From assembly GCF_003752365.1 (NCBI RefSeq), contig NZ_RJUO01000005.1:186001-250000 (forward strand): a stretch of DNA of 64,000 nt. The letters are read 5' to 3'. The notes under the pieces are model-generated. The model searched no databases, was not told the DNA's origin, and saw only the letters and a program-made list of their open reading frames with translations. This document shows positions 1-64,000 of the stretch, one piece after another. The translations under genes were made by a program, and so were the position numbers. The first letter of the stretch is position 1. Each line of letters starts with the position of its first letter. The DNA is from Frondihabitans sp. PhB188 (GTDB taxonomy: Bacteria > Actinomycetota > Actinomycetes > Actinomycetales > Microbacteriaceae).

Positions 1-581
1 TCGACGAGCCGGCGCAGCTCGATCAGGTAGGCGGCGAAGACGGCGTCGGCGATCTCCTCGGCGCTTCCGGCGGCGCCCTCGATCGCGAGCGACGTCGAGG
101 TCGGCGTGGGCAGGGCGTCGGGAGGGATCGTCAGGTTGATGCCCGACCCCATGACGACTGCCGCAGGAACTCCGGACTCCCAGACGAGGTCGGCCAGCAG
201 GCCCGACACCTTCCACCCCGACACCTGCACGTCGTTCGGCCACTTCAGCGTCACCGACCGCTCCGGCAGGAGGTCGGCCACGGCCGTCCGGAGCGCGGCG
301 CCCGCGAGCAGCGAGAACCAGCCCCACGCGTCGACGGGGAGCACGTCGCCCGACGGCGTCCGCGGCCGCAGCAGGACGCTGGCGGCGAGGCTCTGGCCGG
401 CGGGCGCCTGCCACGAGCGGTCGAGGCGGCCTCGGCCCGACGTCTGGGCGAACGATACGATGACGGCGAAGTCGGGGAGCCCGGGCGCGGCCTCGACGAG
501 GTCGGCGTTGGTCGAGCCCGTCGTCGCGCGCAGGTCGACGACGGAGGCGACGCCTCGGGTGATCGGCAGGATCCCGCTCAC
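1..581 (-). CDS. birA: Biotin--[acetyl-CoA-carboxylase] ligase, 3' end outside window
   Basis: BirA activates biotin to biotinyl-AMP and attaches it to the lysine of biotin carboxyl carrier domains, here most likely the one in the carboxylase alpha subunit at 10017-11777. The visible 193 residues show the family landmarks: GSTN at residues 22-25, the biotinyl-AMP loop GRGR at 49-52 and KWPNDV at 113-118. No N-terminal winged helix precedes them, so this is the monofunctional type without repressor function. The GTG start overlaps the stop of the upstream membrane-protein gene (GTGA), so the two are probably co-transcribed. The C-terminus runs off the left edge. Identification is firm from the motifs. 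Confidence 0.94.
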   Translation of the reverse strand, partial: MSGILPITRGVASVVDLRATTGSTNADLVEAAPGLPDFAVIVSFAQTSGRGRLDRSWQAPAGQSLAASVLLRPRTPSGDVLPVDAWGWFSLLAGAALRTAVADLLPERSVTLKWPNDVQVSGWKVSGLLADLVWESGVPAAVVMGSGINLTIPPDALPTPTSTSLAIEGAAGSAEEIADAVFAAYLIELRRLV

Positions 582-2326
582 GACGTCGCCCCGAACCCGC
601 GCAGGGCGGCCTGCACCCGCGCGCTCCGCGTGACCGCCCCGGTCAGCCGCTGCTCGGCGGCGGTGCCGCGGTAGTCGTAGATCGCGAACCGCCCGCAGCG
701 GACGATCTCCTTCGGCGTGCCGAGATCGGTCACGGTGTCTCCCCAGTAGTCCAGGTGGCCGTTGTCGTCGGGTTGCTCGGCCACGACCACGTAACCTACC
801 CGGGCGCTCTCGGCGGGAGCCAGGTTGGCCAGCCATGGGTACACCGACAGGTCGGAGTTGACCTGCACCAGCTCGACCCCGTCGCCGGCGTAGGCCTGCA
901 GCCCGCGGACCGTCCAGAACTGGCCGGCACCGGAGATTCCGTCGCGCGCGGCCCCCGAGGCCGTCGCCCACTGCGTGAGGCACGAGGCCCCCGGCACGGC
1001 CGGGTCGGCGGCGGCGCGGGCCACGGCAGTTCCTGCGCCTGCTCCCGTCGCGACGAGGGCGGCCGCCAGCACCCCGGCCCCGATGGCCCCGAAATTCAAG
1101 GAGAAACCAGGCCGGCGGCGCGCAACCACGGGCATCCCGGCCCGTCGCTGCAAAAATCTCCTTGAAATTCGGGAGGCGGGGCGGAGTGAGGCGGGGCGGA
1201 GTGAGGGCGGGCGGAGGGAGGCAGGGCGCGGCGCGGCGGCGAGCACGACGACCATCGCGACCAGCGGCACGACCACCAGCGGCTCCGCATACCGGGTAGA
1301 GATGCTGCCGATGACCAGCAGCCCCGCCGGCACCGCCGCGACGGTCGCCGACCCGATCAGCAGAGCCAGCGTCCGTGCCGACCGCTCGCGGCGCGCGAGG
1401 GCGACCACGGTCGCGACGACAGTCCCGGCGATCAGGACGGCCGCGAGCACCAGCTCGACGAACCCGCCGAGCGTCTGCGCCTGAGTCAGGAGGCTCTGCC
1501 GCGCGAAGGCGAGGCTCGCCGCCTGGCCGTCCCAGCGGAAGTACTCCTCCTTCTGCGCGATCAGGAACCTCGAGAGCGGAGTCCTGCCGGCGTAGCCGAG
1601 GCCGCTCCCGGCGATCAGGATGCCGGCCGCCAGCAGCGCGCGACGCCAGCGGCTGTGGCGCACGAGCGCGAATGCGGCGAGCGCGAGAATCATCGGCGCG
1701 GTGCCCCACAGCACGAAGAGAGGGTTCGAGAAGGTGGCGAGCGCGGCGACGATCAGGAGGGCGGCGGGCGGCCGGTTCCTGCGCCCGTGCCCCGCGCTGA
1801 TCTGCAGCACGAGGCCGATCGCCGCCACCAGCGCCAGGAGCGTGCCCGAGTAGTAGGTGGTCGTCAGAAAGAGCGAAGCGATCTCTCCTGTGTTGCCGCC
1901 CGGCCGCGACTCGAGCAGGCAGGCCGCGGTGAAGACGGCGACTCCGGCGAGGGCCGCGAGCACGGCGCGAGGCCGCGACCGTGTCACCCGGCCCGCGACG
2001 AACCGCAGCAGGGCGTAGAGCAGCACCACGTTCAGGACGCCGTTCAGCAGCAGCGCACCCGCGACGCCCCGGGTGACGGCCGCCGACGCGAGGTAGAGCG
2101 GCAGTTCCGGAAAGGCGAACAGCACCGGCGACATGCCCCACTGGAACGCCTCGCCGCGCTCGACCGACCGCACCAGCAGAGGCAGCAGCACGCTGTCGCC
2201 ATCCGAGAGCAGCAGAGCCCGCTTGGCTCCCGACACCGCGTGCCCGAGGGCGATCAGGGCGCAGGAACTCGCGAGAACGACACCGAGCACCTCGATCGCG
2301 GCGCTGCGCAGTCGGATCGGGGCCAC
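578..2326 (-). CDS. Polytopic membrane protein of unknown function
   Basis: A 582-residue integral membrane protein with roughly ten hydrophobic segments in the first 370 residues, then a Pro/Arg/Ser-rich linker, one more membrane segment and a soluble C-terminal domain of about 150 residues. An early acidic motif (DGDS) in the first extracytoplasmic loop recalls GT-C type glycosyltransferases, but I see no decisive motif and do not assign a reaction. The GTG start faces accD across a 58-bp divergent intergenic gap. The linker is odd: it is encoded by a 15-bp tandem repeat and an 86-bp inverted-repeat element, annotated separately, which look like late insertions into the gene. The stop codon overlaps the birA start. 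Confidence 0.82.
   Translation of the reverse strand: MAPIRLRSAAIEVLGVVLASSCALIALGHAVSGAKRALLLSDGDSVLLPLLVRSVERGEAFQWGMSPVLFAFPELPLYLASAAVTRGVAGALLLNGVLNVVLLYALLRFVAGRVTRSRPRAVLAALAGVAVFTAACLLESRPGGNTGEIASLFLTTTYYSGTLLALVAAIGLVLQISAGHGRRNRPPAALLIVAALATFSNPLFVLWGTAPMILALAAFALVRHSRWRRALLAAGILIAGSGLGYAGRTPLSRFLIAQKEEYFRWDGQAASLAFARQSLLTQAQTLGGFVELVLAAVLIAGTVVATVVALARRERSARTLALLIGSATVAAVPAGLLVIGSISTRYAEPLVVVPLVAMVVVLAAAPRPASLRPPSLRPASLRPASRISRRFLQRRAGMPVVARRRPGFSLNFGAIGAGVLAAALVATGAGAGTAVARAAADPAVPGASCLTQWATASGAARDGISGAGQFWTVRGLQAYAGDGVELVQVNSDLSVYPWLANLAPAESARVGYVVVAEQPDDNGHLDYWGDTVTDLGTPKEIVRCGRFAIYDYRGTAAEQRLTGAVTRSARVQAALRGFGATS
1088..1173. repeat. 86-bp inverted-repeat element inside a coding sequence
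   Basis: A 17-bp perfect inverted repeat (1088-1104 against 1157-1173, outer bases CCCGAAATTC and GAATTTCGGG-type arms) flanks a 52-bp centre. It lies in the linker-coding part of the membrane protein and is read through in frame. The AT-richer arms stand out from the surrounding GC-rich sequence. It resembles a small palindromic REP- or MITE-like insertion, which is inference. Confidence 0.7.
1174..1218. repeat. 15-bp tandem repeat, three copies
   Basis: The unit AGGCGGGGCGGAGTG occurs at 1174-1188 and 1189-1203, with a degenerate third copy at 1204-1218. It abuts the inverted-repeat element and encodes a five-residue Ser-Leu-Arg-Pro-Ala/Pro repeat on the minus strand. Three units keep the frame. 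Confidence 0.8.
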
Positions 2327-2371
2327 CCCGGCACACTAGCCGCTCTGCCCGGCCGTCAGGCGCCGGTTGGT

Positions 2372-2377
2372 TAGAGT
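2372..2377 (+). promoter_or_regulatory. -10 box of accD, leaderless
   Basis: TAGAGT lies 7 nt before the GTG at 2385, with no ribosome binding site between them. This spacing puts the transcription start at or next to the start codon. No convincing -35 is visible. Confidence 0.6.
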
Positions 2378-2384
2378 TGTCGCC

Positions 2385-3986
2385 GTGACCGACGAAACCC
2401 CCACGACCGACCGCCTCTCCTCCACCGCCGGCAGAGTCGCCGACCTCCAGCAGAGGTTCGACGACGCCGTCACCGCCCCCGAGGCGATCGCGCAGGAGAA
2501 GCAGCACAAGCGCGGCAAGAAGACGGCGCGCGAGCGCATCGAGGGCCTGCTCGACCACGGCTCGTTCGTCGAGCTCGACGAGTTCGTCCGTCACCGCACC
2601 ACAGCCTTCGGCATGGATGCCAAGCGCCCCTACGGCGACTCCGTCGTCACCGGCACCGGCACCATCGGCGGGCGCCAGGTCGCGATCTACTCGCAGGACT
2701 TCACCACGTTCGGCGGATCGCTCGGCGAGGTCGCCGGCGAGAAGATCATCAAGGTCATGGAGCTCGCGATCAAGACCGGCGTGCCGATCATCGGCATGCT
2801 CGACTCGGGCGGCGCGCGCATCCAGGAGGGCGTCGTCGCGCTCGGCAAGTACGGCGAGATCTTCAAGCTGAACACCGCGGCCTCGGGCGTGATCCCGCAG
2901 ATCTCGATCATCATGGGCCCGGCGGCCGGCGGTGCGGTCTACTCCCCCGCGCTCACCGACTTCGTCATCATGGTCGACAAGACCAGCCAGATGTTCGTCA
3001 CCGGCCCCGACGTCATCAAGACCGTCACCGGGGAGGACGTCGGCTTCGAGGAGCTCGGCGGCGCCCTGACCCACAACAAGGTCTCGGGCGTCTCGCACTA
3101 CCTCGCCTCCGACGAGGACGACGCGCTCGACTACGTCGCGGCCCTGCTGTCGTACCTGCCCGACAACAACCTCACCGACGCCCCGGTGTTCGACGTGGCT
3201 CCCGAGATGGAGATCACCGACGCCGACCGCACGCTGAACACGCTCATCCCCGACTCTCCGAACCAGCCGTACGACATGCTCACCGTCATCGAGCACATCG
3301 TCGACGACGGCGAGTTCCTCGAGGTGCAGCCGCTGTTCTCTCCGAACATCGTCATCGGCCTCGGCCGCGTCGAGGGCCGCTCGGTCGGCATCATCGCCAA
3401 CCAGCCGAACGTCATGGCCGGCACGCTCAACATCGACGCCGGAGAGAAGGCCGCGCGCTTCGTGCGCTTCTGCGACGCGTTCTCGATCCCCATCCTCACG
3501 CTCGTCGACACCCCCGGATTCCTGCCCGGCACCGACCAGGAGTGGACCGGCATCATCCGCCGCGGCGCCAAGCTCCTCTACGCGTATGCCGAGGCCACCG
3601 TGCCGCTGGTCACCGTCATCACCCGCAAGGCGTACGGCGGGGCCTACATCGTCATGGGCTCGAAGCAGCTCGGCGCCGACATCAACCTCGCGTGGCCGAC
3701 CGCCGAGATCGCCGTGATGGGCGGCCAGGGCGCCGTCAACATCCTCTACCGGTCGGAGATCAAGCGGGCGACGGACGCCGGCGAAGACGTCTCTGCCGTC
3801 CGCACCAAGCTCGCGAACGACTACACCTACAACGTGGCGTCGCCGTTCCTCGCGGCGGAGCGCGGCGAGCTCGACGGCATCGTCGAGCCGGCCGCGACCC
3901 GCACTGCCGTCATCAAGGCCCTGCGTGCCATGCGCACCAAGCGGGCGTCGCAGCCGGCCAAGAAGCACGGGAACATCCCACTGTGA
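2385..3986 (+). CDS. accD: Acyl-CoA carboxylase beta subunit (carboxyltransferase)
   Basis: A 533-residue carboxyltransferase that moves the carboxyl group from carboxybiotin to acetyl- or propionyl-CoA, giving malonyl- or methylmalonyl-CoA for fatty-acid synthesis. The sequence has the two crotonase-like halves of the PccB/AccD5 family, with the acyl-CoA pocket loop [12 protein letters not shown] near residue 145 and the biotin-side loop VDTPGFLPG near residue 375. An in-frame TTG at 2367 would add six residues. I prefer the GTG at 2385 because a TAGAGT -10 box sits 7 nt upstream, making a leaderless message. accE follows with a GTGA overlap, and the biotinylated alpha subunit is at 10017-11777. 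Acyl-chain preference cannot be read from sequence alone. Confidence 0.95.
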
Positions 3987-4219
3987 GCGAGCAGCCCTCT
4001 CCGCCCGACGACCCGACCATCCGCGTCGTCTCCGGCAACCCGACACCGGAGGAGCTCGCGGCCGTCACGGCCGTGCTCAGCGCGTTGGCGGCCGAAGCCG
4101 AGGCCGAGAGCGCCGCGCGTCGTGTCCCGGAGGGCCAGACCGGCTGGGCCGAGTCGCAGCGCGCGCTCCGCGCGCCGCTGCGCACGGGGCCCGGGCAGTG
4201 GACGCGGCACAGCGCCTGA
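3983..4219 (+). CDS. accE: Acyl-CoA carboxylase epsilon subunit
   Basis: A 78-residue protein whose start overlaps the accD stop (GTGA). It carries the conserved segment of actinobacterial AccE-type subunits, [19 protein letters not shown] at about residues 14-32, followed by a charged Ala/Glu stretch and a Trp-containing tail ([10 protein letters not shown]). In characterised actinobacteria the epsilon subunit stabilises the alpha-beta carboxylase complex and raises its activity. The family assignment is solid from the motif and the gene position. The effect on substrate choice is unknown here. Confidence 0.9.
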
Positions 4220-4320
4220 TCGACACAGCGCCTGATCGACGACACAGCGCCCAGGTACCCCGTTTCGGTCGTCCCTGGCGATTTCGTACCCCGAAATTCG
4301 CATTCCTTTCGACCACGTGC

Positions 4321-4375
4321 GGCAGACATCCCCACAACGGGGGGCATCGGTTCGAAACGAACCGGACTGTCTGCC
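4321..4375 (+). other. Nested hairpins downstream of accE
   Basis: An 8-bp stem (4321-4328 with 4368-4375, GGCAGACA/TGTCTGCC) encloses two hairpins: CCCC/GGGG at 4330-4342 and CGGTTCG/CGAACCG at 4348-4364. It lies about 100 bp after accE and is followed by a C-rich run rather than a T tract. It may end accDE transcription or be part of a larger structured RNA. Function unknown. Confidence 0.5.
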
Positions 4376-4402
4376 CCCCGGTGTCCCCCTAAATGACGAC
4401 TT

Positions 4403-4431
4403 TTGGCAACACGCTCAGTTCGGCATTATTA
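4403..4431 (+). promoter_or_regulatory. Candidate promoter of the 4438-4606 RNA
   Basis: TTGGCA at 4403-4408, a 17-bp spacer and TTATTA at 4426-4431 form a plausible sigma-70-type promoter in a locally AT-rich patch. Transcription would start near 4438, just before the structured segment. Confidence 0.45.
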
Positions 4432-4437
4432 CTTGTG

Positions 4438-4606
4438 CTAGGTGTCTCTCTCAGAGTTACACCACCGAACAGGGGCCGCTACGCGGCCAGGGCTTACTAG
4501 GGTAAGCAAGCCTGTGACTGTTCGGGGGCGAGTCAGGGTGATATTCGGGTTGTCGCCCTGACTCGGGGGTTTTGCGAAGGGCCGGACTGGGTGTCCGGCC
4601 CTTCTG
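4438..4606 (+). ncRNA. Candidate structured small RNA, about 170 nt
   Basis: The segment folds on paper into a closed multibranch unit. Stem CCGAACAG/CTGTTCGG (4465-4472 with 4518-4525) encloses hairpins GGCCGC/GCGGCC (4474-4488, loop TAC) and GCTTAC/GTAAGC (4492-4507, loop TAGG). A long hairpin follows (4529-4543 with 4551-4565, including G-U pairs), then a strong terminator-like hairpin at 4576-4604. A promoter-like sequence precedes it. No open reading frame of note fits. It does not show the signatures I know for tmRNA, RNase P RNA, SRP RNA or 6S RNA. Being an RNA gene is inference from the dense pairing and the flanking signals. The alternative is a leader or terminator region with no gene product. 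Confidence 0.5.
4576..4604 (+). terminator. Strong hairpin ending the candidate RNA
   Basis: A 12-bp perfect stem (4576-4587 with 4593-4604, core GGGCCGGAC/GTCCGGCCC) has a 5-nt loop and is followed only by CTGCAGTT. The U tract is poor, as is common in high-GC actinobacteria. Confidence 0.6.
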
Positions 4607-4817
4607 CAGTTAAGCGGCACGCTCGGGCGGGTGCCGCTTCGCGGGGTCCACCCCAGCCCCGCCGGATCGGCACAGCCCCGCCGTCGCCGCGCCGGGATCG
4701 TGCCGTTCCGTCGGGCTTACCGCCCGGTGGCGGCAGTGGCGGCGGGTTCGGGGCGGGCGGCGGCGGCGGTGTCCGGGGCGGCGCCGAGGTCGGCGGGGCT
4801 CCCGAGTTCCTGCGCGA
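4607..4817. other. Intergenic, no feature recognised
   Basis: GC-rich sequence between the candidate RNA and the converging gene at 4818. It contains runs of GGCGG repeats near 4730-4780 but no gene, promoter or hairpin that I would defend. Confidence 0.5.
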
Positions 4818-5915
4818 TCAGGCGTCTACGGCGTCAGCGGGCACGGACGAGCGCGGGATCTGCAGCCACAGGCTGACCTCGTCTTCGTCGTCGTCGTCTT
4901 CGTCGTCATCGAAGTCCTCGCCGTCGGCGTTCGACGAACCGAGCGCGCTCGACTGGAGGTCTTCGGAGCTGAGGCCGACGACGGTCACGGCGTACTCGCT
5001 GCCGGGAGCCACCGTGCGGATGATGAGGCGGTCGGCCGACGAGTCGCGGATCGCGCTGGCGAGGGCGGCGTGGACGCGGGCGAGCTCGCCGTCTTCGAGG
5101 TCGTCGATCCCGCCCTCGTCGAGCAGGCTGACGATGGTGCCGCGGCGGCGCGCTGCCATGACCTCGTGGCGCACGTCGTCGCTGAGCAGCCGGCGTCCGC
5201 GGATCTCGTCGCGGATCGCCCCCTCGAGGTTGAGGCACTCCTGGCGTTCGGCCTCGGTGAGGTCGCCACCCGCGGCGACGATGCGCTGCAGCATGGGGCG
5301 GGCGGTGCGGCCGGTCTGGAGCAGCCGGAACTGGCGCTCGTTGACGTGGGCCTCCTGAGCGGCCTGCCAGTCGGCGGCCTCCTGCTCGGCCCGGATGAAC
5401 TCGCGGGTGTCCCGGCTGGCGCGGGCCAGGGTGACCTGGAGAGCGTGCGAGATGCCGACCCAGCTCACGCTGCCGACCACGCCGAGGCTGGCGACGTCGG
5501 CGAAGGTGCCGCTCCAGACAACCGAGTGCACGACGAGGAATCCGACGCCGGCCCAGGCGAATCCGTGACGGCGACGGGTCGACACGATGACCATGAGGGT
5601 GCCGACGGCGGCGACGTACCAGGTGGCGTAGCCGTTGCCGCCGGGGCGGTGCGGGTCGAGCTGCGACGCGACGGCGAGCGGAAGGATGATCGAGACGGCG
5701 AGGCACAGGCATGCGATCCACACCGGCATGGTGAGGCTCTTCGACTTGTTCGGGTACAGCGCGACGATCGTCGCCGCGGCGTAGAGCGCCATGCAGATGA
5801 GCACCGGCACCGGGTTGCGCGGCACCTCGAGCGACACGAAGGCCAGCAGCAGGTGGTATAGCGAGAAGATGCCGGCGAGGCCGATAGGCAGCCAGCGGGG
5901 AAGCTTGACGTTCAC
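4818..5915 (-). CDS. Membrane protein, degenerate sensor-kinase-like partner
   Basis: A 365-residue protein with about six membrane segments in the first 170 residues, then a helical stretch and a soluble region shaped like the dimerisation and ATPase parts of a sensor kinase (ending in a VSLWLQIP strand). It lacks a convincing phospho-accepting His and any N or G ATP-binding box. A very acidic run (about 16 Asp/Glu in 20 residues) interrupts the last third. The GTG start overlaps the kinase stop (GTGA) with AGGAG upstream. It is the third gene of a regulator-kinase-partner operon, so a pseudokinase or sensory accessory role is inferred. I do not recognise a named family. Confidence 0.75.
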   Translation of the reverse strand: MNVKLPRWLPIGLAGIFSLYHLLLAFVSLEVPRNPVPVLICMALYAAATIVALYPNKSKSLTMPVWIACLCLAVSIILPLAVASQLDPHRPGGNGYATWYVAAVGTLMVIVSTRRRHGFAWAGVGFLVVHSVVWSGTFADVASLGVVGSVSWVGISHALQVTLARASRDTREFIRAEQEAADWQAAQEAHVNERQFRLLQTGRTARPMLQRIVAAGGDLTEAERQECLNLEGAIRDEIRGRRLLSDDVRHEVMAARRRGTIVSLLDEGGIDDLEDGELARVHAALASAIRDSSADRLIIRTVAPGSEYAVTVVGLSSEDLQSSALGSSNADGEDFDDDEDDDDEDEVSLWLQIPRSSVPADAVDA

Positions 5916-7231
5916 GAGATCTCCTGCTGGACGGTTGCGTGCTCGGGGATCGAGCGCTCGGGGATGGATTCGGCGGCGTCTGGCTCTTCGGCTCGCGGCG
6001 CCTGCCGCGGCCAGGCCAGGTCGATGACCGTGCCGGAGCCGGTCTTGGTGTGGATGGTGGCCTCGCCGCCGGCGTTCGACAGCCGCTCGGTGATCGAGAC
6101 GCGGACTCCGAGCCGTTCGCCCGGGACGGCTGCCGGGTTGAAGCCGGAGCCGGTGTCGCCGACCTCGACTCGCACCCGGCCGCCGGCCCACTTGAGGCTC
6201 ACCCACCGCGACACGTCGTCGCCGCCGGCGTGCTGGACGCTGTTGACCACGGCCTGGACGGCTGCCGAGTAGAGCGCCTCAGCGGCCCCGGCCGGGATGG
6301 AGTGGTCGTCGAGGCCTTTCGAGCTCACCTCGACCTCCGCGCCGAGCCCGTCGATCAGGACCTCGATGCGCTCCTGCATCGACGTCAGCGACGTCGACGA
6401 CTCGTCGAACGGGGTGACGCTGGCCGAGGTGGTCAGGTGCGACATCGCGTTCCGGGCCATCGTCGTGGCGAGCGCCATCTCGTCGGGCGAGTAGGCGCGC
6501 GCCGCCGAGATGAAGGTCGTCAGGACGCTGTCGTGGACGATCGCGTCGACCTGCACGCGCTCGAGCTCGGTCGCGTGCTCGCGGATGGCTCCCGAGTACC
6601 GGGCGACCGCCATGTTCTGGGCTCCGTCCACTGCGGCGGACGCCTGCCGCAGCAGGATGATCAGGATCAGGACGGCGCCACCGAGGATCACCGAGTAGAT
6701 CGTGTCGAGCGAGGCCCAGAACGGCAGGAGGCCGCCGCCCGACGGCGTGAGCTCGATGAGGCCGTAGATCGTCGGCGCCAGGATCAGATAGACGGTGGCG
6801 ATCCAGCGCGAGAAGGCGATGGCGGCGGCCGAGGTCGCGACCGAGATGAGGTAGTACAGCCAGGGCGACTGGGGCAGGACGGTCGTCGGGTCGCGCACGG
6901 CGAGCGGCCAGGTCACGAGCGCGACCAGGAACGAGATCGCGACGAACGCGGCCGCGGTCTCGATGCCGCGCATGAAGACGCTCGCCACGCCCACGGCGAG
7001 GATGCCGCCGAAGACGGCGATCGAGATGATCCAGCCCCAGGCGGGCTGCATGCTGCCCTGCTGCGCGATCAGGGAGGGGATCGACTGGAGGCCGAAGACG
7101 ATCCCGAGTGCGGCTAGAGCGCGCGCGAAGATCTTGTCGAGCAGCGGGCCGCTGATCGGGTTGCGTGTGGGCCTCGGTCGGAACGCAGGAACGGAGGAGG
7201 CTCCGTCAGCGGCCATCGCCGCCGTCCGCAT
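5912..7231 (-). CDS. Sensor histidine kinase, NarL-type system
   Basis: A 439-residue membrane kinase. Six or so hydrophobic segments lie between residues 35 and 195. They are followed by a helix with the likely phosphorylated His233 (IVHDSVL) and an ATPase domain with N box Asn330 (AVVNSVQHAG), G1 box DTGSGF at 359-364 and G2-like GERLGV at 371-376. The long extracytoplasmic sensor domain seen in many kinases is absent, so the signal is probably sensed in or at the membrane. It overlaps the response-regulator gene upstream and the partner gene downstream. The start is uncertain: ATG 7231 gives the longest protein, ATG 7216 is equally possible, and neither has a clear ribosome site. Confidence 0.85.
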   Translation of the reverse strand: MRTAAMAADGASSVPAFRPRPTRNPISGPLLDKIFARALAALGIVFGLQSIPSLIAQQGSMQPAWGWIISIAVFGGILAVGVASVFMRGIETAAAFVAISFLVALVTWPLAVRDPTTVLPQSPWLYYLISVATSAAAIAFSRWIATVYLILAPTIYGLIELTPSGGGLLPFWASLDTIYSVILGGAVLILIILLRQASAAVDGAQNMAVARYSGAIREHATELERVQVDAIVHDSVLTTFISAARAYSPDEMALATTMARNAMSHLTTSASVTPFDESSTSLTSMQERIEVLIDGLGAEVEVSSKGLDDHSIPAGAAEALYSAAVQAVVNSVQHAGGDDVSRWVSLKWAGGRVRVEVGDTGSGFNPAAVPGERLGVRVSITERLSNAGGEATIHTKTGSGTVIDLAWPRQAPRAEEPDAAESIPERSIPEHATVQQEIS

Positions 7232-7916
7232 CGAGCCCGGGCAGGATTCCGTCTTCGACGGCCCGGCGCAGGAGGTCGACCTTCGTCGGGGCCGGGCGGC
7301 CGACCTCGACGTACTTCACGCGGATGCGGTCGAGGTACTCGCGCGCGGTCGAGTAGCCGATGCCGAGCTGCTGGGCGGCCAGCTTGAGCGGCAGACCCGA
7401 TGCATAGAGGTGCAGGATCTCGCGCTCCCGCCGCCCGAGCTGCGCCTTGGCGAAGTCACGGTCGGCGTCGATCGCGCTCGCCCACTCGAGGTTGTTCAGG
7501 ACGTCGCCGCGGGCGACGGTCGCGACGGCGGCCATGACGGTCTTGGTCGCGGACGACTTCGGGATGACACCGGCGGCGCCTGCGGCCAGCGCCTCGCGGA
7601 CCGATGCGACGCGGTCGGCGATGCTGTGGACGAGGACGGCCGAGCCGGTCGCCTGCACGCGCTTGACGTTCTCGGTGACGGTCGAGCCGTCGCCGAGGGA
7701 GAGGTCGAGCACCACGACGTCGACCTCGCGCCCGGCGAGGTTGTCGACGAACTCCTGGACGCCGGCCGCCGTGAGGATCACGGTGAAGCCCTCGTTCTGG
7801 CACGCCGCCTGAATGCCGAGGCGCACCGACTCGTGGTCGTCGACGATGGCGACGCGGACGGGAGCGGCGCTCCGGGGTGTGGGAGCGTTGCTCGGGTCAG
7901 TCGTGGTTTCTGGCAC
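7206..7916 (-). CDS. Response regulator, NarL/LuxR type
   Basis: A 236-residue two-domain regulator. The receiver domain has the acidic pair Asp26-Asp27, the phosphorylated Asp71 (VVVLD) and Lys120. The C-terminal DNA-binding part (about 158-205) has the helix-turn-helix pattern GRREREILHLYASG. The partner is the kinase encoded next. I chose the GTG at 7916 because GAAGGA lies 5 nt upstream of it. The ATG at 7922 would overlap that ribosome site, and the longer form starting at 7970 has no support. Target genes are unknown, though autoregulation of the operon is common in this family. Confidence 0.88.
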   Translation of the reverse strand: MPETTTDPSNAPTPRSAAPVRVAIVDDHESVRLGIQAACQNEGFTVILTAAGVQEFVDNLAGREVDVVVLDLSLGDGSTVTENVKRVQATGSAVLVHSIADRVASVREALAAGAAGVIPKSSATKTVMAAVATVARGDVLNNLEWASAIDADRDFAKAQLGRREREILHLYASGLPLKLAAQQLGIGYSTAREYLDRIRVKYVEVGRPAPTKVDLLRRAVEDGILPGLDADGGDGR

Positions 7917-7991
7917 GATCATCCTTCGTTCGATGGACGCGTCGGGTCCCTGATTTCCCCGGGCGTCCACCCGGAATTCTATCGGGATCGG

Positions 7992-9227
7992 TCACTCTCG
8001 ACGGGCGAGGCGCACCACGGTTTCAAGATGGTGGGTGTTCGGGAACAGGTCGAAGGCACGAATGCCCTCGACTGCGTAGCCGTCCTCCGCGAAGAGGGCG
8101 ACGTCCCGAGCGAGCGCGACCGGATCGCAGGCGACATAGATCACCTGCGCGGGCCCTGCCGACGTTATCCGCCCCACCACGTCTTTCCCAGCCCCCGATC
8201 GGGGTGGGTCGAGCACGATCGTGGCCTTGGCCAGGCGGTCGCTCTCGCCCTTGCTGAGCTTCGTGGCGAGGTCGCGGATCCAGCGCTCGACGCGTCCGGT
8301 CTCGGCGGTGGCGCCGATCCACTCCTTGAGATTCTCGGAGGCGTGGTCGGTCGCCCGCGGGTCGCTCTCGACGCTGGTGATCCGGACGGCCTGGCCGAAG
8401 CGGTCGCCGACCGCGGCGGCCAGCAGGCCCACTCCCCCGTAGAGGTCCAGGTTCATGGCACGCGGGTCGAACAGGTCGGGGTCGATGAGGTCCTGGACGG
8501 CTGCGGTGAGCGTCGTCGCCGCTCCATGGTGCACCTGCCAGAAACCGCCGTCGTCGAGGCGGAACTCGCGATCGCCGACGCGCTCGACCACTGTGGTCCG
8601 CGCCTGCTTGCCGATGATCAGGCGGGCGCCGCCCTCGCTCGGCTCGAGCACGTCGACGTGCTCCTCGCCGGCGAACAGCTGGTCGAGAGGCGCGGCCTCC
8701 TCGACCGCCGCGGTGGCCAGGGGGAGGTCGTCGACGGCGACGACCGTGTGCGAGCGGGCGGCGTACGGGCCGGGTCTGCCCGCCTCGTCGACGTGCAGGC
8801 GCACGCGGGTGCGCCACCGCGTGCCCGAGACGCCGTCGTCGCCGGCGAGGGGCTCCACGACGACCTCGGGGGTGATCCTGCCCATGCGCTCGAGGGCGTC
8901 GGCGAGGACCTGGCGCTTCAGCTCGCGCTGGTGATCGAGGGTGATGTGGCCGAACTCGGCGCCGCCGGCTCGCTGCGACGGATCGCGATCGATGGAGGCC
9001 GCCGACCAGACGTGCTCCTGGCGGTGCGGCGACGCCTCGAGCACCTCGACGGCGTCGGCTCGCCAGAACGACTTCTTGCGGTCGTCGGTGATGCGGGCGC
9101 GCACTCGCTCGCCGGGGATCGCGTCGCTCACGAAGACGACCCGTCCGTCGAGCCGCGCGACGGAGATCCCGCCGTGCGCGATGGAGGTGACGTCGAGGTC
9201 GACGTCCTGGCCAGTGAGTTCACCCAT
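7992..9227 (-). CDS. Class I SAM-dependent RNA methyltransferase, TRAM domain (TrmA/RumA family)
   Basis: A 411-residue member of the RNA m5U methyltransferase family. Residues 1-60 form a TRAM-type RNA-binding domain. The catalytic domain has the SAM-binding region LDLYGGVGLLAAAVG, then the NPPR-like motif LDPPRSGAGKD, the catalytic Cys motif YVACDP and the closing motif FDLFPNTHHLETV. The four-cysteine cluster that binds 4Fe-4S in RumA is missing, as in many actinobacterial members, so the target uridine (tRNA or rRNA) cannot be fixed. The gene stands alone, converging away from the maf gene. Confidence 0.88.
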   Translation of the reverse strand: MGELTGQDVDLDVTSIAHGGISVARLDGRVVFVSDAIPGERVRARITDDRKKSFWRADAVEVLEASPHRQEHVWSAASIDRDPSQRAGGAEFGHITLDHQRELKRQVLADALERMGRITPEVVVEPLAGDDGVSGTRWRTRVRLHVDEAGRPGPYAARSHTVVAVDDLPLATAAVEEAAPLDQLFAGEEHVDVLEPSEGGARLIIGKQARTTVVERVGDREFRLDDGGFWQVHHGAATTLTAAVQDLIDPDLFDPRAMNLDLYGGVGLLAAAVGDRFGQAVRITSVESDPRATDHASENLKEWIGATAETGRVERWIRDLATKLSKGESDRLAKATIVLDPPRSGAGKDVVGRITSAGPAQVIYVACDPVALARDVALFAEDGYAVEGIRAFDLFPNTHHLETVVRLARRE

Positions 9228-9277
9228 GCCTCCTATTGTCCACGCGCGCCCCTCGCCGCATGCGCCAAGCTGGTCGC

Positions 9278-9937
9278 ATGACGGTCCGCCTCTACCTCGC
9301 CAGCACCTCCCCCGCCCGCCTCTCGCTCCTGCGCGCCGCCGGCATCGAGCCGGTGCTGATCTCCCCCGGCGTCGACGAGGACGAGGCGGTCGCCGTCGAG
9401 TCGCTCCGGCTCGGCCGTCCCCTCGATGCCGTCGAGACCGTGTCTCTCCTGGCGCGCGCCAAGGCCGAGGCCGTGATCGGCGCCACTGTCGACGGCGAGC
9501 CGATCGACGGCTTCGTGCTCGGGGGCGACTCGGCGTTCGAGATCGAGGGCGACGTGCTCGGCAAGCCGCACGAGCCGGCCGTCGCCACCGCGCGCTGGGC
9601 GCAGATGGCCCGGGTCGGGCACGGCGTGCTGCACTCGGGCCACCACCTTCTGGACCATCGCGGCGGGGTTCCCCACCAGGGCGCGTCAGCCACGGCCTCG
9701 GCCCGGCTCACCTTCGCCGACGACCTGACCGACGCCGAGATCGCCGCCTACGTCGCCTCGCGCGAACCGCTCGAGGTCGCCGGCGCCTTCACCATCGACG
9801 GACTCGCCTCGGCCTTCATCACCGACATCGAGGGCACGCCGTCTGCGGTGGTGGGCCTCTCGATCCCCGTGCTCCGACGTCTCTTCCGGCAGCACTTCGG
9901 CGTCGAGTGGCACGAGCTGTGGCCGACGGACTTGTAG
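9278..9937 (+). CDS. maf: Maf-like nucleoside triphosphate pyrophosphatase
   Basis: A 219-residue house-cleaning enzyme that hydrolyses non-canonical or surplus nucleoside triphosphates to monophosphates. It opens with the family signature [17 protein letters not shown] (P-loop-like), has the conserved [18 protein letters not shown] segment near residue 88 and ends with the Ala/Gly-rich GAFTIDG region typical of Maf/YhdE proteins. The ATG at 9278 follows a CAAGCT box by 6 nt, a weak but consistent leaderless arrangement. It sits directly upstream of the carboxylase alpha subunit, as in other Microbacteriaceae-type loci. Confidence 0.92.
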
Positions 9938-10002
9938 ACCACCTCTTGTGCCGATTGCCCGTTTTTGTGCGGGGCATCCAAAGGGGGTGCATTCGGTACC
10001 CC

Positions 10003-10008
10003 TAGGCT
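10003..10008 (+). promoter_or_regulatory. -10 box of the carboxylase alpha gene, leaderless
   Basis: TAGGCT ends 8 nt before the ATG at 10017 and no ribosome binding site separates them. Transcription would start at or just before the start codon. Confidence 0.6.
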
Positions 10009-10016
10009 TGGTTCTC

Positions 10017-11777
10017 ATGCCGCGTATTACAAAGGTGCTCATCGCCAACCGTGGAGAGATCGCAGTCCGGGTCATCCGCGCCGCGCGAGACAGCAGCATC
10101 GCGTCCGTCGCGGTCTACGCCGACCAAGACCGCGACGCGCTCCACGCCCGCCTCGCCGACGAGGCCTACTCGCTCGACGGCACCACGAGCGCCGACACCT
10201 ACCTCGTGATCGACAAGATCCTCTCGGTGGCCCGCCGCTCGGGCGCCGACGCCGTGCACCCCGGCTACGGATTCCTCGCCGAGAACGCCGACTTCGCCCG
10301 CGCCGTCATCGATGCGGGGCTCGTCTGGATCGGCCCCTCGCCCGAGGCGATCGAGCAGCTCGGCGACAAGGTGTCCGCTCGGCACATCGCCGAGCGGGTC
10401 GGAGCGCCGCTCGCTCCCGGCACCCTGAACCCGGTCTCCGGCGCCGACGAGGTGCTCGACTTCGTCGACACGCACGGCCTCCCGGTCGCCATCAAGGCGG
10501 CGTTCGGCGGCGGCGGTCGCGGTCTCAAGGTCGCCCGCACCCGCGAAGAGGTGCCCGAGATGTTCGACTCCGCGACCCGCGAGGCCATCGCCGCCTTCGG
10601 TCGCGGCGAGTGCTTCGTCGAGAAGTACCTCGACGAGCCCCGGCACGTCGAGACCCAGTGCCTCGCCGACCAGCACGGAAACGTCGTCGTCGTCTCGACC
10701 CGCGACTGCTCGCTTCAGCGCCGCCACCAGAAGCTCGTCGAAGAGGCGCCCGCGCCCTTCCTCACCGACGCCCAGCACGACGCCCTCTACGCCGCTTCGA
10801 AGGCGATCCTCCGCGAGGTCGGCTACGTCGGCGCCGGCACCTGCGAGTTCCTCATCGGCAAAGACGGCACGGTCTCCTTCCTCGAGGTCAACACCCGCCT
10901 GCAGGTCGAGCACCCGGTCAGCGAAGAGGTCACCGGCATCGACCTGGTGCGCGAGCAGTTCCGCCTCGCCGAGGGCGGCGTCCTCGACTACGACGACCCC
11001 GAGCCCGTCGGCCACTCGTTCGAGTTCCGCATCAACGGCGAAGACCCGGGCAGGAACTTCCTCCCGGCACCCGGCCCCGTCCACGTCTTCAAGGCGCCCG
11101 GCGGCCCCGGCGTCCGCGTCGACACCGGCGTGCAGTCGGGCGACGAGATCTCCGGCGCGTTCGACTCCCTCCTCGCCAAGCTCATCGTGACCGGCGCCTC
11201 GCGCGAGGACGCCCTCGAGCGCTCGCGCCGCGCACTCGACGAGTTCGAGGTGGCCGGCCTGCCGACCGTGCTCCCCTTCCATCGCGCGATCGTCTCCGAC
11301 CCCGCCTTCGCCCCCGCGGGCGGCAAGCCGTTCTCCATCTACACGCGCTGGATCGAGACCGAGTTCGACAACACGATCCCCGCCTGGAGCGGCGAGGCCT
11401 CGGCCCCGTCCGTCGCCGGCGAGCGCTCGACGGTCGTCGTGGAGGTGGCCGGAAAGCGCATCGAGGTGACGCTCCCCGCGTCGCTCGGCACCCGCTCCGC
11501 CGACCCGGTCGCGCCGAGCAGGCGTCGCAGCGGCGCCCGCAGCGGTGGCGCCGTCGCCACCGGCAACGCGGTCAAGGCGCCGATGCAGGCTACCGTCGTC
11601 AAGCTCGCCGTCGAGAACGGGCAGAAGGTCGTCAAGGGCGACCTCGTGCTCGTGCTCGAGGCGATGAAGATGGAGCAGCCGGTCGCCGCCCACCGCGACG
11701 GCGTCGTGTCGGGCATCGACGCGACCGTCGGCGCGACGGTGTCGTCGGGACACGTGCTGCTGAGCATCGAGGACTGA
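10017..11777 (+). CDS. accA3: Acyl-CoA carboxylase alpha subunit (biotin carboxylase plus BCCP)
   Basis: A 586-residue fusion of biotin carboxylase and biotin carboxyl carrier domains. Residues 1-450 carry the carboxylase: [10 protein letters not shown] at the N-terminus, the ATP-grasp glycine loop [10 protein letters not shown] near 160 and the active-site segment [13 protein letters not shown] near 290. A Ser/Arg-rich hinge leads to the biotinyl domain, whose lysine is in EAMKM near residue 545. It carboxylates biotin with bicarbonate and ATP and serves the AccD-type beta subunits, including 2385-3986. BirA at the left edge would biotinylate it. The start is fixed by the TAGGCT box and the conserved N-terminus. 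Confidence 0.95.
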
Positions 11778-11811
11778 GCGGGGCGCGGGCGGCGCGGTGC
11801 TGGGCGCTCGT

Positions 11812-11912
11812 GTGCCCGTTCCTGCTGTCGTGCCCGTTCCTGCTGTCGTGCCCGTTCCTGTCGTCGTGCCGGTCCTGTCGTCGTGACCGTTCCTGTCGTC
11901 GTGCCCGTTCCT
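11812..11912. repeat. 18-bp tandem repeat, about 5.5 copies
   Basis: Units of GTGCCCGTTCCTGCTGTC and the variant ending CTGTCGTC follow one another; one unit has lost a base. The array starts 35 bp after the accA3 stop and runs into a copy of the dispersed intergenic repeat. Confidence 0.85.
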
Positions 11913-12031
11913 TGTGTAAGGACGCCGCGCGCCTTCGCCAGGAGCGCGCGACCGTTCTGCACCGCCCACAAGGCAATCCGCCCCGTGTTCGTCCCTTCCC
12001 GAGGACGACCGTCGCGAGAGTCCTTGCGAAC
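11911..12031 (-). repeat. Dispersed intergenic repeat, copy 3 (diverged)
   Basis: Read on the minus strand, this matches the two copies at 17177-17304 and 17354-17481 at both ends (GTTCGCAAGGACTCTCG start; GCGGCGTCCTTAC end) and at the internal GTGCAGAACGG word. The middle has diverged. It lies between two converging genes, immediately 3' of the DUF559 gene. Confidence 0.7.
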
Positions 12032-12039
12032 TGCCGTAC

Positions 12040-12915
12040 TCACGACGCCACGTTCGCCACGGCATCCAGCACCATCCGCTCCACCCACGGCCACTGGTCG
12101 CGCACGTGCTCGGCGGTGAAGCGCAGCGTCACGATCCCCTGCGCAGCGGCTTCGGCATCCCGCCGTCGGTCCTCGCCGAACTGCGCCCGGCTGCCGTGGA
12201 ACGCGAAGCCGTCCACCTCGACGGCGACGCGCGTGCCGAGCAGGCGCAGGTCGACGTGCCCGACCCGCGACAGCGAGGCCTGCCGCTCCACCACGTAGCC
12301 GAGCCGCTCGAGGCGCAGCCGCACGATCGTCTCCAGCCCGGACTGCGCGCCCGGCCGACACCGCTCGATCGCCCGCCCAGCTGACGGAGTGAGCCCCGAT
12401 GCGATTCGATACACCGTCTCCTGCTCGACGAGACCCGTCGTGAGCGCGCTCTCGACGGTCGCGGTCGCCGTCTCGAGGTCCGCCCAGCGGAGCACCTGAC
12501 GCAGGCAGCGCTCGGGCGACACGCGCCAGGCCCAGGCGACGTCGCGAGGGTCGTCGTTCCAGTGCACGACCACTGTCCGCCCCTCGATCGTCCGGACCGA
12601 GCGGAGCTGCTCGCGCCGCGTCTTCGGGACCATCGCCGAGTTCCGCGGCACGACCACGTGCAGCCGGTCGTCCCAGCCGTCCCACAGCCCGTACGAGGCC
12701 GCGGCTGAGAGCCCCGCCAGCCGGCCGCCAGCGCGCACCGCGAGCAACGCGGCCGGCGACGCGTCCGGCAGGGCGTAGAGGCCGCGCCGCACTCGCAGCA
12801 GCCGCCCGTCGGCCACGGCGGCCGCCAGGTGCCGCGGGGCGACGCCGCCGGAGAAGAGCCCGCGGGTCGTGGCGATGCCGCCGGCGGAACGAAGGATGCG
12901 CTCGAAGTTGTCCAT
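12040..12915 (-). CDS. DUF559-type nuclease-like protein with AbiEi-like N-terminus
   Basis: A 291-residue protein of two parts. The first 80 residues form a winged-helix-like segment (GGIATTRGLFSGGV, then LLRVRRGLYALPD) of the kind found at the start of AbiEi-family and related proteins. The C-terminal 100 residues match the Vsr/PD-(D/E)XK-like DUF559 fold, with VGHVDLRLLGTRVAVEVDG holding the probable acidic metal ligands and a later DRRRDAEAAAQG helix. Such solitary genes are frequent in actinobacteria and their biological role is not established. No toxin partner is adjacent. DNA cleavage is an inference from fold only. Confidence 0.75.
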   Translation of the reverse strand: MDNFERILRSAGGIATTRGLFSGGVAPRHLAAAVADGRLLRVRRGLYALPDASPAALLAVRAGGRLAGLSAAASYGLWDGWDDRLHVVVPRNSAMVPKTRREQLRSVRTIEGRTVVVHWNDDPRDVAWAWRVSPERCLRQVLRWADLETATATVESALTTGLVEQETVYRIASGLTPSAGRAIERCRPGAQSGLETIVRLRLERLGYVVERQASLSRVGHVDLRLLGTRVAVEVDGFAFHGSRAQFGEDRRRDAEAAAQGIVTLRFTAEHVRDQWPWVERMVLDAVANVAS

Positions 12916-13010
12916 GCCCCGAGCCTGCGGCGGCGGCTAGGCGCGGAACGAGAGAGGCGGCGCGCTGTGGAGAGACGACGGCAATTCCTGCGCCCTGTGG
13001 AAAACGATTC

Positions 13011-13065
13011 ACCCCCGATATGGGGGTACCGACCGGTCGCGCGTGTCGGTGGCCCGACATAGGGT
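13011..13065 (+). promoter_or_regulatory. Hairpin and -10 box upstream of the secreted protein gene
   Basis: ACCCCC/GGGGGT (13011-13027, loop GATAT) forms a small hairpin. TAGGGT at 13060-13065 is a good -10 candidate, which would give a leader of roughly 35-60 nt. A TTGACA at 13067-13072 looks like a -35, but no matching -10 lies downstream. Confidence 0.4.
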
Positions 13066-13107
13066 TTTGACAGGTCGAACCGGGGGCTCATCGACAGGGC
13101 TTCGCGC

Positions 13108-14304
13108 ATGGCCGCGTCGAACGGATCTCTCGTGAAAAACACCCTCCATGCCCGAATTGCGGGTCTGGCCCTCGCCTCTCTGCTGGCCGCTGCGCTGGTG
13201 CTGGCCGTCGGCCTGGGCGGCAGCGCCGCGCCCGCGACGGCAGAGTCCGCCTTCGTGACGAAGTCGCCGACTGTCTCAGGCACACGGCAGGTCGGGAAGA
13301 CACTGACCGTGACGGTCGCGACCTGGTCGCCGCGGCCCACCACGACGAACTACCGCTGGTATCGCGACGGTCAGCCGATCGACGGGGCCACCCACGCGTC
13401 GTACACCTTGACGAGCCGTGACTACGGCACGACCGTCGTGGCCAAGGTCGCGGGCCACCGCACCGGCTACGCGACCGCCGCTCGCGGGACGATCGTCGGC
13501 GCCATCGCCAAGGCGCCGGGTGCCGTGCTGACCAGCCGTCCGATCGTCGAGGGAATCGCCCGCGCGGGCGTCACGCTGACTCTGACGAAGGGCAGCTGGA
13601 GCCTGTCGAACCTCTCGTACGCGTACTCGTGGTTTCGCAACGGGGTCGCGATTCACGGCGCGACGACCCAGCATTACAAGGTCGGCAGCCTCGACATCGG
13701 GCAGCGCCTCTCCGGTCACGTGACAGTGCAGAAGACCGGCTACGCGGCGAGCGCGGCGGCGAGCGCCGAGACCGCACCGGGGGCCCGGGCTCTGGTCGCG
13801 TTCTCGGGCGACGGCGTGAAGAAGGTGGGGCGCGACGTCGCGCCCGGCGTCTACTACACCTACCCCGACCAGACCGGGATCTGCGACTACGGACGCCTCC
13901 GGTCGGCGACCCCCGGCGACTTCGTGAACGACGGCGACGGACTCCCCTTCGACACGTCCGTCCTCAACGGCCAGGCGCTGATGAACGTTCGAGCCAAGGA
14001 CACCTACATCGAGACCACCGGCTGCGGCCAATGGCACCGGATCTCGTCCGCGGGGCCGGCTCGCTCGATCATCCCCGGTGAGGGCATGTGGAAGGTGGGC
14101 ACGCAGATCACTCCTGGCACGTACCAGGTCACCGTGCCCTCGAACAGCTACGGCTGCGATTTCGGCACCCTCCACGACTCCGAGTGGAACGAGATCAACC
14201 ACGAGGGATTCAAGCACCGCGGCTTCATCGCGACCCTGACGGTCAAATCGACCGACTTCGCCGTCAAGTCGTACGGCTGCGGCACCTGGACCCGCATCAA
14301 GTAA
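13108..14304 (+). CDS. Secreted protein with two Ig-like repeats and a duplicated Cys domain
   Basis: A 398-residue exported protein. A Sec signal peptide ends near an Ala-X-Ala before residue 46. Two Ig-like repeats of the type common in Microbacteriaceae cell-surface proteins follow (SGTRQVGKTLTVTVATWSP then YRWYRDGQPIDGAT; second copy near 140-215). The C-terminal 170 residues hold two copies of a domain with PGVYYT/PGTYQV, CDYG/CDFG and GCGxWxRI motifs, each with a Cys pair that could form a disulfide. The role is unknown; a surface or binding function is inferred. The start is uncertain: ATG 13108 or GTG 13132, and the latter gives a cleaner signal peptide. Confidence 0.8.
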   Translation: MAASNGSLVKNTLHARIAGLALASLLAAALVLAVGLGGSAAPATAESAFVTKSPTVSGTRQVGKTLTVTVATWSPRPTTTNYRWYRDGQPIDGATHASYTLTSRDYGTTVVAKVAGHRTGYATAARGTIVGAIAKAPGAVLTSRPIVEGIARAGVTLTLTKGSWSLSNLSYAYSWFRNGVAIHGATTQHYKVGSLDIGQRLSGHVTVQKTGYAASAAASAETAPGARALVAFSGDGVKKVGRDVAPGVYYTYPDQTGICDYGRLRSATPGDFVNDGDGLPFDTSVLNGQALMNVRAKDTYIETTGCGQWHRISSAGPARSIIPGEGMWKVGTQITPGTYQVTVPSNSYGCDFGTLHDSEWNEINHEGFKHRGFIATLTVKSTDFAVKSYGCGTWTRIK

Positions 14305-14423
14305 CGGCGCATAGGGCCCCGACGAGGCCAGCGATCACCGCCGGCCGGGCCGGCGCCCTTCGTCGTACTCGCTGACATCCTGCGGCCTGTGGAGAGTCTC
14401 GACGAGGGATCCCCGACGGCCCC

Positions 14424-14429
14424 TAGAGT
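14424..14429 (+). promoter_or_regulatory. -10 box of pnp, leaderless
   Basis: TAGAGT precedes the ATG at 14437 by 7 nt, without a ribosome binding site. It is the same box and spacing as accD. Confidence 0.6.
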
Positions 14430-14436
14430 GGTTCGC

Positions 14437-15285
14437 ATGTCTTCGACCACCACGAATCCCGTCGGCGCGAACCCGCTCGACGACCCGTCCGCCGACCCCG
14501 CCGAGATCGCGCAGACGGCCGCCGCCGAGATCGCGAGCGCCACCGGCGTCGCCCGCCACGACATCGCCCTCACCCTGGGCAGCGGCTGGGGCAAGGCCTC
14601 CGAGCTGCTGGGCGAGACCGTCGCCGAGGTGCCCGCCGCCGAGATCACCGGCTTCACCGCTTCGGCGGTCGTGGGCCACTCCGGCACGCTGCGCAGCGTC
14701 CGTCTGGCCGACGGCCGGCACGCGCTCATCATCGGCGCGCGCACGCACTACTACGAGGGGCACGGAGTCCGCCGAGTCGTCCACAGCGTCCGCACCGCGG
14801 CGGCCACCGGCGCGAAGATCATGATCCTGACCAACGGCGCCGGCGGCATCCGCGAGAGCTGGACCCCCGGGCAGCCCGTGCTCATCAGCGACCACATCAA
14901 CCTGACAGCCGACTCGCCCCTCGAGGGCGCGACGTTCATCGACCTCACCGACCTCTACTCGAAGCGCCTCCGCGACATCGCGCGCACCATCGACCCGAGC
15001 CTCGACGAGGGCGTGTACTGCCAGTTCCGCGGGCCGCACTACGAGACCCCGGCCGAGGTGCAGATGGCCAAGGCGATCGGCGGTCACATCGTCGGGATGT
15101 CGACCAGCCTCGAGGCGATCGCCGCCCGCCAGTCGGGCATGGAGGTGCTCGGCTTCTCGCTGATCACCAACCTCGCCGCCGGCATCTCGCCCGAGCCGCT
15201 CAGCCACGCCGAAGTGCTCGAAGCCGGCCGCACGGCAGAGCCGGTGATCAGCGACCTCCTCGCCCGCGTCGTGGCGGCGCTGTGA
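14437..15285 (+). CDS. punA: Purine-nucleoside phosphorylase
   Basis: A 282-residue trimeric-type phosphorylase that splits purine (deoxy)nucleosides with phosphate into base and (deoxy)ribose 1-phosphate. It shows the phosphate-binding LGSGWGKASELL near residue 48, VVGHSGTLR, ARTHYYEGHG and the base-site stretch LTNGAGGIRESW, with MSTSLEAIAARQSGMEVLGFSLITN near the C-terminus corresponding to the usual STVPE region in variant form. The start follows a leaderless TAGAGT box. The mutase gene overlaps its stop (GTGA), which fits a joint role in passing pentose 1-phosphate onward. Confidence 0.92.
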   Translation: MSSTTTNPVGANPLDDPSADPAEIAQTAAAEIASATGVARHDIALTLGSGWGKASELLGETVAEVPAAEITGFTASAVVGHSGTLRSVRLADGRHALIIGARTHYYEGHGVRRVVHSVRTAAATGAKIMILTNGAGGIRESWTPGQPVLISDHINLTADSPLEGATFIDLTDLYSKRLRDIARTIDPSLDEGVYCQFRGPHYETPAEVQMAKAIGGHIVGMSTSLEAIAARQSGMEVLGFSLITNLAAGISPEPLSHAEVLEAGRTAEPVISDLLARVVAAL

Positions 15286-17168
15286 GCCTGCCAGAGACCC
15301 TTCGCTCCACCGCCGAGGCCTGGCTCGCGCAAGACCCCGACCCCGAGACGCGCGACGAGCTCACCGCTCTGGTGACCGCGGCCGACGGCGGCGACGAGAC
15401 CGCTGCGGCCGATCTCGCCGACCGGTTCGACGGACGCCTGCAGTTCGGCACCGCAGGGCTCCGCGGCGAGCTGGGGGCGGGCTCGACGCGCATGAACCGC
15501 GTGCTGGTCGGCCAGGCCGCCGGCGGTTTCGCGAAGTTCCTGCTCTCGAGGTCGTCGGGTGCGGGCACGTCCGGGGCCGAGGGCAGCGTTTCCTCCGGGT
15601 CGCAGGAACGGACTCGTCGGGCCCCGAGCATCGTCATCGGCTACGACGGCCGCACCAACTCCGACGTCTTCGCCCGCGACACCGCCGAGATCATGGCCGG
15701 GGCGGGTATCCGCGCTGTCCTGCTCCCCCGCGCTCTGCCGACGCCCGTGCTCGCGTTCGCCGTGCGGCACCTCGATGTCTCGGCCGGCGTCATGGTCACG
15801 GCCAGCCACAACCCCCCGCGCGACAACGGCTACAAGGTGTACCTGGGCGACGACGACCATGGGTCGCAGATCGTCAGCCCGGTCGACGGCCAGATCGCCG
15901 CATTCATCGACGAAGTCGCAGGCGGCTCGGTGCTCGACCTTGCGCGCTCCGACGAGTACGAGACCGCCGGCGACGACCTGGTGAGCGAGTACGTGCGGGT
16001 GACGGCGGCGATCTCCGGCACGTCGGACCCACTGGCGGAGCCCGCCCTCGTCGACACTGCGCCGACGGCGACGAGCCCTGCCCCGCTCCGCGTCGTCTAC
16101 ACAGCTATGCACGGCGTCGGTTGGGAGGTCGCGCGGCGTGTGTTCGCCACGGCGGGCTTCCCCGAGCCGATCCCGGTCGCCGAGCAGGTGGTGCCCGACG
16201 CCGCCTTCCCCACCGTGGCGTTCCCGAACCCCGAAGAGCCCGGCGCCATGGACCTCTCGTTCGCCACGGCCTCGCGGGTCGAAGCCGACCTGATCCTCGC
16301 CAACGACCCTGACGCCGACCGGCTCGCGGTGGCGATCCCCGGTGCCGACGGCGAGTCCACCAGCTGGCGTCAGCTCACCGGCAACGAGGTCGGTGCCCTG
16401 CTCGGGTGGCGGGCCGCGGAGCGCGCGACCGCTACCGGCGCGACCGCTGATGGTGCCGCCGCATCGTCCGATGCGGCGGCTGGTGCCGGCGCGACCGCTT
16501 CGTCGGCCTCAGCCGATTCGACGCCGGGCGCACTGGCCGCGAGCATCGTCTCGTCGCCGGCGCTCCGCGCCGTCGCCGACTCCTTCGGGCTGCCGTTCGT
16601 CGACACGCTCACGGGGTTCAAGTGGGTGTCTCGCGTGCCCGGCCTCGTCTACGGCTACGAGGAGGCTCTCGGCTACCTCGTCGACCCGGCCAAGGTCCGT
16701 GACAAGGACGGGATCTCAGCTGCGGTCGGCATGCTCGCCCTCGCGACCGAGCTCGCCACGAGCGGCAGCTCCCTGCGCCAGCACCTCGCCGACTTCGACG
16801 CCCGCTTCGGCGCCTTCGCGTCGTCGCAGGTGTCGTTGCGCGTGACCGACCTGGCCCAGATCCCCCGCATCACGTCCGCGTTGCGCGCGACGCCGCCGAC
16901 CGCAATCGGAGGGCACCCCGTCGATCGGCTCGACGATTTCGCCGACGGGTTCGAGTCGTTCCCGCCCGGCGACATCCTGCGCTTCTGGCTCAGTGGTGAC
17001 GAGAGCCACGACGGCTCCCGGGTCATCGTGCGACCCAGCGGAACCGAGCCGAAGCTCAAGGTCTACATCGACGCATGGAGCACGACCGGCGACGCAGCTG
17101 CGCGGCGCGCGGCGGCCGACGCCGTCGTGGCTGAGCTCGACGCCGGGGTGCGCGCGCTGCTGCACTGA
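15282..17168 (+). CDS. Phosphohexomutase/phosphopentomutase-family enzyme
   Basis: A 628-residue alpha-D-phosphohexomutase-superfamily enzyme. The phosphoserine loop is TASHNPPRDNGYK, the metal-binding loop NDPDADR, the sugar-specificity loop GYEEALGYLV and the phosphate-binding tail RPSGTEPKLK. It is longer than usual (about 550-580) because of two low-complexity inserts: a Ser/Gly linker near residues 88-112 and an Ala/Thr/Ser run near 385-425. Overlap with the phosphorylase gene suggests it converts ribose 1-phosphate to ribose 5-phosphate, but glucose- or mannose-phosphate activity cannot be excluded from sequence. Confidence 0.88.
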   Translation: MSLPETLRSTAEAWLAQDPDPETRDELTALVTAADGGDETAAADLADRFDGRLQFGTAGLRGELGAGSTRMNRVLVGQAAGGFAKFLLSRSSGAGTSGAEGSVSSGSQERTRRAPSIVIGYDGRTNSDVFARDTAEIMAGAGIRAVLLPRALPTPVLAFAVRHLDVSAGVMVTASHNPPRDNGYKVYLGDDDHGSQIVSPVDGQIAAFIDEVAGGSVLDLARSDEYETAGDDLVSEYVRVTAAISGTSDPLAEPALVDTAPTATSPAPLRVVYTAMHGVGWEVARRVFATAGFPEPIPVAEQVVPDAAFPTVAFPNPEEPGAMDLSFATASRVEADLILANDPDADRLAVAIPGADGESTSWRQLTGNEVGALLGWRAAERATATGATADGAAASSDAAAGAGATASSASADSTPGALAASIVSSPALRAVADSFGLPFVDTLTGFKWVSRVPGLVYGYEEALGYLVDPAKVRDKDGISAAVGMLALATELATSGSSLRQHLADFDARFGAFASSQVSLRVTDLAQIPRITSALRATPPTAIGGHPVDRLDDFADGFESFPPGDILRFWLSGDESHDGSRVIVRPSGTEPKLKVYIDAWSTTGDAAARRAAADAVVAELDAGVRALLH

Positions 17169-17176
17169 GTGGGTCG

Positions 17177-17304
17177 GTTCGCAAGGACTCTCGGCGACGG
17201 CATCCTTGTCGGCGATGCAGAAAGGCGTCGAACTCCTCGTGGGGCGTGCACCGACGCCGCAGAATCCTCGTGAACACGCACGGCGTCCTCGGATGAGGAT
17301 GACG
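17177..17304 (+). repeat. Dispersed intergenic repeat, copy 1 (128 bp)
   Basis: Begins GTTCGCAAGGACTCTCGG and ends in an imperfect palindrome (CGTCCTC GGAT GAGGATGACG). It is nearly identical to copy 2, 177 bp downstream. It fills the gap between the converging mutase and PTS IIB genes. Confidence 0.85.
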
Positions 17305-17353
17305 GCGGGACGGCGCGACGGCGGCTCAGGGCACGCGCGCGATGACGGTGCAC

Positions 17354-17481
17354 GTTCGCAAGGACTCTCGGCGACGGCATCCTTGTCGGGGATGCAGAAC
17401 GGCGTCGAACTCCTCGTGGGGCGCGCACCGACGCCGCCGAATCCTCGCGAGCGCGCACGGCGTCCTTACCTAAGGACGACG
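17354..17481 (+). repeat. Dispersed intergenic repeat, copy 2 (128 bp)
   Basis: Same start as copy 1, and an end that is a perfect palindrome (GTCCTTACCTAAGGAC). Copies 1 and 2 have the same length and differ at roughly a dozen sites. The rest of the 17169-17530 gap (17305-17353 and 17482-17530) shows no feature. Confidence 0.85.
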
Positions 17482-17530
17482 CACACCGGGGGCGACGACG
17501 CGCACACGCACGCTGACGACGCGCGCCCAC

Positions 17531-17803
17531 TCACCCCAGCGCCGCCACCAGCTTCTCGCGCAGCTCCTCGAGGTCGAAGTGGTTCACGACGACGATGACC
17601 TCGGCGAACGTCGGGCCGATGGCCTCGACGAACTCGGCCGACGTCAGGATCACCTGGGCGTCGTCGGCGACGGCGCGGATCGACGCGACGTCGGCGGCGA
17701 CGACGTCGGCCTCGATGTCGAGGCCGGCGAGCACGCGCTCGGCGTTCACCTTGAGGATTCCGCTGGAGCCGATGCCGACGCCGCAGATGGTGACGATCTT
17801 CAC
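17531..17803 (-). CDS. PTS enzyme IIB, ascorbate/lactose-like
   Basis: A 90-residue IIB domain that receives phosphate on Cys7 from a IIA protein and passes it to a sugar. The motif is TICGVGIGSSGILK, the P-loop-like arrangement of SgaB/UlaB-type IIB proteins. The IIA gene lies 13 bp upstream in the same orientation. No IIC membrane gene is present in this window, so either the permease lies elsewhere or the pair works in regulation. EI and HPr are encoded at 38-41 kb. Confidence 0.85.
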   Translation of the reverse strand: MKIVTICGVGIGSSGILKVNAERVLAGLDIEADVVAADVASIRAVADDAQVILTSAEFVEAIGPTFAEVIVVVNHFDLEELREKLVAALG

Positions 17804-17816
17804 GAGTTCAGACCGT

Positions 17817-18266
17817 TCATGAGCTGGGCACTCCCATCAGTCGCCGTACCTCGTCGGCGGAGGTCGCCGCCGCGAGACCCGGGATGATGCTCGGGTCGTT
17901 GAAGACGTTGGCGAGGTCGGCGATCGACTCGAGATGGCCGCCGACCGACTCGACGGCAAGGCCGAGCACGACGCCGACCGGGTCGTTGTGCGGGTGGCCG
18001 AAGGCGACCGGCGTCGCGAGGGTGACGACGGCGAGGCCGTCGGCGAGCACCTGGTCGTCGGGCCGCGCGTGGGCGAGGGCGAGACCGGGGGCGATCACGA
18101 CGTAGGGGCCGTGCTCCTCGATCATGCGGATCATCGCGTCCGCGTAGCCGGGCTTGGCCGCGCCGGAGGCGACGAGCGCGGCTCCGGCGGCGTGCACGGC
18201 CTCGCGCCAGTCGGCGACCGTCGCCGCGATGACGATGGACTCGTCGGGAAGAGCGGGAAGCGTCAT
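17817..18266 (-). CDS. PTS enzyme IIA, fructose/mannitol/ascorbate type
   Basis: A 149-residue IIA domain with the phosphorylated histidine at His66 (APGLALAHARPDD). The fold pattern matches the mannitol/fructose/ascorbate IIA class. It starts 3 bp after the adenosine deaminase stop and precedes the IIB gene, so it belongs to the add operon. The combination of a purine-salvage enzyme with PTS IIA/IIB but no IIC is unusual. A ribose- or nucleoside-related role is speculative. Confidence 0.85.
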   Translation of the reverse strand: MTLPALPDESIVIAATVADWREAVHAAGAALVASGAAKPGYADAMIRMIEEHGPYVVIAPGLALAHARPDDQVLADGLAVVTLATPVAFGHPHNDPVGVVLGLAVESVGGHLESIADLANVFNDPSIIPGLAAATSADEVRRLMGVPSS

Positions 18267-18269
18267 GAG

Positions 18270-19382
18270 TCAGGCCTCCTCGAAGCCGAGGGCGATGCGG
18301 TCGGCAAGCGCGTCGCGATCTTCGAGCGGGAGGAAGGCGGCGGCCGCGGCGTTGAGCTGGAAGACCTGGAAGTCGTTGAGGTCGTAGTCGAACGCCTGCG
18401 ACAGGAGCGCGAGCTCGCGGCTGAGGCTCGTGGCGCTCATCAGCCGGTTGTCGGTGTTGACGGTCACGCGGAAGCCCAGCTGGTAGAGGAGGTCGAAGGG
18501 GTGGTCGTACATCTCGGTGCCCCAGAAGGCGATCGCCCCGGTCTGCAGGTTCGACGACGGCGCCAGCTCGAGGGTGATCTCGCGGTCGCGCACCCATGTG
18601 GCGATCGGACCGAGGCCCACGGTGGTGCGGTCGGTCTCGCGGCCGATCACGCTGACGTCGTCGGCGAGGCGCACCCCGTGCCCGAGACGCAGCGCCCGGC
18701 CGTCGAGGAGGGCGCCGCGGATGCTGTCGAGCCCGTCGGCCTCGCCCGCGTGGACGGTGACGGGCAGGAACTCGGTCGCGAGCAGGTCGAACGCCGCGCG
18801 GTGACCCGCGGCCGGGAAGCCGATCTCGGGGCCCGCGATGTCGAAGGCGACGACGCCGTTCTCGCGGTGGCGGAGGGCGAGCTCAGCTATGGCGAGCGAC
18901 TCGCCGGTGTGCCGCAGCGCGCAGAGGATCTGGCCGATCGAGATCTCGTGGCCGCGCTCGGCGAGGTCGTCAATCGCGTCGTCGATACCCTGCTGGACCG
19001 CCTCGACCGCGGCGTCGAGAGTGAGGCCGCGGGTCAGGTGCTGCTCGGGGGCCCAGCGGACCTCCCCGTGGATGACGCCGTCGGCAGCCAGGTCGAGCAC
19101 GAACTCGTGGGCGACCCGGGTGAGGGCCTCGGCCGTCTGCATGACGCCGACGGTGATCTCGAACGTCTTCAGGTACTCGACCAGCGAGCCCGAGTCGGCC
19201 TGGGCCGCGATCCAGGCGCCGAGGTCGCCCTCGGGCAGCTCGATGCCGGCTGCCGGCGCGAGCTCGGCGATCGTCGTCGGGCGGAGACCGCCGTCGAGGT
19301 GGTCGTGGAGCGAGACCTTCGGCAGCGCCGCGATGCTCGGCCCGCCGTTGGGCAGGCGGTACTCCTGGTCCGGTGCGCTCAT
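18270..19382 (-). CDS. add: Adenosine deaminase
   Basis: A 370-residue zinc enzyme deaminating adenosine and deoxyadenosine to inosine forms. The first metal motif is His26-Asp-His28 (LHDHLDGGLRP), followed by DIAGPE, the zinc His in TVHAGEADG, the LRLGHGVRL motif and the metal Asp in VNTDNR. The start ATG at 19382 is supported by TACGGT 7 nt upstream (leaderless). Its products feed the purine-nucleoside phosphorylase at 14.4 kb. The PTS IIA and IIB genes follow closely and are probably co-transcribed. Confidence 0.93.
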   Translation of the reverse strand: MSAPDQEYRLPNGGPSIAALPKVSLHDHLDGGLRPTTIAELAPAAGIELPEGDLGAWIAAQADSGSLVEYLKTFEITVGVMQTAEALTRVAHEFVLDLAADGVIHGEVRWAPEQHLTRGLTLDAAVEAVQQGIDDAIDDLAERGHEISIGQILCALRHTGESLAIAELALRHRENGVVAFDIAGPEIGFPAAGHRAAFDLLATEFLPVTVHAGEADGLDSIRGALLDGRALRLGHGVRLADDVSVIGRETDRTTVGLGPIATWVRDREITLELAPSSNLQTGAIAFWGTEMYDHPFDLLYQLGFRVTVNTDNRLMSATSLSRELALLSQAFDYDLNDFQVFQLNAAAAAFLPLEDRDALADRIALGFEEA

Positions 19383-19389
19383 ACCGACA

Positions 19390-19395
19390 ACCGTA
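19390..19395 (-). promoter_or_regulatory. -10 box of add, leaderless
   Basis: Read on the minus strand, TACGGT lies 7 nt before the ATG at 19382. The 66-bp gap to deoA therefore holds a separate promoter for add and the PTS genes. Confidence 0.5.
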
Positions 19396-19448
19396 CTAGT
19401 GGCCGCAGTCGGCAGACTGAACGGCGACCACAAGCGGGCGGGGTGAAT

Positions 19449-20741
19449 CTAGGAGATTCGCTCCACGACGAGAGACCGGGGCGCCGGGGCCGTGCCGCCG
19501 ATGCTCCAGGCGCCCTCGACGGCCTCCAGCGCGCGGCCGAACCGCGATTCGTCCTCGCTGTGAAGGGTGAAGAGCGGCTGGCCGGCCGTGACCTGGTCAC
19601 CGGGCTTCGCGTGCAGCTCGATGCCGGCCGTGGCCATCACCGGATCCTGCTTGCGGGCGCGTCCGGCGCCGAGGCGCCAGGCGGCGATGCCGAACGGCAG
19701 CGCCTCCTGCTCGATGAGGTAGCCCGACTCGGCGGCGGTGACGACGTGCGTGTGCGGCGCCACCGGCAGCGGGGCCTCAGGGTCGCCGCCCTGGGCGCGG
19801 ATCATGCGGTTCCAGGAGTCCATGGCTCGTCCGTCGTCGAGAGCGGCCTCGACGTCGGCGTCGGGCTGGCCGGCGGCGGCGAGCATCTCGCGCGCCAGGG
19901 CCACGGTGAGCTCGCGGATGTCGGCCGGGCCGCCGCCCGAGAGGGTCTCGAGCGACTCGCGCACCTCGAGGGCGTTTCCGATCGTCTTGCCGAGCGGAAC
20001 GCTCATGTCGGTGAGGAGCGCCGACGTGCGAACGCCCGCGTCGGTGCCGAGGTCGACCATGGTGTGCGCGAGTTCCTGCGCCCGTGTGAAGTCCTGGATG
20101 AAGGCGCCGGAGCCGAACTTCACGTCGAGCACCAGAGCGGCGGTGCCCTCGGCGATCTTCTTCGACATGATCGACGACGCGATCAGCGGGATCGCCTCGA
20201 CGGTGCCGGTGATGTCGCGGAGCGCGTAGAGCTTGGCGTCGGCGGGGGCGAGACCTGTTCCGGCGGCGCAGATCACGGCACCCTCGTCGGCGAGGATCTC
20301 GCGCATGCGCTCGTTGGTGAGCGACGCCTGCCAGCCGGGGATCGACTCGAGCTTGTCGAGGGTCCCGCCCGTGTGGCCGAGGCCTCGGCCAGAGAGCTGC
20401 GGCACCGCGACGCCGAACGAGGCGACGAGCGGAGCGAGGGGCAGGGTGATCTTGTCGCCGACTCCGCCGGTGGAGTGCTTGTCGACGGTCGTCCTGCCGA
20501 GGCCGTCGAACGACATCGTCTCGCCCGACGCGATCATGGCGAGCGTGAGGTCGCGGATCTCGGAGCGCTGCATGCCGTTCAGGAAGATCGCCATGGTGAG
20601 CGCCGACATCTGCTCGTCGGCGACGTAGCCGCGCGTGTAGGCGTCGATCAGCCAGTCGATCTGGGCAGTGCTCAGCGTGCCGGAGGAGCGCTTGACGCGG
20701 ATCAGGTCGACGACGTCGAAGGGTTCGATGGAAGTGGTCAT
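19449..20741 (-). CDS. deoA: Thymidine phosphorylase
   Basis: A 430-residue pyrimidine-nucleoside phosphorylase that converts thymidine or deoxyuridine and phosphate to base and deoxyribose 1-phosphate. Recognisable parts are the start IRVKRSSGTLS, the phosphate loop VDKHSTGGVGDK near residue 82, SGRGLGHTGGTLDKLESIPG near 115 and the LVLDVKFGSGAF segment near 190. The ATG overlaps the cytidine deaminase stop (ATGA), making it the last gene of the nucleoside uptake and breakdown operon. Length agrees with the family. Confidence 0.94.
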   Translation of the reverse strand: MTTSIEPFDVVDLIRVKRSSGTLSTAQIDWLIDAYTRGYVADEQMSALTMAIFLNGMQRSEIRDLTLAMIASGETMSFDGLGRTTVDKHSTGGVGDKITLPLAPLVASFGVAVPQLSGRGLGHTGGTLDKLESIPGWQASLTNERMREILADEGAVICAAGTGLAPADAKLYALRDITGTVEAIPLIASSIMSKKIAEGTAALVLDVKFGSGAFIQDFTRAQELAHTMVDLGTDAGVRTSALLTDMSVPLGKTIGNALEVRESLETLSGGGPADIRELTVALAREMLAAAGQPDADVEAALDDGRAMDSWNRMIRAQGGDPEAPLPVAPHTHVVTAAESGYLIEQEALPFGIAAWRLGAGRARKQDPVMATAGIELHAKPGDQVTAGQPLFTLHSEDESRFGRALEAVEGAWSIGGTAPAPRSLVVERIS

Positions 20742-21175
20742 TGTGAGTCCTTCTGGGAGGCCTCGTAGGCCTGGAGCTGACGGGGCCCGAACGCGTCCGG
20801 GATCACCTCGTCGATGGTCTTGAATCCGGAGACGGTGTCGAGCACCATGCCCTCGGCGGAGTGCTCGTAGAGCAGCTGCCGGCAGCGGCCGCACGGCATC
20901 AGCACGCCGCCGTTGCCGTCGACGCAGGCGAACGCGACGAGGCGGCCCCCGCCGGTCATGGTCAGCTGCGACACGAGCGAGCACTCGGCGCACAGCGTGA
21001 GGCCGTACGAGGCGTTCTCGACGTTGCAGCCCGACACCACGCGGCCGTCGTCGGTCAGCGCCGCAGCCCCCACCGGAAACTTCGAGTAGGGCACGTAGGC
21101 CTTCTGCATGGCCTCCCGAGCGGTGGCGCGCAGGCCGTCCCAGTCGAAGACGCTCTCGTGGTCGACGTCGGTCAT
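20738..21175 (-). CDS. cdd: Cytidine deaminase
   Basis: A 145-residue homotetramer-type deaminase of cytidine and deoxycytidine. Zinc ligands and catalytic acid are Cys62-Ala-Glu64 and Cys95/Cys98 (PCGRC), and the substrate loop is GCNVENASYG. It overlaps the permease gene upstream (ATGA) and deoA downstream (ATGA), so translation of the three is likely coupled. It supplies uridine and deoxyuridine to the phosphorylase. Confidence 0.94.
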   Translation of the reverse strand: MTDVDHESVFDWDGLRATAREAMQKAYVPYSKFPVGAAALTDDGRVVSGCNVENASYGLTLCAECSLVSQLTMTGGGRLVAFACVDGNGGVLMPCGRCRQLLYEHSAEGMVLDTVSGFKTIDEVIPDAFGPRQLQAYEASQKDSQ

Positions 21176-22461
21176 GACTTCACGTAGGGCTTCCCCGAGG
21201 CGGCGGGGCCCCTCGACTGGCCGACGAGCCCCGCGACGGCGAGGATCGTGACGACGTACGGCAGCATCAGCATGAACTCGCTCGGCACCGGCGAGCCGAC
21301 CGCGCTGAGCACGTTCTGCAGGTTGCTGGCGAAGCCGAAGAGAAGAGCCGCGAGCGTGGCGCGGATCGGATCCCAGCGCCCGAAGATGACGGCGGCGAGG
21401 GCGATGTAGCCGGCACCCGCGGTCATCGACTTCTGGAACTCGCCCAGGTCGCCGAGGGTGAAGAACGCGCCGCCCAGGCCGGCGATCGCGCCCGCCAGCG
21501 AGACGTTCCAGAAGCGGGTCGCGTTGACCCGGATGCCCACGGTGTCGGCCGCCTGCGGGTGCTCGCCGACCGCGCGGAGGCGGAGGCCCCAGCGGGTCTT
21601 GAACAGGCCGAAGAAGACGACCGCGACGGCGACGTACATCAGGTAGACGACGACGTTCTGCTGGAAGAAGAGCGGCCCGATCAGCGGGATGGAGCTGAGG
21701 CCGGGGATGTCGACCTGTGCGAAGCGGAGCCCCTGGTTGAGCTTCTCATTCGAGGTGAGCACCTCGGAGTAGAGGAAGCTCGTCAGGCCGGTGACGAACA
21801 CGTTCAGCACGACGCCGACGATGACCTGGTCGACGAGGTAGCGGATGCTGAAGACGGCCAGGATCATCGACACCAGGGCGCCGGCGACCATGGCGCTGAC
21901 GAGGCCGGCCCAGAGCGACCCGGTGACGCTGGCCACGACGGCCGAGACAAAGGCGCCGCCCAGCAGCTGGCCCTCGATGGCGACGTTCACGACGCCGACC
22001 CGCTCCGAGATGACGCCGCCGAGGGCGCCGAAGATCAGCGGAGTCGAGAGGGCGAGCGACCCGACGAGGAGGCCGGGCACCAGGATCGACTGGTCGGCGC
22101 CCGCCCAGGTGAGGAAGGCGACGAAGAACAGGACGCCGAACACCGCGATGAGCCAGATCGGCACCCGGCGGTACTGCGACACCAGGTAGGCGGCTGCGAC
22201 CGCGATGACGGCGAGCACGATCGTGAGCACGACGTCGGTGCCGCGCGTCGGCAGGACGGCGTTGGGGAGCTTGACGAAGTCGGTCGCCGACGACAGGCGG
22301 AAGGTCGAGTCACCCGAGCGGCCGGCCACGAGGAACAGCAGGACCGACACGACGACGAACGCGCCCAGCGCGATCGGTGCCTTCCAGGAGCGCGTCTTCG
22401 CGACGGCGAGCCCGGGGGTCTCGGCGACGGGCACGGCCACGTCGGGGGTCAGGGAGCTCAC
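21172..22461 (-). CDS. Nucleoside ABC transporter permease (NupQ-like)
   Basis: A 429-residue permease of the branched-chain-amino-acid-like family used by BmpA-type nucleoside importers. About ten hydrophobic segments are visible, with the conserved cytoplasmic stretch GLRLRAVGEHPQAADTVGI near residue 305 and the FGALGGVISERVGVVNVAIEG region near 155, the family hallmarks. The N-terminal 35 residues are polar and variable. The GTG overlaps the preceding permease stop (GTGA). Confidence 0.9.
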   Translation of the reverse strand: MSSLTPDVAVPVAETPGLAVAKTRSWKAPIALGAFVVVSVLLFLVAGRSGDSTFRLSSATDFVKLPNAVLPTRGTDVVLTIVLAVIAVAAAYLVSQYRRVPIWLIAVFGVLFFVAFLTWAGADQSILVPGLLVGSLALSTPLIFGALGGVISERVGVVNVAIEGQLLGGAFVSAVVASVTGSLWAGLVSAMVAGALVSMILAVFSIRYLVDQVIVGVVLNVFVTGLTSFLYSEVLTSNEKLNQGLRFAQVDIPGLSSIPLIGPLFFQQNVVVYLMYVAVAVVFFGLFKTRWGLRLRAVGEHPQAADTVGIRVNATRFWNVSLAGAIAGLGGAFFTLGDLGEFQKSMTAGAGYIALAAVIFGRWDPIRATLAALLFGFASNLQNVLSAVGSPVPSEFMLMLPYVVTILAVAGLVGQSRGPAASGKPYVKS

Positions 22462-23729
22462 TTGGTCACCACCGCGGTCTTGGAGGAGGACGCCTTGCGG
22501 ATGCGGGGCGACCCGGAGCCGGTCTGCCGGATTCGGAAGATGGTCCGCACCAGCGGCGGCGCCGCCACGAACAGGACGATCAGCGACTGCACGACCAGCA
22601 CGATGTCGATCGGCACGCCGTTCGCGGCCTGCATGGCGTAGCCGCCGGCCTTGAGAGCACCGAACAGGATGCCCGCGCCGAAGACGCCCCAGGGGCGAGA
22701 GCGGCCGAGCAGCGCGACGGTGATCGCGTCGAAGCCGATGCCCGCGTCGATACCCGACGAGAAGCCGGTGGTCAGCGTGCCGAGCACCTGCGTGGCGCCC
22801 GCGATGCCGACGAGCGCGCCCGACAGGACCATCGCCCAGACGTAGACGTTCTTGACGTTGATGCCGGCGGTGCGGGCCGCGTGGGGGTTCTCGCCCACGG
22901 CGCGGAAGCGGAAGCCGAGCGTCGACCGGTTGAGCAGCCACGAGCAGAAGATCGTCGCGGCGATCACGAGCAGGAAGCCGACGTTGAGGTTGAAGTTCGG
23001 GCCGAGCAGCTTCGGCAGGATCGCCGTGGGCAGCGTCGCCGGAGACTGCGGGTTCGTCGAGCCGGGTGCCTGGAGCAGGCCGGGCGTCCGGAGCATGAAC
23101 GACACCAGGTACAGGGCGACGTAGTTCAGCATGATCGTCAGGATCACCTCGTGCGCGCCGGTGCGCGCCTTCAGGAAGCCGACGATGAAGCCCCAGAGGG
23201 CCCCGCCCGCGATGCCCGCGATGATGGCGAGCGGCAGGTGGATAGCCAGCGGCAGGTGGAACGAGAAGCCGACCCAGCCGGCGGCCGCGGCGCCCATCAG
23301 GATCTGCCCCTGGCCGCCGATGTTGAACATGCCGGCGCGGAACGCGAGCGCCACCCCGAGGCCCGCGACGATCAGCGGCATCGCGTAGTTCAGGGTCTCG
23401 GTCAGCGGGTGGATCCCGGCGGCGAAGCCGTAGGCGCTGAAGTCGATGACGCTGCCCTGGAAGATCGACACGTAGGCGACCGACACGGAATGCCAGACCG
23501 CCTGGATCATGTCGCCCGGACGGGCGAAGAAGTAGCCGGACGTCGACTGCACGGTGGGGTCGGTCGCTGCGATCAGGATGCCCGAGAGCACCAGCGCGAG
23601 GACGACCGCGAGGACGGACACCATCGCGTTGCTCTGGACGATGTCGCGGAGCAGGCGCGAGGCCTGCGCGTCGCGCGGAGGAGCCGGAGCCGGAGCCGGA
23701 GCGGGCGTGGTCGGGGTGGGGGTGCTCAT
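22458..23729 (-). CDS. Nucleoside ABC transporter permease (NupP-like)
   Basis: A 423-residue permease, partner of the one at 21172-22461. It begins with a Pro/Ala run, then a membrane domain with MPLIVAGLGVALAFRAGMFN and NIGGQGQILMGA, and the cytoplasmic loop GFRFRAVGENPHAARTAGI near residue 275. The start overlaps the ATPase stop (ATGA). The C-terminus is rich in basic and Ser residues. Confidence 0.9.
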   Translation of the reverse strand: MSTPTPTTPAPAPAPAPPRDAQASRLLRDIVQSNAMVSVLAVVLALVLSGILIAATDPTVQSTSGYFFARPGDMIQAVWHSVSVAYVSIFQGSVIDFSAYGFAAGIHPLTETLNYAMPLIVAGLGVALAFRAGMFNIGGQGQILMGAAAAGWVGFSFHLPLAIHLPLAIIAGIAGGALWGFIVGFLKARTGAHEVILTIMLNYVALYLVSFMLRTPGLLQAPGSTNPQSPATLPTAILPKLLGPNFNLNVGFLLVIAATIFCSWLLNRSTLGFRFRAVGENPHAARTAGINVKNVYVWAMVLSGALVGIAGATQVLGTLTTGFSSGIDAGIGFDAITVALLGRSRPWGVFGAGILFGALKAGGYAMQAANGVPIDIVLVVQSLIVLFVAAPPLVRTIFRIRQTGSGSPRIRKASSSKTAVVTK

Positions 23730-25243
23730 GCTGCGTCCTCCGTCGAGGGGACCTCGCCGGCCATCATGAGGCCGAGGACGTCGCGCGGGGTGTCGGCGGG
23801 GACGATGCCGACGATCGTGCCGCGGTACATGACGGCGATGCGGTCGGCGAGCGCGGTGACCTCGTCGAGCTCGGTCGAGACCACGATCACGGGAACGCCC
23901 GAGTCGCGGGTCTCGACGATGCGCTTGTGGACGAACTCGATCGAGCCGACGTCGATGCCGCGGGTGGGCTGGGCCGCGACGAAGAGCCGCAGGTCGCGCG
24001 ACAGCTCGCGGGCCAGGACGACCTTCTGCTGGTTTCCGCCCGACAGGCGGCCCACCGGAGTGGCGATGCCCTGGCTGCGGATGTCGAACTCGCGGACCTT
24101 CTCGGTCGCGAACTCGGCCAGCTCGACCAGGCGGAGCCAGCCTCGCTTCACGAACGGGCCGGACTGCGAGCGGTCGAGCATGAGGTTCTCGGCGATGGTG
24201 AACTCGCCGACGAGGCCGTCCTCGGTCCGGTCCTCCGGGACGAAGCCGACACCCGAGTCGAGCACCTTCCGGACGCTGAGGCCCTGGATCTGCTTGCCGT
24301 CGAGCTCGATCCGCCCCTCGACGCGCGGCTGGAGGCCGAGGATCGCCTCGGTGAGCTCGGTCTGGCCGTTGCCCTGCACGCCGGCGATGGCGAGGATCTC
24401 GCCTCGGCGCAGCTCGAACGAGACGCCGTCGACGACGAACTGGCCGATGGCGTCGATGACGCGGAGGTCGTCGACCACGAGCGCGACGTCGCCCGGCTCG
24501 GCCGGCGCCTTCTGCACGGTCAGCTCGACGGAGCGGCCGACCATGAGCGAGGCGAGCTCGGCGTTGGACGCCGTGGGCGAGGCCTCGCCGACGACCGTGC
24601 CGAGGCGGATCACGGTGATGCGGTCGGCGACCTCGCGCACCTCGCGCAGCTTGTGGGTGATGAAGACGATCGCGGTGCCGGCGTCGCGGAGCTGCCGCAT
24701 GATCGCCATCAGCTCGTCGGTCTCCTGCGGCGTCAGCACGGCGGTCGGCTCGTCGAACACGAGCACCTTCGCGTCACGCGACAGCGCCTTGATGATCTCG
24801 ACGCGCTGCTGCACGCCGACGGGGAGCTCCTCGACGATGGCATCGGGGTCGACGTCGAACCCGAACCGCTGCGAGATCGCGCGCACCTTCGCGCGCGCTC
24901 CCGGAAGGTCGAGGCGGCCGCCGAACGCGGTCTCCTCGTGGCCGAGCATGACGTTCTCGGCCACGGTGAAGACCGGCACGAGCATGAAGTGCTGGTGCAC
25001 CATCCCGATGCCGGCGTTCATGGCGTCGCCGGGACCGGCGAACCGCTGGACGACGTCGTCGAGCAGGATGTCGCCCTCGTCGGCCTGGTACAGGCCGTAG
25101 AGCACGTTCATGAGGGTGGACTTGCCGGCGCCGTTCTCTCCGAGAAGCGCGTGGATCTCGCCAGGCTCGACGGTGAGGCTGATGTGATCGTTCGCGGTGA
25201 GAGCGCCGAAGCGCTTGGTGATGCCTTGCAGCTCGAGTTTCAT
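23726..25243 (-). CDS. Nucleoside ABC transporter ATPase, two NBDs (NupO-like)
   Basis: A 505-residue protein with two fused ATPase domains, as in sugar and BmpA-type nucleoside importers. Domain 1 has Walker A GENGAGKST near residue 36, a VHQHFMLVP Q loop and FDEPTAVLTP Walker B. Its signature is the variant LPVGVQQRVEI. Domain 2 has a degenerate Walker A (GVQGNGQTE) but a good signature, LSGGNQQK. It is separated from the lipoprotein gene upstream by a 108-bp gap carrying a strong hairpin, and coupled to the permease downstream (ATGA). Confidence 0.92.
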   Translation of the reverse strand: MKLELQGITKRFGALTANDHISLTVEPGEIHALLGENGAGKSTLMNVLYGLYQADEGDILLDDVVQRFAGPGDAMNAGIGMVHQHFMLVPVFTVAENVMLGHEETAFGGRLDLPGARAKVRAISQRFGFDVDPDAIVEELPVGVQQRVEIIKALSRDAKVLVFDEPTAVLTPQETDELMAIMRQLRDAGTAIVFITHKLREVREVADRITVIRLGTVVGEASPTASNAELASLMVGRSVELTVQKAPAEPGDVALVVDDLRVIDAIGQFVVDGVSFELRRGEILAIAGVQGNGQTELTEAILGLQPRVEGRIELDGKQIQGLSVRKVLDSGVGFVPEDRTEDGLVGEFTIAENLMLDRSQSGPFVKRGWLRLVELAEFATEKVREFDIRSQGIATPVGRLSGGNQQKVVLARELSRDLRLFVAAQPTRGIDVGSIEFVHKRIVETRDSGVPVIVVSTELDEVTALADRIAVMYRGTIVGIVPADTPRDVLGLMMAGEVPSTEDAA

Positions 25244-25279
25244 GGGGTTGGGTTCTCCCTGGGGGGTCAGGCAGGCGTA

Positions 25280-25313
25280 AGGGCCCGAAGCGACGTTAGT
25301 CGCTCCGGGCCCT
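25280..25313 (-). terminator. Hairpin between bmpA and the transporter ATPase
   Basis: Stem AGGGCCCG plus AGCGAC (25280-25294) pairs with 25299-25313 across a GTTA loop and one mismatch. It lies between the binding-protein gene and the ATPase gene. There it may act as a partial terminator or RNA stabiliser so that the binding protein is made in excess, a common arrangement in ABC importer operons. Confidence 0.6.
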
Positions 25314-25351
25314 GTGGTGGGACGGCCGCGCGAGCGGCCGAGCCCGTGGCG

Positions 25352-26431
25352 CTACTTGCTGGCGGCCGGCGACTTGACCGTGATCGAGCCGTCGATGATG
25401 CCCGCCTTGATCGTCTTCAGCTCGCCCTCGAGGGTCGAGGGGATCTTGTCGGCGTAGTCGTGGAACGGGGCGAGGCCGACGCCGTCGTTCTTCAGGGTGC
25501 CGACGTAGGGGGTCGACGAGAAGTCGCCCTTGGCGGCGGACTCGATGACGGCCTCGGTCGCGGGCTTGATGCCCTTCTCGACGCTGGTCAGGAAGAGCGC
25601 CTTGTTGGACGGGTCGGTCTCGTAGGTGTCGGAGTCGACGCCGACGAGGACGATGCCCTTGTCGGCGTCCTTCACGGCCTGCGCGGCGCTCTGGTAGATC
25701 GGGCCGCCGACCGGCATGATGACGTCGGCGTCCTGGTCGATCAGGGTCTGAGCGGACTGCTTGGCGGCGGTGCCGGCCTCGAAGCCGCCCGTGAAGACGC
25801 CCTTCTGCTTGTCGACGTCCCAGCCGACGACCTTGACGTTCTTGCTCTTCTGCTCGTTGTAGTACGCGACGCCGTCCGCGAAGCCGTCCATGAAGATGGT
25901 GACCGTCGGGATCTGCGCGCCGCCGAAGGTGCCGACGACGCCGGTCTTCGAGTACGCGGCAGCGGCGTACCCGCCGAGGAAGGCCGCCTCGGAGGTGTTG
26001 AAGGTGATCGGCTGCACGTTGTCGGCCGTGATCGACGCGTCGTCGATGGTGGCGAAGTCGACGTTCGGGTTCGCCTTGGCAGCGGCCTTCGTCGCGTCGG
26101 CGAGCAGGAAGCCGACGGTGATGATCAGCTTGCACTTCTGAGTGACGAGGCTCGAGATGTTCGAGGCGTAGACGGTCTGGTCGGCGGACTCGACGGCCTT
26201 CGGCGTGACGCCGAGGGTGTCGGCGGCGGCGTCGAGGCCCTCCTTGCCGAGCTGGTTGAACGACTTGTCGTCGAAGCCGCCGGCGTCCGAGACCATGCAC
26301 GGGAGGTAGCTCGACGCCGAGCCGCTCTTGGTGCTCGTCGCTTCGGGGGCCGAGCCGCAGCCGGCGAGGATCGCCGTCGCTCCGACCATGGCGATGCCGG
26401 TGAACACGGCCTTTCGCACGGAGATTGTCAC
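25352..26431 (-). CDS. bmpA: BMP-family nucleoside-binding lipoprotein
   Basis: A 359-residue substrate-binding lipoprotein. After a short basic start and hydrophobic core, the lipobox LAGC fixes the acylated Cys near residue 25. The mature part has Bmp-family features: DAGGFDDKSFNQLGKEGLD near residue 50, FLGGYAAAAYSKTGVVGTFGG near 155 and GVDSDTYETDP near 260. It would capture nucleosides outside the membrane for the two permeases and ATPase downstream. The GTG at 26431 has GGAGG six bases upstream; a longer frame to 26491 would spoil the signal peptide. A TAACCT -10 candidate lies at 26516-26521 on the minus strand. Confidence 0.92.
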   Translation of the reverse strand: MTISVRKAVFTGIAMVGATAILAGCGSAPEATSTKSGSASSYLPCMVSDAGGFDDKSFNQLGKEGLDAAADTLGVTPKAVESADQTVYASNISSLVTQKCKLIITVGFLLADATKAAAKANPNVDFATIDDASITADNVQPITFNTSEAAFLGGYAAAAYSKTGVVGTFGGAQIPTVTIFMDGFADGVAYYNEQKSKNVKVVGWDVDKQKGVFTGGFEAGTAAKQSAQTLIDQDADVIMPVGGPIYQSAAQAVKDADKGIVLVGVDSDTYETDPSNKALFLTSVEKGIKPATEAVIESAAKGDFSSTPYVGTLKNDGVGLAPFHDYADKIPSTLEGELKTIKAGIIDGSITVKSPAASK

Positions 26432-26645
26432 TGTGTCCTCCAAGACGGGTTCTGCGCGATGCAGAGGGATTGTGAAGAAGTGGCCCAGCATTCGCCGCTG
26501 GGCGCGATGTCTTGCAGGTTACCCAAAGTTACGAGGGCTAATTGCACGTCGCCCCGATCGGGCGCGAAGCGTTACCGGACCGCGACCATCGTGAAACAGC
26601 GCCGTTACGCCGAATCTGATAGGGGTTCCGGGTTGTGCCCGCCGC

Positions 26646-26651
26646 TAAGGT
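26646..26651 (+). promoter_or_regulatory. -10 box of manC, leaderless
   Basis: TAAGGT precedes the ATG at 26658 by 6 nt, with no ribosome binding site. Confidence 0.55.
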
Positions 26652-26657
26652 GTGGGC

Positions 26658-27770
26658 ATGACGACAGCACTCGACCGGTTCTACAGCATCATCCCGGCCG
26701 GCGGCATCGGCTCCCGCCTGTGGCCGCTGAGCCGCGCAGACGCCCCGAAGTTCCTGCACGATCTCACCGGGTCGGGCACCACGCTGCTTCGCGGAACCTG
26801 GGACCGCCTCGCCCCGATCAACGGCGAGCAGCGGATCATGGTCGTCACCGGGCGCTCGCACCGCGCCGCCGTCGAGGCCCAGCTGCCCGCCCTCGAAGAC
26901 CGCAACGTCGTGCTCGAGTCCGAGCCGAAGGACAGCACCGCCGCGATCGGCCTCGCCGCCGCCATCCTCGCCAAGCGCGAGCCCGACGTGATCATCGGCT
27001 CGTTCGCCGCCGACCACGTCATCAGCGATCAGCGCGGCTTCGTGCGCGCGGTCAAGGAGGCCATCGTCGCCGCCGACGCCGGCTACATCGCGACGATCGG
27101 CATCACGCCGACCGAGCCTGCCGTCGGCTTCGGCTACATCCACTGCGGCCAGCCGCTCGCCATCGACGGCGCCCCGCACGCGGCAGCAGTGACCTCGTTC
27201 GTCGAGAAGCCCGAGCTCGAGACCGCCGAGGAGTACGTCGCCGACGGCAACTACCTCTGGAACGCGGGCATGTTCATCACGCGCGCCGACGTGCTGCTGC
27301 GGCAGCTCGGCGAGACGCGCCCCGAGCTGCTCGCCGGCCTGCTCGAGCTCGCCGACGCCTGGGACACCCCCGCGCGAGGCGCCGTCGTCGACCAGGTCTG
27401 GCCCGACCTCGAGAAGATCGCCATCGACTACACCGTGGCCGAGCCCGCCGCGGCCCTCGGCCGACTCGCCGTCATCCCCGGCGACTTCGACTGGGACGAC
27501 GTGGGCGACTTCGCCTCGATCGCGAAGCTGCACTCGAAGGGGCGCGCCTCCGACCTGGCGATCCTCGGCGAGAACGCCCGCGTGCTCGCCGACTCGTCGT
27601 CGGGCATAGTCGTCAGCCAGGGCGACCGGCTCATCTCGCTCATCGGCGTCAGCGACATCGTCGTGGTCGACACCCCCGACGCTCTGCTCGTCACCACCAG
27701 CGCCAACGCTCAGCGGGTGAAGAGCGTCGTCGACGCGCTCAAGCTGTCCGGGCGCAACGACGTCCTGTAG
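26658..27770 (+). CDS. manC: Mannose-1-phosphate guanylyltransferase
   Basis: A 370-residue nucleotidyltransferase making GDP-mannose from mannose 1-phosphate and GTP. The nucleotide loop is IIPAGGIGSRLWPLSR at residues 10-25, the substrate region includes EPKDSTAAIGLAA near 90, and FVEKPELETAEEYVADGNYLWNAG matches the signature of this family near 185. No isomerase domain is fused. GDP-mannose is the donor for mannosylated lipids and glycans, and the next gene is a GT4 glycosyltransferase. The start rests on the TAAGGT box. Confidence 0.92.
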   Translation: MTTALDRFYSIIPAGGIGSRLWPLSRADAPKFLHDLTGSGTTLLRGTWDRLAPINGEQRIMVVTGRSHRAAVEAQLPALEDRNVVLESEPKDSTAAIGLAAAILAKREPDVIIGSFAADHVISDQRGFVRAVKEAIVAADAGYIATIGITPTEPAVGFGYIHCGQPLAIDGAPHAAAVTSFVEKPELETAEEYVADGNYLWNAGMFITRADVLLRQLGETRPELLAGLLELADAWDTPARGAVVDQVWPDLEKIAIDYTVAEPAAALGRLAVIPGDFDWDDVGDFASIAKLHSKGRASDLAILGENARVLADSSSGIVVSQGDRLISLIGVSDIVVVDTPDALLVTTSANAQRVKSVVDALKLSGRNDVL

Positions 27771-27881
27771 CAGCTGCGGGCAGGTCGCCATTCGGCGTTC
27801 ACTGCCCCGCCACTCCCCTGTCACACCCGACGCATAGGTTCGCCTCAGCGAGCGGGTTCTGTGCGCGGATGAGGTGGGATG

Positions 27882-29030
27882 ATGCGAGTTGCCATCGTGA
27901 CCGAGAGTTTTCTCCCGACCGTCAACGGGGTGACCAACAGCGTCTGCCGGGTGCTCGAGCATCTGCGCGACCGCGGCCACGAGGCCATGGTCATCGCGCC
28001 AGCGGGCAAGGGCCCCGACCGCTTCGCGGGCTTCGCCGTGCACCGCATGCCGAGCGTCGGCTACCGCCAGTTCCCGGTCGGGATCCCCGGCCCGGCGATG
28101 GCATCGCTGCTCGCCGGCTTCGACCCCGACGTGATCCACGCCGCGTCTCCCCTCGTGCTGGGTGCGCAGGCGATCACCGCCGCCCAGCGGATGGGAGTGC
28201 CGAGCGTCGCGATCTTCCAGACCGACATGGCCAAGTACGCCGGCCGCAACGGCTTCGGCGCCGCCGGAACCGCCCTCGTGTGGAAGCTCATCCGCAAGGT
28301 GCACCACAATGCGACCCTCACGCTCGTGCCCTCGGAGGCCTCCCGCCGCGACCTCGAGCGCATCGGCGTGCAGCGCGTCGCGACCTGGGGCCGCGGCGTC
28401 GACTCGGCGCTCTACCATCCCAACCGCCGTACCGAGCAGGCAGCGCAGGAACTGCGGGCCCGTCTCGCACCCGACGGCGAGGCGATCGTGGGCTACGTCG
28501 GGCGCCTCGCCCCCGAGAAGGAGCTCGAGCGCCTGCAGGCCCTCCGGCGCATCCGCGGCATGAGGCTCGTGCTGGTCGGCGACGGGCCCGCGCGCGCCTC
28601 GCTGGGCCGGCGCCTGTCTGGGCTCGACCCGGTCTTCCTCGGGACGCTCCGCGGCGAGGAGCTCGCCACGGCCTACGCCGCCTTCGACCTGTTCGTGCAC
28701 GCCGGCACGACCGAGACCTTCGGGCAGACGCTGCAGGAGGCTCATGCGGCCGGGCTCCCGGTCGTCGCGCCGGCCGCCGGCGGTCCCCTCGACCTCGTCG
28801 AGCACGGGGTGGACGGCTTCCTGTTCGACCCGCGCCACGACCACTCGCTGCGGCGGGCCGTCCTCTCGCTGGTCGAGGACCCACTCCTCCGCGCCCGCTT
28901 CGGCGAGGCCGGCCGGCGCGCGGTGGTCGGCCGCACCTGGACCCACCTCGGCGACGAGCTGATCGCGCACTACGGGGCCGCCGCCGCGGCGATGCCGCAG
29001 CCCGTGGGAACTCTCTCGGCATCGAGATAA
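27882..29030 (+). CDS. GT4-family glycosyltransferase (probable mannosyltransferase)
   Basis: A 382-residue GT-B enzyme. The N-terminal domain starts RVAIVTESFLPTVNGVTNSV, typical of the MgtA/PimB-like branch. The C-terminal domain has VGYVGRLAPEKELERL near residue 205 and the donor-binding motif near 285 (TTETFGQTLQEAHAAGLPVV), including the E-x7-E type acidic pair. Proximity to manC suggests GDP-mannose as donor and a lipid-linked or glycolipid acceptor, which is inference. Two adjacent ATGs (27879, 27882) are possible; GAGGTGGG is better spaced for the second. Confidence 0.87.
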   Translation: MRVAIVTESFLPTVNGVTNSVCRVLEHLRDRGHEAMVIAPAGKGPDRFAGFAVHRMPSVGYRQFPVGIPGPAMASLLAGFDPDVIHAASPLVLGAQAITAAQRMGVPSVAIFQTDMAKYAGRNGFGAAGTALVWKLIRKVHHNATLTLVPSEASRRDLERIGVQRVATWGRGVDSALYHPNRRTEQAAQELRARLAPDGEAIVGYVGRLAPEKELERLQALRRIRGMRLVLVGDGPARASLGRRLSGLDPVFLGTLRGEELATAYAAFDLFVHAGTTETFGQTLQEAHAAGLPVVAPAAGGPLDLVEHGVDGFLFDPRHDHSLRRAVLSLVEDPLLRARFGEAGRRAVVGRTWTHLGDELIAHYGAAAAAMPQPVGTLSASR

Positions 29031-29120
29031 TCCCCTCAGCGCTCTCCAAGGCGCTCAGGACGGGTGCCTAGGATGGTTCAGATACCGCGTCACACCCCGA
29101 TCCGTTTTGGAGGGTTGCTC

Positions 29121-29567
29121 ATGGCCGAGCAGACAGGGGTCCTCACCGGGCCTCCCGCGCCGAATGGCGACACGAAGGTGGCGCCTCCGCGCCCGAGCAG
29201 GTTCCAGGGCACGCTGTACCGGGGTCGCGAGGGCATGTGGTCGTGGGTCCTCCACCGGATCACCGGCGTCTCGATCTACTTCTTCCTGCTGGTGCACATC
29301 CTCGACACGGCGCTCGTCCGGGTCAGCCCGCAGGCGTACAACGCGGTCATCGGCACCTACAAGCACCCGATCATGGGCTTCGGCGAGACGGCTCTCGTCG
29401 CGGCGATCGGCTTCCACGCCCTCAACGGCCTCCGGATCATCCTGATCGACTTCTGGAGCCAGGGCACGAAGCACCAGCGACTCATGTTCTGGATCGTGAT
29501 CGCCCTCTGGGTGATCCTGCTCGCCGGCTTCGTCCCCCGCCAGATGATGAACATCTTCTCGGAGTAG
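29121..29567 (+). CDS. sdhC: Succinate dehydrogenase cytochrome b556 subunit
   Basis: A 148-residue membrane anchor of complex II with three hydrophobic helices. The family signature near residue 35 (MWSWVLHRITGVS) includes the conserved Ser and His-Arg near the quinone site, and the second helix has GFHALNGLRI with a likely haem-ligand His. It leads the sdhCDAB operon. GGAGG lies 7 nt before the ATG. A TAGGAT -10 box at 29069-29074 would give a leader of about 40 nt. Confidence 0.93.
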   Translation: MAEQTGVLTGPPAPNGDTKVAPPRPSRFQGTLYRGREGMWSWVLHRITGVSIYFFLLVHILDTALVRVSPQAYNAVIGTYKHPIMGFGETALVAAIGFHALNGLRIILIDFWSQGTKHQRLMFWIVIALWVILLAGFVPRQMMNIFSE

Positions 29568-29570
29568 CGC

Positions 29571-30026
29571 ATGACCTCCTCGACCATCGAAGCCCCCCGG
29601 AGCCCTCGCCCCGTCGCGCGTAAGCGCCGCGTCAACTGGGAGAAGTGGGGATGGCTCTACATGCGCGGCAGCGGAGTGCTGCTGATCGTGCTGATCGCCG
29701 CGCACCTGTTCACGAACCTCATCGCCGGCCAGGGCGGCGTCAAGGCGATCGACTTCGCCTTCGTCGGGGGCAAGTGGTCGAACCCGTTCTGGAAGGTGTG
29801 GGACACCCTGCTCCTCTGGCTCGCCCTGATCCACGGCTCGAACGGCATGCGCACCATCGTGAACGACTACGTGTCGAACCCGAAGGTCCGCAAGACCATG
29901 CTGATCGCGCTGCTGGCCTCCAGCGTCGTCCTCCTGCTCCTCGGCACCCTGGTCATCTACACGTTCGACCCGTGCCCGGCCGGCTCCCTCCCGAGCGACC
30001 TCCCGTCGTTCTGCCCGGCCCAGTAA
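29571..30026 (+). CDS. sdhD: Succinate dehydrogenase hydrophobic anchor subunit
   Basis: A 151-residue anchor with three membrane helices after a basic 30-residue N-terminus. The second helix contains [15 protein letters not shown], the family's conserved His-Gly-x-x-Gly-x-Arg feature at the quinone/haem side. It starts 3 bp after sdhC and is followed 40 bp later by sdhA. With SdhC it binds SdhAB to the membrane and passes electrons to menaquinone. Confidence 0.92.
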
Positions 30027-30066
30027 CGCCGTTCTCCTAGCGGCTCCCCCACTCTCGAAGGTTCCT

Positions 30067-31881
30067 GTGTCTGACATCCCCGACTCCTCCACCGCCCCGA
30101 CCCGCACCATCGACGGCGTCCACTACCACCAGCACGACATCGTCATCGTCGGCGCCGGCGGCGCCGGGATGCGTGCGGCCATCCAGGCCGGCGCGGGCGC
30201 CTCGACAGCCGTCATCTCGAAGCTCTACCCCACGCGATCGCACACGGGAGCGGCCCAGGGCGGCATGGCCGCGGCCCTCGCCAACGTCGAGGACGACAAC
30301 TGGGAGTGGCACACCTTCGACACCGTGAAGGGCGGCGACTACCTCGTCGACCAGGACGCGGCCGAGATCCTGGCCAAAGAAGCCATCACCGCGGTGCTCG
30401 AGCTCGAGAACATGGGCCTGCCGTTCAACCGGACGCCCGAGGGCAAGATCGACCAGCGGCGCTTCGGCGGCCACACCTCCGAGCACGGCAAGGCTCCGGT
30501 GCGCCGTGCCTGCTACGCGGCCGACCGCACCGGCCACATGATCCTGCAGACGCTGTTCCAGAACTGCGTGAAGCTCGGCATCAACTTCTTCAACGAGTTC
30601 TACGTGCTCGACCTCATCATGACCGAGGTCGACGGCGAGAAGCGCCCCGCGGGCGTCGTGGCGTACGAGCTCTCGACCGGCGAGCTGCACGTCTTCCAGG
30701 GCAAGGCGGTCATCTTCGCGACCGGCGGCTTCGGCAAGATCTACAAGACGACCTCGAACGCCCACACGCTCACCGGCGACGGCGTCGGGATCATCTGGCG
30801 CAAGGGCCTTCCGCTCGAAGACATGGAGTTCTTCCAGTTCCACCCGACCGGCCTGGCCGGCCTCGGCATCCTCCTCTCGGAGGCCGCCCGAGGCGAGGGG
30901 GCGATCCTCCGCAACAGCGAGGGCGAGCGCTTCATGGAGCGCTACGCCCCGACCATCAAAGACCTGGCGCCTCGCGACATCGTCGCGCGCTGCATGCGCA
31001 CCGAGATCCGCGAGGGCCGCGGCGCTGGCCCCAACAAGGACTACCTCTACCTCGACATCACGCACCTGTCGCCCGAGGTGATCGACGCGAAGCTCCCCGA
31101 CATCACCGAGTTCGCCCGCACGTATCTCGGCGTGGAGCCCTACACCGAGCCGGTGCCGGTGCTTCCGACAGCGCACTACGCCATGGGCGGCATCCCGACC
31201 AACGTCAAGGCCGAGGTGCTCTCCGACAACACCACCGTCGTGCCCGGCCTCTACGCCGCCGGCGAGTGCGCCTGCGTGAGCGTCCACGGCTCCAACCGCC
31301 TCGGCACCAACTCGCTGCTCGACATCAACGTCTTCGGCAAGCGAGCCGGCGACAACGCGGTCGAGTACGTCAAGACGGCCGAGTTCGCGCCGCTCCCCGA
31401 CGACGCCGCCGAGTTCGTCAAGGGCCTGATCGACCAGGTGCGCGGAGCGACCGGCACCGAGCGAATCGCGACCCTTCGGCGCGAGCTGCAGGAGTCCATG
31501 GACGACAACGCCCAGGTCTTCCGCACCGAGGAGACCCTCATCGCGGTCACCGAGAAGATTCAGGAGCTGCGCGAGCGCTTCCTCAACATCTCGGTGCAAG
31601 ACAAGGGCAAGCGCTTCAACACCGACTTACTCGAGGCCATCGAGCTCGGCTTCCTGCTCGACCTCGCCGAGGTCGTCGTCTACTCCGCGCTTTCACGCCA
31701 GGAGAGCCGCGGCGGCCACTTCCGCGAGGACTTCCCGAAGCGCGACGACGAGAAGTGGCTCGTGCACACGATGGCCTACCTCTCGGGCGACGCCCACTCG
31801 GCCGACGCGGGCGACCACATCAAGCTCTCGACCAAACCGGTCGTCATCACGAACTACCAGCCGATGGAACGGAAGTACTGA
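30067..31881 (+). CDS. sdhA: Succinate dehydrogenase flavoprotein subunit
   Basis: A 604-residue flavoprotein oxidising succinate to fumarate. The FAD dinucleotide-binding motif is [13 protein letters not shown] near residue 28, the covalent-FAD histidine is in [10 protein letters not shown] near 60, and substrate and catalytic residues lie in [18 protein letters not shown] and HYAMGGIPT. Helical C-terminal residues carry REDFPKRDD. The start GTG has GAAGG upstream. Length is normal. sdhB follows after one base. Confidence 0.96.
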
Positions 31882-31882
31882 G

Positions 31883-32635
31883 ATGAGCACCGTCCTCGAA
31901 GAGCGTCCGGCAGCAGCCGACGCGATCCAGAAGTTCACCGCGACGATGATGATCCGCCGCTTCGACCCCGATGTCGACACCGAGCCGCGCTGGCAGGAGT
32001 TCTCGGTCGAGATGCTGCCGACCGACCGCGTGCTCGACGCGCTGCACCAGATCAAGTGGGAGCAGGACGGCTCGCTGACCTTCCGTCGCTCGTGCGCCCA
32101 CGGCGTCTGCGGCTCGGACGCCATGCGCATCAACGGCCGCAACCGCCTCGCGTGCAAGACGCTGATGAAAGACCTCGACATCTCGAAGCCGGTCTACGTC
32201 GAGGCCATCAAGGGCCTGCCGCTCGAGAAGGACCTCGTCGTCGACATGGAGCCGTTCTTCGCCTCCTACCGCGAGGTGCAGCCCTTCCTGCAGTCGTCGT
32301 CGAAGCCCGAGAAGGAGCGCCTCCAGTCGGCCGAGCAGCGCGCCCGGTTCGACGACACCACGAAGTGCATCCTCTGCGCCGCCTGCACCTCGTCGTGCCC
32401 GGTGTTCTGGACCGACGGGCAGTACTTCGGCCCGGCGGCGATCGTCAATGCGCACCGCTTCATCTTCGACTCGCGCGACGAGGCCAGCGAGGTGCGGCTC
32501 GACATCCTCAACGACAAGGAGGGTGTGTGGCGCTGCCGCACGACCTTCAACTGCACCGAGGCGTGCCCGCGCGGCATTCAGGTGACACAGGCCATCGCCG
32601 AGGTCAAAGCCGCAGTGCTCCGCGGCCGGCCCTAA
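31883..32635 (+). CDS. sdhB: Succinate dehydrogenase iron-sulfur subunit
   Basis: A 250-residue protein carrying three clusters: the 2Fe-2S site SCAHGVCGSDAM with a later Cys, the 4Fe-4S site CILCAACTSSCP and the 3Fe-4S region FNCTEACPRGI. It relays electrons from the flavin to the quinone at SdhCD. Its TAA stop overlaps the TAG stop of the converging gene on the other strand by three bases (32633-32634 shared within CTAA), so no room is left for a terminator between them. Confidence 0.95.
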   Translation: MSTVLEERPAAADAIQKFTATMMIRRFDPDVDTEPRWQEFSVEMLPTDRVLDALHQIKWEQDGSLTFRRSCAHGVCGSDAMRINGRNRLACKTLMKDLDISKPVYVEAIKGLPLEKDLVVDMEPFFASYREVQPFLQSSSKPEKERLQSAEQRARFDDTTKCILCAACTSSCPVFWTDGQYFGPAAIVNAHRFIFDSRDEASEVRLDILNDKEGVWRCRTTFNCTEACPRGIQVTQAIAEVKAAVLRGRP

Positions 32636-32976
32636 TCGGCGACGACACAGACAGCACCCATCCCGACGGCGAGCTGCAACGCCACCCGCACCCCGATCTC
32701 CCCCTCGTCGCTGAGCGGCGCCACGGCGTCGCACCACCACGTCGGCAGGTCGACGGCGGGGGCGTCCGGCAGAAGGCGCGCGACCTCGCCGGCAGTCGGC
32801 ATGAGGCGGGGCGGGTAGACGGTCAGCACCGGCACACCCGTGGCGGTGGTCACCTGCAGCGCCGAGCCCCCGTCGATCTCGCGCACGGCCGCGGCACCCG
32901 GGATCGCCTCGGCGGCCTCGGCGAGCGAGAACAGGTCGTGGTCGCCGCGGGAGAGGATCGTGATCTCACGGGGCAC
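32632..32976 (-). CDS. Small protein of unknown function, coupled to upstream gene
   Basis: A 114-residue protein that I do not recognise. It has no signal peptide or membrane segment. It is acidic with hydrophobic strands (EITILSRGDHD, ALQVTTATGVPVLTVYPPR, GVRVALQLAVGMGAV). The GTG start overlaps the previous stop by 11 nt, and GAGGGGG lies about 9 nt upstream, so translation is probably coupled. The two genes may have arisen from one by a frameshift, or be true partners. Its stop overlaps the sdhB stop on the opposite strand. Confidence 0.65.
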   Translation of the reverse strand: MPREITILSRGDHDLFSLAEAAEAIPGAAAVREIDGGSALQVTTATGVPVLTVYPPRLMPTAGEVARLLPDAPAVDLPTWWCDAVAPLSDEGEIGVRVALQLAVGMGAVCVVAD

Positions 32977-34132
32977 CCGGGTGACCCCCTCGACTTCCTG
33001 CGCCCGTGTCGCCGGGCTTCCGGTCGTGCGGATGCGGCTCTCCGTGCAGGTCGAGGTCGCCGTGGAGGTCGTCCTCCCACGCCTGGAGCAGCGGCGCGGC
33101 CACGAGGGCGGTGAGGCGGTCGCCGCCAACGGAGTCGAGCGCATCGTGCAGGCGGTCCCAGCCGGGGTCGGTCGCCGTGCCGAGCGGCAGCAGGTAGGCG
33201 GGGCGCGACGCGCTGCCGACGACGACGACGTCCTGGTCGTCCGCGAAGACGCGCTCGTGCAGCGCCAGCCGCCGCACCGACGGGGCGCCGATGAGCAGCG
33301 CGACCGGATTCGGCGGCGGGTACTCGACCGGGCGGAACGTGCGATCGGCCTCCCCCACGCGCGCCAGCACCAGCGCGAAGGTGGGCAGGGAATGCACGGT
33401 CAGGATCGCGAGCGCCTCGCCCAGCCGCTCGATCGCCGCGTCCAGCCCCGCCGAACCGCCCGGCACGTCGGCGGTGATGGCGACCGTCTCCTCGATGCCG
33501 TGCCCGCCGAACCGAGCTGTGACGGCGGCCGAGAAGCCGTCGCCCTCGACCAGGAACCTCGACGCATCGGGCGCGCGATGCCGGGCGTCCTGCGTGAGCA
33601 CCCAGCGGTCCCAGCCGTGCTCCAGAGGCTCGGCGAGGCCCCAGGCGCGTGGGCGCCCGCCCCCGATCGCCAGCGCCATCGTCTCGAGCGCGCCGCCGAG
33701 CATCACGTCGTCCGTCGGCCGGTGCAGGAGCGTCACGTCGACGCTGAGCTGGGTGGTGTGGGCGTCCGCCGAGGTGAGCGAGCCCGTCGGGAGGTCGCCG
33801 TCGGCGTCCGGGTCGTTTCCCTTCGCCGGGGCCAGCACGGCCTCGTCGAGGTCGGCGCGGTCGACGCCCGTGATGCCGTCGCGGAACCCGTTCGGCGTCT
33901 CGACGGCCCAGACCCCTCCTGCTGCGACCAACGCCGAGCGCAGGCCGATGGTGATCCGAGCCGACTCGGGCGTCACCAGCACCACCGTGCGATCGGCCAG
34001 CGGTGGCCGCGACAGCAGGTCGGCGAGGGGCGGGGTGAGACGCACCACTCGAGACCGACTGGCCACCCGCACGGCATGCGGCGTGATCGCGTCGATCAGC
34101 GGATGGCGAATCGGTGTGCCCACCCGGCCCAT
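32966..34132 (-). CDS. DUF6177-like protein of unknown function
   Basis: A 388-residue soluble protein. The N-terminus reads HPLIDAITPHAVRVASRSRVV and then TPPLADLLSRPPLADRTVVLVTPES, which I associate with the DUF6177 group of actinobacterial proteins; the association is from memory of the family and should be checked. There is no membrane segment. The C-terminal 30 residues are rich in His, Asp and Gly and may be out of the conserved core. The ATG at 34132 has GGGAG 4-5 nt upstream. The small gene after it overlaps by 11 nt. Function unknown. Confidence 0.68.
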   Translation of the reverse strand: MGRVGTPIRHPLIDAITPHAVRVASRSRVVRLTPPLADLLSRPPLADRTVVLVTPESARITIGLRSALVAAGGVWAVETPNGFRDGITGVDRADLDEAVLAPAKGNDPDADGDLPTGSLTSADAHTTQLSVDVTLLHRPTDDVMLGGALETMALAIGGGRPRAWGLAEPLEHGWDRWVLTQDARHRAPDASRFLVEGDGFSAAVTARFGGHGIEETVAITADVPGGSAGLDAAIERLGEALAILTVHSLPTFALVLARVGEADRTFRPVEYPPPNPVALLIGAPSVRRLALHERVFADDQDVVVVGSASRPAYLLPLGTATDPGWDRLHDALDSVGGDRLTALVAAPLLQAWEDDLHGDLDLHGEPHPHDRKPGDTGAGSRGGHPGAP

Positions 34133-34320
34133 TGAACTCCCGGGGGGCCGGCCGCGACCGGGCGAGCTCTGCGGCGGCACGCAGTTCGTGCGCCCGTGGT
34201 CCGTGCGACACTCCTCGGCCCCCTCGCGCGCAGGCGCCACCCCACTCGCTACGCTCGGACCACGCCCTGCGACTCACCGAGCGAGGCGCCCGCCCCCTGC
34301 CCCGCCACGAGAGGCCCGCT

Positions 34321-35160
34321 GTGGACGCCGAGACCGACAACCGCCCCGATGAGCTCGCCCTGCAGAGAGAGATGGCGTCGGCCGTCGCCGCGTCGCTCGC
34401 CGAGGTCGAATGGGCTGAGGCGAGTCTCTTCTGGTCGGAACTCGCAGGCCGCCGACTCGAGACCCTCTCCGTCGGCGGTCACGCGTCCGAGCAGCCCGTG
34501 CCCCGCGCCGTCGACGAGCTCGGCCTCCGCCTCCGCCGCGACATGGCCGCCGCCGAACGCGGCACGTGGCTGTCGATGAGCCTCGTGATGGAGGCGGACG
34601 GCGGCTTCACCTGCCGGTTCAACTACGACCGACGCGTCTACGCCAACCCCGGCAGCCCGTTCACGGCGGGCCCCGGCGCCGCCGGGCCCGATGACGAGGC
34701 GTGGGCGCACGACCTGGCACGGTTCCCGCGCAGTCCGCGCTACACGCCGGCCTGGCTGCCGGGAGCTGGTCTCGGCATCGCCGCACCCTACGACGTGCTC
34801 GCCGATGCCTGGGGCTGGCCCGGCGTGTTCGCCAGCGTCGAGCAGCAGACGGATGCGGCCCTCGCCGCGAACGGCGCCGTGCCGCCGCTTGCGCCGGCCG
34901 ACGCCGAGGCCGTCGGCCGGCTCGTGCTCAGCGCCGTCGTCGCCGACGTGCTCGAACCGCACCACCTGGCCACCCTGCTGGGGCTGCACCGCGAGGCGGT
35001 GGGGCGACGGCTGCTGCCCGATGTGCCGGGTGTCGACGGGCTCGACCCCGCGCTCCCGCTGCTCGAGGCGCGCGAGCAGTCGTCGCCGGCGCTGCTCGGC
35101 GTGGAGGCCGGGGTGTACGGCGTGATCGGCGACGTGGTGCGGGCTCGGCTGCGGGGCTGA
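34321..35160 (+). CDS. YezG/DUF600-like protein
   Basis: A 279-residue soluble acidic protein. The section from about residue 20 to 105 (VEWAEASLFWSELAGRR, then WLSMSLVMEADGGFTC and RFNYDRRVY) has the strand pattern of YezG-family immunity proteins, which in Bacillus neutralise polymorphic toxins. The remaining 170 residues are Ala-rich and unfamiliar. No polymorphic toxin gene is adjacent, so an immunity role is only a possibility. GAGAGG precedes the GTG start at 34321. The gene diverges from 32966-34132 across a 188-bp gap. Confidence 0.6.
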   Translation: MDAETDNRPDELALQREMASAVAASLAEVEWAEASLFWSELAGRRLETLSVGGHASEQPVPRAVDELGLRLRRDMAAAERGTWLSMSLVMEADGGFTCRFNYDRRVYANPGSPFTAGPGAAGPDDEAWAHDLARFPRSPRYTPAWLPGAGLGIAAPYDVLADAWGWPGVFASVEQQTDAALAANGAVPPLAPADAEAVGRLVLSAVVADVLEPHHLATLLGLHREAVGRRLLPDVPGVDGLDPALPLLEAREQSSPALLGVEAGVYGVIGDVVRARLRG

Positions 35161-35188
35161 CGCTCCACCGGCAGAACCCGCCGAATCA

Positions 35189-35222
35189 GCACGAACCCGC
35201 CGAAGAGACGACGGGTTCGTGC
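35189..35222. terminator. Hairpin between converging genes
   Basis: GCACGAACCCG (35189-35199) pairs perfectly with CGGGTTCGTGC (35212-35222) around a 12-nt loop. It lies between the YezG-like gene and mtlD, which converge, and can serve both. Confidence 0.75.
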
Positions 35223-35269
35223 CGCAACGGCGGGGCCGAGCACGAGCCGGCCCGCGGGCCGGATGACAG

Positions 35270-36430
35270 CTACGCGCGCGCCGCACCCACCTTGGCGGCG
35301 AACGGCGCCACCAGCGGGTGCGCCTCGTCGAGGCCCGTGATCGCCACGGCCAGCTCGACGTCGCTCCTCGACGCGTCGGCGAGCATCGCCTGGAGCTCGA
35401 CGCTCTGCTCGTCGTCGGCCACGTCGAAGCGGAGGGCGGCGCCCATGGCCTCGAGCAGCGCGACCGGGGTCGTGCCGCGGTCGCTGAGACCTGCGGCCGG
35501 CGACACGAAGCGCTCGTCGCGAGAGAGCTTGCGGAGCGGCTGGCGGCCGACGCGCGCCGTGGTGTCGGGCAGGTCGGCGTTCTCGAACCGCTTGAGGATC
35601 GCCGCGACGTAGTCGCCATGAACGGCCGGGTCGAGGTCGTGCTTGGCGATCAGCAGGGCGCTCGTCTCGCCGAGGACGGCTTCGACGGCGGCACGCACCT
35701 CGGGCAGCGCGATGGCGTCCGAGATCTTGTCCGCACCCGCGAGGAAGCCGAAGTAGGCGGTCGTCGCGTGGCCCGTGTTGACGGTGAACAGCTTGCGCTC
35801 GATCGAGGCCTCGAGACCGTCGACCCAGTGCACACCGGGGATATCGGGCTCGGCTCCGCCGAACGGCGTCCGGTCGATGGCCCACTCGTAGTAGGTCTCG
35901 ACGGTGACGTCGAGCCCCTGGCCCGGCGCCTGGGCGGGGACGATGCGGTCGACGGCGGTGTTCGCGAAGACGGCCCTGCCGAGCGCGGCGTCGTCGGCGC
36001 CGCCGGGCAGGTTCGCGACGATGAACTCCTCGAGTCGGTCGGTCGCGTTGAGCGCGTTCTCGCAGGCCATGACCGCGACCTTCGGCAGCGACGCGTCGCG
36101 AGCCTGGAGCCCGGCGGCGATCGCCGGAGCGATGAACTTGAGCACGTTCGGGCCCACGGCGCAGGTGACCACAGCGGCCGAGGCCACCGCGGCGACGACG
36201 GCGTCGGGATCGGCGGCGGAGTTGACGGCCGAGAAGCGGGTGACCTCATGGTCGGCAGCGCCCTCGCCCACCTCGTGGACGACGTACGAGTCGGCGGCCT
36301 TCAGCTCGTCGATCAGCTCGGCATTGACGTCCGAGAAGACGACCTCGTAGCCGGCTTCGTGGAGCAGGAGCCCGACGAAGCCGCGCCCGATGTTGCCGGC
36401 GCCGAAATGGACCGCGGTGCCAGCAGTCAC
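35270..36430 (-). CDS. mtlD: Mannitol-1-phosphate 5-dehydrogenase
   Basis: A 386-residue polyol dehydrogenase oxidising mannitol 1-phosphate to fructose 6-phosphate with NAD. The nucleotide-binding start is VHFGAGNIGRGFVG, followed by EVVFSDVN. The catalytic region contains NTGHATTAYFGFL and the conserved Lys of KLFTVNTGH near residue 200. It overlaps the IIA gene (GTGA) and is the last gene of the mannitol operon, so the imported phosphate ester enters glycolysis directly. Confidence 0.95.
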   Translation of the reverse strand: MTAGTAVHFGAGNIGRGFVGLLLHEAGYEVVFSDVNAELIDELKAADSYVVHEVGEGAADHEVTRFSAVNSAADPDAVVAAVASAAVVTCAVGPNVLKFIAPAIAAGLQARDASLPKVAVMACENALNATDRLEEFIVANLPGGADDAALGRAVFANTAVDRIVPAQAPGQGLDVTVETYYEWAIDRTPFGGAEPDIPGVHWVDGLEASIERKLFTVNTGHATTAYFGFLAGADKISDAIALPEVRAAVEAVLGETSALLIAKHDLDPAVHGDYVAAILKRFENADLPDTTARVGRQPLRKLSRDERFVSPAAGLSDRGTTPVALLEAMGAALRFDVADDEQSVELQAMLADASRSDVELAVAITGLDEAHPLVAPFAAKVGAARA

Positions 36431-36864
36431 TCGTTGACCGCTTCGAGCTGAGCGAAGATCTCGTCGACGCCCGCGGCGTCGCGGAGGGCCTGGACCTCGT
36501 CGTCGTCGGAGAAGATGATGGCGATCTTCGACAGGATCTCGAGGTGCTGGTTCTCGATGCCCGCGATGCCGACCACGAAGTGGACGGGGTTGCCGTCCCA
36601 GTCGATCGGAGTCGAGTAGCGGGTGAACGACAGCGCCGACTTCAGGATGGCGTCCTTGGCGTCGTTCGTGCCGTGCGGGATGGCGAGGAAGTTGCCCATG
36701 TAGGTCGACACGCTCTTCTCGCGCTCGATCATCGCAGGCAGGTAGTCGGCTGTGACCGATCCCGCCTCCAGAAGGATCTCGCTGGCTTCTCGCATCGCCT
36801 CCGACTTGGTCGTGGCGGTGCCTTCGGCTTTGATCTGGCTCTTCTGGAGGACGGAATCAGTCAT
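36427..36864 (-). CDS. mtlF: Mannitol PTS enzyme IIA
   Basis: A 145-residue IIA protein with the phosphorylated His64 in LAIPHGTNDAKD. It passes phosphate from HPr to the IIB domain of MtlA. In some species IIA is fused to MtlA; here it is separate, as in many Gram-positives. It lies 23 bp downstream of mtlA and overlaps mtlD. Confidence 0.95.
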   Translation of the reverse strand: MTDSVLQKSQIKAEGTATTKSEAMREASEILLEAGSVTADYLPAMIEREKSVSTYMGNFLAIPHGTNDAKDAILKSALSFTRYSTPIDWDGNPVHFVVGIAGIENQHLEILSKIAIIFSDDDEVQALRDAAGVDEIFAQLEAVNE

Positions 36865-36887
36865 GTCTCAGATGCTACTTTCTTTGG

Positions 36888-38441
36888 TTATTTCTGGTTC
36901 GCCAGCTGGTCGACGACCTGGTCGTACTGCGGAGCGTTCATGAAGTTGTCGACCGAGACGTGCTGGGCGCCGGGGTTCATGGTCTTCGCGCGGTCGGTCA
37001 GCTGCTGCTGCGTGATGATCAGGTCTTCGTCGCCCGTGAGGTTCGCGATGGCCTTGTTGACCACGGTCACACCCTCGATGCCGGCCTTCTTGATCTTGTT
37101 GCGCAGGACGCTGGCGCCCATGGCCGACGAGCCCATGCCGGCGTCGCAGGCGAACACGATGTTCTCGACGCGGGTGGCGGTGCTCGTGGTGGTGGCGCTG
37201 CCGACACCGCCGAAGGTGGCCTCGGCCTCCTCCTCCGTGGCGGGAGCGGTGGAGCCGGCGAAGACGCCCGCGGTCGCGGCGTTGGCGTCGCGGCCCTTGG
37301 CGGCCTGCATCTTGGCGAGGGCGTCCGACATGTCGCCGCCGCCGGCGGCCAGGTCGCGCTTGCGGGTCGCGATGAGGAAGAACGATGCGACGACACCCGA
37401 CACTGCGGCGGAGAGGACGACCGAGGCGATGACGCCCAGGTAGCTGTCTCGCGAGGTGTTGGCGAGGACGGCGATGATCGAGCCGGGCGAGGCCGGACCG
37501 GTCAGGCCGGAGCCGAAGGCGACGTTGGTCGCGACACCCGTGGCGCCACCGAGGATGACGGCGATGAACATGATCGGCTTCTGCAGGACGAACGGGAAGT
37601 AGATCTCGTGGATGCCGCCGAAGAACTGGATGATGATCGCGCCGGGAGCCGAGGCGCGTGCCGCACCGACACCGAAGAAGGTGAAGGCGAGGAGGATGCC
37701 GAGGCCGGGGCCGGGGTTCGCCTCGAGGAGGAACAGGATCGACTTGCCCGACTCCTTGACCTGCTGGGCGCCCAGCTGGTCGAGCACGCCGTGGTTGATG
37801 GCGTTGTTCAGGAAGAACACCTTGGCCGGCTCGATGAAGAGGCTCGCGAGGGGCAGGAGGTGGGCGTTGATGAGGCCCTCGACCGCGTTGCCGAGGCCGA
37901 CGACGATCACGCTGAAGAGTTTCGAGAGCCAGAAGAAGCCGGCCATGAAGAGACCGAAGCCCAGGATGCCCGCCGAGTAGTTGTTGACGAGCATCTCGAA
38001 GCCGGGCTTGATCTTGCCGTCCCAGAGGCGGTCCATCCGCTTGACGAGGTACGCGCCGAGCGGGCCGCAGATCATGGCGCCGAGGATCATCGTCGAGTCG
38101 GACCCGAGGATCACGCCCATCGTGAAGATCGAGCCGACGACCGCGCCGCGGATGTCGTAGACCATGCGGCCACCCTGGTTGGCGATGGCCAGCGGGATCA
38201 GGTAGGTCAGGATCGGGCCGACGACGCCCACGTTGGCGACGCCGTCGGTCGTCCCGAAGCCGCCGAGGACGCCGACCGGAGTCCATCCGGTCTCGATGAA
38301 GAAGGCCGTGATGAAGCCCCACGCGATGAAGATCGCGATGTTGGGCATCACCATGCCGGCGAGGAACGCGCCGAACTTCTGGACCCGGACGCGGCCGGAA
38401 CCGGCCTCCCGGGTCGTGGCGCCTGCAGACGTCGTTGTCAT
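36888..38441 (-). CDS. mtlA: Mannitol PTS enzyme IICB
   Basis: A 517-residue membrane transporter with the IIC domain in about residues 20-340 (start RVQKFGAFLAGMVMPNIAIFIAWG; the conserved FGGIHEIYFPFVL motif near 275) and the IIB domain at the C-terminus with phosphocysteine Cys432 (FACDAGMGSSAMG). An Ala/Glu-rich linker joins them. It imports and phosphorylates mannitol. The ATG at 38441 is the first in the conserved frame. The gene follows ptsI by 53 bp. Confidence 0.94.
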   Translation of the reverse strand: MTTTSAGATTREAGSGRVRVQKFGAFLAGMVMPNIAIFIAWGFITAFFIETGWTPVGVLGGFGTTDGVANVGVVGPILTYLIPLAIANQGGRMVYDIRGAVVGSIFTMGVILGSDSTMILGAMICGPLGAYLVKRMDRLWDGKIKPGFEMLVNNYSAGILGFGLFMAGFFWLSKLFSVIVVGLGNAVEGLINAHLLPLASLFIEPAKVFFLNNAINHGVLDQLGAQQVKESGKSILFLLEANPGPGLGILLAFTFFGVGAARASAPGAIIIQFFGGIHEIYFPFVLQKPIMFIAVILGGATGVATNVAFGSGLTGPASPGSIIAVLANTSRDSYLGVIASVVLSAAVSGVVASFFLIATRKRDLAAGGGDMSDALAKMQAAKGRDANAATAGVFAGSTAPATEEEAEATFGGVGSATTTSTATRVENIVFACDAGMGSSAMGASVLRNKIKKAGIEGVTVVNKAIANLTGDEDLIITQQQLTDRAKTMNPGAQHVSVDNFMNAPQYDQVVDQLANQK

Positions 38442-38494
38442 GATCGTGTCTTTCTGTTCATGGTGGTGAGGGGGTTGTGTGGTGCTGGGGGGGT

Positions 38495-40153
38495 CTAGAG
38501 CGAGGTGGAGACGGAGGACGCCGCGGCACGAGCCGCTGCGGCCGACGGGGCGCGGAGCGCGGCCTGGGCCATCGCCTTCGCCTCGTCGAGCGTGTGGTTC
38601 AGGAGCTCGGCGCGCACGTCGGCGAGGGCCGCGGGCGTCATCGAGAGGGTGGTCGCGCCGAGGCCGACGAGCACGACCGCGAGCAGCGGGTCGGACGCGG
38701 CCTCGCCGCAGATGCCGACGCCCTTGTGCGCGGCGGCTCCGGCGGTGCCGAGCTGTGCGACGAGGCGGAGCACGGCGGGGTGCCACGGATCCTGGTACGA
38801 AGCCACTGTGCCGAGCATGCGGTCGGCGGCCATCGTGTACTGGGTGAGGTCGTTCGTGCCGATCGACACGAAGTCGGCGGTCTCGAGCACCTGGTCGGCC
38901 ATGAGCGCGACCGAGGGCACCTCGGCCATGACGCCGGCCGTCGTGATGCCGAGCTCCTTGGCGAGGGCCACGAAGTACTCGGTCTCCTCGACGTCGGCGA
39001 CCATCGGAGCCATGACCCAGAGGTCGGCGTCGGTCTCGGCGTCGGCCTCGGCGAGCGCCGTGAGCTGGTCGCGGAGGATGTTCTCGTGGGCCCGCAGCGC
39101 GCGCAGACCGCGACGGCCGAGGGCCGGGTTCTCCTCGCCCGCGTCGGTGAGGAACGGCAGCGGCTTGTCGGCGCCGGCGTCCAGCGCGCGGACGACGACC
39201 TTCTTGCCGGGGAACTCCTTCAAAAGAGCCACGTACGAGGCCTTCTGCGTCGCGACGTCGGGCGCGTACGGGGAGTCGAGGAACAGGAACTCCGTCCGGA
39301 ACAGCCCGACGCCCTCCGCCCCGAGCTCGACGGCCGCGGCGGCGTCCTTCGGGGAGCCGAGGTTGGCGAGCAGCGGCACGGTCGTGCCGTCCGCGAGGGC
39401 GCCCGGCGTGAGCGGGGCGGAAGCGGCCGCGAGGCGCTCGGCGCGCTTCTGGTCGGCGTCGGCGATCTGCTCGTCGGTCGGGTCGGTGAGGACGGCGCCG
39501 GCACCGGCGTCGACGATCACGACGTCGCCGTCGGCGAGCTCGTCGGCCTGCGTCACGCCGACGATGGCCGTGATGCCCTTGGCGCGCGCGAGGATCGCCG
39601 TGTGCGAGGTGGGCCCGCCGTCGCGGGTGACGAGTGCGAGAACCTTGTCGAGGTCGAGGAGTGCGGTGTCGGCCGGTGCGAGGTCGCGCGCCACCAGGAT
39701 GAACGGGGTGTCCGACTCGGGCACGCCGGGGGCGTGCACGCCGCGGAGCTGCGCGATGATGCGCTGAGCGACGTCGCCGAGGTCGGCTGCGCGCTCCCCC
39801 ATGTATCCGCCCATGCCCGAGAGGATGTCCTGGAACGACTTGAACGCGTTGTAGACGGCGCGCTCCTCGTTGGTGCCGGCGTCGATCTGCGCGTGCACGT
39901 CGTCGAGGATCGACGGGTCCTGCGCCATGAGCGCCTGGGCCTCGAGCACGGCCTGGGCGTCGCCGCCCGCTGCGGCACCGCGCTTGCCGAGGTCGGCGGC
40001 GACGGCGGCCAGCGCCTCGCCGACCCGGGACTTGGCCGCGGCCGCATCGCCCTGGAGGGGCGACTGGTCGGGCTCGCCGAGCGGTTCGGCCATGCGGAGG
40101 ACGGGTCCGGACGCGGTTCCGCGTCCGACTCCGACACCGGGCAGTTCGGGCAT
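38495..40153 (-). CDS. ptsI: PTS enzyme I (phosphoenolpyruvate-protein phosphotransferase)
   Basis: A 552-residue EI that moves phosphate from PEP to HPr. The phosphohistidine is His184 in GGPTSHTAILAR. The PEP-binding C-terminal domain has LGAEGVGLFRTEFLFLDS, FVSIGTNDLTQYTMAADR and the catalytic Cys in GICGEAASDP. AAGGAG lies 6 nt before the ATG. It is the first gene of the mannitol operon on this strand and reads away from the DeoR regulator. Encoding EI with a single sugar system suggests mannitol is a chief PTS substrate. Confidence 0.95.
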   Translation of the reverse strand: MPELPGVGVGRGTASGPVLRMAEPLGEPDQSPLQGDAAAAKSRVGEALAAVAADLGKRGAAAGGDAQAVLEAQALMAQDPSILDDVHAQIDAGTNEERAVYNAFKSFQDILSGMGGYMGERAADLGDVAQRIIAQLRGVHAPGVPESDTPFILVARDLAPADTALLDLDKVLALVTRDGGPTSHTAILARAKGITAIVGVTQADELADGDVVIVDAGAGAVLTDPTDEQIADADQKRAERLAAASAPLTPGALADGTTVPLLANLGSPKDAAAAVELGAEGVGLFRTEFLFLDSPYAPDVATQKASYVALLKEFPGKKVVVRALDAGADKPLPFLTDAGEENPALGRRGLRALRAHENILRDQLTALAEADAETDADLWVMAPMVADVEETEYFVALAKELGITTAGVMAEVPSVALMADQVLETADFVSIGTNDLTQYTMAADRMLGTVASYQDPWHPAVLRLVAQLGTAGAAAHKGVGICGEAASDPLLAVVLVGLGATTLSMTPAALADVRAELLNHTLDEAKAMAQAALRAPSAAAARAAASSVSTSL

Positions 40154-40254
40154 CCGAGACTCCTTCATCTGGGGCTGGCCTTGTCGGCAGTGCAGCTGGT
40201 TCGTGTGGTGCGTGTTCAACGAGTGCGCACCCATGTGTCCGGAGACGGGCGCTG

Positions 40255-40329
40255 GGAAGACCATACATCGATCTGAATTGACAAACAAACAAAATCAGAG
40301 CTAAAAATGCACCAACAGACATTTGTTTG
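40255..40329. promoter_or_regulatory. Divergent promoters and operator between ptsI and deoR-type gene
   Basis: An AT-rich island in otherwise GC-rich DNA. On the plus strand, TTGACA (40278-40283) and TAAAAA (40302-40307) with an 18-bp spacer fit the regulator. On the minus strand, TTGTTT, a 17-bp spacer and TATGGT (ending at 40255) fit ptsI. CAAACAAA (40282-40289) and TTTGTTTG (40322-40329) form an inverted repeat that covers the promoter elements and is a good operator candidate for the DeoR protein. Confidence 0.6.
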
Positions 40330-40395
40330 CGCTTGGTTCTGCTTTCGTGGCCTGAGACAAGGCCCAGAATGCCCATTTCTCACCGATGAGGACCG

Positions 40396-41166
40396 ATGTA
40401 CGCCCCAGAACGCCACCTCCGCATCGTCGAGGAGGCCCGCCAGCACGGTCGAGTCGACGTCCGAGACCTCGCCGAGCTCCTCGAGGTCACCCCCGAGACG
40501 ATCCGCCGAGACCTCACCAGCCTCGAGCGCCGCGGCCTCGTCCGCCGGGCTCACGGCGGCGCCATCCCCGTCGAGCGGATGACCTTCCACCCGGGCGTCG
40601 GCGACCGGGGCGGCATCAACACCGCCGAGAAGATGGTCATCGCCCAGGCCGCCGTCGACGAGATCCCCGAGAACGGGTCGATCATCATCGACGCGGGCAC
40701 CTCCACGATCCTCCTCGCGCAGATGCTCCCCTCCGACCGCGGTCTGACCGTCGTCACCCACTCGCTCCCCGTCGCCATGGCCGTGGCGAACCGGCCCGGC
40801 ATCGACCTCCACCTGCTGGGCGGCAGCATCCGCCGCGACTCGCTGGCCGGCGTCGGCACCTGGACCCACCAGCTCGTCGGCATGGTCTCGGTCGACGCCG
40901 CCTTCATCAGCGTCGGCGGCATCACCCCCGAGCGCGGCCTGACCACCCACAACATCTCGGAAGCCGCGGTCAAGTCGGCCCTCATCAAGGCCGCCCGGCG
41001 CAGCATCCTCCTCGCCGATCACACCAAGTTCGGCCGCGAGGAGTTCGGTCGCGTGGCGCCCATCGCCGCCATCGATACGATCATCACCGACCCCGCCGTC
41101 AACCTCGACCTCGTCCGCGAGGTGGAGGCCGCCGGCACCGAGGTCCTCTGGCCCGGCAGGAACTGA
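40396..41166 (+). CDS. DeoR/GlpR-family transcriptional regulator
   Basis: A 256-residue repressor. Residues 5-60 form the winged helix (RIVEEARQHGRVDVRDLAELLEVTPETIRRDL; RRAHGGA wing). The rest is the sugar-phosphate-binding domain with IIIDAGTSTILLA, FISVGGITPERGLTTHN and LLADHTKFG. It stands between ptsI and ptsH and probably controls both in response to a mannitol- or hexose-phosphate ligand, through the AT-rich site upstream. Ligand identity is inferred. Confidence 0.9.
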   Translation: MYAPERHLRIVEEARQHGRVDVRDLAELLEVTPETIRRDLTSLERRGLVRRAHGGAIPVERMTFHPGVGDRGGINTAEKMVIAQAAVDEIPENGSIIIDAGTSTILLAQMLPSDRGLTVVTHSLPVAMAVANRPGIDLHLLGGSIRRDSLAGVGTWTHQLVGMVSVDAAFISVGGITPERGLTTHNISEAAVKSALIKAARRSILLADHTKFGREEFGRVAPIAAIDTIITDPAVNLDLVREVEAAGTEVLWPGRN

Positions 41167-41248
41167 CCAGCCTCCGCCCGTCCCCACCGACTACCGTCGT
41201 ACAACGTCCGTCCACCGCCGTCCGCAACCCTCGCAAGGAGCAGCATCC

Positions 41249-41521
41249 ATGTCCGAAGCCACCCGCACCGTGACCGTCGCCTCGTCGTCCGGCCTCCACG
41301 CCCGCCCGGCGTCCCTCTTCGTCCAGACGGTGACCGCCTCCGGCCACCAGGTGACCATCGCCAAGGGCGATAAGAGCGTCAACGCCTCCAGCATCCTGGG
41401 CCTCCTCGGCCTCGGCGTGAACACGGGCGACGAGGTCGTCCTCACCGTCTCGGGCGACGACGCCGAGACCACCGCCGACTCGCTGGTGGAGTTCCTGACC
41501 ACCGACCACGACGCCGCCTGA
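41249..41521 (+). CDS. ptsH: Phosphocarrier protein HPr
   Basis: A 90-residue HPr. The phosphorylated residue is His17 (SGLHARPAS), and the Ser48 position (VNASSILGLLGLG) corresponds to the regulatory serine of Gram-positive HPr. No HPr kinase gene is in the window, and many actinobacteria lack one. AAGGAG lies 9 nt before the ATG. It serves the mannitol enzymes here and presumably the IIA/IIB pair at 17.5-18.3 kb. Confidence 0.95.
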   Translation: MSEATRTVTVASSSGLHARPASLFVQTVTASGHQVTIAKGDKSVNASSILGLLGLGVNTGDEVVLTVSGDDAETTADSLVEFLTTDHDAA

Positions 41522-41540
41522 GCCGCACCGTCCTCCTCCG

Positions 41541-41573
41541 CCGGCGCCCCGACTCGATGTCGGCAGGCGCCGG
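41541..41573 (+). terminator. Terminator hairpin after ptsH
   Basis: CCGGCGCC (41541-41548) pairs with GGCGCCGG (41566-41573); an inner CCGA/TCGG extends it. It ends exactly where the TAGGCT promoter box of the next gene begins. Confidence 0.65.
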
Positions 41574-41579
41574 TAGGCT
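41574..41579 (+). promoter_or_regulatory. -10 box of xth, leaderless
   Basis: TAGGCT lies 7 nt before the ATG at 41587. The box equals that of the carboxylase alpha gene, and there is no ribosome binding site. Confidence 0.55.
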
Positions 41580-41586
41580 TTAACGC

Positions 41587-42432
41587 ATGGGTACTCGTCT
41601 CCGCCTGGCCACCGTCAACGTCAACGGCATCCGCGCCGCCTTCCGCAAGGGCATGGGCGAGTGGGTCGACAGCCGCGACGTCGACATCCTGGCTCTGCAG
41701 GAGGTCCGCGCCCAGACCGAAGACATCGAGAGCCTGCTCGGTCCCGAGTGGAGCATCCTGCACGACCCCGCGACGGCCAAGGGCCGCGCCGGCGTCGCCC
41801 TCGCGAGCCGCAGGAAGGCCGAGATCCACCGCGTCGACCTGGGCGCCGTGAAGTTCGACACCGCCGGCCGGTGGCTCGAGGCCGACTACGACGTCGACGG
41901 CACGATCGTCACCGTCGTGAGCACCTACGTGCACTCGGGCGAGGTCGACACCCCCAAGCAAGACGAGAAGTGGAAGTTCCTCGACGCCATGTCGAAGCGC
42001 CTCCCCCAGCTCGAGAAGCACAACCCGCTCGCTGTCGTCGTGGGCGACCTCAACGTCGGCCACACTCCCCTCGACATCAAGAACTGGCGGGGCAACGTCA
42101 AGCGCGCCGGCTTCCTGCCGCGCGAGCGCGCCTACTTCGACCGCTTCTTCGGCCCCGCGGGCAAGAAGGTCGAGGGCGTCGACGGCACCAGCGGCAAGGG
42201 GCTCGGCTGGGTCGACATCGGCCGCGAGCAGGCGGGCGACGTCGACGGTCCGTACACGTGGTGGTCGTGGCGCGGCCAGGCGTTCGACAACGACTCCGGC
42301 TGGCGCATCGACTACCAGATGGCCACCCCCGAGCTCGCCGCCAAGGTCACGAGCTACTCCGTCGACCGCGCCGACTCGTACGACAAGCGATGGTCCGACC
42401 ACACCCCCGTGGTCGTCGACTACGACGTCTAG
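41587..42432 (+). CDS. xth: Exodeoxyribonuclease III
   Basis: A 281-residue AP endonuclease and 3' exonuclease of the EEP superfamily used in base-excision repair. It begins RLATVNVNGIRAAFRKG with the metal-site Asn. The catalytic Glu is in LALQEVRAQ, VVGDLNVGHTPLDIKN gives the Asp-Asn pair, and WSDHTPVVVDY near the C-terminus holds the Asp-His. Length is standard for the family. It stands as its own unit between ptsH and trpS. Confidence 0.93.
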   Translation: MGTRLRLATVNVNGIRAAFRKGMGEWVDSRDVDILALQEVRAQTEDIESLLGPEWSILHDPATAKGRAGVALASRRKAEIHRVDLGAVKFDTAGRWLEADYDVDGTIVTVVSTYVHSGEVDTPKQDEKWKFLDAMSKRLPQLEKHNPLAVVVGDLNVGHTPLDIKNWRGNVKRAGFLPRERAYFDRFFGPAGKKVEGVDGTSGKGLGWVDIGREQAGDVDGPYTWWSWRGQAFDNDSGWRIDYQMATPELAAKVTSYSVDRADSYDKRWSDHTPVVVDYDV

Positions 42433-43494
<1,062 letters not shown>

Positions 43495-43522
43495 CGGCCG
43501 CGGCCGCCCTCGCCCCGCGACC

Positions 43523-44113
43523 ATGAAGCCGTTCGTGCTGGAGTCCCCGCAACTCCGCCTCGAGGTGCCCCGCACCGCCGACACGGGCGCCATCTTCGAC
43601 GCCTGCCAAGACGCGGTCCTGCAGGAGTTCACCACCGTCCCGGTGCCGTACACGTTCCAGGACGCCCAGATGTTCGTCTCGCAGATCGTCGAGCGCGGCT
43701 GGACCACCGGGCGCGAGTACACCTGGGGCCTCCGCGAGCCCGGCTCCAGCCTCCTCGTCGGCATGGTCAGCATCCGCCACCAGCACCGCGACATCGGGTT
43801 CTGGGCGGCTGCCGGAGTGCGCGGGCGCGGCCTCATGACCGAGGCCGTGCGGCTCGTCGCCGACTGGGCCTTCGCCGACGGCATGCCCGACATCCTGTGG
43901 GAGGGCTACGTGGGCAACCGCGGCTCCGCCGGCGTGGCCCGCCGAGCCGGGTTCACCTACGTCGGCGAGGGCCCCGGGCTGCAGCCCGACCGCGACCGGC
44001 AGCACCCGCCCTGCTGGAAGGCCCGGCTGGCGGCGGGCGACGACAGGGGCGAGAAGGCGGGCTGGCCCGAGGAGTCGATGCCCGGCGGCGGGCCGGAAGT
44101 TCCTGCGCCCTGA
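43523..44113 (+). CDS. GNAT-family N-acetyltransferase (RimJ/RimL-like)
   Basis: A 196-residue acetyltransferase of the RimJ/RimL branch, which often modifies N-termini or small amines; the substrate here is unknown. It starts LESPQLRLEVPRTADTGAI, has YTWGLREPGSSLLVGMVSI as the central strands and GFWAAAGVRGRGLMTEAVR as the acetyl-CoA loop near residue 95. The last 25 residues are a variable Gly/Pro tail ending at a copy of the recurrent AGTTCCTGCGCC word, which encodes Val-Pro-Ala-Pro. It begins 28 bp after trpS. Confidence 0.85.
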   Translation: MKPFVLESPQLRLEVPRTADTGAIFDACQDAVLQEFTTVPVPYTFQDAQMFVSQIVERGWTTGREYTWGLREPGSSLLVGMVSIRHQHRDIGFWAAAGVRGRGLMTEAVRLVADWAFADGMPDILWEGYVGNRGSAGVARRAGFTYVGEGPGLQPDRDRQHPPCWKARLAAGDDRGEKAGWPEESMPGGGPEVPAP

Positions 44114-44175
44114 GGCTTTGGTAAAGGCTCTGTTACGCCACCTTTCCGGAATACGCCTCGGTGCACGGCGTTGGT

Positions 44176-44181
44176 TATGGT
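44176..44181 (+). promoter_or_regulatory. -10 box upstream of ribD
   Basis: TATGGT at 44176-44181 would start transcription near 44188, giving a leader of about 30 nt. No FMN-riboswitch-like structure fits in the 104-bp gap. Confidence 0.4.
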
Positions 44182-44217
44182 CGAACCACCGCTCCACTTC
44201 TCGAGAGAAAGCCCCCC

Positions 44218-45252
44218 GTGAGCCCCACCCCCGAACAGATCGTCCAGGCCATGCGCCACGCGCTGACCCTGGCATCGCGCGGACCGGCTCGCGGGTCGCA
44301 CGCCTCGGTCGGCTGCGTGCTGCTCGACGACGCGGGGCGCACCGTCGCCGAGGGCTGGCACAGAGGCGCCGGGACGCCGCACGCCGAGGTCGACGCCATG
44401 TCGAAGCTGCCTGCGGGCGGCGCGCGCGGGCTGACCGCCGTCGTCACTCTGGAGCCCTGCAACCACTGGGGCCGCACCGGCCCGTGCGCCGAGGCGCTGA
44501 TCGAGGCCGGCATCGGGCGGGTCGTGTTCGCCGTCGAAGACCCGGGAGCGCACTCCGGCGGGGGCAAGGAGCGGCTGCGCGCCGCCGGCATCCCCGTCGA
44601 CGAGGGGGTGCTCGCCGCGGAGGTCGCCGAGTGGATGCGCCGCTGGCTGATCGCCGCGTCGCTCCAGCGCCCGTTCGTCACGCTCAAATGGGCGTCGAGC
44701 CTGGACGGCCGCGCCGCCGCAGCCGACGGCACCAGCCAGTGGATCACCGGCACGGCCGCGCGCCAGCACGTTCACGAGCAGCGGGCCGACCATGACGCGA
44801 TCCTCGTCGGCACGGGCACCGTGCTCGCCGACGACCCCACTCTCACCGCCCGCGGCGACGGCGGTGAGCTGCTGCCACTGCAGCCTCTGCCGGTCGTCGT
44901 CGGCGAGCGCCCCGTCCCGATCGACGCGCGTCTGCGTCAGCACCCGCGCGGCCTGGTCGAGACCGGCACGCGCGACCTCCGAGCGGTGCTCTCCGACCTG
45001 TTCGCCCGCGACGTCCGCACCGTCTTCGTCGAGGGCGGCCCCACCGTCGCCGGCGAGCTGATCCGGAACGACCTCGTCGACGACTACCTCGTCTACCTCG
45101 CCCCGACGCTGATCGGCGGCCCCCGGCTCGCCCTCGGCGACCTCGGTGTAGACACTATCGACGGCCAGCGTCACCTCTCGGTGACCTCCGTCACCCCCCT
45201 CGGCGACGATCTCGCGATCCTCGCCCGCACTCAGAGCGGGAGCTCCCGATGA
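44218..45252 (+). CDS. ribD: Bifunctional riboflavin deaminase/reductase
   Basis: A 344-residue two-domain enzyme of riboflavin synthesis. The N-terminal deaminase has His55-Ala-Glu57 (TPHAEVDAM) and Cys81/Cys90 (EPCNHWGRTGPC). The C-terminal reductase has LKWASSLDGRAAAADGTSQWITG and the later FVEGGPTVAGELI. The order is the standard RibD one. GTG start, with ribA overlapping its stop (ATGA). No ribE or ribH is in the window. Confidence 0.93.
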   Translation: MSPTPEQIVQAMRHALTLASRGPARGSHASVGCVLLDDAGRTVAEGWHRGAGTPHAEVDAMSKLPAGGARGLTAVVTLEPCNHWGRTGPCAEALIEAGIGRVVFAVEDPGAHSGGGKERLRAAGIPVDEGVLAAEVAEWMRRWLIAASLQRPFVTLKWASSLDGRAAAADGTSQWITGTAARQHVHEQRADHDAILVGTGTVLADDPTLTARGDGGELLPLQPLPVVVGERPVPIDARLRQHPRGLVETGTRDLRAVLSDLFARDVRTVFVEGGPTVAGELIRNDLVDDYLVYLAPTLIGGPRLALGDLGVDTIDGQRHLSVTSVTPLGDDLAILARTQSGSSR

Positions 45253-45887
45253 CCGACACCCCAGCCGTGCGCCCGCACGTCACCTTCGAGGTCGAGACGA
45301 CCGTCCCGACCACCCACGGGACCTTCCGGATGCGCGCCTACCGCGACCTCGACACCGGCGCGGATCACATCGCCATCGTCTCCGGTCAGCCCGGCGACGG
45401 CGCTATCGTCCGCGTGCACTCGGAGTGCCTGACCGGCGAGGCGTTCGGCTCGCTCAAGTGCGAGTGCGGACCGCAGCTCGACGCCGCGCTCGACACCATC
45501 CACAACCAGGGCGGCGTCGTCATCTACCTGCGCGGCCACGAGGGCCGCGGCATCGGGCTGGTCAACAAGCTCCGCGCCTACAAGCTCCAGGAGGAGGGCC
45601 TCGACACTCTCGACGCCAACCTCGCACTCGGCCTCCCCGCCGATGCGAGGGAGTACGTCGCGGCTGCCGAGATCCTGCGCGATCTGGGCTTGGAGTCGGT
45701 GCGCCTCCTGTCGAACAACCCCGACAAGCGGGCGCAGCTCACCGCGCACGACATCGAGGTCACCGAGATGGTGCCGCTGGTCGTCGGGGTCGGCGCCTTC
45801 AACGAGGCGTACCTCGACACCAAGCGCGACCGCATGGGCCACCAGCTGCCCGGCTCGCTCGACACGGGTTTCGATCCGGTCGGCTGA
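45249..45887 (+). CDS. ribA: GTP cyclohydrolase II
   Basis: A 212-residue RibA converting GTP to the diaminopyrimidine that starts riboflavin synthesis. Zinc ligands are Cys60, Cys71 and Cys73 (HSECLTGEAFGSLKCECG), and the catalytic stretch is YLRGHEGRGIGLVNK. The dihydroxybutanone-phosphate synthase domain that is often fused at the N-terminus is absent, so that activity must be encoded elsewhere. It is coupled to ribD by a 4-bp overlap. Confidence 0.94.
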   Translation: MTDTPAVRPHVTFEVETTVPTTHGTFRMRAYRDLDTGADHIAIVSGQPGDGAIVRVHSECLTGEAFGSLKCECGPQLDAALDTIHNQGGVVIYLRGHEGRGIGLVNKLRAYKLQEEGLDTLDANLALGLPADAREYVAAAEILRDLGLESVRLLSNNPDKRAQLTAHDIEVTEMVPLVVGVGAFNEAYLDTKRDRMGHQLPGSLDTGFDPVG

Positions 45888-45964
45888 GCCGCCGTGCGTC
45901 GACTCCCTGGGAGTCACCCGCACCACCGGTCGACTCCAGCGCGGTGTCGGCGTAGGGTGTGGCG

Positions 45965-46075
45965 AGCGATGGCCTGTCTGGCCTCGCGGCGACCGCGGAG
46001 TGTCCCTGCCCGTGAAGCTAGCGTTCCGCCGGTCGTAAGGGCCGTACCTCGTCTTGAGAGGTGCGGCCCTTCTTG
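45965..46075 (+). ncRNA. Candidate small RNA with terminator, about 110 nt
   Basis: TCGACT (45930-45935), a 17-bp spacer and TAGGGT (45953-45958) form a promoter-like unit. Downstream come a GCGA-GGCC/GGCC-CGC hairpin, a CGCGG/CCGCG hairpin and a strong terminator hairpin at 46037-46071. No open reading frame with support fits. It could instead be the 3' end of the ribDA transcript, since the terminator would serve ribA too. Expression is inferred, not shown. Confidence 0.4.
46037..46071 (+). terminator. Terminator hairpin after ribDA
   Basis: A 14-bp stem (46037-46050 with 46058-46071, one T-G pair, core AAGGGCCG/CGGCCCTT) with a 7-nt loop, followed by CTTGCG. Confidence 0.75.
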
Positions 46076-46569
46076 CGACGCGGCGGTCGTCACGATGCCG
46101 GCCTTGCGACGGCTCACGAGCCCGATTCCCTGCCGTGAAAGCCAATCGAGGGCCCGTGAGCCATCTGTGCCGGCCAAAGACTGGCAGACCCCTGCACTCT
46201 ATGGGCCAGGTGGCTCCGCTTTCTAGGGCTTCACACGGCGATGATGATGCGGTACTTTTTCCCCAGGTCAACGGGCGTTTTACCTAGATGGCATAGGTAG
46301 CTTGTCTAGGTTCCAGCGGCGGGGTGCAGTCGGTGCCTCGGCCCCGACCGGGCCGCTCGAATCCTTGCCGGGCGGTTCGCCGTCTCGGGCGTGTCGTAGT
46401 AGCCTGTGAACAGGTCGTCACGAGCGGCCGACCACTTCCCCGGTGGCGATGACGCACGGGAGTTCCCGCGTCATCCTGCGCCGTCTCCCCGTTGCACTCG
46501 CTGCCAGCCCGCACCGTGTGCGCGCCGGCCCAGGCGTGCCCGTGCAATCCGTTCACGGAGAACACCCCC
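46076..46569 (+). promoter_or_regulatory. Long non-coding leader region before the MHS transporter
   Basis: No gene is supported in this 494-bp stretch. It holds overlapping palindromes at 46281-46311: TACCTA pairs either with TAGGTA (46294-46299), or, shifted by one, ACCTAGA with TCTAGGT (46305-46311). The pairings exclude each other. A -10 candidate TAGCCT lies at 46400-46405. A bulged hairpin (GATGACG/CGTCATC enclosing CGGGA/TCCCG) is at 46448-46475. The first may be a DNA operator, the second an RNA element in the transporter leader. Confidence 0.4.
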
Positions 46570-47919
46570 ATGTCAACAACGACCGCCGCCGGCAAGGCGA
46601 CCAGCCCCGCCCCTGTGAACTCCCGCGCTCGCGTGATCGTCGCCAGCCTCATCGGCACGTCGATCGAGTTCTACGACTTCTACGTCTATGCGACCGCAGC
46701 CGTCCTCGTGTTCCCGACGCTGTTCTTCGCGAACACCGACCCGACGGTCGCCCTGCTCGCATCGTTCGCCGTCTTCGGCGTCGCGTTCATCGCGCGCCCC
46801 GTCGGCTCGATCGTCTTCGGCCACTTCGGCGACCGCATCGGCCGCAAGAACACGCTCATCGCATCGCTGCTGACGATGGGCATCGCGACGTTCCTCATCG
46901 GCCTGATCCCCGCCGGCACCACGCCCGGCTGGAGCATCGTGGCGCCGACGTTCCTCGTGATCCTGCGCTTCGCCCAGGGGTTCGGCCTCGGCGGGGAGTG
47001 GTCGGGGGCGGCGCTGCTCGCCACCGAGAACGCCCCGGCGGGCAAGCGCGCCATCTACGGCACCTTCCCGCAGCTCGGCGCGCCGATCGGCTTCATGGTC
47101 GCCAACGGCCTGTTCCTGATCCTCAACGTGAGCATGTCGGCCGACGCGTTCGCCGCCTGGGGCTGGCGCATCCCGTTCCTCGGCTCGGCCGTGCTGGTGG
47201 CCGTCGGCCTCTACGCGCGCTTCAAGCTCGTCGAGACCCCCGCGTTCACGAAGGTCGTCGAGACCGGCAACGTGTCGAAGCTGCCGCTGGGCCGCGTGTT
47301 CCGCAGCAGCTGGCGCCAGCTGATCCTCGGCACGTTCATCATGCTGGCGACGTACACGCTCTTCTACCTGATGACCACGTTCACGCTGACCTTCGGCACG
47401 GCCGCCAAAGACGCTCCGGTCGCCGGCCTCGGTTACTCGCGCGAGAGCTTCCTGCTGATGCTGATCGTCGGAGTCGCGTTCTTCGGCATCTTCACGCTCG
47501 TCTCCGGTCCCCTGGCCGAGCGCTTCGGCCGACGTCGCCTGCTGCTCGCCGTCACCGCCGGGATCTTCGTCTTCGGCTTCCTGTTCTCGCCGCTGTTCTC
47601 GGCGGGCTTCGCCGGAGCACAGGGCCTGCTGGTGATCGGCTTCATCCTGATGGGTCTGACCTTCGGCCCGATGGGCGCCGTGCTGCCGGAGCTCTTCCCG
47701 GCGAACGTCCGCTACACCGGCTCGGCCATCAGCTACAACGTGGCGAGCATCCTCGGCGCGGCTGTCGCCCCGTTCATCGCCGTCGCGCTGTGGAAGGCGG
47801 CCGGAGGCAGCACCTGGCTCGTCGGCGTCTACCTGTCGGCGATGGCCCTGATCACGCTCGCCGCGCTGTTCCTGAGCCGCGAGACGCGCGACGTCGACTA
47901 CTCCGACAACCTCAACTAG
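46570..47919 (+). CDS. MHS-family MFS transporter
   Basis: A 449-residue major facilitator with 12 predicted helices. The metabolite:H+ symporter (MHS) branch is indicated by SLIGTSIEFYDFYVYATAA at the start, the first cytoplasmic loop GHFGDRIGRKNTL near residue 80 and RFAQGFGLGGEWSGA near 140. Relatives carry shikimate, proline/betaine, citrate or other organic acids, and the substrate cannot be read from the sequence. GGAG lies 9 nt before the ATG. The upstream region is long and structured, hinting at regulated expression. Confidence 0.9.
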   Translation: MSTTTAAGKATSPAPVNSRARVIVASLIGTSIEFYDFYVYATAAVLVFPTLFFANTDPTVALLASFAVFGVAFIARPVGSIVFGHFGDRIGRKNTLIASLLTMGIATFLIGLIPAGTTPGWSIVAPTFLVILRFAQGFGLGGEWSGAALLATENAPAGKRAIYGTFPQLGAPIGFMVANGLFLILNVSMSADAFAAWGWRIPFLGSAVLVAVGLYARFKLVETPAFTKVVETGNVSKLPLGRVFRSSWRQLILGTFIMLATYTLFYLMTTFTLTFGTAAKDAPVAGLGYSRESFLLMLIVGVAFFGIFTLVSGPLAERFGRRRLLLAVTAGIFVFGFLFSPLFSAGFAGAQGLLVIGFILMGLTFGPMGAVLPELFPANVRYTGSAISYNVASILGAAVAPFIAVALWKAAGGSTWLVGVYLSAMALITLAALFLSRETRDVDYSDNLN

Positions 47920-47930
47920 GCGATCCACCC

Positions 47931-47972
47931 CGAAGCCCCCGGCCCCGTCCTCCACGGGTGCCGGGGGTTTCG
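47931..47972 (+). terminator. Terminator hairpin after the MHS transporter
   Basis: CGAAGCCCCCGGC (47931-47943) pairs with GCCGGGGGTTTCG (47960-47972) with one mismatch; an inner CCCG/CGGG extends the stem. The T-containing right arm gives a short U run. Confidence 0.75.
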
Positions 47973-48041
47973 CCGTGGGCTCCTCTACAGGCGCCGGGGG
48001 TTTCGCCGTGGGCTTCTCCACAGGCGCCGGGGGTTTCGCCG
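47944..48041 (+). repeat. 33-bp tandem repeat, three copies, built from a terminator arm
   Basis: The unit (47977-48009, CAGGCGCCGGGGGTTTCGCC core) repeats at 48010-48041, with a variant first copy at 47944-47976. The repeated part is the right arm of the terminator hairpin, so the array looks like repeated duplication of that arm. Confidence 0.8.
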
Positions 48042-48095
48042 CGCGCGGCGGCACGCGACTAAAATCGGGCGCAGGATCACCGCCCGAAGGACACA

Positions 48096-50018
48096 ATGAG
48101 CTCCGACACCGCCGCACCTCCCACCACCGACGCTCCTCTCCCCGCATCCCCGGGCAAGGCGCGGGGCCGCTCCCGCAAGCCGAGGCCTCCGCGCCTCGAC
48201 CGCAACGGCCGCCCGATCCCCGAGGGGCCGCGCGCGAAGTTCAGCCAGCTCCTGCCCTTCCTGTTCGAGCACAAGCCGATGCTCGCCGTCATCATCGGGC
48301 TCAGCGTGCTCGGCGCCGCGGCCTCGCTCGCCCAGCCGCTGCTGGTGCAGCAGGTCATCGGCTTCGTCCAGTCGAACAAGCCGCTCGGCACCCTGGTCGT
48401 CGCGCTGGTCGCGCTCGTCGTCATCTCCGGCCTGGTGAACGGGTTCCAGCACTACCTGCTCCAGCGCACCGGCGAGGCCGTCGTGCTCTCGAGCCGCCGC
48501 CGACTGGTCGCACGCATGCTCAACCTCCCCATCAGCGAGTTCGACGCCCGCCGCACCGGCGACCTCGTGTCGCGCGTCGGATCCGACACGACCCTCCTCC
48601 GCGCCGTCCTGACGCAAGGCCTCGTCGACGCCATCGGCGGCTCGCTGACCTTCATCGGCGCCATCGTCGGCATGGCGATCATCGACCCCGTCCTCCTCGG
48701 CCTGACCGTGCTGATCGTCGCGGTCTCGGTCGTCGTCGTCGTGACTCTGTCGCGCCGCATCCGCGTCGCGAGCCAGCGCGCCCAGCGCAAGGTCGGCGAT
48801 CTGACCGCCGCCGTCGAACGCGCCATCTCGTCCATCCGGACGGTCCGGGCCTCCGGCGCGACCGACCGCGAGATCGCCGCCATCGACGTCGACGCTCAGG
48901 GCGCCTACGACCGCGGACTCGAGGTCGCCAGCGCCTCCGCCGTCGTCGTGCCGATCGCCAGCATCGCCATGCAGGTGTCCTTCCTCGTCGTGCTCGGCGT
49001 GGGCGGCTACCGCGTGGCCTCCGGCGCCGACACGGTCGCCGACCTGGTCTCGTTCATCCTGTTCCTGTTCCTGATGATCATGCCGCTCGGCCAGGCCTTC
49101 GGAGCCGTGACCAGCGTCAACTCGGCGCTGGGAGCCCTCGGCCGCATCCAGGAGATCATCGATCTGCCCGGCGAGACGAGCGCCGATCCCGCCGGCGCGA
49201 GCGCCGCGGCCGCACCGGTCGCTGCCGCCGCGCACTCGCTGTCGTTCGACGGCGTCGAGTTCACGTACCCGGCCGCACCGCCCGCCGACGACGAGCTCCT
49301 CTCTCCCACGGCGCCCCGCCCGTCGGCCGCGCACGACCTGACCGTCCTCCACGGCGTGAGCTTCCACGCCGAGCAGGGCACGCGGACCGCCCTCGTCGGC
49401 CCCTCCGGAGCTGGCAAGTCGACCGTCCTGGCGCTCATCGAGCGCTTCTACGATCCGACCGCCGGCGTCATCCGCCTCGGCGGAGAAGACATCCGGGCGC
49501 TCGACCGCGAGTCGCTCCGCGCCCAGATCGGCTACGTCGAGCAGGACGCCCCGGTCCTGGCCGGAACGATCCGCGACAACCTCGTGCTCGGCGCCCCCGA
49601 CGCGACCGACGTGGACTGCCTGCGGGTGCTCGAAGCGGTGAATCTCACGAATGTGGTCGAGCGCGGTGATGCAGGTCTGGAGACCCAGGTCGGCGAAGAC
49701 GGAGTGATGCTCTCGGGCGGTGAGAAGCAGCGACTGGCGATCGCGCGGACGCTCCTGGCCGCGCCGCCGATCCTGCTGCTCGACGAGTCGACGTCGTCGC
49801 TCGACGGCATCAACGAGCAGCGGCTGCGCGAGGCGATCGACGCCGTCGCGGTCGACCGCACTCTGATCATCATCGCCCACCGCCTGTCGACCGTCGTCGA
49901 CTCCGACCAGATCGTCGTGCTCGACGGCGGGCGCGTCGTCGGCGTGGGCACGCACTCGGAGCTCGTCGTCTCGACGCCGCTCTACCGCGACCTCGCGAAG
50001 CACCAGCTGCTGGTCTAG
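48096..50018 (+). CDS. ABC exporter, fused membrane and ATPase domains
   Basis: A 640-residue half-transporter of the MsbA/LmrA type. After a basic, Pro-rich 65-residue N-terminus come six membrane helices (to about residue 345). The ATPase domain has Walker A GPSGAGKST, Q-loop region QIGYVEQDAPVLAGTIRDNL, signature LSGGEKQR and Walker B ILLLDESTSSLD with a normal catalytic acidic residue. A Pro/Ala insert precedes strand 3 of the ATPase domain. It probably acts as a homodimer exporting lipid or drug-like substrates. A TAAAAT -10 box (48060-48065) and GAAGGA precede it. Confidence 0.92.
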   Translation: MSSDTAAPPTTDAPLPASPGKARGRSRKPRPPRLDRNGRPIPEGPRAKFSQLLPFLFEHKPMLAVIIGLSVLGAAASLAQPLLVQQVIGFVQSNKPLGTLVVALVALVVISGLVNGFQHYLLQRTGEAVVLSSRRRLVARMLNLPISEFDARRTGDLVSRVGSDTTLLRAVLTQGLVDAIGGSLTFIGAIVGMAIIDPVLLGLTVLIVAVSVVVVVTLSRRIRVASQRAQRKVGDLTAAVERAISSIRTVRASGATDREIAAIDVDAQGAYDRGLEVASASAVVVPIASIAMQVSFLVVLGVGGYRVASGADTVADLVSFILFLFLMIMPLGQAFGAVTSVNSALGALGRIQEIIDLPGETSADPAGASAAAAPVAAAAHSLSFDGVEFTYPAAPPADDELLSPTAPRPSAAHDLTVLHGVSFHAEQGTRTALVGPSGAGKSTVLALIERFYDPTAGVIRLGGEDIRALDRESLRAQIGYVEQDAPVLAGTIRDNLVLGAPDATDVDCLRVLEAVNLTNVVERGDAGLETQVGEDGVMLSGGEKQRLAIARTLLAAPPILLLDESTSSLDGINEQRLREAIDAVAVDRTLIIIAHRLSTVVDSDQIVVLDGGRVVGVGTHSELVVSTPLYRDLAKHQLLV

Positions 50019-50063
50019 CGGCCCCCGGAGGCGGGCGGTCGGCGCCGGCGCCGGCCAGCGCGC

Positions 50064-50637
50064 GAGATGGCCCCGCGCGTCGCCCACCCGGCGCGCCGCC
50101 GACGCGGCGGGCCACCTCACGAGATGGCCGTGCGCGTCTCCCACCCGGCGCGCCGCCGACGTGACGGGCCACCTCACGAGATGGCCGCGCGCGTCTCCCG
50201 CCGGACGCCGACACGACAACGACGGCCACCTCGCGGAACGGCGCCGCGCTCGACGCGGCGAGCCGCCCCACGAGATGGCCACGCGCGTCACCCACCGGGC
50301 GCGCCAACGACGCGGCGCGCCACCTCACGAGGTGGCCGTGCGCGTCACCCGCCGGACGCCGACACGACAACGACGGCCACCTCGCGGAACGGCGCCGCGC
50401 CCGACGCGGCGAGCCGCCCCACGAGATGGCCGCGCGCGTCACCCACCGGGCGCGCCACCGACGCGGCGCGCCACCTCACGAGATGGCCATGCGTGTCGCC
50501 CGCCGGACGCCGACACGACGACGACGGCCACCTCACGGAACGGCGCCACGCCCGACGCGGCGCGCCACCCCGCGAGATGGCCGCGCGCGTCGCCCACCGG
50601 ACGCCGAAGCGACGACGACGGCCACGTCGCGGCGGCC
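50064..50637. repeat. Tandem array of 57-bp and 94-bp units
   Basis: Each unit starts GAGATGGCC (once GAGGTGGCC). Starts are at 50064, 50121, 50178, 50272, 50329, 50423, 50480 and 50574, giving lengths 57, 57, 94, 57, 94, 57, 94 and a last, decayed unit. The long unit is a short-like unit plus a 37-bp extension (GGAACGGCGCC...). Later units form a 151-bp short-long period. Frames stay open on both strands because the sequence is very GC-rich, but 94 is not a multiple of three, which argues against a repeat protein. It fills most of the 625-bp gap (50019-50643) between the exporter and pncA. Confidence 0.92.
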
Positions 50638-50643
50638 CGGCGG

Positions 50644-51243
50644 CTACACGACGGCGACGCCCGCGGCGCGCAGCTCGGCGAGCGCGGCGGTGCTGCTCCG
50701 CGGCGCGACACCCGCGACGAGGGCGGAGAGCACGCGCACGCGACGTCCAGCGGCGACGGCGTCGAGGGCCGTCGCGCGCACGCAGTAGTCGGTGGCCAGC
50801 CCGGCGACGTCGACCTCGGTCACGCCGAGCCGATCGAGCACCTGGAACGCCGTCTCAGGAACGCCGTCCCTGACGTCGCGCGCCCCGTCGACCCCGGCAA
50901 CGACCCCCTCGAAGAGCGAGTAGGCGGGCTCGCCCATGCCCTTGACGATGTGGACGTCGACGGCCGAAGCGTCGAAAGCGTCGTGGTAGGCGGCGCCGGG
51001 AGTTCCTGCGACGCAGTGGACAGGCCAGGTCTCGACGAAGTCGGGCGACGCGTCGGTCGCGAAGTGGCCGCCGTTGTCGCCCGAGGCGTCGTGCCAGTCG
51101 CGCGAGGCGATGACGACGGCGTAGCCCGACGAGTGCAGGAGCGCCGTCACTCCCGCCGCGACCGCCTCTCCGCCCTCCACGCCCAGCGCTCCGCCCTCGG
51201 TGAAGTCGTTCTGCACATCGACGACGAGAAGGGCGCGGCTCAT
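50644..51243 (-). CDS. pncA: Nicotinamidase / isochorismatase family
   Basis: A 199-residue cysteine hydrolase converting nicotinamide to nicotinate in NAD salvage. The catalytic triad is Asp9 (LVVDVQNDF), Lys101 (IVKGMG) and Cys154 (ATDYCVRAT). Metal ligands Asp49, His51 and His60 sit in SRDWHD and GGHFATD. The length and motif spacing fit PncA rather than other isochorismatase-like enzymes. The tandem array lies immediately 3' of it. Confidence 0.92.
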   Translation of the reverse strand: MSRALLVVDVQNDFTEGGALGVEGGEAVAAGVTALLHSSGYAVVIASRDWHDASGDNGGHFATDASPDFVETWPVHCVAGTPGAAYHDAFDASAVDVHIVKGMGEPAYSLFEGVVAGVDGARDVRDGVPETAFQVLDRLGVTEVDVAGLATDYCVRATALDAVAAGRRVRVLSALVAGVAPRSSTAALAELRAAGVAVV

Positions 51244-51258
51244 GTCAACAGTCTGCCG

Positions 51259-51286
51259 CAGCGCGCAGCGCGCAGCGCGCAGCGCG
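51259..51286. repeat. 7-bp tandem repeat, four copies
   Basis: CAGCGCG repeats four times just upstream of pncA, followed by GAGCCGC repeats. It is in the promoter-side gap of pncA (51244-51390), and slippage there could alter spacing. Confidence 0.75.
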
Positions 51287-51390
51287 CGAGCCGCGAGCCG
51301 CGTGAGGGGTCGCTGCTTGTCGACGAGGCCGCCCCGGGCAGCAACCAGCGACTCCTCACCGCCCTTGGGAGCAGGCAGCGCGCGCAGGAA

Positions 51391-52911
51391 CTAGTCGTCG
51401 CTCAGATTCGCACCGCACGAGTAGACCGCCGTGGCGAGCGTGTCGAGGGCCTCCCGCGCCGTGCCGCTCACATTGCCGATCGCGTAGAACGCGAAGGTGA
51501 GCTGGGTCCCGTCTTTCGCGTCGACGGTTCCGGCAAGGGTGTAGGCGCTGTCGATCCAGCCGGTCTTGGCGTGGATGGCGCCGCGTGCGATGGCGTTGGC
51601 GCCGGTGAAGCGGGTGGAGAGGGTGCCGGACTGACCGGAGACCGGGAGCGAGTCGTAGAGGAGCTTGAGCGACCCCTCGCCTGCGAGGACCTTGCGCATC
51701 AGCGACGCCTCGAGGGCGCTGGGCACGCCGTTGTTGGCGCTCTCACCCGAGCCGTCGACGATCTTGATGGTGGAGGCGTCGAGGCCGTAGGTGCCTTTGA
51801 GGGCCTTCTGGTAGACGGCCGTGAGTGATGCCGCGGAGCCGTCGGAGCCCGACACCTTCGACGACACCCGGGCCATCATCTCGGCGAGCGTGTTGTCGCT
51901 GTTCGGGATCATCTGGCCGATGAGGGTCGAGACCGGCTGCGACTTGACCTCGGCGAGCACGTCGGTGCTCTTGGCGGTTCCGCGGGTGAGAGCGGCCGTC
52001 GAGGCACCCGAGACCTTGGCGGCGACGAGCGCCGTGCGGAACGCCTCGCCGGCGCGGCCGACGGGGTCGCTCGAGCGGGGGCTGACCGACAGGGTCGGGT
52101 TGGCGCGGTCGCCGTCGACCATCAGCGAGACGACGCGGGGCTGGTAGCCGATGGTGAGCTCGCTCGCCGGCCAGCTGGGGTCGTACGCGTCGGCGTCGCT
52201 CCAGTAGCTGTCGTCGAGCACGATGTTCGTGATCTTCTTGGTGCCGAGCTTCGCCTTCACCTCGGCGGCGAGGGTGCTCAGCTTCGGGGCGCCCGGGTAG
52301 ATGCTCTCCGAGCCCGCCGGAGTGGCGCTCAGGGTCGCATCGCCGCCGCCGACGAGGGCGATGCCCGTGCCGGTGGTGGAGCCGACGACCTTGGTCGTGA
52401 AGCGGTAGTCGGCGCCGAGGTCGGCGAGCGCGACGGCCGTGGTGAGCGTCTTCATGACGCTTCCGGTGCGCGCGGGGGTCGACCCGCTGCGGTCGAAGAG
52501 CGTGGCGCCGGACTTGGCATCGAGCACGGTGCCCTCGAAGGTGCCGAGCCGGGCGTCGGACGCCGCGCCGGCGACGGTGCAGGTGCGCAGCGGAACGGCC
52601 GAGGGCACGGGCGAGGGGGCAGAACGCGCTGTGGTCTTCGGCGTCGCCTTCGACGTGGCCTTCGGCGTCGCCTTCGGAGTGGACGCGGCCGAGGAGGACG
52701 GCGCCGCGGACGCCGAGCGAGCGACGGCGGGAGCGCTGGTCGCGGGAGCGGACGTGGGCGCCGTAGCGGCACCTGCCGCGAGCGCGCCGCCGCCGAAGAT
52801 CACGAGAGCGAGGGCTCCGCCGGTGATGGCGGTACCCCGCGGGTGGGTGCGGAAGAAGGCGCCGGCCCGGGAGAGCAGGCCGGCCCGGGTGGCCTCGTCG
52901 TCGGAAGTCAT
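51391..52911 (-). CDS. dacB: D-alanyl-D-alanine carboxypeptidase/endopeptidase (PBP4 type)
   Basis: A 506-residue peptidase of the S13 class acting on peptidoglycan stem peptides outside the membrane. Catalytic motifs are SVMK near residue 151, SDN (IPNSDNTLAEM) and KTG (HAKTGWID). A membrane anchor lies at about 30-50, followed by a Thr/Pro/Lys-rich linker with ATPK repeats. I chose ATG 52911, not 52920, because TAGGAT ends 7 nt upstream of it, a leaderless pattern shared with other genes here. Confidence 0.91.
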   Translation of the reverse strand: MTSDDEATRAGLLSRAGAFFRTHPRGTAITGGALALVIFGGGALAAGAATAPTSAPATSAPAVARSASAAPSSSAASTPKATPKATSKATPKTTARSAPSPVPSAVPLRTCTVAGAASDARLGTFEGTVLDAKSGATLFDRSGSTPARTGSVMKTLTTAVALADLGADYRFTTKVVGSTTGTGIALVGGGDATLSATPAGSESIYPGAPKLSTLAAEVKAKLGTKKITNIVLDDSYWSDADAYDPSWPASELTIGYQPRVVSLMVDGDRANPTLSVSPRSSDPVGRAGEAFRTALVAAKVSGASTAALTRGTAKSTDVLAEVKSQPVSTLIGQMIPNSDNTLAEMMARVSSKVSGSDGSAASLTAVYQKALKGTYGLDASTIKIVDGSGESANNGVPSALEASLMRKVLAGEGSLKLLYDSLPVSGQSGTLSTRFTGANAIARGAIHAKTGWIDSAYTLAGTVDAKDGTQLTFAFYAIGNVSGTAREALDTLATAVYSCGANLSDD

Positions 52912-52918
52912 CGCGACC

Positions 52919-52924
52919 ATCCTA
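52919..52924 (-). promoter_or_regulatory. -10 box of dacB, leaderless
   Basis: On the minus strand TAGGAT is followed by GGTCGCG and then the ATG at 52911. Confidence 0.55.
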
Positions 52925-52970
52925 CGAAAGACGGGCGAGAAAGCGAACGGCGGCGATCACCCCCGTCCGG

Positions 52971-53032
52971 GCAGGCGTCAGCCCGCGGCGGGGCCGAGCC
53001 CGCCCGGGTAGGCGTCAGCCCACGGCGGGGCC
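52971..53032. repeat. 25-bp direct repeat spanning the rbsK stop
   Basis: Two near-identical 25-bp copies (52971-52995 and 53008-53032, AGGCGTCAGCCC then GGCGGGGCC) are 37 bp apart. The second encodes the last residues and stop of the ribokinase; the first lies just beyond it and repeats the same stop. Confidence 0.75.
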
Positions 53033-53941
53033 GGCCCCGAGATCGGACTCTCGCGGGTACGACGACTGGGCGCCGATGCCGCGAACGGCGAAGCTGCCGG
53101 CGAGGGCTCCGAGTCGGACGGCCCCTTCGAGGTCGCTGCCCGCGGCGAGGCTGGAGACGAGGGCACCCGAGAAGGCGTCGCCCGCGCCGGTGGTGTCGAC
53201 GACGTGCTCGACCCGGTTCGCCTCGACGTGGCCGTGCTCGCCGCGATTCGCCCAGACCGCGCCGAGCGACCCGAGCGTGATGACGGCGGAGAGAGCCCGC
53301 TTGGTGAGCGAGTCGACGGCGACGAGGGCCTCGTCGACGCTGGCGATCGAGAGCCCCGTCATCTCGGCGGCCTCGGTCTCGTTGACGATCACGGGGTCGG
53401 CGAGCGCGACGACGTCGGCGTCGATCTCGAGGTACGGCGCGAGGTTGAGCACGACGCGGGCGCCGGCGACGGCAGCCGCGCGCGCGGAGGCCTCGAGCAC
53501 GTCACGCGGCAGCTCGCCCTGCATGGACAGGAGAGCGTCGTCCGAGGCCAGCCTGACGACCGCGGCGGCGGCGCGCTCGGCCGTCACCGTGCCGTTGGCA
53601 CCCGAGACCACGGTGATCGAGTTCTCGCCGGTGTCGTCGATCGAGATCAGGGCGAGTCCGGTGGGCTGCCCGTCGACGATCCGCACGTCGTCGACCGACA
53701 CCCCGTCTGAGTCCAGGGAACGCAGGATCCGGGCCCCGTCGTCGTCCCGACCGACCGCGCCCACGAAGTGCACGTCTCCCCCGAGTCGCGCCGCCGCGAC
53801 GGCCTGGTTCGCGCCCTTGCCGCCCGGCTGCTTGGTCAGGCCGGTGGCCATGACGGTCTCGCCCGGCTGGGGTGCGCGGACGGTGCGCACCAGGTAGTCC
53901 TGATTCGCGGAGCCGACGACGATGACGCGCTTGGTGTTCAC
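53015..53941 (-). CDS. rbsK: Ribokinase
   Basis: A 308-residue PfkB-family sugar kinase phosphorylating ribose to ribose 5-phosphate. The start VIVVGSANQDYLV and the sugar-binding GGKGANQAVAAARLGG at about residues 40-55 are typical. The ATP-side signature is DTTGAGDAFSGAL near residue 245, with the catalytic Asp. GTG start. No ribose transporter is adjacent; ribose from the nucleoside pathway or the environment could be the source. Assignment to ribokinase over other PfkB kinases is likely but not certain. Confidence 0.9.
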   Translation of the reverse strand: MNTKRVIVVGSANQDYLVRTVRAPQPGETVMATGLTKQPGGKGANQAVAAARLGGDVHFVGAVGRDDDGARILRSLDSDGVSVDDVRIVDGQPTGLALISIDDTGENSITVVSGANGTVTAERAAAAVVRLASDDALLSMQGELPRDVLEASARAAAVAGARVVLNLAPYLEIDADVVALADPVIVNETEAAEMTGLSIASVDEALVAVDSLTKRALSAVITLGSLGAVWANRGEHGHVEANRVEHVVDTTGAGDAFSGALVSSLAAGSDLEGAVRLGALAGSFAVRGIGAQSSYPRESDLGAGPAVG

Positions 53942-54067
53942 GCCGTAAGCCTTTCACACCTGGTGCGCACCTCCAGGCTCGATCGGGCCGTTCTACCCGC
54001 CGGCGTGCTGAAATAGGTCAACGCTCCGGCTCTGACGAACGCCGCTCTGCTCGCCGTAGGAGGCAGC

Positions 54068-54325
54068 ATGCCCAGCACCGAGATCACGTGGGAGATCGAC
54101 TTCGAGCTCGTCGTGCTCGACGGACTCGACGACACCGTGTCGTGCGAGTGGGAGGGCTGCTCGCACGAGGCCCTCTGGACGTGGACGCACGGCTGCGGCG
54201 AGGTCTGGCTCTACTGCGACCGCCACCGCGACGTGTTCGACGACAAGAACGCCGGGCCGGCCGAGCAGATCTGCAACGCGTGCGGGGTCAGCGTGCCGAA
54301 GCCCGCGCCCTGGGAGCGCCTGTAG
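54068..54325 (+). CDS. Small Cys/His-rich protein of unknown function
   Basis: An 85-residue soluble protein. The Cys and His pattern CEWEGC, THGC, YCDRHRD and ICNACG could bind one or two zinc ions, resembling a zinc ribbon. The N-terminal 20 residues are acidic. AGGAGG lies a few bases before the ATG. No neighbour indicates a role, and I do not recognise the family. Confidence 0.75.
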   Translation: MPSTEITWEIDFELVVLDGLDDTVSCEWEGCSHEALWTWTHGCGEVWLYCDRHRDVFDDKNAGPAEQICNACGVSVPKPAPWERL

Positions 54326-54348
54326 CGCGGGGGCTACCGTCTACGCGC

Positions 54349-54603
54349 ATGAGCACAGACGACGACAAGCCCACGCTTCCCTCCCCCTCCTCGGTCACCT
54401 CTCCGGCTCCCTCCTCGGCTCCGGACGGCGACGTCACCGAGCCGCTCGGCGGCGCCACCTCCGGCGAGGACGGCTACGTCGCCGTCAACGGCAGCGGCAT
54501 CTCGGGCGAGCGGCATGTTCCCACCGCCGACGAGGAGATCGGACGCGGGTCCGCCTACGACCCCCAGGGCGAGCGGTACCCGTCCGAGGAGCACGGCGAC
54601 TGA
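54349..54603 (+). CDS. Small hydrophilic protein, probably disordered
   Basis: An 84-residue protein rich in Ser, Pro, Asp, Glu and Gly, with no hydrophobic core; likely intrinsically disordered. It begins MSTDDDKPTLPSPSS and ends YPSEEHGD. A TACCGT -10 box (54335-54340) lies 8 nt before the ATG, suggesting a leaderless transcript. Function unknown. Similar short acidic proteins are common in Microbacteriaceae, but I cannot name one. Confidence 0.6.
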   Translation: MSTDDDKPTLPSPSSVTSPAPSSAPDGDVTEPLGGATSGEDGYVAVNGSGISGERHVPTADEEIGRGSAYDPQGERYPSEEHGD

Positions 54604-54697
54604 CGCCGCGTCGTCAGCCAGCCAGATCGGGCGAAACCGAGGCGTCAGCCGCCGATTCGCGTGATTTCACTAGTCGAGGAGACGCGCCGGCCCCGCC

Positions 54698-56056
54698 TCA
54701 GTAGGCCTTTTTCGCCGTGCACGTCTCCTGCGCCGCGCTCTGGCCGGTGGCCGTACCCGGGAGCACAGCGGCGGTCTTGCGGGGCGCGGGCGCCTTGGAC
54801 GCGCTCGACGACTTCGGCGTGGCCGGCGCGGCAGGAGCCGAGGTCGCCGATGACGACGCCGACGGAGTCGCCAGCTGCGCCGACTGGCCGAGGCTGCCCG
54901 GCGCGAGCGTGATCGCCTGGTTGCTGACGAGCGCGGCCTTCAGGGCGGTGACGCCGGCCGGGTCGGGGATGAGGCGGTTGGCGTCGGCGGGATCGTCGAC
55001 GCTCGGGTACTGGAAGAAGACGATGTTGTCGAGGCCGATCGACTTCACGGCGACGCCGATCTTGACGAGCGTCGGAGCCGTGAGGCTAGACGACTTCTGC
55101 ACGCTCTTCAGGGCCGTCGACGAGAGGTTGTACAGCTGCACGGGGTTGCTCAGGACTCCCCCGTTGACGATCTTGCGCATGAGCGCCGACATGAAGACCT
55201 GCTGGTTGCTGATGCGCGCGGTGTCGCCGCCGAAGCCGACGCCCTCGCGGGTCCGCAGGAACGCCCCGGCCTCCTTGCCCTTGAACACGTGCGGCCCCGC
55301 CGTGGGGATGTTCAGCGGCGGGTCGGTGTTCGGGTCGACGAGGGGCGTGGCCAGGCACACGGTGACCCCGCCGACGGCCGTCGTCATCTTCACGACGCCG
55401 TCGAACTTGACCATGGCGGCGTAGTCGATCTGCACGCCGGTGAGGCTCGCGACCGTCGTCGCCACGCACTGAAGGCCCATCTTCACGCCGCCGCGTCCGA
55501 GCGACGTGTTGAGCATCCCGAGCGATGAGGCGGGCGTCGTGCCGCCGGAGTCGTTCTTGCAGGCCGGCAGCGGCACCTCGAGGTCACGGGGCAGGCTGAT
55601 GACGGCCATGCTGGTGTGGTCTTCGTTGATGTGGATCAGGAGGTTGGTGTCGTTGTTTCCGACGCCGGAACTCGCAGCCTGGTTCGCGGCATCATCGAAT
55701 CCGGCGCCCTGACCCGTCCGGGTGTCGGACGCCACCACGAGCATGTTGACCTCGCCCGAGTAGGCCGTGATCTGCTCGGTCTTGTGCTGCGCCTTGCCCG
55801 ACGGACCGATGGCGGTGAACGGAACCGACGGCTGGGCCTCGTGCACGACCGACCACGCGGCGATGCCGGCGACCGAGACCGTGCTGACGAGGGCGACGGC
55901 AGCGACGATGCCGACGGCCTTGAGCGCGACGATGGCCGGGCGGCTGCGGCGGAGACGTCCGTGCCGCGCGACGGTCGGCGCAGGCTGGCTCGAGGCCGCG
56001 GGCTCACTCTCCTGCGCGGATCGGCGACCCCGTCGGGGCTGGTCGTCGTTCGTCAT
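54698..56056 (-). CDS. LytR-CpsA-Psr family glycopolymer ligase
   Basis: A 452-residue LCP protein that attaches cell-wall glycopolymers from a lipid carrier to peptidoglycan. Order: a cytoplasmic Arg-rich tail, one membrane helix (about 44-68) and the LCP domain with VVASDTR, VISLPRDLEV and the Arg-rich GGDTARISNQQ motif near 280. A Ser/Ala/Pro-rich tail follows, with a single Cys near the end. A promoter (TTGTTA, 17 bp, TAGTCT) sits before the start. The acceptor polymer is unknown. Confidence 0.92.
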   Translation of the reverse strand: MTNDDQPRRGRRSAQESEPAASSQPAPTVARHGRLRRSRPAIVALKAVGIVAAVALVSTVSVAGIAAWSVVHEAQPSVPFTAIGPSGKAQHKTEQITAYSGEVNMLVVASDTRTGQGAGFDDAANQAASSGVGNNDTNLLIHINEDHTSMAVISLPRDLEVPLPACKNDSGGTTPASSLGMLNTSLGRGGVKMGLQCVATTVASLTGVQIDYAAMVKFDGVVKMTTAVGGVTVCLATPLVDPNTDPPLNIPTAGPHVFKGKEAGAFLRTREGVGFGGDTARISNQQVFMSALMRKIVNGGVLSNPVQLYNLSSTALKSVQKSSSLTAPTLVKIGVAVKSIGLDNIVFFQYPSVDDPADANRLIPDPAGVTALKAALVSNQAITLAPGSLGQSAQLATPSASSSATSAPAAPATPKSSSASKAPAPRKTAAVLPGTATGQSAAQETCTAKKAY

Positions 56057-56101
56057 CGGGCTCCCTGGTGCTCGGCGGCCGGGTGTGCCGCGTCCTGACG
56101 A

Positions 56102-56130
56102 AGACTACAAAGGTTGCGGTTCGCTAACAA
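56102..56130 (-). promoter_or_regulatory. Promoter of the LCP gene
   Basis: On the minus strand, TTGTTA (56130-56125), a 17-bp spacer and TAGTCT (56107-56102) are near-consensus, and the region is AT-richer than its surroundings. Confidence 0.6.
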
Positions 56131-56145
56131 ACCGCTCGGCCGAGG

Positions 56146-56592
56146 CTAGTCATCGACCGAGAAGCGGATCGTCTCGTCGCCGCTCGTGAGGGTGAGCGTC
56201 GAATCATCGCGGGTGTACTGCATGGTGTGTGCGGCGAATTCGGTGGCCCAGTGCTCCTGGCCGCTCTCACGGGCGCGGCACCCCATCGCCGTCGCAGTCG
56301 CGCTGCCCGTGGGCACGAGATCCTCGCCACGAGCTCGAACGTCGACGGACACCGCGTTGCACGGCGTGTTCATCATCATCGTCAGCGTCCCGTTCATCCG
56401 CGTGAAGCTCATGGTGAGCGGCGTCGTCCCGAGCCACTCCACCGCCTTGCCGCCGTCCGTCCCGGACATCGACGTGTACTGCGCGTCGCCGAACGGATTG
56501 GCGATCGTCGCCTCCTCGATCGCCGCGCATCCGCTCAGGCTGAGGGCCACCATGCTGGCCGCGGCGATCGCGGCCGTTCGGAGAGCGTTCAT
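56146..56592 (-). CDS. META-like lipoprotein
   Basis: A 148-residue lipoprotein. Signal peptide with lipobox LSGC places the acylated Cys at residue 22. The mature part resembles a META/HslJ-type domain: GGKAVEWLGTTPLTMSF, then MNTPCNAVSVDVRAR and a C-terminal TLTLTSGDETIRFSV strand. Its start overlaps the stop of the preceding membrane-protein gene (ATGA), making it the third gene of the sigma-factor operon. A role in envelope stress is plausible by context only. Confidence 0.78.
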   Translation of the reverse strand: MNALRTAAIAAASMVALSLSGCAAIEEATIANPFGDAQYTSMSGTDGGKAVEWLGTTPLTMSFTRMNGTLTMMMNTPCNAVSVDVRARGEDLVPTGSATATAMGCRARESGQEHWATEFAAHTMQYTRDDSTLTLTSGDETIRFSVDD

Positions 56593-57092
56593 CTGGTCCA
56601 CACCTTCTGATCGTGAGTTGCACAGGTCGCCGGGTCGTCGGCGTACACGGAGATCGAGCGGGAGGGCCCCTCGCAGACCACGGCGTCGTCGAGCGAGCCG
56701 GCCGGGAGGCGGAGCAGTCGCTCGCAGGCGGTCGTCGGATCGCCCGAGAACTCCGCGCGTCCGGCGACGGCGGCAGCGCCTTGGCACGACAACGATCCGG
56801 CGGACGCGTTCTGCGGGACGCTTCCGTCCGCCGCCACGCCCCCGCTCGTCGGCGAGCTCTCGCCGGAGGTGCCGCCCGCCGACATGATGTCGCTCGACTG
56901 CGGCGCCAGGGCCGGAAGGGCGAAGCCGCCGACCACCAGCACCGCCGCGACGAGCGGCACCCCGACGAGCAGAGTCCGCCGTCGCCGACGTCGGGTGCGC
57001 TCGACGGCGTCGATGCGGCGGAGCACCTCGGGGAGGCGGGCCTGCGCCAGGCGGTCGGTCTCGTCGGCGGGGGGCAGGAGTTCCTGCGTCAT
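56589..57092 (-). CDS. Membrane protein in ECF sigma operon, possible anti-sigma factor
   Basis: A 167-residue protein with one membrane helix (about 40-63) preceded by an Arg-rich cytoplasmic stretch and followed by a Ser/Gly-rich linker and an extracytoplasmic domain with four Cys. The position right after an ECF sigma gene suggests an anti-sigma role, but the cytoplasmic segment is only about 40 residues and I see no zinc-binding HxxxCxxC motif. The ATG lies 9 bp after the sigma stop. Confidence 0.68.
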   Translation of the reverse strand: MTQELLPPADETDRLAQARLPEVLRRIDAVERTRRRRRRTLLVGVPLVAAVLVVGGFALPALAPQSSDIMSAGGTSGESSPTSGGVAADGSVPQNASAGSLSCQGAAAVAGRAEFSGDPTTACERLLRLPAGSLDDAVVCEGPSRSISVYADDPATCATHDQKVWTR

Positions 57093-57101
57093 CGGGGTCT
57101 C

Positions 57102-57629
57102 CTACTCGTGTCCGAGGGCGGCGCGGAGGCGCGCCCTGATCCGCTGGAGCCGCTTGCCGACAGCGGCCTCGGTCGTGCTGAGCGCCTGGGCCGCCTCGCG
57201 GTACGACTGCCCCTCGACGAGGCAGAGGCGGCACAGCTCCTGGTCGGTCGGGCTCAGCTTGGCGAGCTCGGACCGGACCCATGCGGCGTCTTCGGCCGTG
57301 TCGCCGACCGTGCCATCGCTGTCGCGAAGCTCGAGCGTCGCCCGGTTCGCATGCTTGCGGAGGTGGTTGCGGCAGTGGTTGCGGCTGATCGTCAGCAGCC
57401 ACGGGAGCAGCGACTGATCGACGACCGTCGCAGACGATCGCTTCGTCCAGGCGACGACGAACGTCTCCTGCGCGAGGTCTTCGGCGGCGTGCTGCTGGCC
57501 GACCTTCGCCCAGCAGTACCGCAGGATCGCCCCGGCGTGCCTCTCGTACAGGCTCGCGAACGATCCGACGTCACCCTGCTTCGACGCGTCGAGCAGGGCC
57601 ACGTCGGATCGTTCCGCTTGCTCCCCCAT
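57102..57629 (-). CDS. ECF RNA polymerase sigma factor
   Basis: A 175-residue ECF sigma factor. Region 2 has ERHAGAILRYCWAKVGQQ and AEDLAQETFVVAWTK; region 4 has DQELCRLCLVEGQSYREAAQAL with the helix-turn-helix near 145. GGAGG lies 5 nt before the ATG at 57629. It drives an operon with a membrane protein and a lipoprotein. A palindrome is centred about 35 bp before the start. Target promoters are unknown. Confidence 0.87.
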   Translation of the reverse strand: MGEQAERSDVALLDASKQGDVGSFASLYERHAGAILRYCWAKVGQQHAAEDLAQETFVVAWTKRSSATVVDQSLLPWLLTISRNHCRNHLRKHANRATLELRDSDGTVGDTAEDAAWVRSELAKLSPTDQELCRLCLVEGQSYREAAQALSTTEAAVGKRLQRIRARLRAALGHE

Positions 57630-57654
57630 GTGGTCCTCCACCCAGGCAATGTCG

Positions 57655-57672
57655 TCAGGAGCCACATCCTGA
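57655..57672. promoter_or_regulatory. Palindrome upstream of the ECF sigma gene
   Basis: TCAGGA (57655-57660), a 6-bp spacer and TCCTGA (57667-57672) form a perfect inverted repeat 26-43 bp before the sigma start. It may be an operator or part of an autoregulated promoter. A CCCGA/TCGGG hairpin follows at 57681-57696. Confidence 0.45.
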
Positions 57673-57808
57673 CATCCCGACCCGAATTTTCTCGGGCGCA
57701 GGAACTGCCCTCCGGCTCCGACCCCGCCCGGCCTTTGGCGATCTCGTCCTCCAGGCCGATGGCGGGGCCCGCCCGCGACCGCGACGCTGGGCGGATGAGA
57801 GCGAGTGG

Positions 57809-58231
57809 ATGATCGTCGCGGCGGTGGTCGCAGTCGGGGCGGGCGTCGGGGGGCACGCCGTGGCGACGAGGGCCACGGAGGTGCGGGGGCCCGTTCCTGC
57901 GCCGTCGGCCCCGGTCCGAGACGTCGCGCTGGCGTACCTGCGCGCCGCGACGACGGAGGACTGCGGGCTGACGGACGCGCTGACCGTGCACGCGCCCGAT
58001 GGTCCGGGCACGGGGACGTTCGCCTGGTGCCGCGACCCGCGCATGCTGGCGTTCTCAGGCGTCGGCAGGCCGGACCCGACGGGCGAGCCGGCGGGCGACT
58101 ACTGCGTGCCGTTCACGATGCGGACGACGGCCAGCAGCGACGAGACGATCCAGGCGGGGACGCAGGACTGGATGCTGTGCTTCACGCGAACGTCGGCCGG
58201 CTGGCGGGTCCTAGACCAGGGCGACAGCTGA
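57809..58231 (+). CDS. Putative exported protein of unknown function
   Basis: A 140-residue protein with a short N-terminal hydrophobic segment (signal or anchor) and a small mature domain: VALAYLRAATTEDCGLTDALTV, four Cys and a C-terminal TSAGWRVLDQG strand. This recalls NTF2/SnoaL-like or Mce-associated small extracytoplasmic domains, but I do not assign it. It diverges from the sigma operon. The ATG at 57809 is the first usable start, and the hydrophobic core begins immediately, so an upstream start may be missed. Confidence 0.62.
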   Translation: MIVAAVVAVGAGVGGHAVATRATEVRGPVPAPSAPVRDVALAYLRAATTEDCGLTDALTVHAPDGPGTGTFAWCRDPRMLAFSGVGRPDPTGEPAGDYCVPFTMRTTASSDETIQAGTQDWMLCFTRTSAGWRVLDQGDS

Positions 58232-58249
58232 CCCCCCGGCCCGTCGCGC

Positions 58250-58461
58250 ACCCGCCGTCGGAGGAAACCGCCAGGCGCCGTCGCCCGTCGCACCACCCGC
58301 CGTCGGAAGGTCCCGCCAGGGCCGAGGCCGCCCCGCGGCCAATGGCCCCACCCTCCGTCGGAAAATTCCCGCCAGGGCCGAGGCCGCCCCGCGGCCAATG
58401 GCCCCACCCTCCGTCGGAAGATTCCCGCCAGGGCCAAGGCCGCCCCGCGGCCAAAGGCCAC
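58250..58461. repeat. Tandem array of about 56-bp units
   Basis: The word CCGTCGGA recurs at 58255, 58300, 58355 and 58411, so the spacings are 45, 55 and 56. The last two units are almost identical (CCCGCCAGGGCC, CCGCGGCCAATGGCC) and the first is decayed. No gene is supported in 58232-58576. It is a second, unrelated tandem array of intergenic type. Confidence 0.85.
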
Positions 58462-58576
58462 AGCGTCAAGGCCGCTTGCGGCCTCTGACGCGCGCGCCGA
58501 AGGCGCCAGACAAACACCGCGACCGCGGCATGCGAGCGGCGAGCGAAGCGAGACGCGAACAGCGAATGCCCAAGGG

Positions 58577-58649
58577 AGCCGCCTGTCAGAATCGAACTGA
58601 CGACCTTCTCATTACGAGTGAGACGCTCTACCGACTGAGCTAAGGCGGC
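58577..58649 (-). tRNA. tRNA-Thr (anticodon CGT)
   Basis: Read on the minus strand, the 73-nt sequence folds as a standard cloverleaf: acceptor GCCGCCT/AGGCGGC, D stem GCTC/GAGC, anticodon stem TCTCA/TGAGA with loop CTCGTAA, T stem GTCAG/CTGAC with TTCGATT. The anticodon CGT reads ACG threonine codons. CCA is not encoded. Confidence 0.97.
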
Positions 58650-58688
58650 GTGATTTCGAGTGGTTGCTCGAACGCACAGTCAGATACA

Positions 58689-59357
58689 TTACCCGATCGC
58701 GGAGCCTTGTCGTGACCACAGTGTTCCGAGCGTCGTGAAGCTGTGCTCGAGGTGTTGCCGGAGGGTGTGCTCGATCTCGGCGGCGCCGAGCTCGACCGGC
58801 TTCTGCTCGATCCACTCGGCCCAGGCGTGGCGGAGGGTCGCCATCACGACGAGGCCTGCGAGGTGCGATTCGCTGGCGAGGCGGTCGGCGTCGGCGGCCA
58901 GGCCGGGGTCGTCGGCGGCGAGCCGCCTGCCGACGAGGTCTTGGATCTGCGCTTCGAACTCGTGCATGGAGGCGTTGCGGCGGGCGAACAGCTCGGGGTG
59001 GTCGCGCAGGACCGCGCGGCGGGCGACGACGAGCTCGCGGTCGGTGAGGAACTCCTCGGTCGCGGCCTCGAGGATGCCGACGACGTCCGAGAGCACGAGG
59101 TCGCGGCCGCGGGCGCTGACGAACCGGTCGAGAGCCTCGCCGTCGGGCACGAGAGGCGGGTCGCCGACGACGGCCTCCTCTTTCGACGAGAAGTAGTTGA
59201 AGAACGTGCGGGGCGACACGTCGGCGTCGTTCGCGATCATGTCGACGGTGACGGCGTCGTATCCCCTGTCGCGGACGAGGCGCAGCACTGCCACCTGGAT
59301 GGCTCGCCGCGTTGCGAGTCGTTTGCGTTCGCGAAGGCCGGGTTGCGGGTCGGTCAT
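58689..59357 (-). CDS. TetR-family transcriptional regulator
   Basis: A 222-residue regulator. The helix-turn-helix spans about residues 10-55 (RERKRLATRRAIQVAVLRLV, then DMIANDADVSPRTFFNYFSSKEE), typical of the family. The ligand domain ends in HTLRQHLEHSF. The ATG at 59357 follows a CAAGAT box by 6 nt, the same pattern as maf. Its target is unknown; the neighbouring genes are a tRNA and holB, neither an obvious regulated transporter. Confidence 0.88.
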   Translation of the reverse strand: MTDPQPGLRERKRLATRRAIQVAVLRLVRDRGYDAVTVDMIANDADVSPRTFFNYFSSKEEAVVGDPPLVPDGEALDRFVSARGRDLVLSDVVGILEAATEEFLTDRELVVARRAVLRDHPELFARRNASMHEFEAQIQDLVGRRLAADDPGLAADADRLASESHLAGLVVMATLRHAWAEWIEQKPVELGAAEIEHTLRQHLEHSFTTLGTLWSRQGSAIG

Positions 59358-59402
59358 GCGACCATCTTGGCCTACGCGCTGGCGAAACTGCTGACCGTGC
59401 AC

Positions 59403-60551
59403 CTATCGGGTGGAGTGACGGCTCACCGCGATGAGCATCGCCTCGAGGGCAAGCAGCGCGGCGACGTTCCGGTCGACCCGCTCGCGAGCCGTCTGCACGG
59501 CGTCGAGCACCCGCAGCGTCGAGGCCGCGGTCGACGACTGCGCAGCCTGATCGAGCCGGGGCCGGATGCTGTCGTTGATGGGCTCGTCGACGCCGCCCAG
59601 CTGAAGCAGCAGGATGTCGCGGTAGAGCGAGAGCAGGTCGACGAGGATGCGGTCGATCCCGTCGCGCAGCGACCTCGTGGCGCGGCGCTTCTGGTCTTCC
59701 TCGAGGGTCCGCATCTGCGAGCGCAGGGCCGGCGGGATCGTGCCGCCCGGTGCTACTCCGAGCGATCGGAGGGCGCTCTCCCGCTCCTGCTCGTCCCGCT
59801 CGGCGGTGAAGGCCTTGGCGTCGTCGCCGGCGACCGCGAGCAGCACGCCGGCGGCCACGACGGCGTCCGACACGGACCGGATCGACAGAACCGTGTCGAG
59901 GGTCTGGCGGCGTCTCGCGCGGGCCTCGGGGTCGGTCGCCAGGCGTCTCGCCATCCCGATGTGGCTCTGCGCTTCGCGCGCGGCCAGCAGCGCCGTCCCG
60001 GCGTCGATGCCGTCTCTCTCGCGGAGGAGCGTGGCCACGTCAGCGGGCGCAGGAACTCGCAGCCGCACTGATCGCACCCTCGACCGGATCGTCGGGATGA
60101 GGTCCGCCTCGCTCGGCGCGCAGAGGATCCAGACCGTGCTCGACGGGGGCTCCTCGAGCGCCTTGAGGAGCACGTTCGAGGTCTGCTCGGTCATGCGGTC
60201 GGCATCCTCGACGACGACCACGCGGTAGCGGCCGACCGACGGCGAGTACTGCGAGTTCCTGACCAGTTCGCGGACTTCGTCGATCTTGATGATGACGCGG
60301 TCGGTGCTCAGAACGGCGAGGTCGGGGTGCGACCGGGCGTGCACCTGGGCGAGAGTGGCGTCTTCGTCGGCCGGTCCGCGCGACAGCAACGCCGCGGCGA
60401 ACGCGTAGGCGAGGTTGGAGCGGCCGGAGCCGGGCGGGCCGGTGATCAGCCAGGAGTGCGACATGGCGCGGTTGCCGGGCGCTGTCGACGCGGCCGCGCG
60501 GAGGGAGCGGATGGCGTCGTCCTGGCCGGTGAGGTGATCCCAGAAGCCCAC
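59403..60551 (-). CDS. holB: DNA polymerase III delta' subunit
   Basis: A 382-residue clamp-loader subunit. It begins GFWDHLTGQDDAIRSLRAA, has a P-loop-like GPPGSGRSN at residues 38-46, VVVVEDADRMTEQTSNVLLKALEEPP and the sensor LIPTIRSRVR. The four-cysteine zinc module seen in some bacterial delta' proteins is not present. GTG start, 2 bp after the tmk stop, so it is the third gene of a topA-tmk-holB operon. Confidence 0.93.
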   Translation of the reverse strand: MGFWDHLTGQDDAIRSLRAAASTAPGNRAMSHSWLITGPPGSGRSNLAYAFAAALLSRGPADEDATLAQVHARSHPDLAVLSTDRVIIKIDEVRELVRNSQYSPSVGRYRVVVVEDADRMTEQTSNVLLKALEEPPSSTVWILCAPSEADLIPTIRSRVRSVRLRVPAPADVATLLRERDGIDAGTALLAAREAQSHIGMARRLATDPEARARRRQTLDTVLSIRSVSDAVVAAGVLLAVAGDDAKAFTAERDEQERESALRSLGVAPGGTIPPALRSQMRTLEEDQKRRATRSLRDGIDRILVDLLSLYRDILLLQLGGVDEPINDSIRPRLDQAAQSSTAASTLRVLDAVQTARERVDRNVAALLALEAMLIAVSRHSTR

Positions 60552-60553
60552 GG

Positions 60554-61174
60554 TCAGCCCAGCAGCTCTCGGACGCGCGCCTGAATGACCGCGGCGATGT
60601 CGTCGCAGCTGCGGGTGGCGTCGATCACGAGGAAGCGCTCGGGCTCGGCATCGGCCAGGGCCAGGAAGGCGCGTCGGACCCGCGCGTGGAAGTCGGCGGC
60701 CTCGGCCTCGAGCCGGTCGTACTCCTTCGCGTCGGAGTCGAGACGGGCGCGGCTCGCGGTCTCGTCGAGGTCGAGCAGCACGGTCAGATCGGGCAGGAGG
60801 CCCTCGGCCGCCCAGAGAGACAGGTCGCGGATCTCGTCGCCGCCGAGCACCCGGCCGGCGCCCTGGTAGGCGACGGACGAGTCGAGGTAGCGGTCCTGGA
60901 GCACGACCTCGCCGCGCTCGAGCGCGGGGCGAACGAGCGTCGACACGTGATGGGCGCGGTCGGCCGCGTAGAGGAGGGCCTCGGCGCGCGGGGCGATGTG
61001 GCCGCGCCGGTGCAGCACCATCGTGCGGATCTCGGCGCCGAGGTCGGTGCCGCCGGGTTCGCGCGTGCGCACGACCGTCTGCCCCTGCTCGGTGAGCCAG
61101 GTCTCGAGCAGGGCGGCCTGCGTCGACTTGCCGACGCCGTCTCCCCCCTCGAGCGTGATGAAGAGGCCGGACAC
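60554..61174 (-). CDS. tmk: Thymidylate kinase
   Basis: A 206-residue kinase making dTDP from dTMP. P-loop GGDGVGKST at residues 10-18, the DR motif DRYLDSSVAYQGAGR near 93 and the TREPGGT motif near 40 identify it. The GTG shares its first G with the topA stop (TAGTG), giving tight translational coupling. DNA replication genes lie on both sides. Confidence 0.94.
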   Translation of the reverse strand: MSGLFITLEGGDGVGKSTQAALLETWLTEQGQTVVRTREPGGTDLGAEIRTMVLHRRGHIAPRAEALLYAADRAHHVSTLVRPALERGEVVLQDRYLDSSVAYQGAGRVLGGDEIRDLSLWAAEGLLPDLTVLLDLDETASRARLDSDAKEYDRLEAEAADFHARVRRAFLALADAEPERFLVIDATRSCDDIAAVIQARVRELLG

Positions 61175-64000
61175 TACTCGGACTCGGTCGCCGCAGGCTT
61201 CGTGGCGGCCGCGCGGGCGGCCGGCTTGCGGGTCGTCGTGGTCTTGGCGGCGGCGGGCTTGGCGGCGGCGGGCTTCTTCGCGGCCGGCTTCTTGGCGGCC
61301 GGCTTCTTGGCCGGAGCCTTCTTCGCCGCGGGCTTCTTCGCAGGGCCCTTGGCGCGCTTGTCGGCGATCAGCTGCACGGCGCGGTCGAAGTCGACCTCTT
61401 CGACGGTCTCGCCGCGCGGGATCGTCGCGTTCGTCTCGCCGTCGGTGACGTAGGCGCCGAAGCGGCCGTCCTTGATCTTGATCGCCTTGCCGCTGACCGG
61501 GTCGGGTGCCTCGAAGTCCTTGAGGGCGCTCGACGCACGCCGGGCGCCGTACTTGGGCTGCGCGTAGAGCTCGAGAGCTCCCGCCAGGTCGACGTCGAAG
61601 ATCTGATCCTCGCTGGTGAGCGACCGGGTGTCGGCGCCCTTCTTGAGGTAAGGCCCGTATCGGCCGTTCTGCGCCTGGATCTCGTCGCCCGACTCGGGGT
61701 CGACGCCGACGATGCGCGGCAGATCGAGCAGCTTGAGAGCGGTCGCGAGGTCGATCGAGTCGACGTCCATCGACTTGAAGAGCGACGCGGTGCGCTCCTT
61801 GGGAGCAGCCGCCTTCTTGGCGGGGGCCTTCTTCGCAGGAGCCTTCTTCGCGGGCGCCTTGGTCAGCGTCGTGCCCGATGCGGAAGCGGCCGCCGACTCG
61901 AGGATCTCGCCGGTCTCGGAGTCGGCCGCGATGTCGTCCTCGGGCACCTCGACGGGTCGCTCGGTGACGTAGGGTCCGAAGCGGCCGTCCTTCGCGACGA
62001 CCTCCTTGCCCGAGTCGGGGTTGAGGCCGAGCACGCGGTCGCCGATCACCGGGGCGTCGATGAGCTCGCGCGCTTTGGCGGGGGTGAGCTCGTCGGGCGC
62101 CAGGTCTTCGGGCACGTTGACGCGGCGAGGCGTCTCGGGGTCGTCGCCCGGCGTCTCGAGGTATGGCCCGTAGCGGCCGATGCGAAGGGTCATGCCCTCG
62201 CCGAGGTCGATCGAGTTGATGTCGCGCGCGTCGATCTCGCCGAGGTTGTCGACGACCTTGCGGAGGCCGCGGTGCGACTCGTTGCCGAAGTAGAAGCCGT
62301 TCAGCCACTCGACCCGATCGGCCTCGCCGCCGGCGATGAGGTCGAGGTCGTCTTCCATCGACGCGGTGAAGTCGTACTCGACGAGATCGCCGAAGTAGTC
62401 CTCGAGCAGGCGTACCACCGAGAAGGCGATCCAGTTCGGCACGAGGGCCGTGCCGCGCGGCGTGACGTAGCCGCGGTCGACGATGGTTGACATGATCGCG
62501 GCGTAGGTCGAGGGGCGCCCGATCCCGAGCTCTTCGAGCGTCTTGACGAGGCTCGCCTCGGTGTAGCGCGGCGGAGCGGAGGTGTCGTGCCCCTTGGCCT
62601 CGACGTCGTCGATGACGAGCGCCTGGCCCTCCTTGAGCACGGGGAGCTTGGCATCGTCGGCCGGAGCGGAGTCGGACGAATGGCGCTCTTCGTCCTGGCC
62701 CTCCTCGTAGGCGGCGAGGAATCCGCGGAAGGTGATGACGGTACCGGTCGCGACGAACTCGGCGACGGTGCTCGAGGCACCGTCCTTCGCGATCCCGGTG
62801 ACGGGCGACGCCGTGGTGGCCGCGACGACGACGGACGCCGTGGAGCCCTTGGCGTCGGCCATCTGCGAGGCGACGGTGCGCTTCCAGATCAGGTCGTAGA
62901 GCTTCCAGTCGTTGCCGCGGAGCGTGCTCTGCAGCTCGGTCGGCGTCTTGAAGGTGTCGCCCGACGGACGGATCGCCTCGTGCGCCTCCTGGGCGTTCTT
63001 GCTCTTGCCCGTGTAGACGCGGACCTTCTCGGGCACGGTGTCGGAGCCGTAGAGCTTCGCGGCCTGGGTGCGGGCCGCGGTGATCGCCTGCTGCGACAGC
63101 GACGGCGAGTCGGTTCGCATGTAGGTGATGTGGCCGTTCTCGTAGAGCGACTGCGCCACGCTCATCGTCTGGCGGGCCGAGAAGCGGAGCTTGCGCGCCG
63201 CCTCCTGCTGAAGCGTCGAGGTCGTGAACGGGGCGGCGGGCCGGCGCGTGTAGGGCTTGGACTCCACCGACTGCACGACCACGCCGACACCGGGCGCGTA
63301 GAGCGCTGCGGCGAGCGCCTGCGCCGACTCGGCGTCCAGCGCGGTGACGTCGCCTTTGATCTGGCCGCGGTCGTCGTAGTCGCGACCGGAGGCGACGCGG
63401 CTGCCGTCGACGCGGACGAGGCGCGCCGCGAAGGGAGAGCGCTCCGGCGTGGGCGAGAAGATGCCCGAGAGGTCCCAGTAGTTGGCGGAGACGAACGCGA
63501 GGCGCTCGCGCTCCCGGTCGACGACGAGGCGGGTCGCGGCCGACTGCACGCGGCCGGCGGACAGGCCGGGACCGACCTTGCGCCAGAGCACGGGCGAGAC
63601 CTCGTAGCCGTAGAGGCGGTCGAGGATGCGGCGGGTCTCCTGGGCGTCGACGAGAGCCGTGTCGAGCTCGCGGGTGTTCTCCTGGGCCTTCTGGATGGCG
63701 TCTTTGGTGATCTCGTGGAAGACCATTCGCTTGACGGGCACCTTGGGCTTGAGCTCCTGCAGGAGGTGCCACGCGATGGCCTCGCCCTCGCGGTCCTCAT
63801 CAGTGGCGAGGTAGAGCTCGTCGGCGTTCTTCAGCGCGCGCTTCAGATCGGCGACCGTCTTCTTCTTGGCGTCCGACACGACGTAGTAGGGCTCGAAGCC
63901 GTTCTCGACGTCGACCGAGAACTTGCCGAGCGAGCCCGTCTTCTTGTCGGCCGGGAGGTTCTTGGGCTCGACGAGGTCGCGGATGTGCCCGACCGAGGCG
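61174..64000 (-). CDS. topA: DNA topoisomerase I, 5' end outside window
   Basis: Type IA topoisomerase relaxing negative supercoils. About 940 residues are visible; the N-terminus lies beyond the right edge. Present are the TOPRIM part (TDEDREGEAIAW), the catalytic tyrosine in ITYMRTDS, and C-terminal repeats (GKEVVAKDGRFGPYVTE, GDEIQAQNGRYGPYLKKG, GKAIKIKDGRFGAYVTDG). They are followed by a long Lys/Ala/Pro tail of KKPAAKK-type units, as in other actinobacterial TopA. The four-Cys zinc fingers of E. coli TopA are absent. It heads the topA-tmk-holB operon. Confidence 0.96.
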   Translation of the reverse strand, partial: ASVGHIRDLVEPKNLPADKKTGSLGKFSVDVENGFEPYYVVSDAKKKTVADLKRALKNADELYLATDEDREGEAIAWHLLQELKPKVPVKRMVFHEITKDAIQKAQENTRELDTALVDAQETRRILDRLYGYEVSPVLWRKVGPGLSAGRVQSAATRLVVDRERERLAFVSANYWDLSGIFSPTPERSPFAARLVRVDGSRVASGRDYDDRGQIKGDVTALDAESAQALAAALYAPGVGVVVQSVESKPYTRRPAAPFTTSTLQQEAARKLRFSARQTMSVAQSLYENGHITYMRTDSPSLSQQAITAARTQAAKLYGSDTVPEKVRVYTGKSKNAQEAHEAIRPSGDTFKTPTELQSTLRGNDWKLYDLIWKRTVASQMADAKGSTASVVVAATTASPVTGIAKDGASSTVAEFVATGTVITFRGFLAAYEEGQDEERHSSDSAPADDAKLPVLKEGQALVIDDVEAKGHDTSAPPRYTEASLVKTLEELGIGRPSTYAAIMSTIVDRGYVTPRGTALVPNWIAFSVVRLLEDYFGDLVEYDFTASMEDDLDLIAGGEADRVEWLNGFYFGNESHRGLRKVVDNLGEIDARDINSIDLGEGMTLRIGRYGPYLETPGDDPETPRRVNVPEDLAPDELTPAKARELIDAPVIGDRVLGLNPDSGKEVVAKDGRFGPYVTERPVEVPEDDIAADSETGEILESAAASASGTTLTKAPAKKAPAKKAPAKKAAAPKERTASLFKSMDVDSIDLATALKLLDLPRIVGVDPESGDEIQAQNGRYGPYLKKGADTRSLTSEDQIFDVDLAGALELYAQPKYGARRASSALKDFEAPDPVSGKAIKIKDGRFGAYVTDGETNATIPRGETVEEVDFDRAVQLIADKRAKGPAKKPAAKKAPAKKPAAKKPAAKKPAAAKPAAAKTTTTRKPAARAAATKPAATESE

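Follow-up and report, generated by a model that had tools for sequence, protein, structure and literature searches.

The window analysed here comprises 64,000 nucleotides of the genome of Frondihabitans sp. PhB188, a member of the Microbacteriaceae (assembly GCF_003752365.1, contig NZ_RJUO01000005.1, positions 186,001 to 250,000 of the forward strand). Within it, a predicted small RNA (sRNA) gene sits between a pair of genes that we take to be accD and accE (the names follow an earlier, sequence-only reading of this DNA) and a two-component system. A further predicted gene separates the sRNA from the histidine kinase gene, and its product looks, by eye, like a membrane protein (Table 1).

Table 1. 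Coordinates of the features at the sRNA locus, in window positions.
Feature	Position	Strand	Basis or remark
accD (propionyl/acetyl-CoA carboxylase beta-type)	2367..3986	+	neighbour; followed by accE, 3983-4219
Possible further box copy GTACCCCGAAATTCG	4286..4300	+	chance level alone; aligned in Frondihabitans
Operator-like ATCCCCACAACGGGGGGCAT (class B-like box)	4328..4347	+	aligned in 7 Frondihabitans; conserved core of the upstream structure
Promoter box TGTCCCCCTAAATGACGAC (class A), 19 bp	4382..4400	+	common to Frondihabitans fliA promoters
-10-like TATTAC	4427..4432	+	first base 44 nt past that of GTCCCCC; relatives retain its position, and its sequence loosely
sRNA gene as modelled (covariance model R1, 158 positions)	4435..4612	+	fold z, covariance match, covariation
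Hairpin P1	4441..4463	+	fold and covariation (helices 1 and 2)
Hairpin P2	4465..4525	+	fold and covariation; extra hairpin at about 4474-4488 strain-specific
P2 loop element AGGGTAAGC	4499..4507	+	complementary to GCTTACCC(T) of the exopolysaccharide leader
Hairpin P3, 15 bp	4529..4565	+	fold and covariation
P3 loop ATTCGGGTT	4543..4551	+	complementary to ACCCGAA copies in the exopolysaccharide leader
P4, 12-bp intrinsic-terminator-like hairpin	4576..4604	+	fold and covariation
Predicted gene between histidine kinase and sRNA	4818..5915	-	start approximate; no Pfam match; in 43/61 loci
Sensor histidine kinase	5912..7231	-	PF02518; detected in 51/61 sRNA loci
Response regulator	7206..7919	-	PF00072; GerE/LuxR HTH below its cut-off

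The segment from 4435 to 4612 is predicted to fold into four hairpins, P1, P2, P3 and P4, with a minimum free energy of -99.0 kcal/mol, in comparison with -70.5 +/- 4.5 kcal/mol for 200 dinucleotide shuffles (z -6.3). None of the 200 shuffles folds as well, so the pairings are not random, and those named in the sequence-only reading, an 8-bp stem enclosing two hairpins (4465-4472 with 4518-4525) followed by stems at 4529-4565 and 4576-4604, are found exactly where that reading had placed them. The extra hairpin within P2 is an insertion that this strain alone has in the alignment of 22 sequences, and the GCUUAC of this strain (4492-4497) may, as judged by eye, pair with the P2 loop and partly hide it. 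From the position of the -10 element, the true 5' end of the sRNA is probably at about 4438-4441. Simple scans of the + strand called neither a promoter nor a terminator for the sRNA, a consequence of the weak -35 region and the lack of a U tract in this strain; a T-rich tail follows the terminator hairpin in several relatives. The sRNA is not protein-coding, since no ORF is constant in place and length across the alignment of 22 (one frame, which begins with GTG at position 8, spans from 5 to 39 codons), and the sequence changes keep the base pairs, which also argues against coding.

A BLAST search detected the sRNA in 22 of 59 other genomes, corresponding to 22 of the 36 from the same family and none of the 23 from other families, and the covariance model R1 finds it in 171 of 249 Microbacteriaceae genomes, with the window's own copy scoring 139.8 bits (G000:C5:190435-190612; G000 is the genome of the window). 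An order-wide set gave R1 matches in 13 of 248 genomes, nine of which, including that in the window's own genome, are credible and belong to Microbacteriaceae. Weak matches in three of the 248 genomes, all from family f10, were rejected as homologues from outside the family (two overlap tRNA-Leu and one adjoins tRNA-Met), as was a candidate distant homologue (L072) that proved to be a lone hairpin. A pattern scan of a collection of 84,980 species matched 99 stretches. Of the 80 listed, nearly all are labelled with Microbacteriaceae genera (Leifsonia, Cryobacterium, Herbiconiux, Glaciihabitans, Humibacter, Salinibacterium, Naasia, Frigoribacterium, Frondihabitans and others), the exceptions being one Acidobacteria label and a few metagenome-assembled genomes with no finer label than Actinomycetota, actinobacterium or Micrococcales.

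The alignment A1 (22 sequences, the sRNA being 152-178 nt long as aligned; L024 was excluded, as it matches well in the P3 region only) yields an RNAalifold consensus of 47 base pairs, 31 of which show two-sided changes, and a covariation score of 0.375, compared with 0.190 +/- 0.009 when the columns are shuffled and no more than 0.14 when the structure is slid. With 86 distinct sequences, two-sided changes are seen in 40 of the 47 pairs and the score is 0.435 versus 0.162; for both sets, none of 500 shuffles attains the observed values. Compensatory changes, which the earlier reading had proposed as a check, are plentiful, and they extend over P1, P2 and P3, beyond the terminator alone (P4, two-sided changes in 12/12 pairs). 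The P3 loop ATTCGGGTT is found in 21 of the 22 A1 sequences (L020 has GTTCGGGTC) and in all 88 sequences of the larger alignment A3. The P2 loop AGGGTAAG / AGGGUAAG is found in 18 of the 22 (L018, L019, L020 and L022 differ), and its conservation in A3 is by construction, because 80 of the A3 sequences derive from loci (80 of the 99 stretches) found by a search pattern that contains this loop. The genus g97 (L064-L069) possesses a divergent form of the sRNA without the AGGGUAAG P2 loop, with UCGGGU there in 4/6 loci; this change repeats the P3 seed, and both loops would then read the same word.

At the gathering score, Rfam 15 recognises only tRNA in the whole 64-kb window and nothing at the sRNA or in the sRNA loci of four relatives (L126, L147, L150, L064), and even at E<=10 the best matches in the region 3500-5500 are far below threshold. 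The proposal of a new small RNA outside the known families is upheld by this result, by the fold and covariation, and by the presence of the element throughout the family: we regard the locus as almost certainly encoding a real, family-wide structured sRNA that lacks an Rfam family.

The box upstream of the sRNA has a single match in the window with up to three mismatches, and nearly every aligned relative retains it in front of the sRNA. This 19-bp element (TGTCCYCCNAAATGMCGAC) ends 26 nt before the -10-like element. The promoter proposed earlier, TTGGCA (4403-4408) and TTATTA (4426-4431) separated by 17 nt, is literally there, and its -10 region is kept in relatives, but TTGGCA is not conserved as a -35 element. 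Allowing up to two mismatches, the box has 5-9 sites in each of seven Frondihabitans genomes versus none for a reversed control, while a search of all 40 genomes found matches in 20, the reversed control having matched three times. The box is situated upstream of a FliA/WhiG-type sigma factor gene in 7/7 Frondihabitans (with one mismatch in G004), and this gene lies 23-27 kb from flhA in the six Frondihabitans genomes covered; the FliA protein of the window's genome has FliA_WhiG as its best NCBIfam match (135 bits versus a cut-off of 190). Two-mismatch boxes precede genes for secreted enzymes of families GH6 (G000, G006), GH16 and GH18 (G001), and many other matches precede nothing clear or fall in coding-like ORFs. 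From its position and from the co-occurrence described below, it is plausible that the neighbouring response regulator binds the box at 4382-4400; upstream of the response-regulator operon itself, no box is present within the window. The sequence GTACCCCG, considered as a regulator site in its own right, occurs at chance level in the window.

Further occurrences of the box include a one-mismatch copy that precedes an RpoD-like sigma gene in a single Frondihabitans genome (G003; L109:1482-2907), a pair of copies, 32 bp from each other, in front of a gene for a GH18 secreted protein (G001; L114:1500-1551), and a variant, TGTCCCCCTAAGTGCTGAC, with an identical 25-nt left flank near two contig ends (L106:70, L107:71; G000:C6, C7), suggesting a repeat that broke the assembly. 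The fliA gene of Frondihabitans has an upstream region of ~230 nt in which a CCCCCG-AGTGGGG-like element adjoins the box (L026:1501-1740; L080-L083, L094-L096).

A nested structure that the sequence-only reading had described at 4321-4375 does exist as a weak fold (z -2.2 for 4309-4385, with 6/200 shuffles as good), but it lies upstream of the promoter and is not part of the RNA. Across the seven Frondihabitans genomes, conservation is limited to an operator-like core of the form CCCC-(5-6 nt)-GGGGG and does not extend to the GGTTCGAAACGAACC palindrome; the fold lies in promoter DNA. The operator-like ATCCCCACAACGGGGGGCAT resembles, by eye, the box GTCCCCC(G/A)AA(A/G)TGGGG(G/T)CATG of the exopolysaccharide promoter discussed below. 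At the position of the possible further copy GTACCCCGAAATTCG, five of the six other Frondihabitans have TGTCCCCC (followed in four by TTCG) and the sixth has CGTCCCCCGAAATG.

The gene neighbourhood of the sRNA is well conserved. In a set of 61 loci, which counts some genomes twice, accD lies beside the sRNA in 58 (upstream in 55, flipped in three loci from two genomes), and the sRNA and the response-regulator gene are no more than 12 kb apart in all 128 genomes listed by both searches. The two are convergent in 120 of these and flipped in eight, namely G006, five genomes of one genus (G093, G151, G196, G238, G274), G168 and G229 (genera g1, g6, g68, g86); G005, seen in the 61-locus set, is also flipped. 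The sRNA gene has thus been turned around between the same neighbours in several genera (L003, L006, L031; G168, G229, genus g86), and in G006, the sole flipped genome viewed closely, the promoter box is flipped along with it (L078, L006). These inversions relative to the response-regulator gene indicate that the sRNA is probably its own gene, and the repeated flipping of the unit argues for its having its own promoter and terminator.

Among the 249 genomes, a response-regulator orthologue at E<=1e-70 and the sRNA are both present in 168, the regulator alone in nine, the sRNA alone in three and neither in 69, where the threshold was chosen post hoc and the Fisher values for these counts take no account of phylogeny; at E<=1e-45, the corresponding numbers are 169, 19, 2 and 59. 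FlhA is encoded in 81 of the 249 genomes, all 81 of which have the response regulator (1e-70) and 79 the sRNA. A role restricted to flagellar genomes was rejected, as 92 genomes with the sRNA are without an FlhA match (here too, phylogeny is not corrected for).

The complement of the P3 loop led to an exopolysaccharide operon, through a cluster of ACCCGA motifs upstream of a gene in G000 that a PF02397 match confirms as a glycosyltransferase and that starts the polysaccharide operon. In 7/7 Frondihabitans, the sRNA loops AGGGUAAGC (P2) and AUUCGGGUU (P3) are both complementary to the leader of this operon. The P2-loop complement GCUUACCC is found at -66 in the same seven leaders, and GCTTACCC, likewise at -66 in 7/7, begins in the AUG of a 23-codon upstream ORF (MLT....R...R...RPES...S), the stop of which overlaps the start of the first glycosyltransferase gene. 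The density of GCTTACCC is 270 per 100 kb in the leaders versus 0.30 in 1,654 kb of other loci. Each leader contains 6-9 copies of ACCCGA (51 sense and 0 antisense over the seven leaders), and ACCCGAA is the most enriched 7-mer, with 22 occurrences versus 0.83 expected, although counts over the seven leaders are not independent because the leaders are homologous. When all 7-mers of the sRNA were scanned, those with complements in 7/7 leaders and above every shuffle came from the P2 loop and from the P3 loop, apart from a single P2-stem word, which shares UUCGGG; weaker words that exceed chance (TACGCGG, AGCGGGT, TCGGGAA) are represented in 4-5 of the seven leaders. The predicted duplexes of AGGGUAAGC with GCUUACCCU and of AUUCGGGU with ACCCGAAU have energies of -14.0 and -10.5 kcal/mol, respectively.

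The leaders extend over 331-396 nt from the presumed start and are C-rich and G-poor (C 0.38-0.42, G 0.22-0.27). Their promoter carries the related box quoted above, and in 7/7 a TANNNT begins 42 nt past the first base of that box; adjacent to the start codon is a hairpin whose stem varies and whose loop, (C/T)CCCGAAT, is fixed (by eye). Within the upstream ORF, the codons CTT and GAA are fixed and are otherwise rare in the first gene of the G000 operon (CTT for 0/62 Leu, GAA for 2/26 Glu), so that the constraint on this ORF is probably on its nucleotides. The leader (L241:3180-3720, that is G000:C1, about 299,180-299,720, with orthologues in L244-L250) is a regulatory leader worth study in itself.

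A second possible target is a beta-propeller surface-protein gene of G006, the leader of which carries complements of both loops (AACCCGAAT, AACCCGAAA and GCTTACCCTA, in antiparallel order). Elsewhere, GCTTACCC occurs upstream of two of 17 related glycosyltransferase genes, a sample that includes three Frondihabitans paralogues and six loci from other families; in both (G013 at -336, G011 at -267) it is not at the start codon, and the P2 loop of both genomes is exactly AGGGUAAGC. G014 also has the P2 loop AGGGUAAGC, but its related (split) gene is without GCTTACCC, and the motif is missing as well from G007, G008 and G012, in which the P3 loop is the same and the P2 loop is off by one or two bases (AGGGAAUGC, AGGGUAAGG, AGGGUAAGU); the complement of the changed P2 loop of G007 is found as one 7-mer at -326 upstream of its own related gene. 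As the exopolysaccharide target does not explain the near-invariance of P3 across the family, this loop needs another partner outside Frondihabitans.

No pairing site is conserved in the fliA and GH6 leaders (L080, L095 and L114 each have one copy of ACCCGAA), and the fliA leader was rejected as a target on this account. The P2 complement CTTACCCTA was discarded as a genome-wide seed, the sole match in G000 being the sRNA itself, and AACCCGAAT alone is unspecific, with 18 sites in G000, of which one is in the sRNA, one in the exopolysaccharide leader and 16 elsewhere. Three of these 16 are the loops of clear hairpins resembling terminators. Hairpins with the loop AACCCGAAT and strong stems (L226, L229 and L233 in G000, L277 in G004, L278 in G006) are possibly terminators with a shared loop, or else partners or sponges of the sRNA. 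A box-like CCCCCAAATTGGG precedes a related polysaccharide gene in another genus (L253:-, G011), about -449 from the glycosyltransferase match.

Conservation, structure, synteny, the shared box and the complementarity were computed, and from these we infer transcription, the identity of the activator, pairing and the direction of the effect. On balance, and with confidence somewhat above even, the locus is read as encoding a stand-alone, trans-acting sRNA that pairs through its loops within a motility/polysaccharide circuit. The sRNA would be transcribed from its own promoter and end at its own intrinsic terminator. It would be switched on by an activator, most likely the neighbouring two-component response regulator, bound to the GTCCCCC...AAATG box immediately ahead of the -10 element. 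It would act by RNA-RNA pairing via the two exposed, conserved loops, with the exopolysaccharide operon leader as its main target in Frondihabitans, a pairing that is considered probable from the complementarity. The P2 loop would pair with GCUUACCC, beginning in the AUG of the small upstream ORF, and the P3 loop both with the ACCCGA(A) repeats and with the CCCGAAU of the hairpin loop adjacent to the start codon. The predicted outcome is control, probably repression, of exopolysaccharide synthesis, coordinated with fliA and with some secreted glycosidases bearing the same kind of box. More tentatively, the response regulator, the sRNA and the operon may form a feed-forward circuit, in which boxes of one type drive the operon, the sRNA and the flagellar sigma factor alike. 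The two sRNA loops would read the 6-9 ACCCGA sites and the coupled ORF of the leader, and the number of these sites would set a dose-dependent switch between moving and sticking.

Several other explanations of the locus were weighed. Ordinary terminators, together with leftover 3' structure of accDE and of the neighbouring operon, might be mistaken for an RNA gene, and the locus does lie between convergent operons in most genomes; covariation in P1, P2 and P3 too, the near-invariant P3 loop, the conserved promoter box and -10 element, and the flipped orientation in 8/128 genomes make this barely credible. Alternatively, the partner of the loops may be RNA polymerase (RNAP) or some protein and not mRNAs, the conserved sRNA being a stand-in for 6S, Ms1 or CoRP RNA that exerts global regulation through sequestration of the transcription machinery or of an RNA-binding protein. 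This would fit the near-invariance of the P3 loop across the family, which the exopolysaccharide target does not share. It is also in agreement with the lack of an RF00013 match in the genome, with the absence of Microbacteriaceae among the predicted Ms1 carriers in Table 4 of PMC9130861, and with the proposal of other abundant RNAP-binding RNAs for lineages without 6S and Ms1 (PMC11077062). Such a function is nonetheless judged unlikely, as the fold lacks the long interrupted duplex and central bubble of 6S, the synteny is unlike that of Ms1, and the amassing of complements of both loops in one leader is not what it predicts. The ACCCGA repeats could also be DNA sites for the same regulator, similar to the CCCCGAAAT core of its box, in which case the P3 match would be coincidental or would itself be such a site within the sRNA gene; the exopolysaccharide box indeed contains CCCCGAAAT in 6/7 genomes, close to ACCCGAAT. 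This is decidedly improbable given 51 sense versus 0 antisense copies and a P3 that is a covarying RNA hairpin, and it leaves unexplained GCTTACCC at the start of the upstream ORF and its match to the P2 loop.

An alternative of another kind differs from the main reading in direction only, and the probabilities of the two overlap: the sRNA might switch the exopolysaccharide operon on, with the masking of a C-rich, Rho-prone leader or the unfolding of the start-codon hairpin as conceivable routes. The C-rich, G-poor composition of the leaders is consistent with this, and precedent exists for Rho-controlled leaders; furthermore, the box is positioned alike in the promoters of the operon and of the sRNA, so that both may switch on together. 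However, the P2 site is located where a small ORF coupled to the gene begins, and a P3 site adjoins the start codon; pairing at such positions usually blocks initiation. Repression by the loop-pairing sRNA is judged more likely than activation, which is rated somewhat unlikely.

Searches of open-access titles and abstract openings yielded no report of an sRNA of this family. What appears to be new here is the promoter box common to fliA and the two-loop match to the exopolysaccharide leader in 7/7 Frondihabitans. A family-wide structured RNA with a defined neighbouring regulator and a concrete target site offers a way into the study of sRNA-based control among high-GC Gram-positives. If pairing with the array is true, the leader would be an unusual multi-site mRNA leader and would give a means of approaching exopolysaccharide in genera associated with plants and soil.

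Compared with known RNAs, the sRNA is similar to Ms1 RNA in being an actinobacterial intergenic sRNA with conserved synteny. Its neighbours, however, are accD and a two-component system rather than the HAD hydrolase/oxidoreductase genes that are the conserved neighbours of Ms1 (PMC9130861), its fold differs, and its length is 152-178 nt as opposed to about 300 nt (PMC11077062). CoRP RNA of Corynebacterium is likewise a lineage-restricted actinobacterial RNA and is set apart here by its description, as a 516-nt RNA encoded between tRNA genes and found by experiment to be bound to RNAP (PMC11077062). The size range of 6S RNA is the same, but the consensus of the sRNA consists of four separate hairpins without a closing duplex with a central bubble; RF00013 gave no match in G000, and in the controls it matched in 5/14 genomes, four over the cut-off. 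With regard to MacRS of Streptomyces, the neighbouring histidine kinase has the MacS family as its best NCBIfam match at 48.7 bits versus a cut-off of 300, and is not a member by that model. Sponges of the CsrB/RsmZ type carry several GGA motifs in hairpin loops, and a CsrA sponge of this type was rejected here, since the P2 and P3 loops of the aligned sequences expose GGG, not GGA (by eye). Trans-acting base-pairing sRNAs such as those of the RNAIII-rot and OxyS-fhlA type use hairpin loops and double loop contacts. The sRNA described here differs from these in its G-rich loops, in a leader with many copies of ACCCGA, and in belonging to a phylum in which no Hfq is expected; it would resemble them in a promoter and terminator of its own, in stable hairpins and, in Frondihabitans, in conserved loops, predicted to be unpaired, that are complementary at two contact points to a translation start region.
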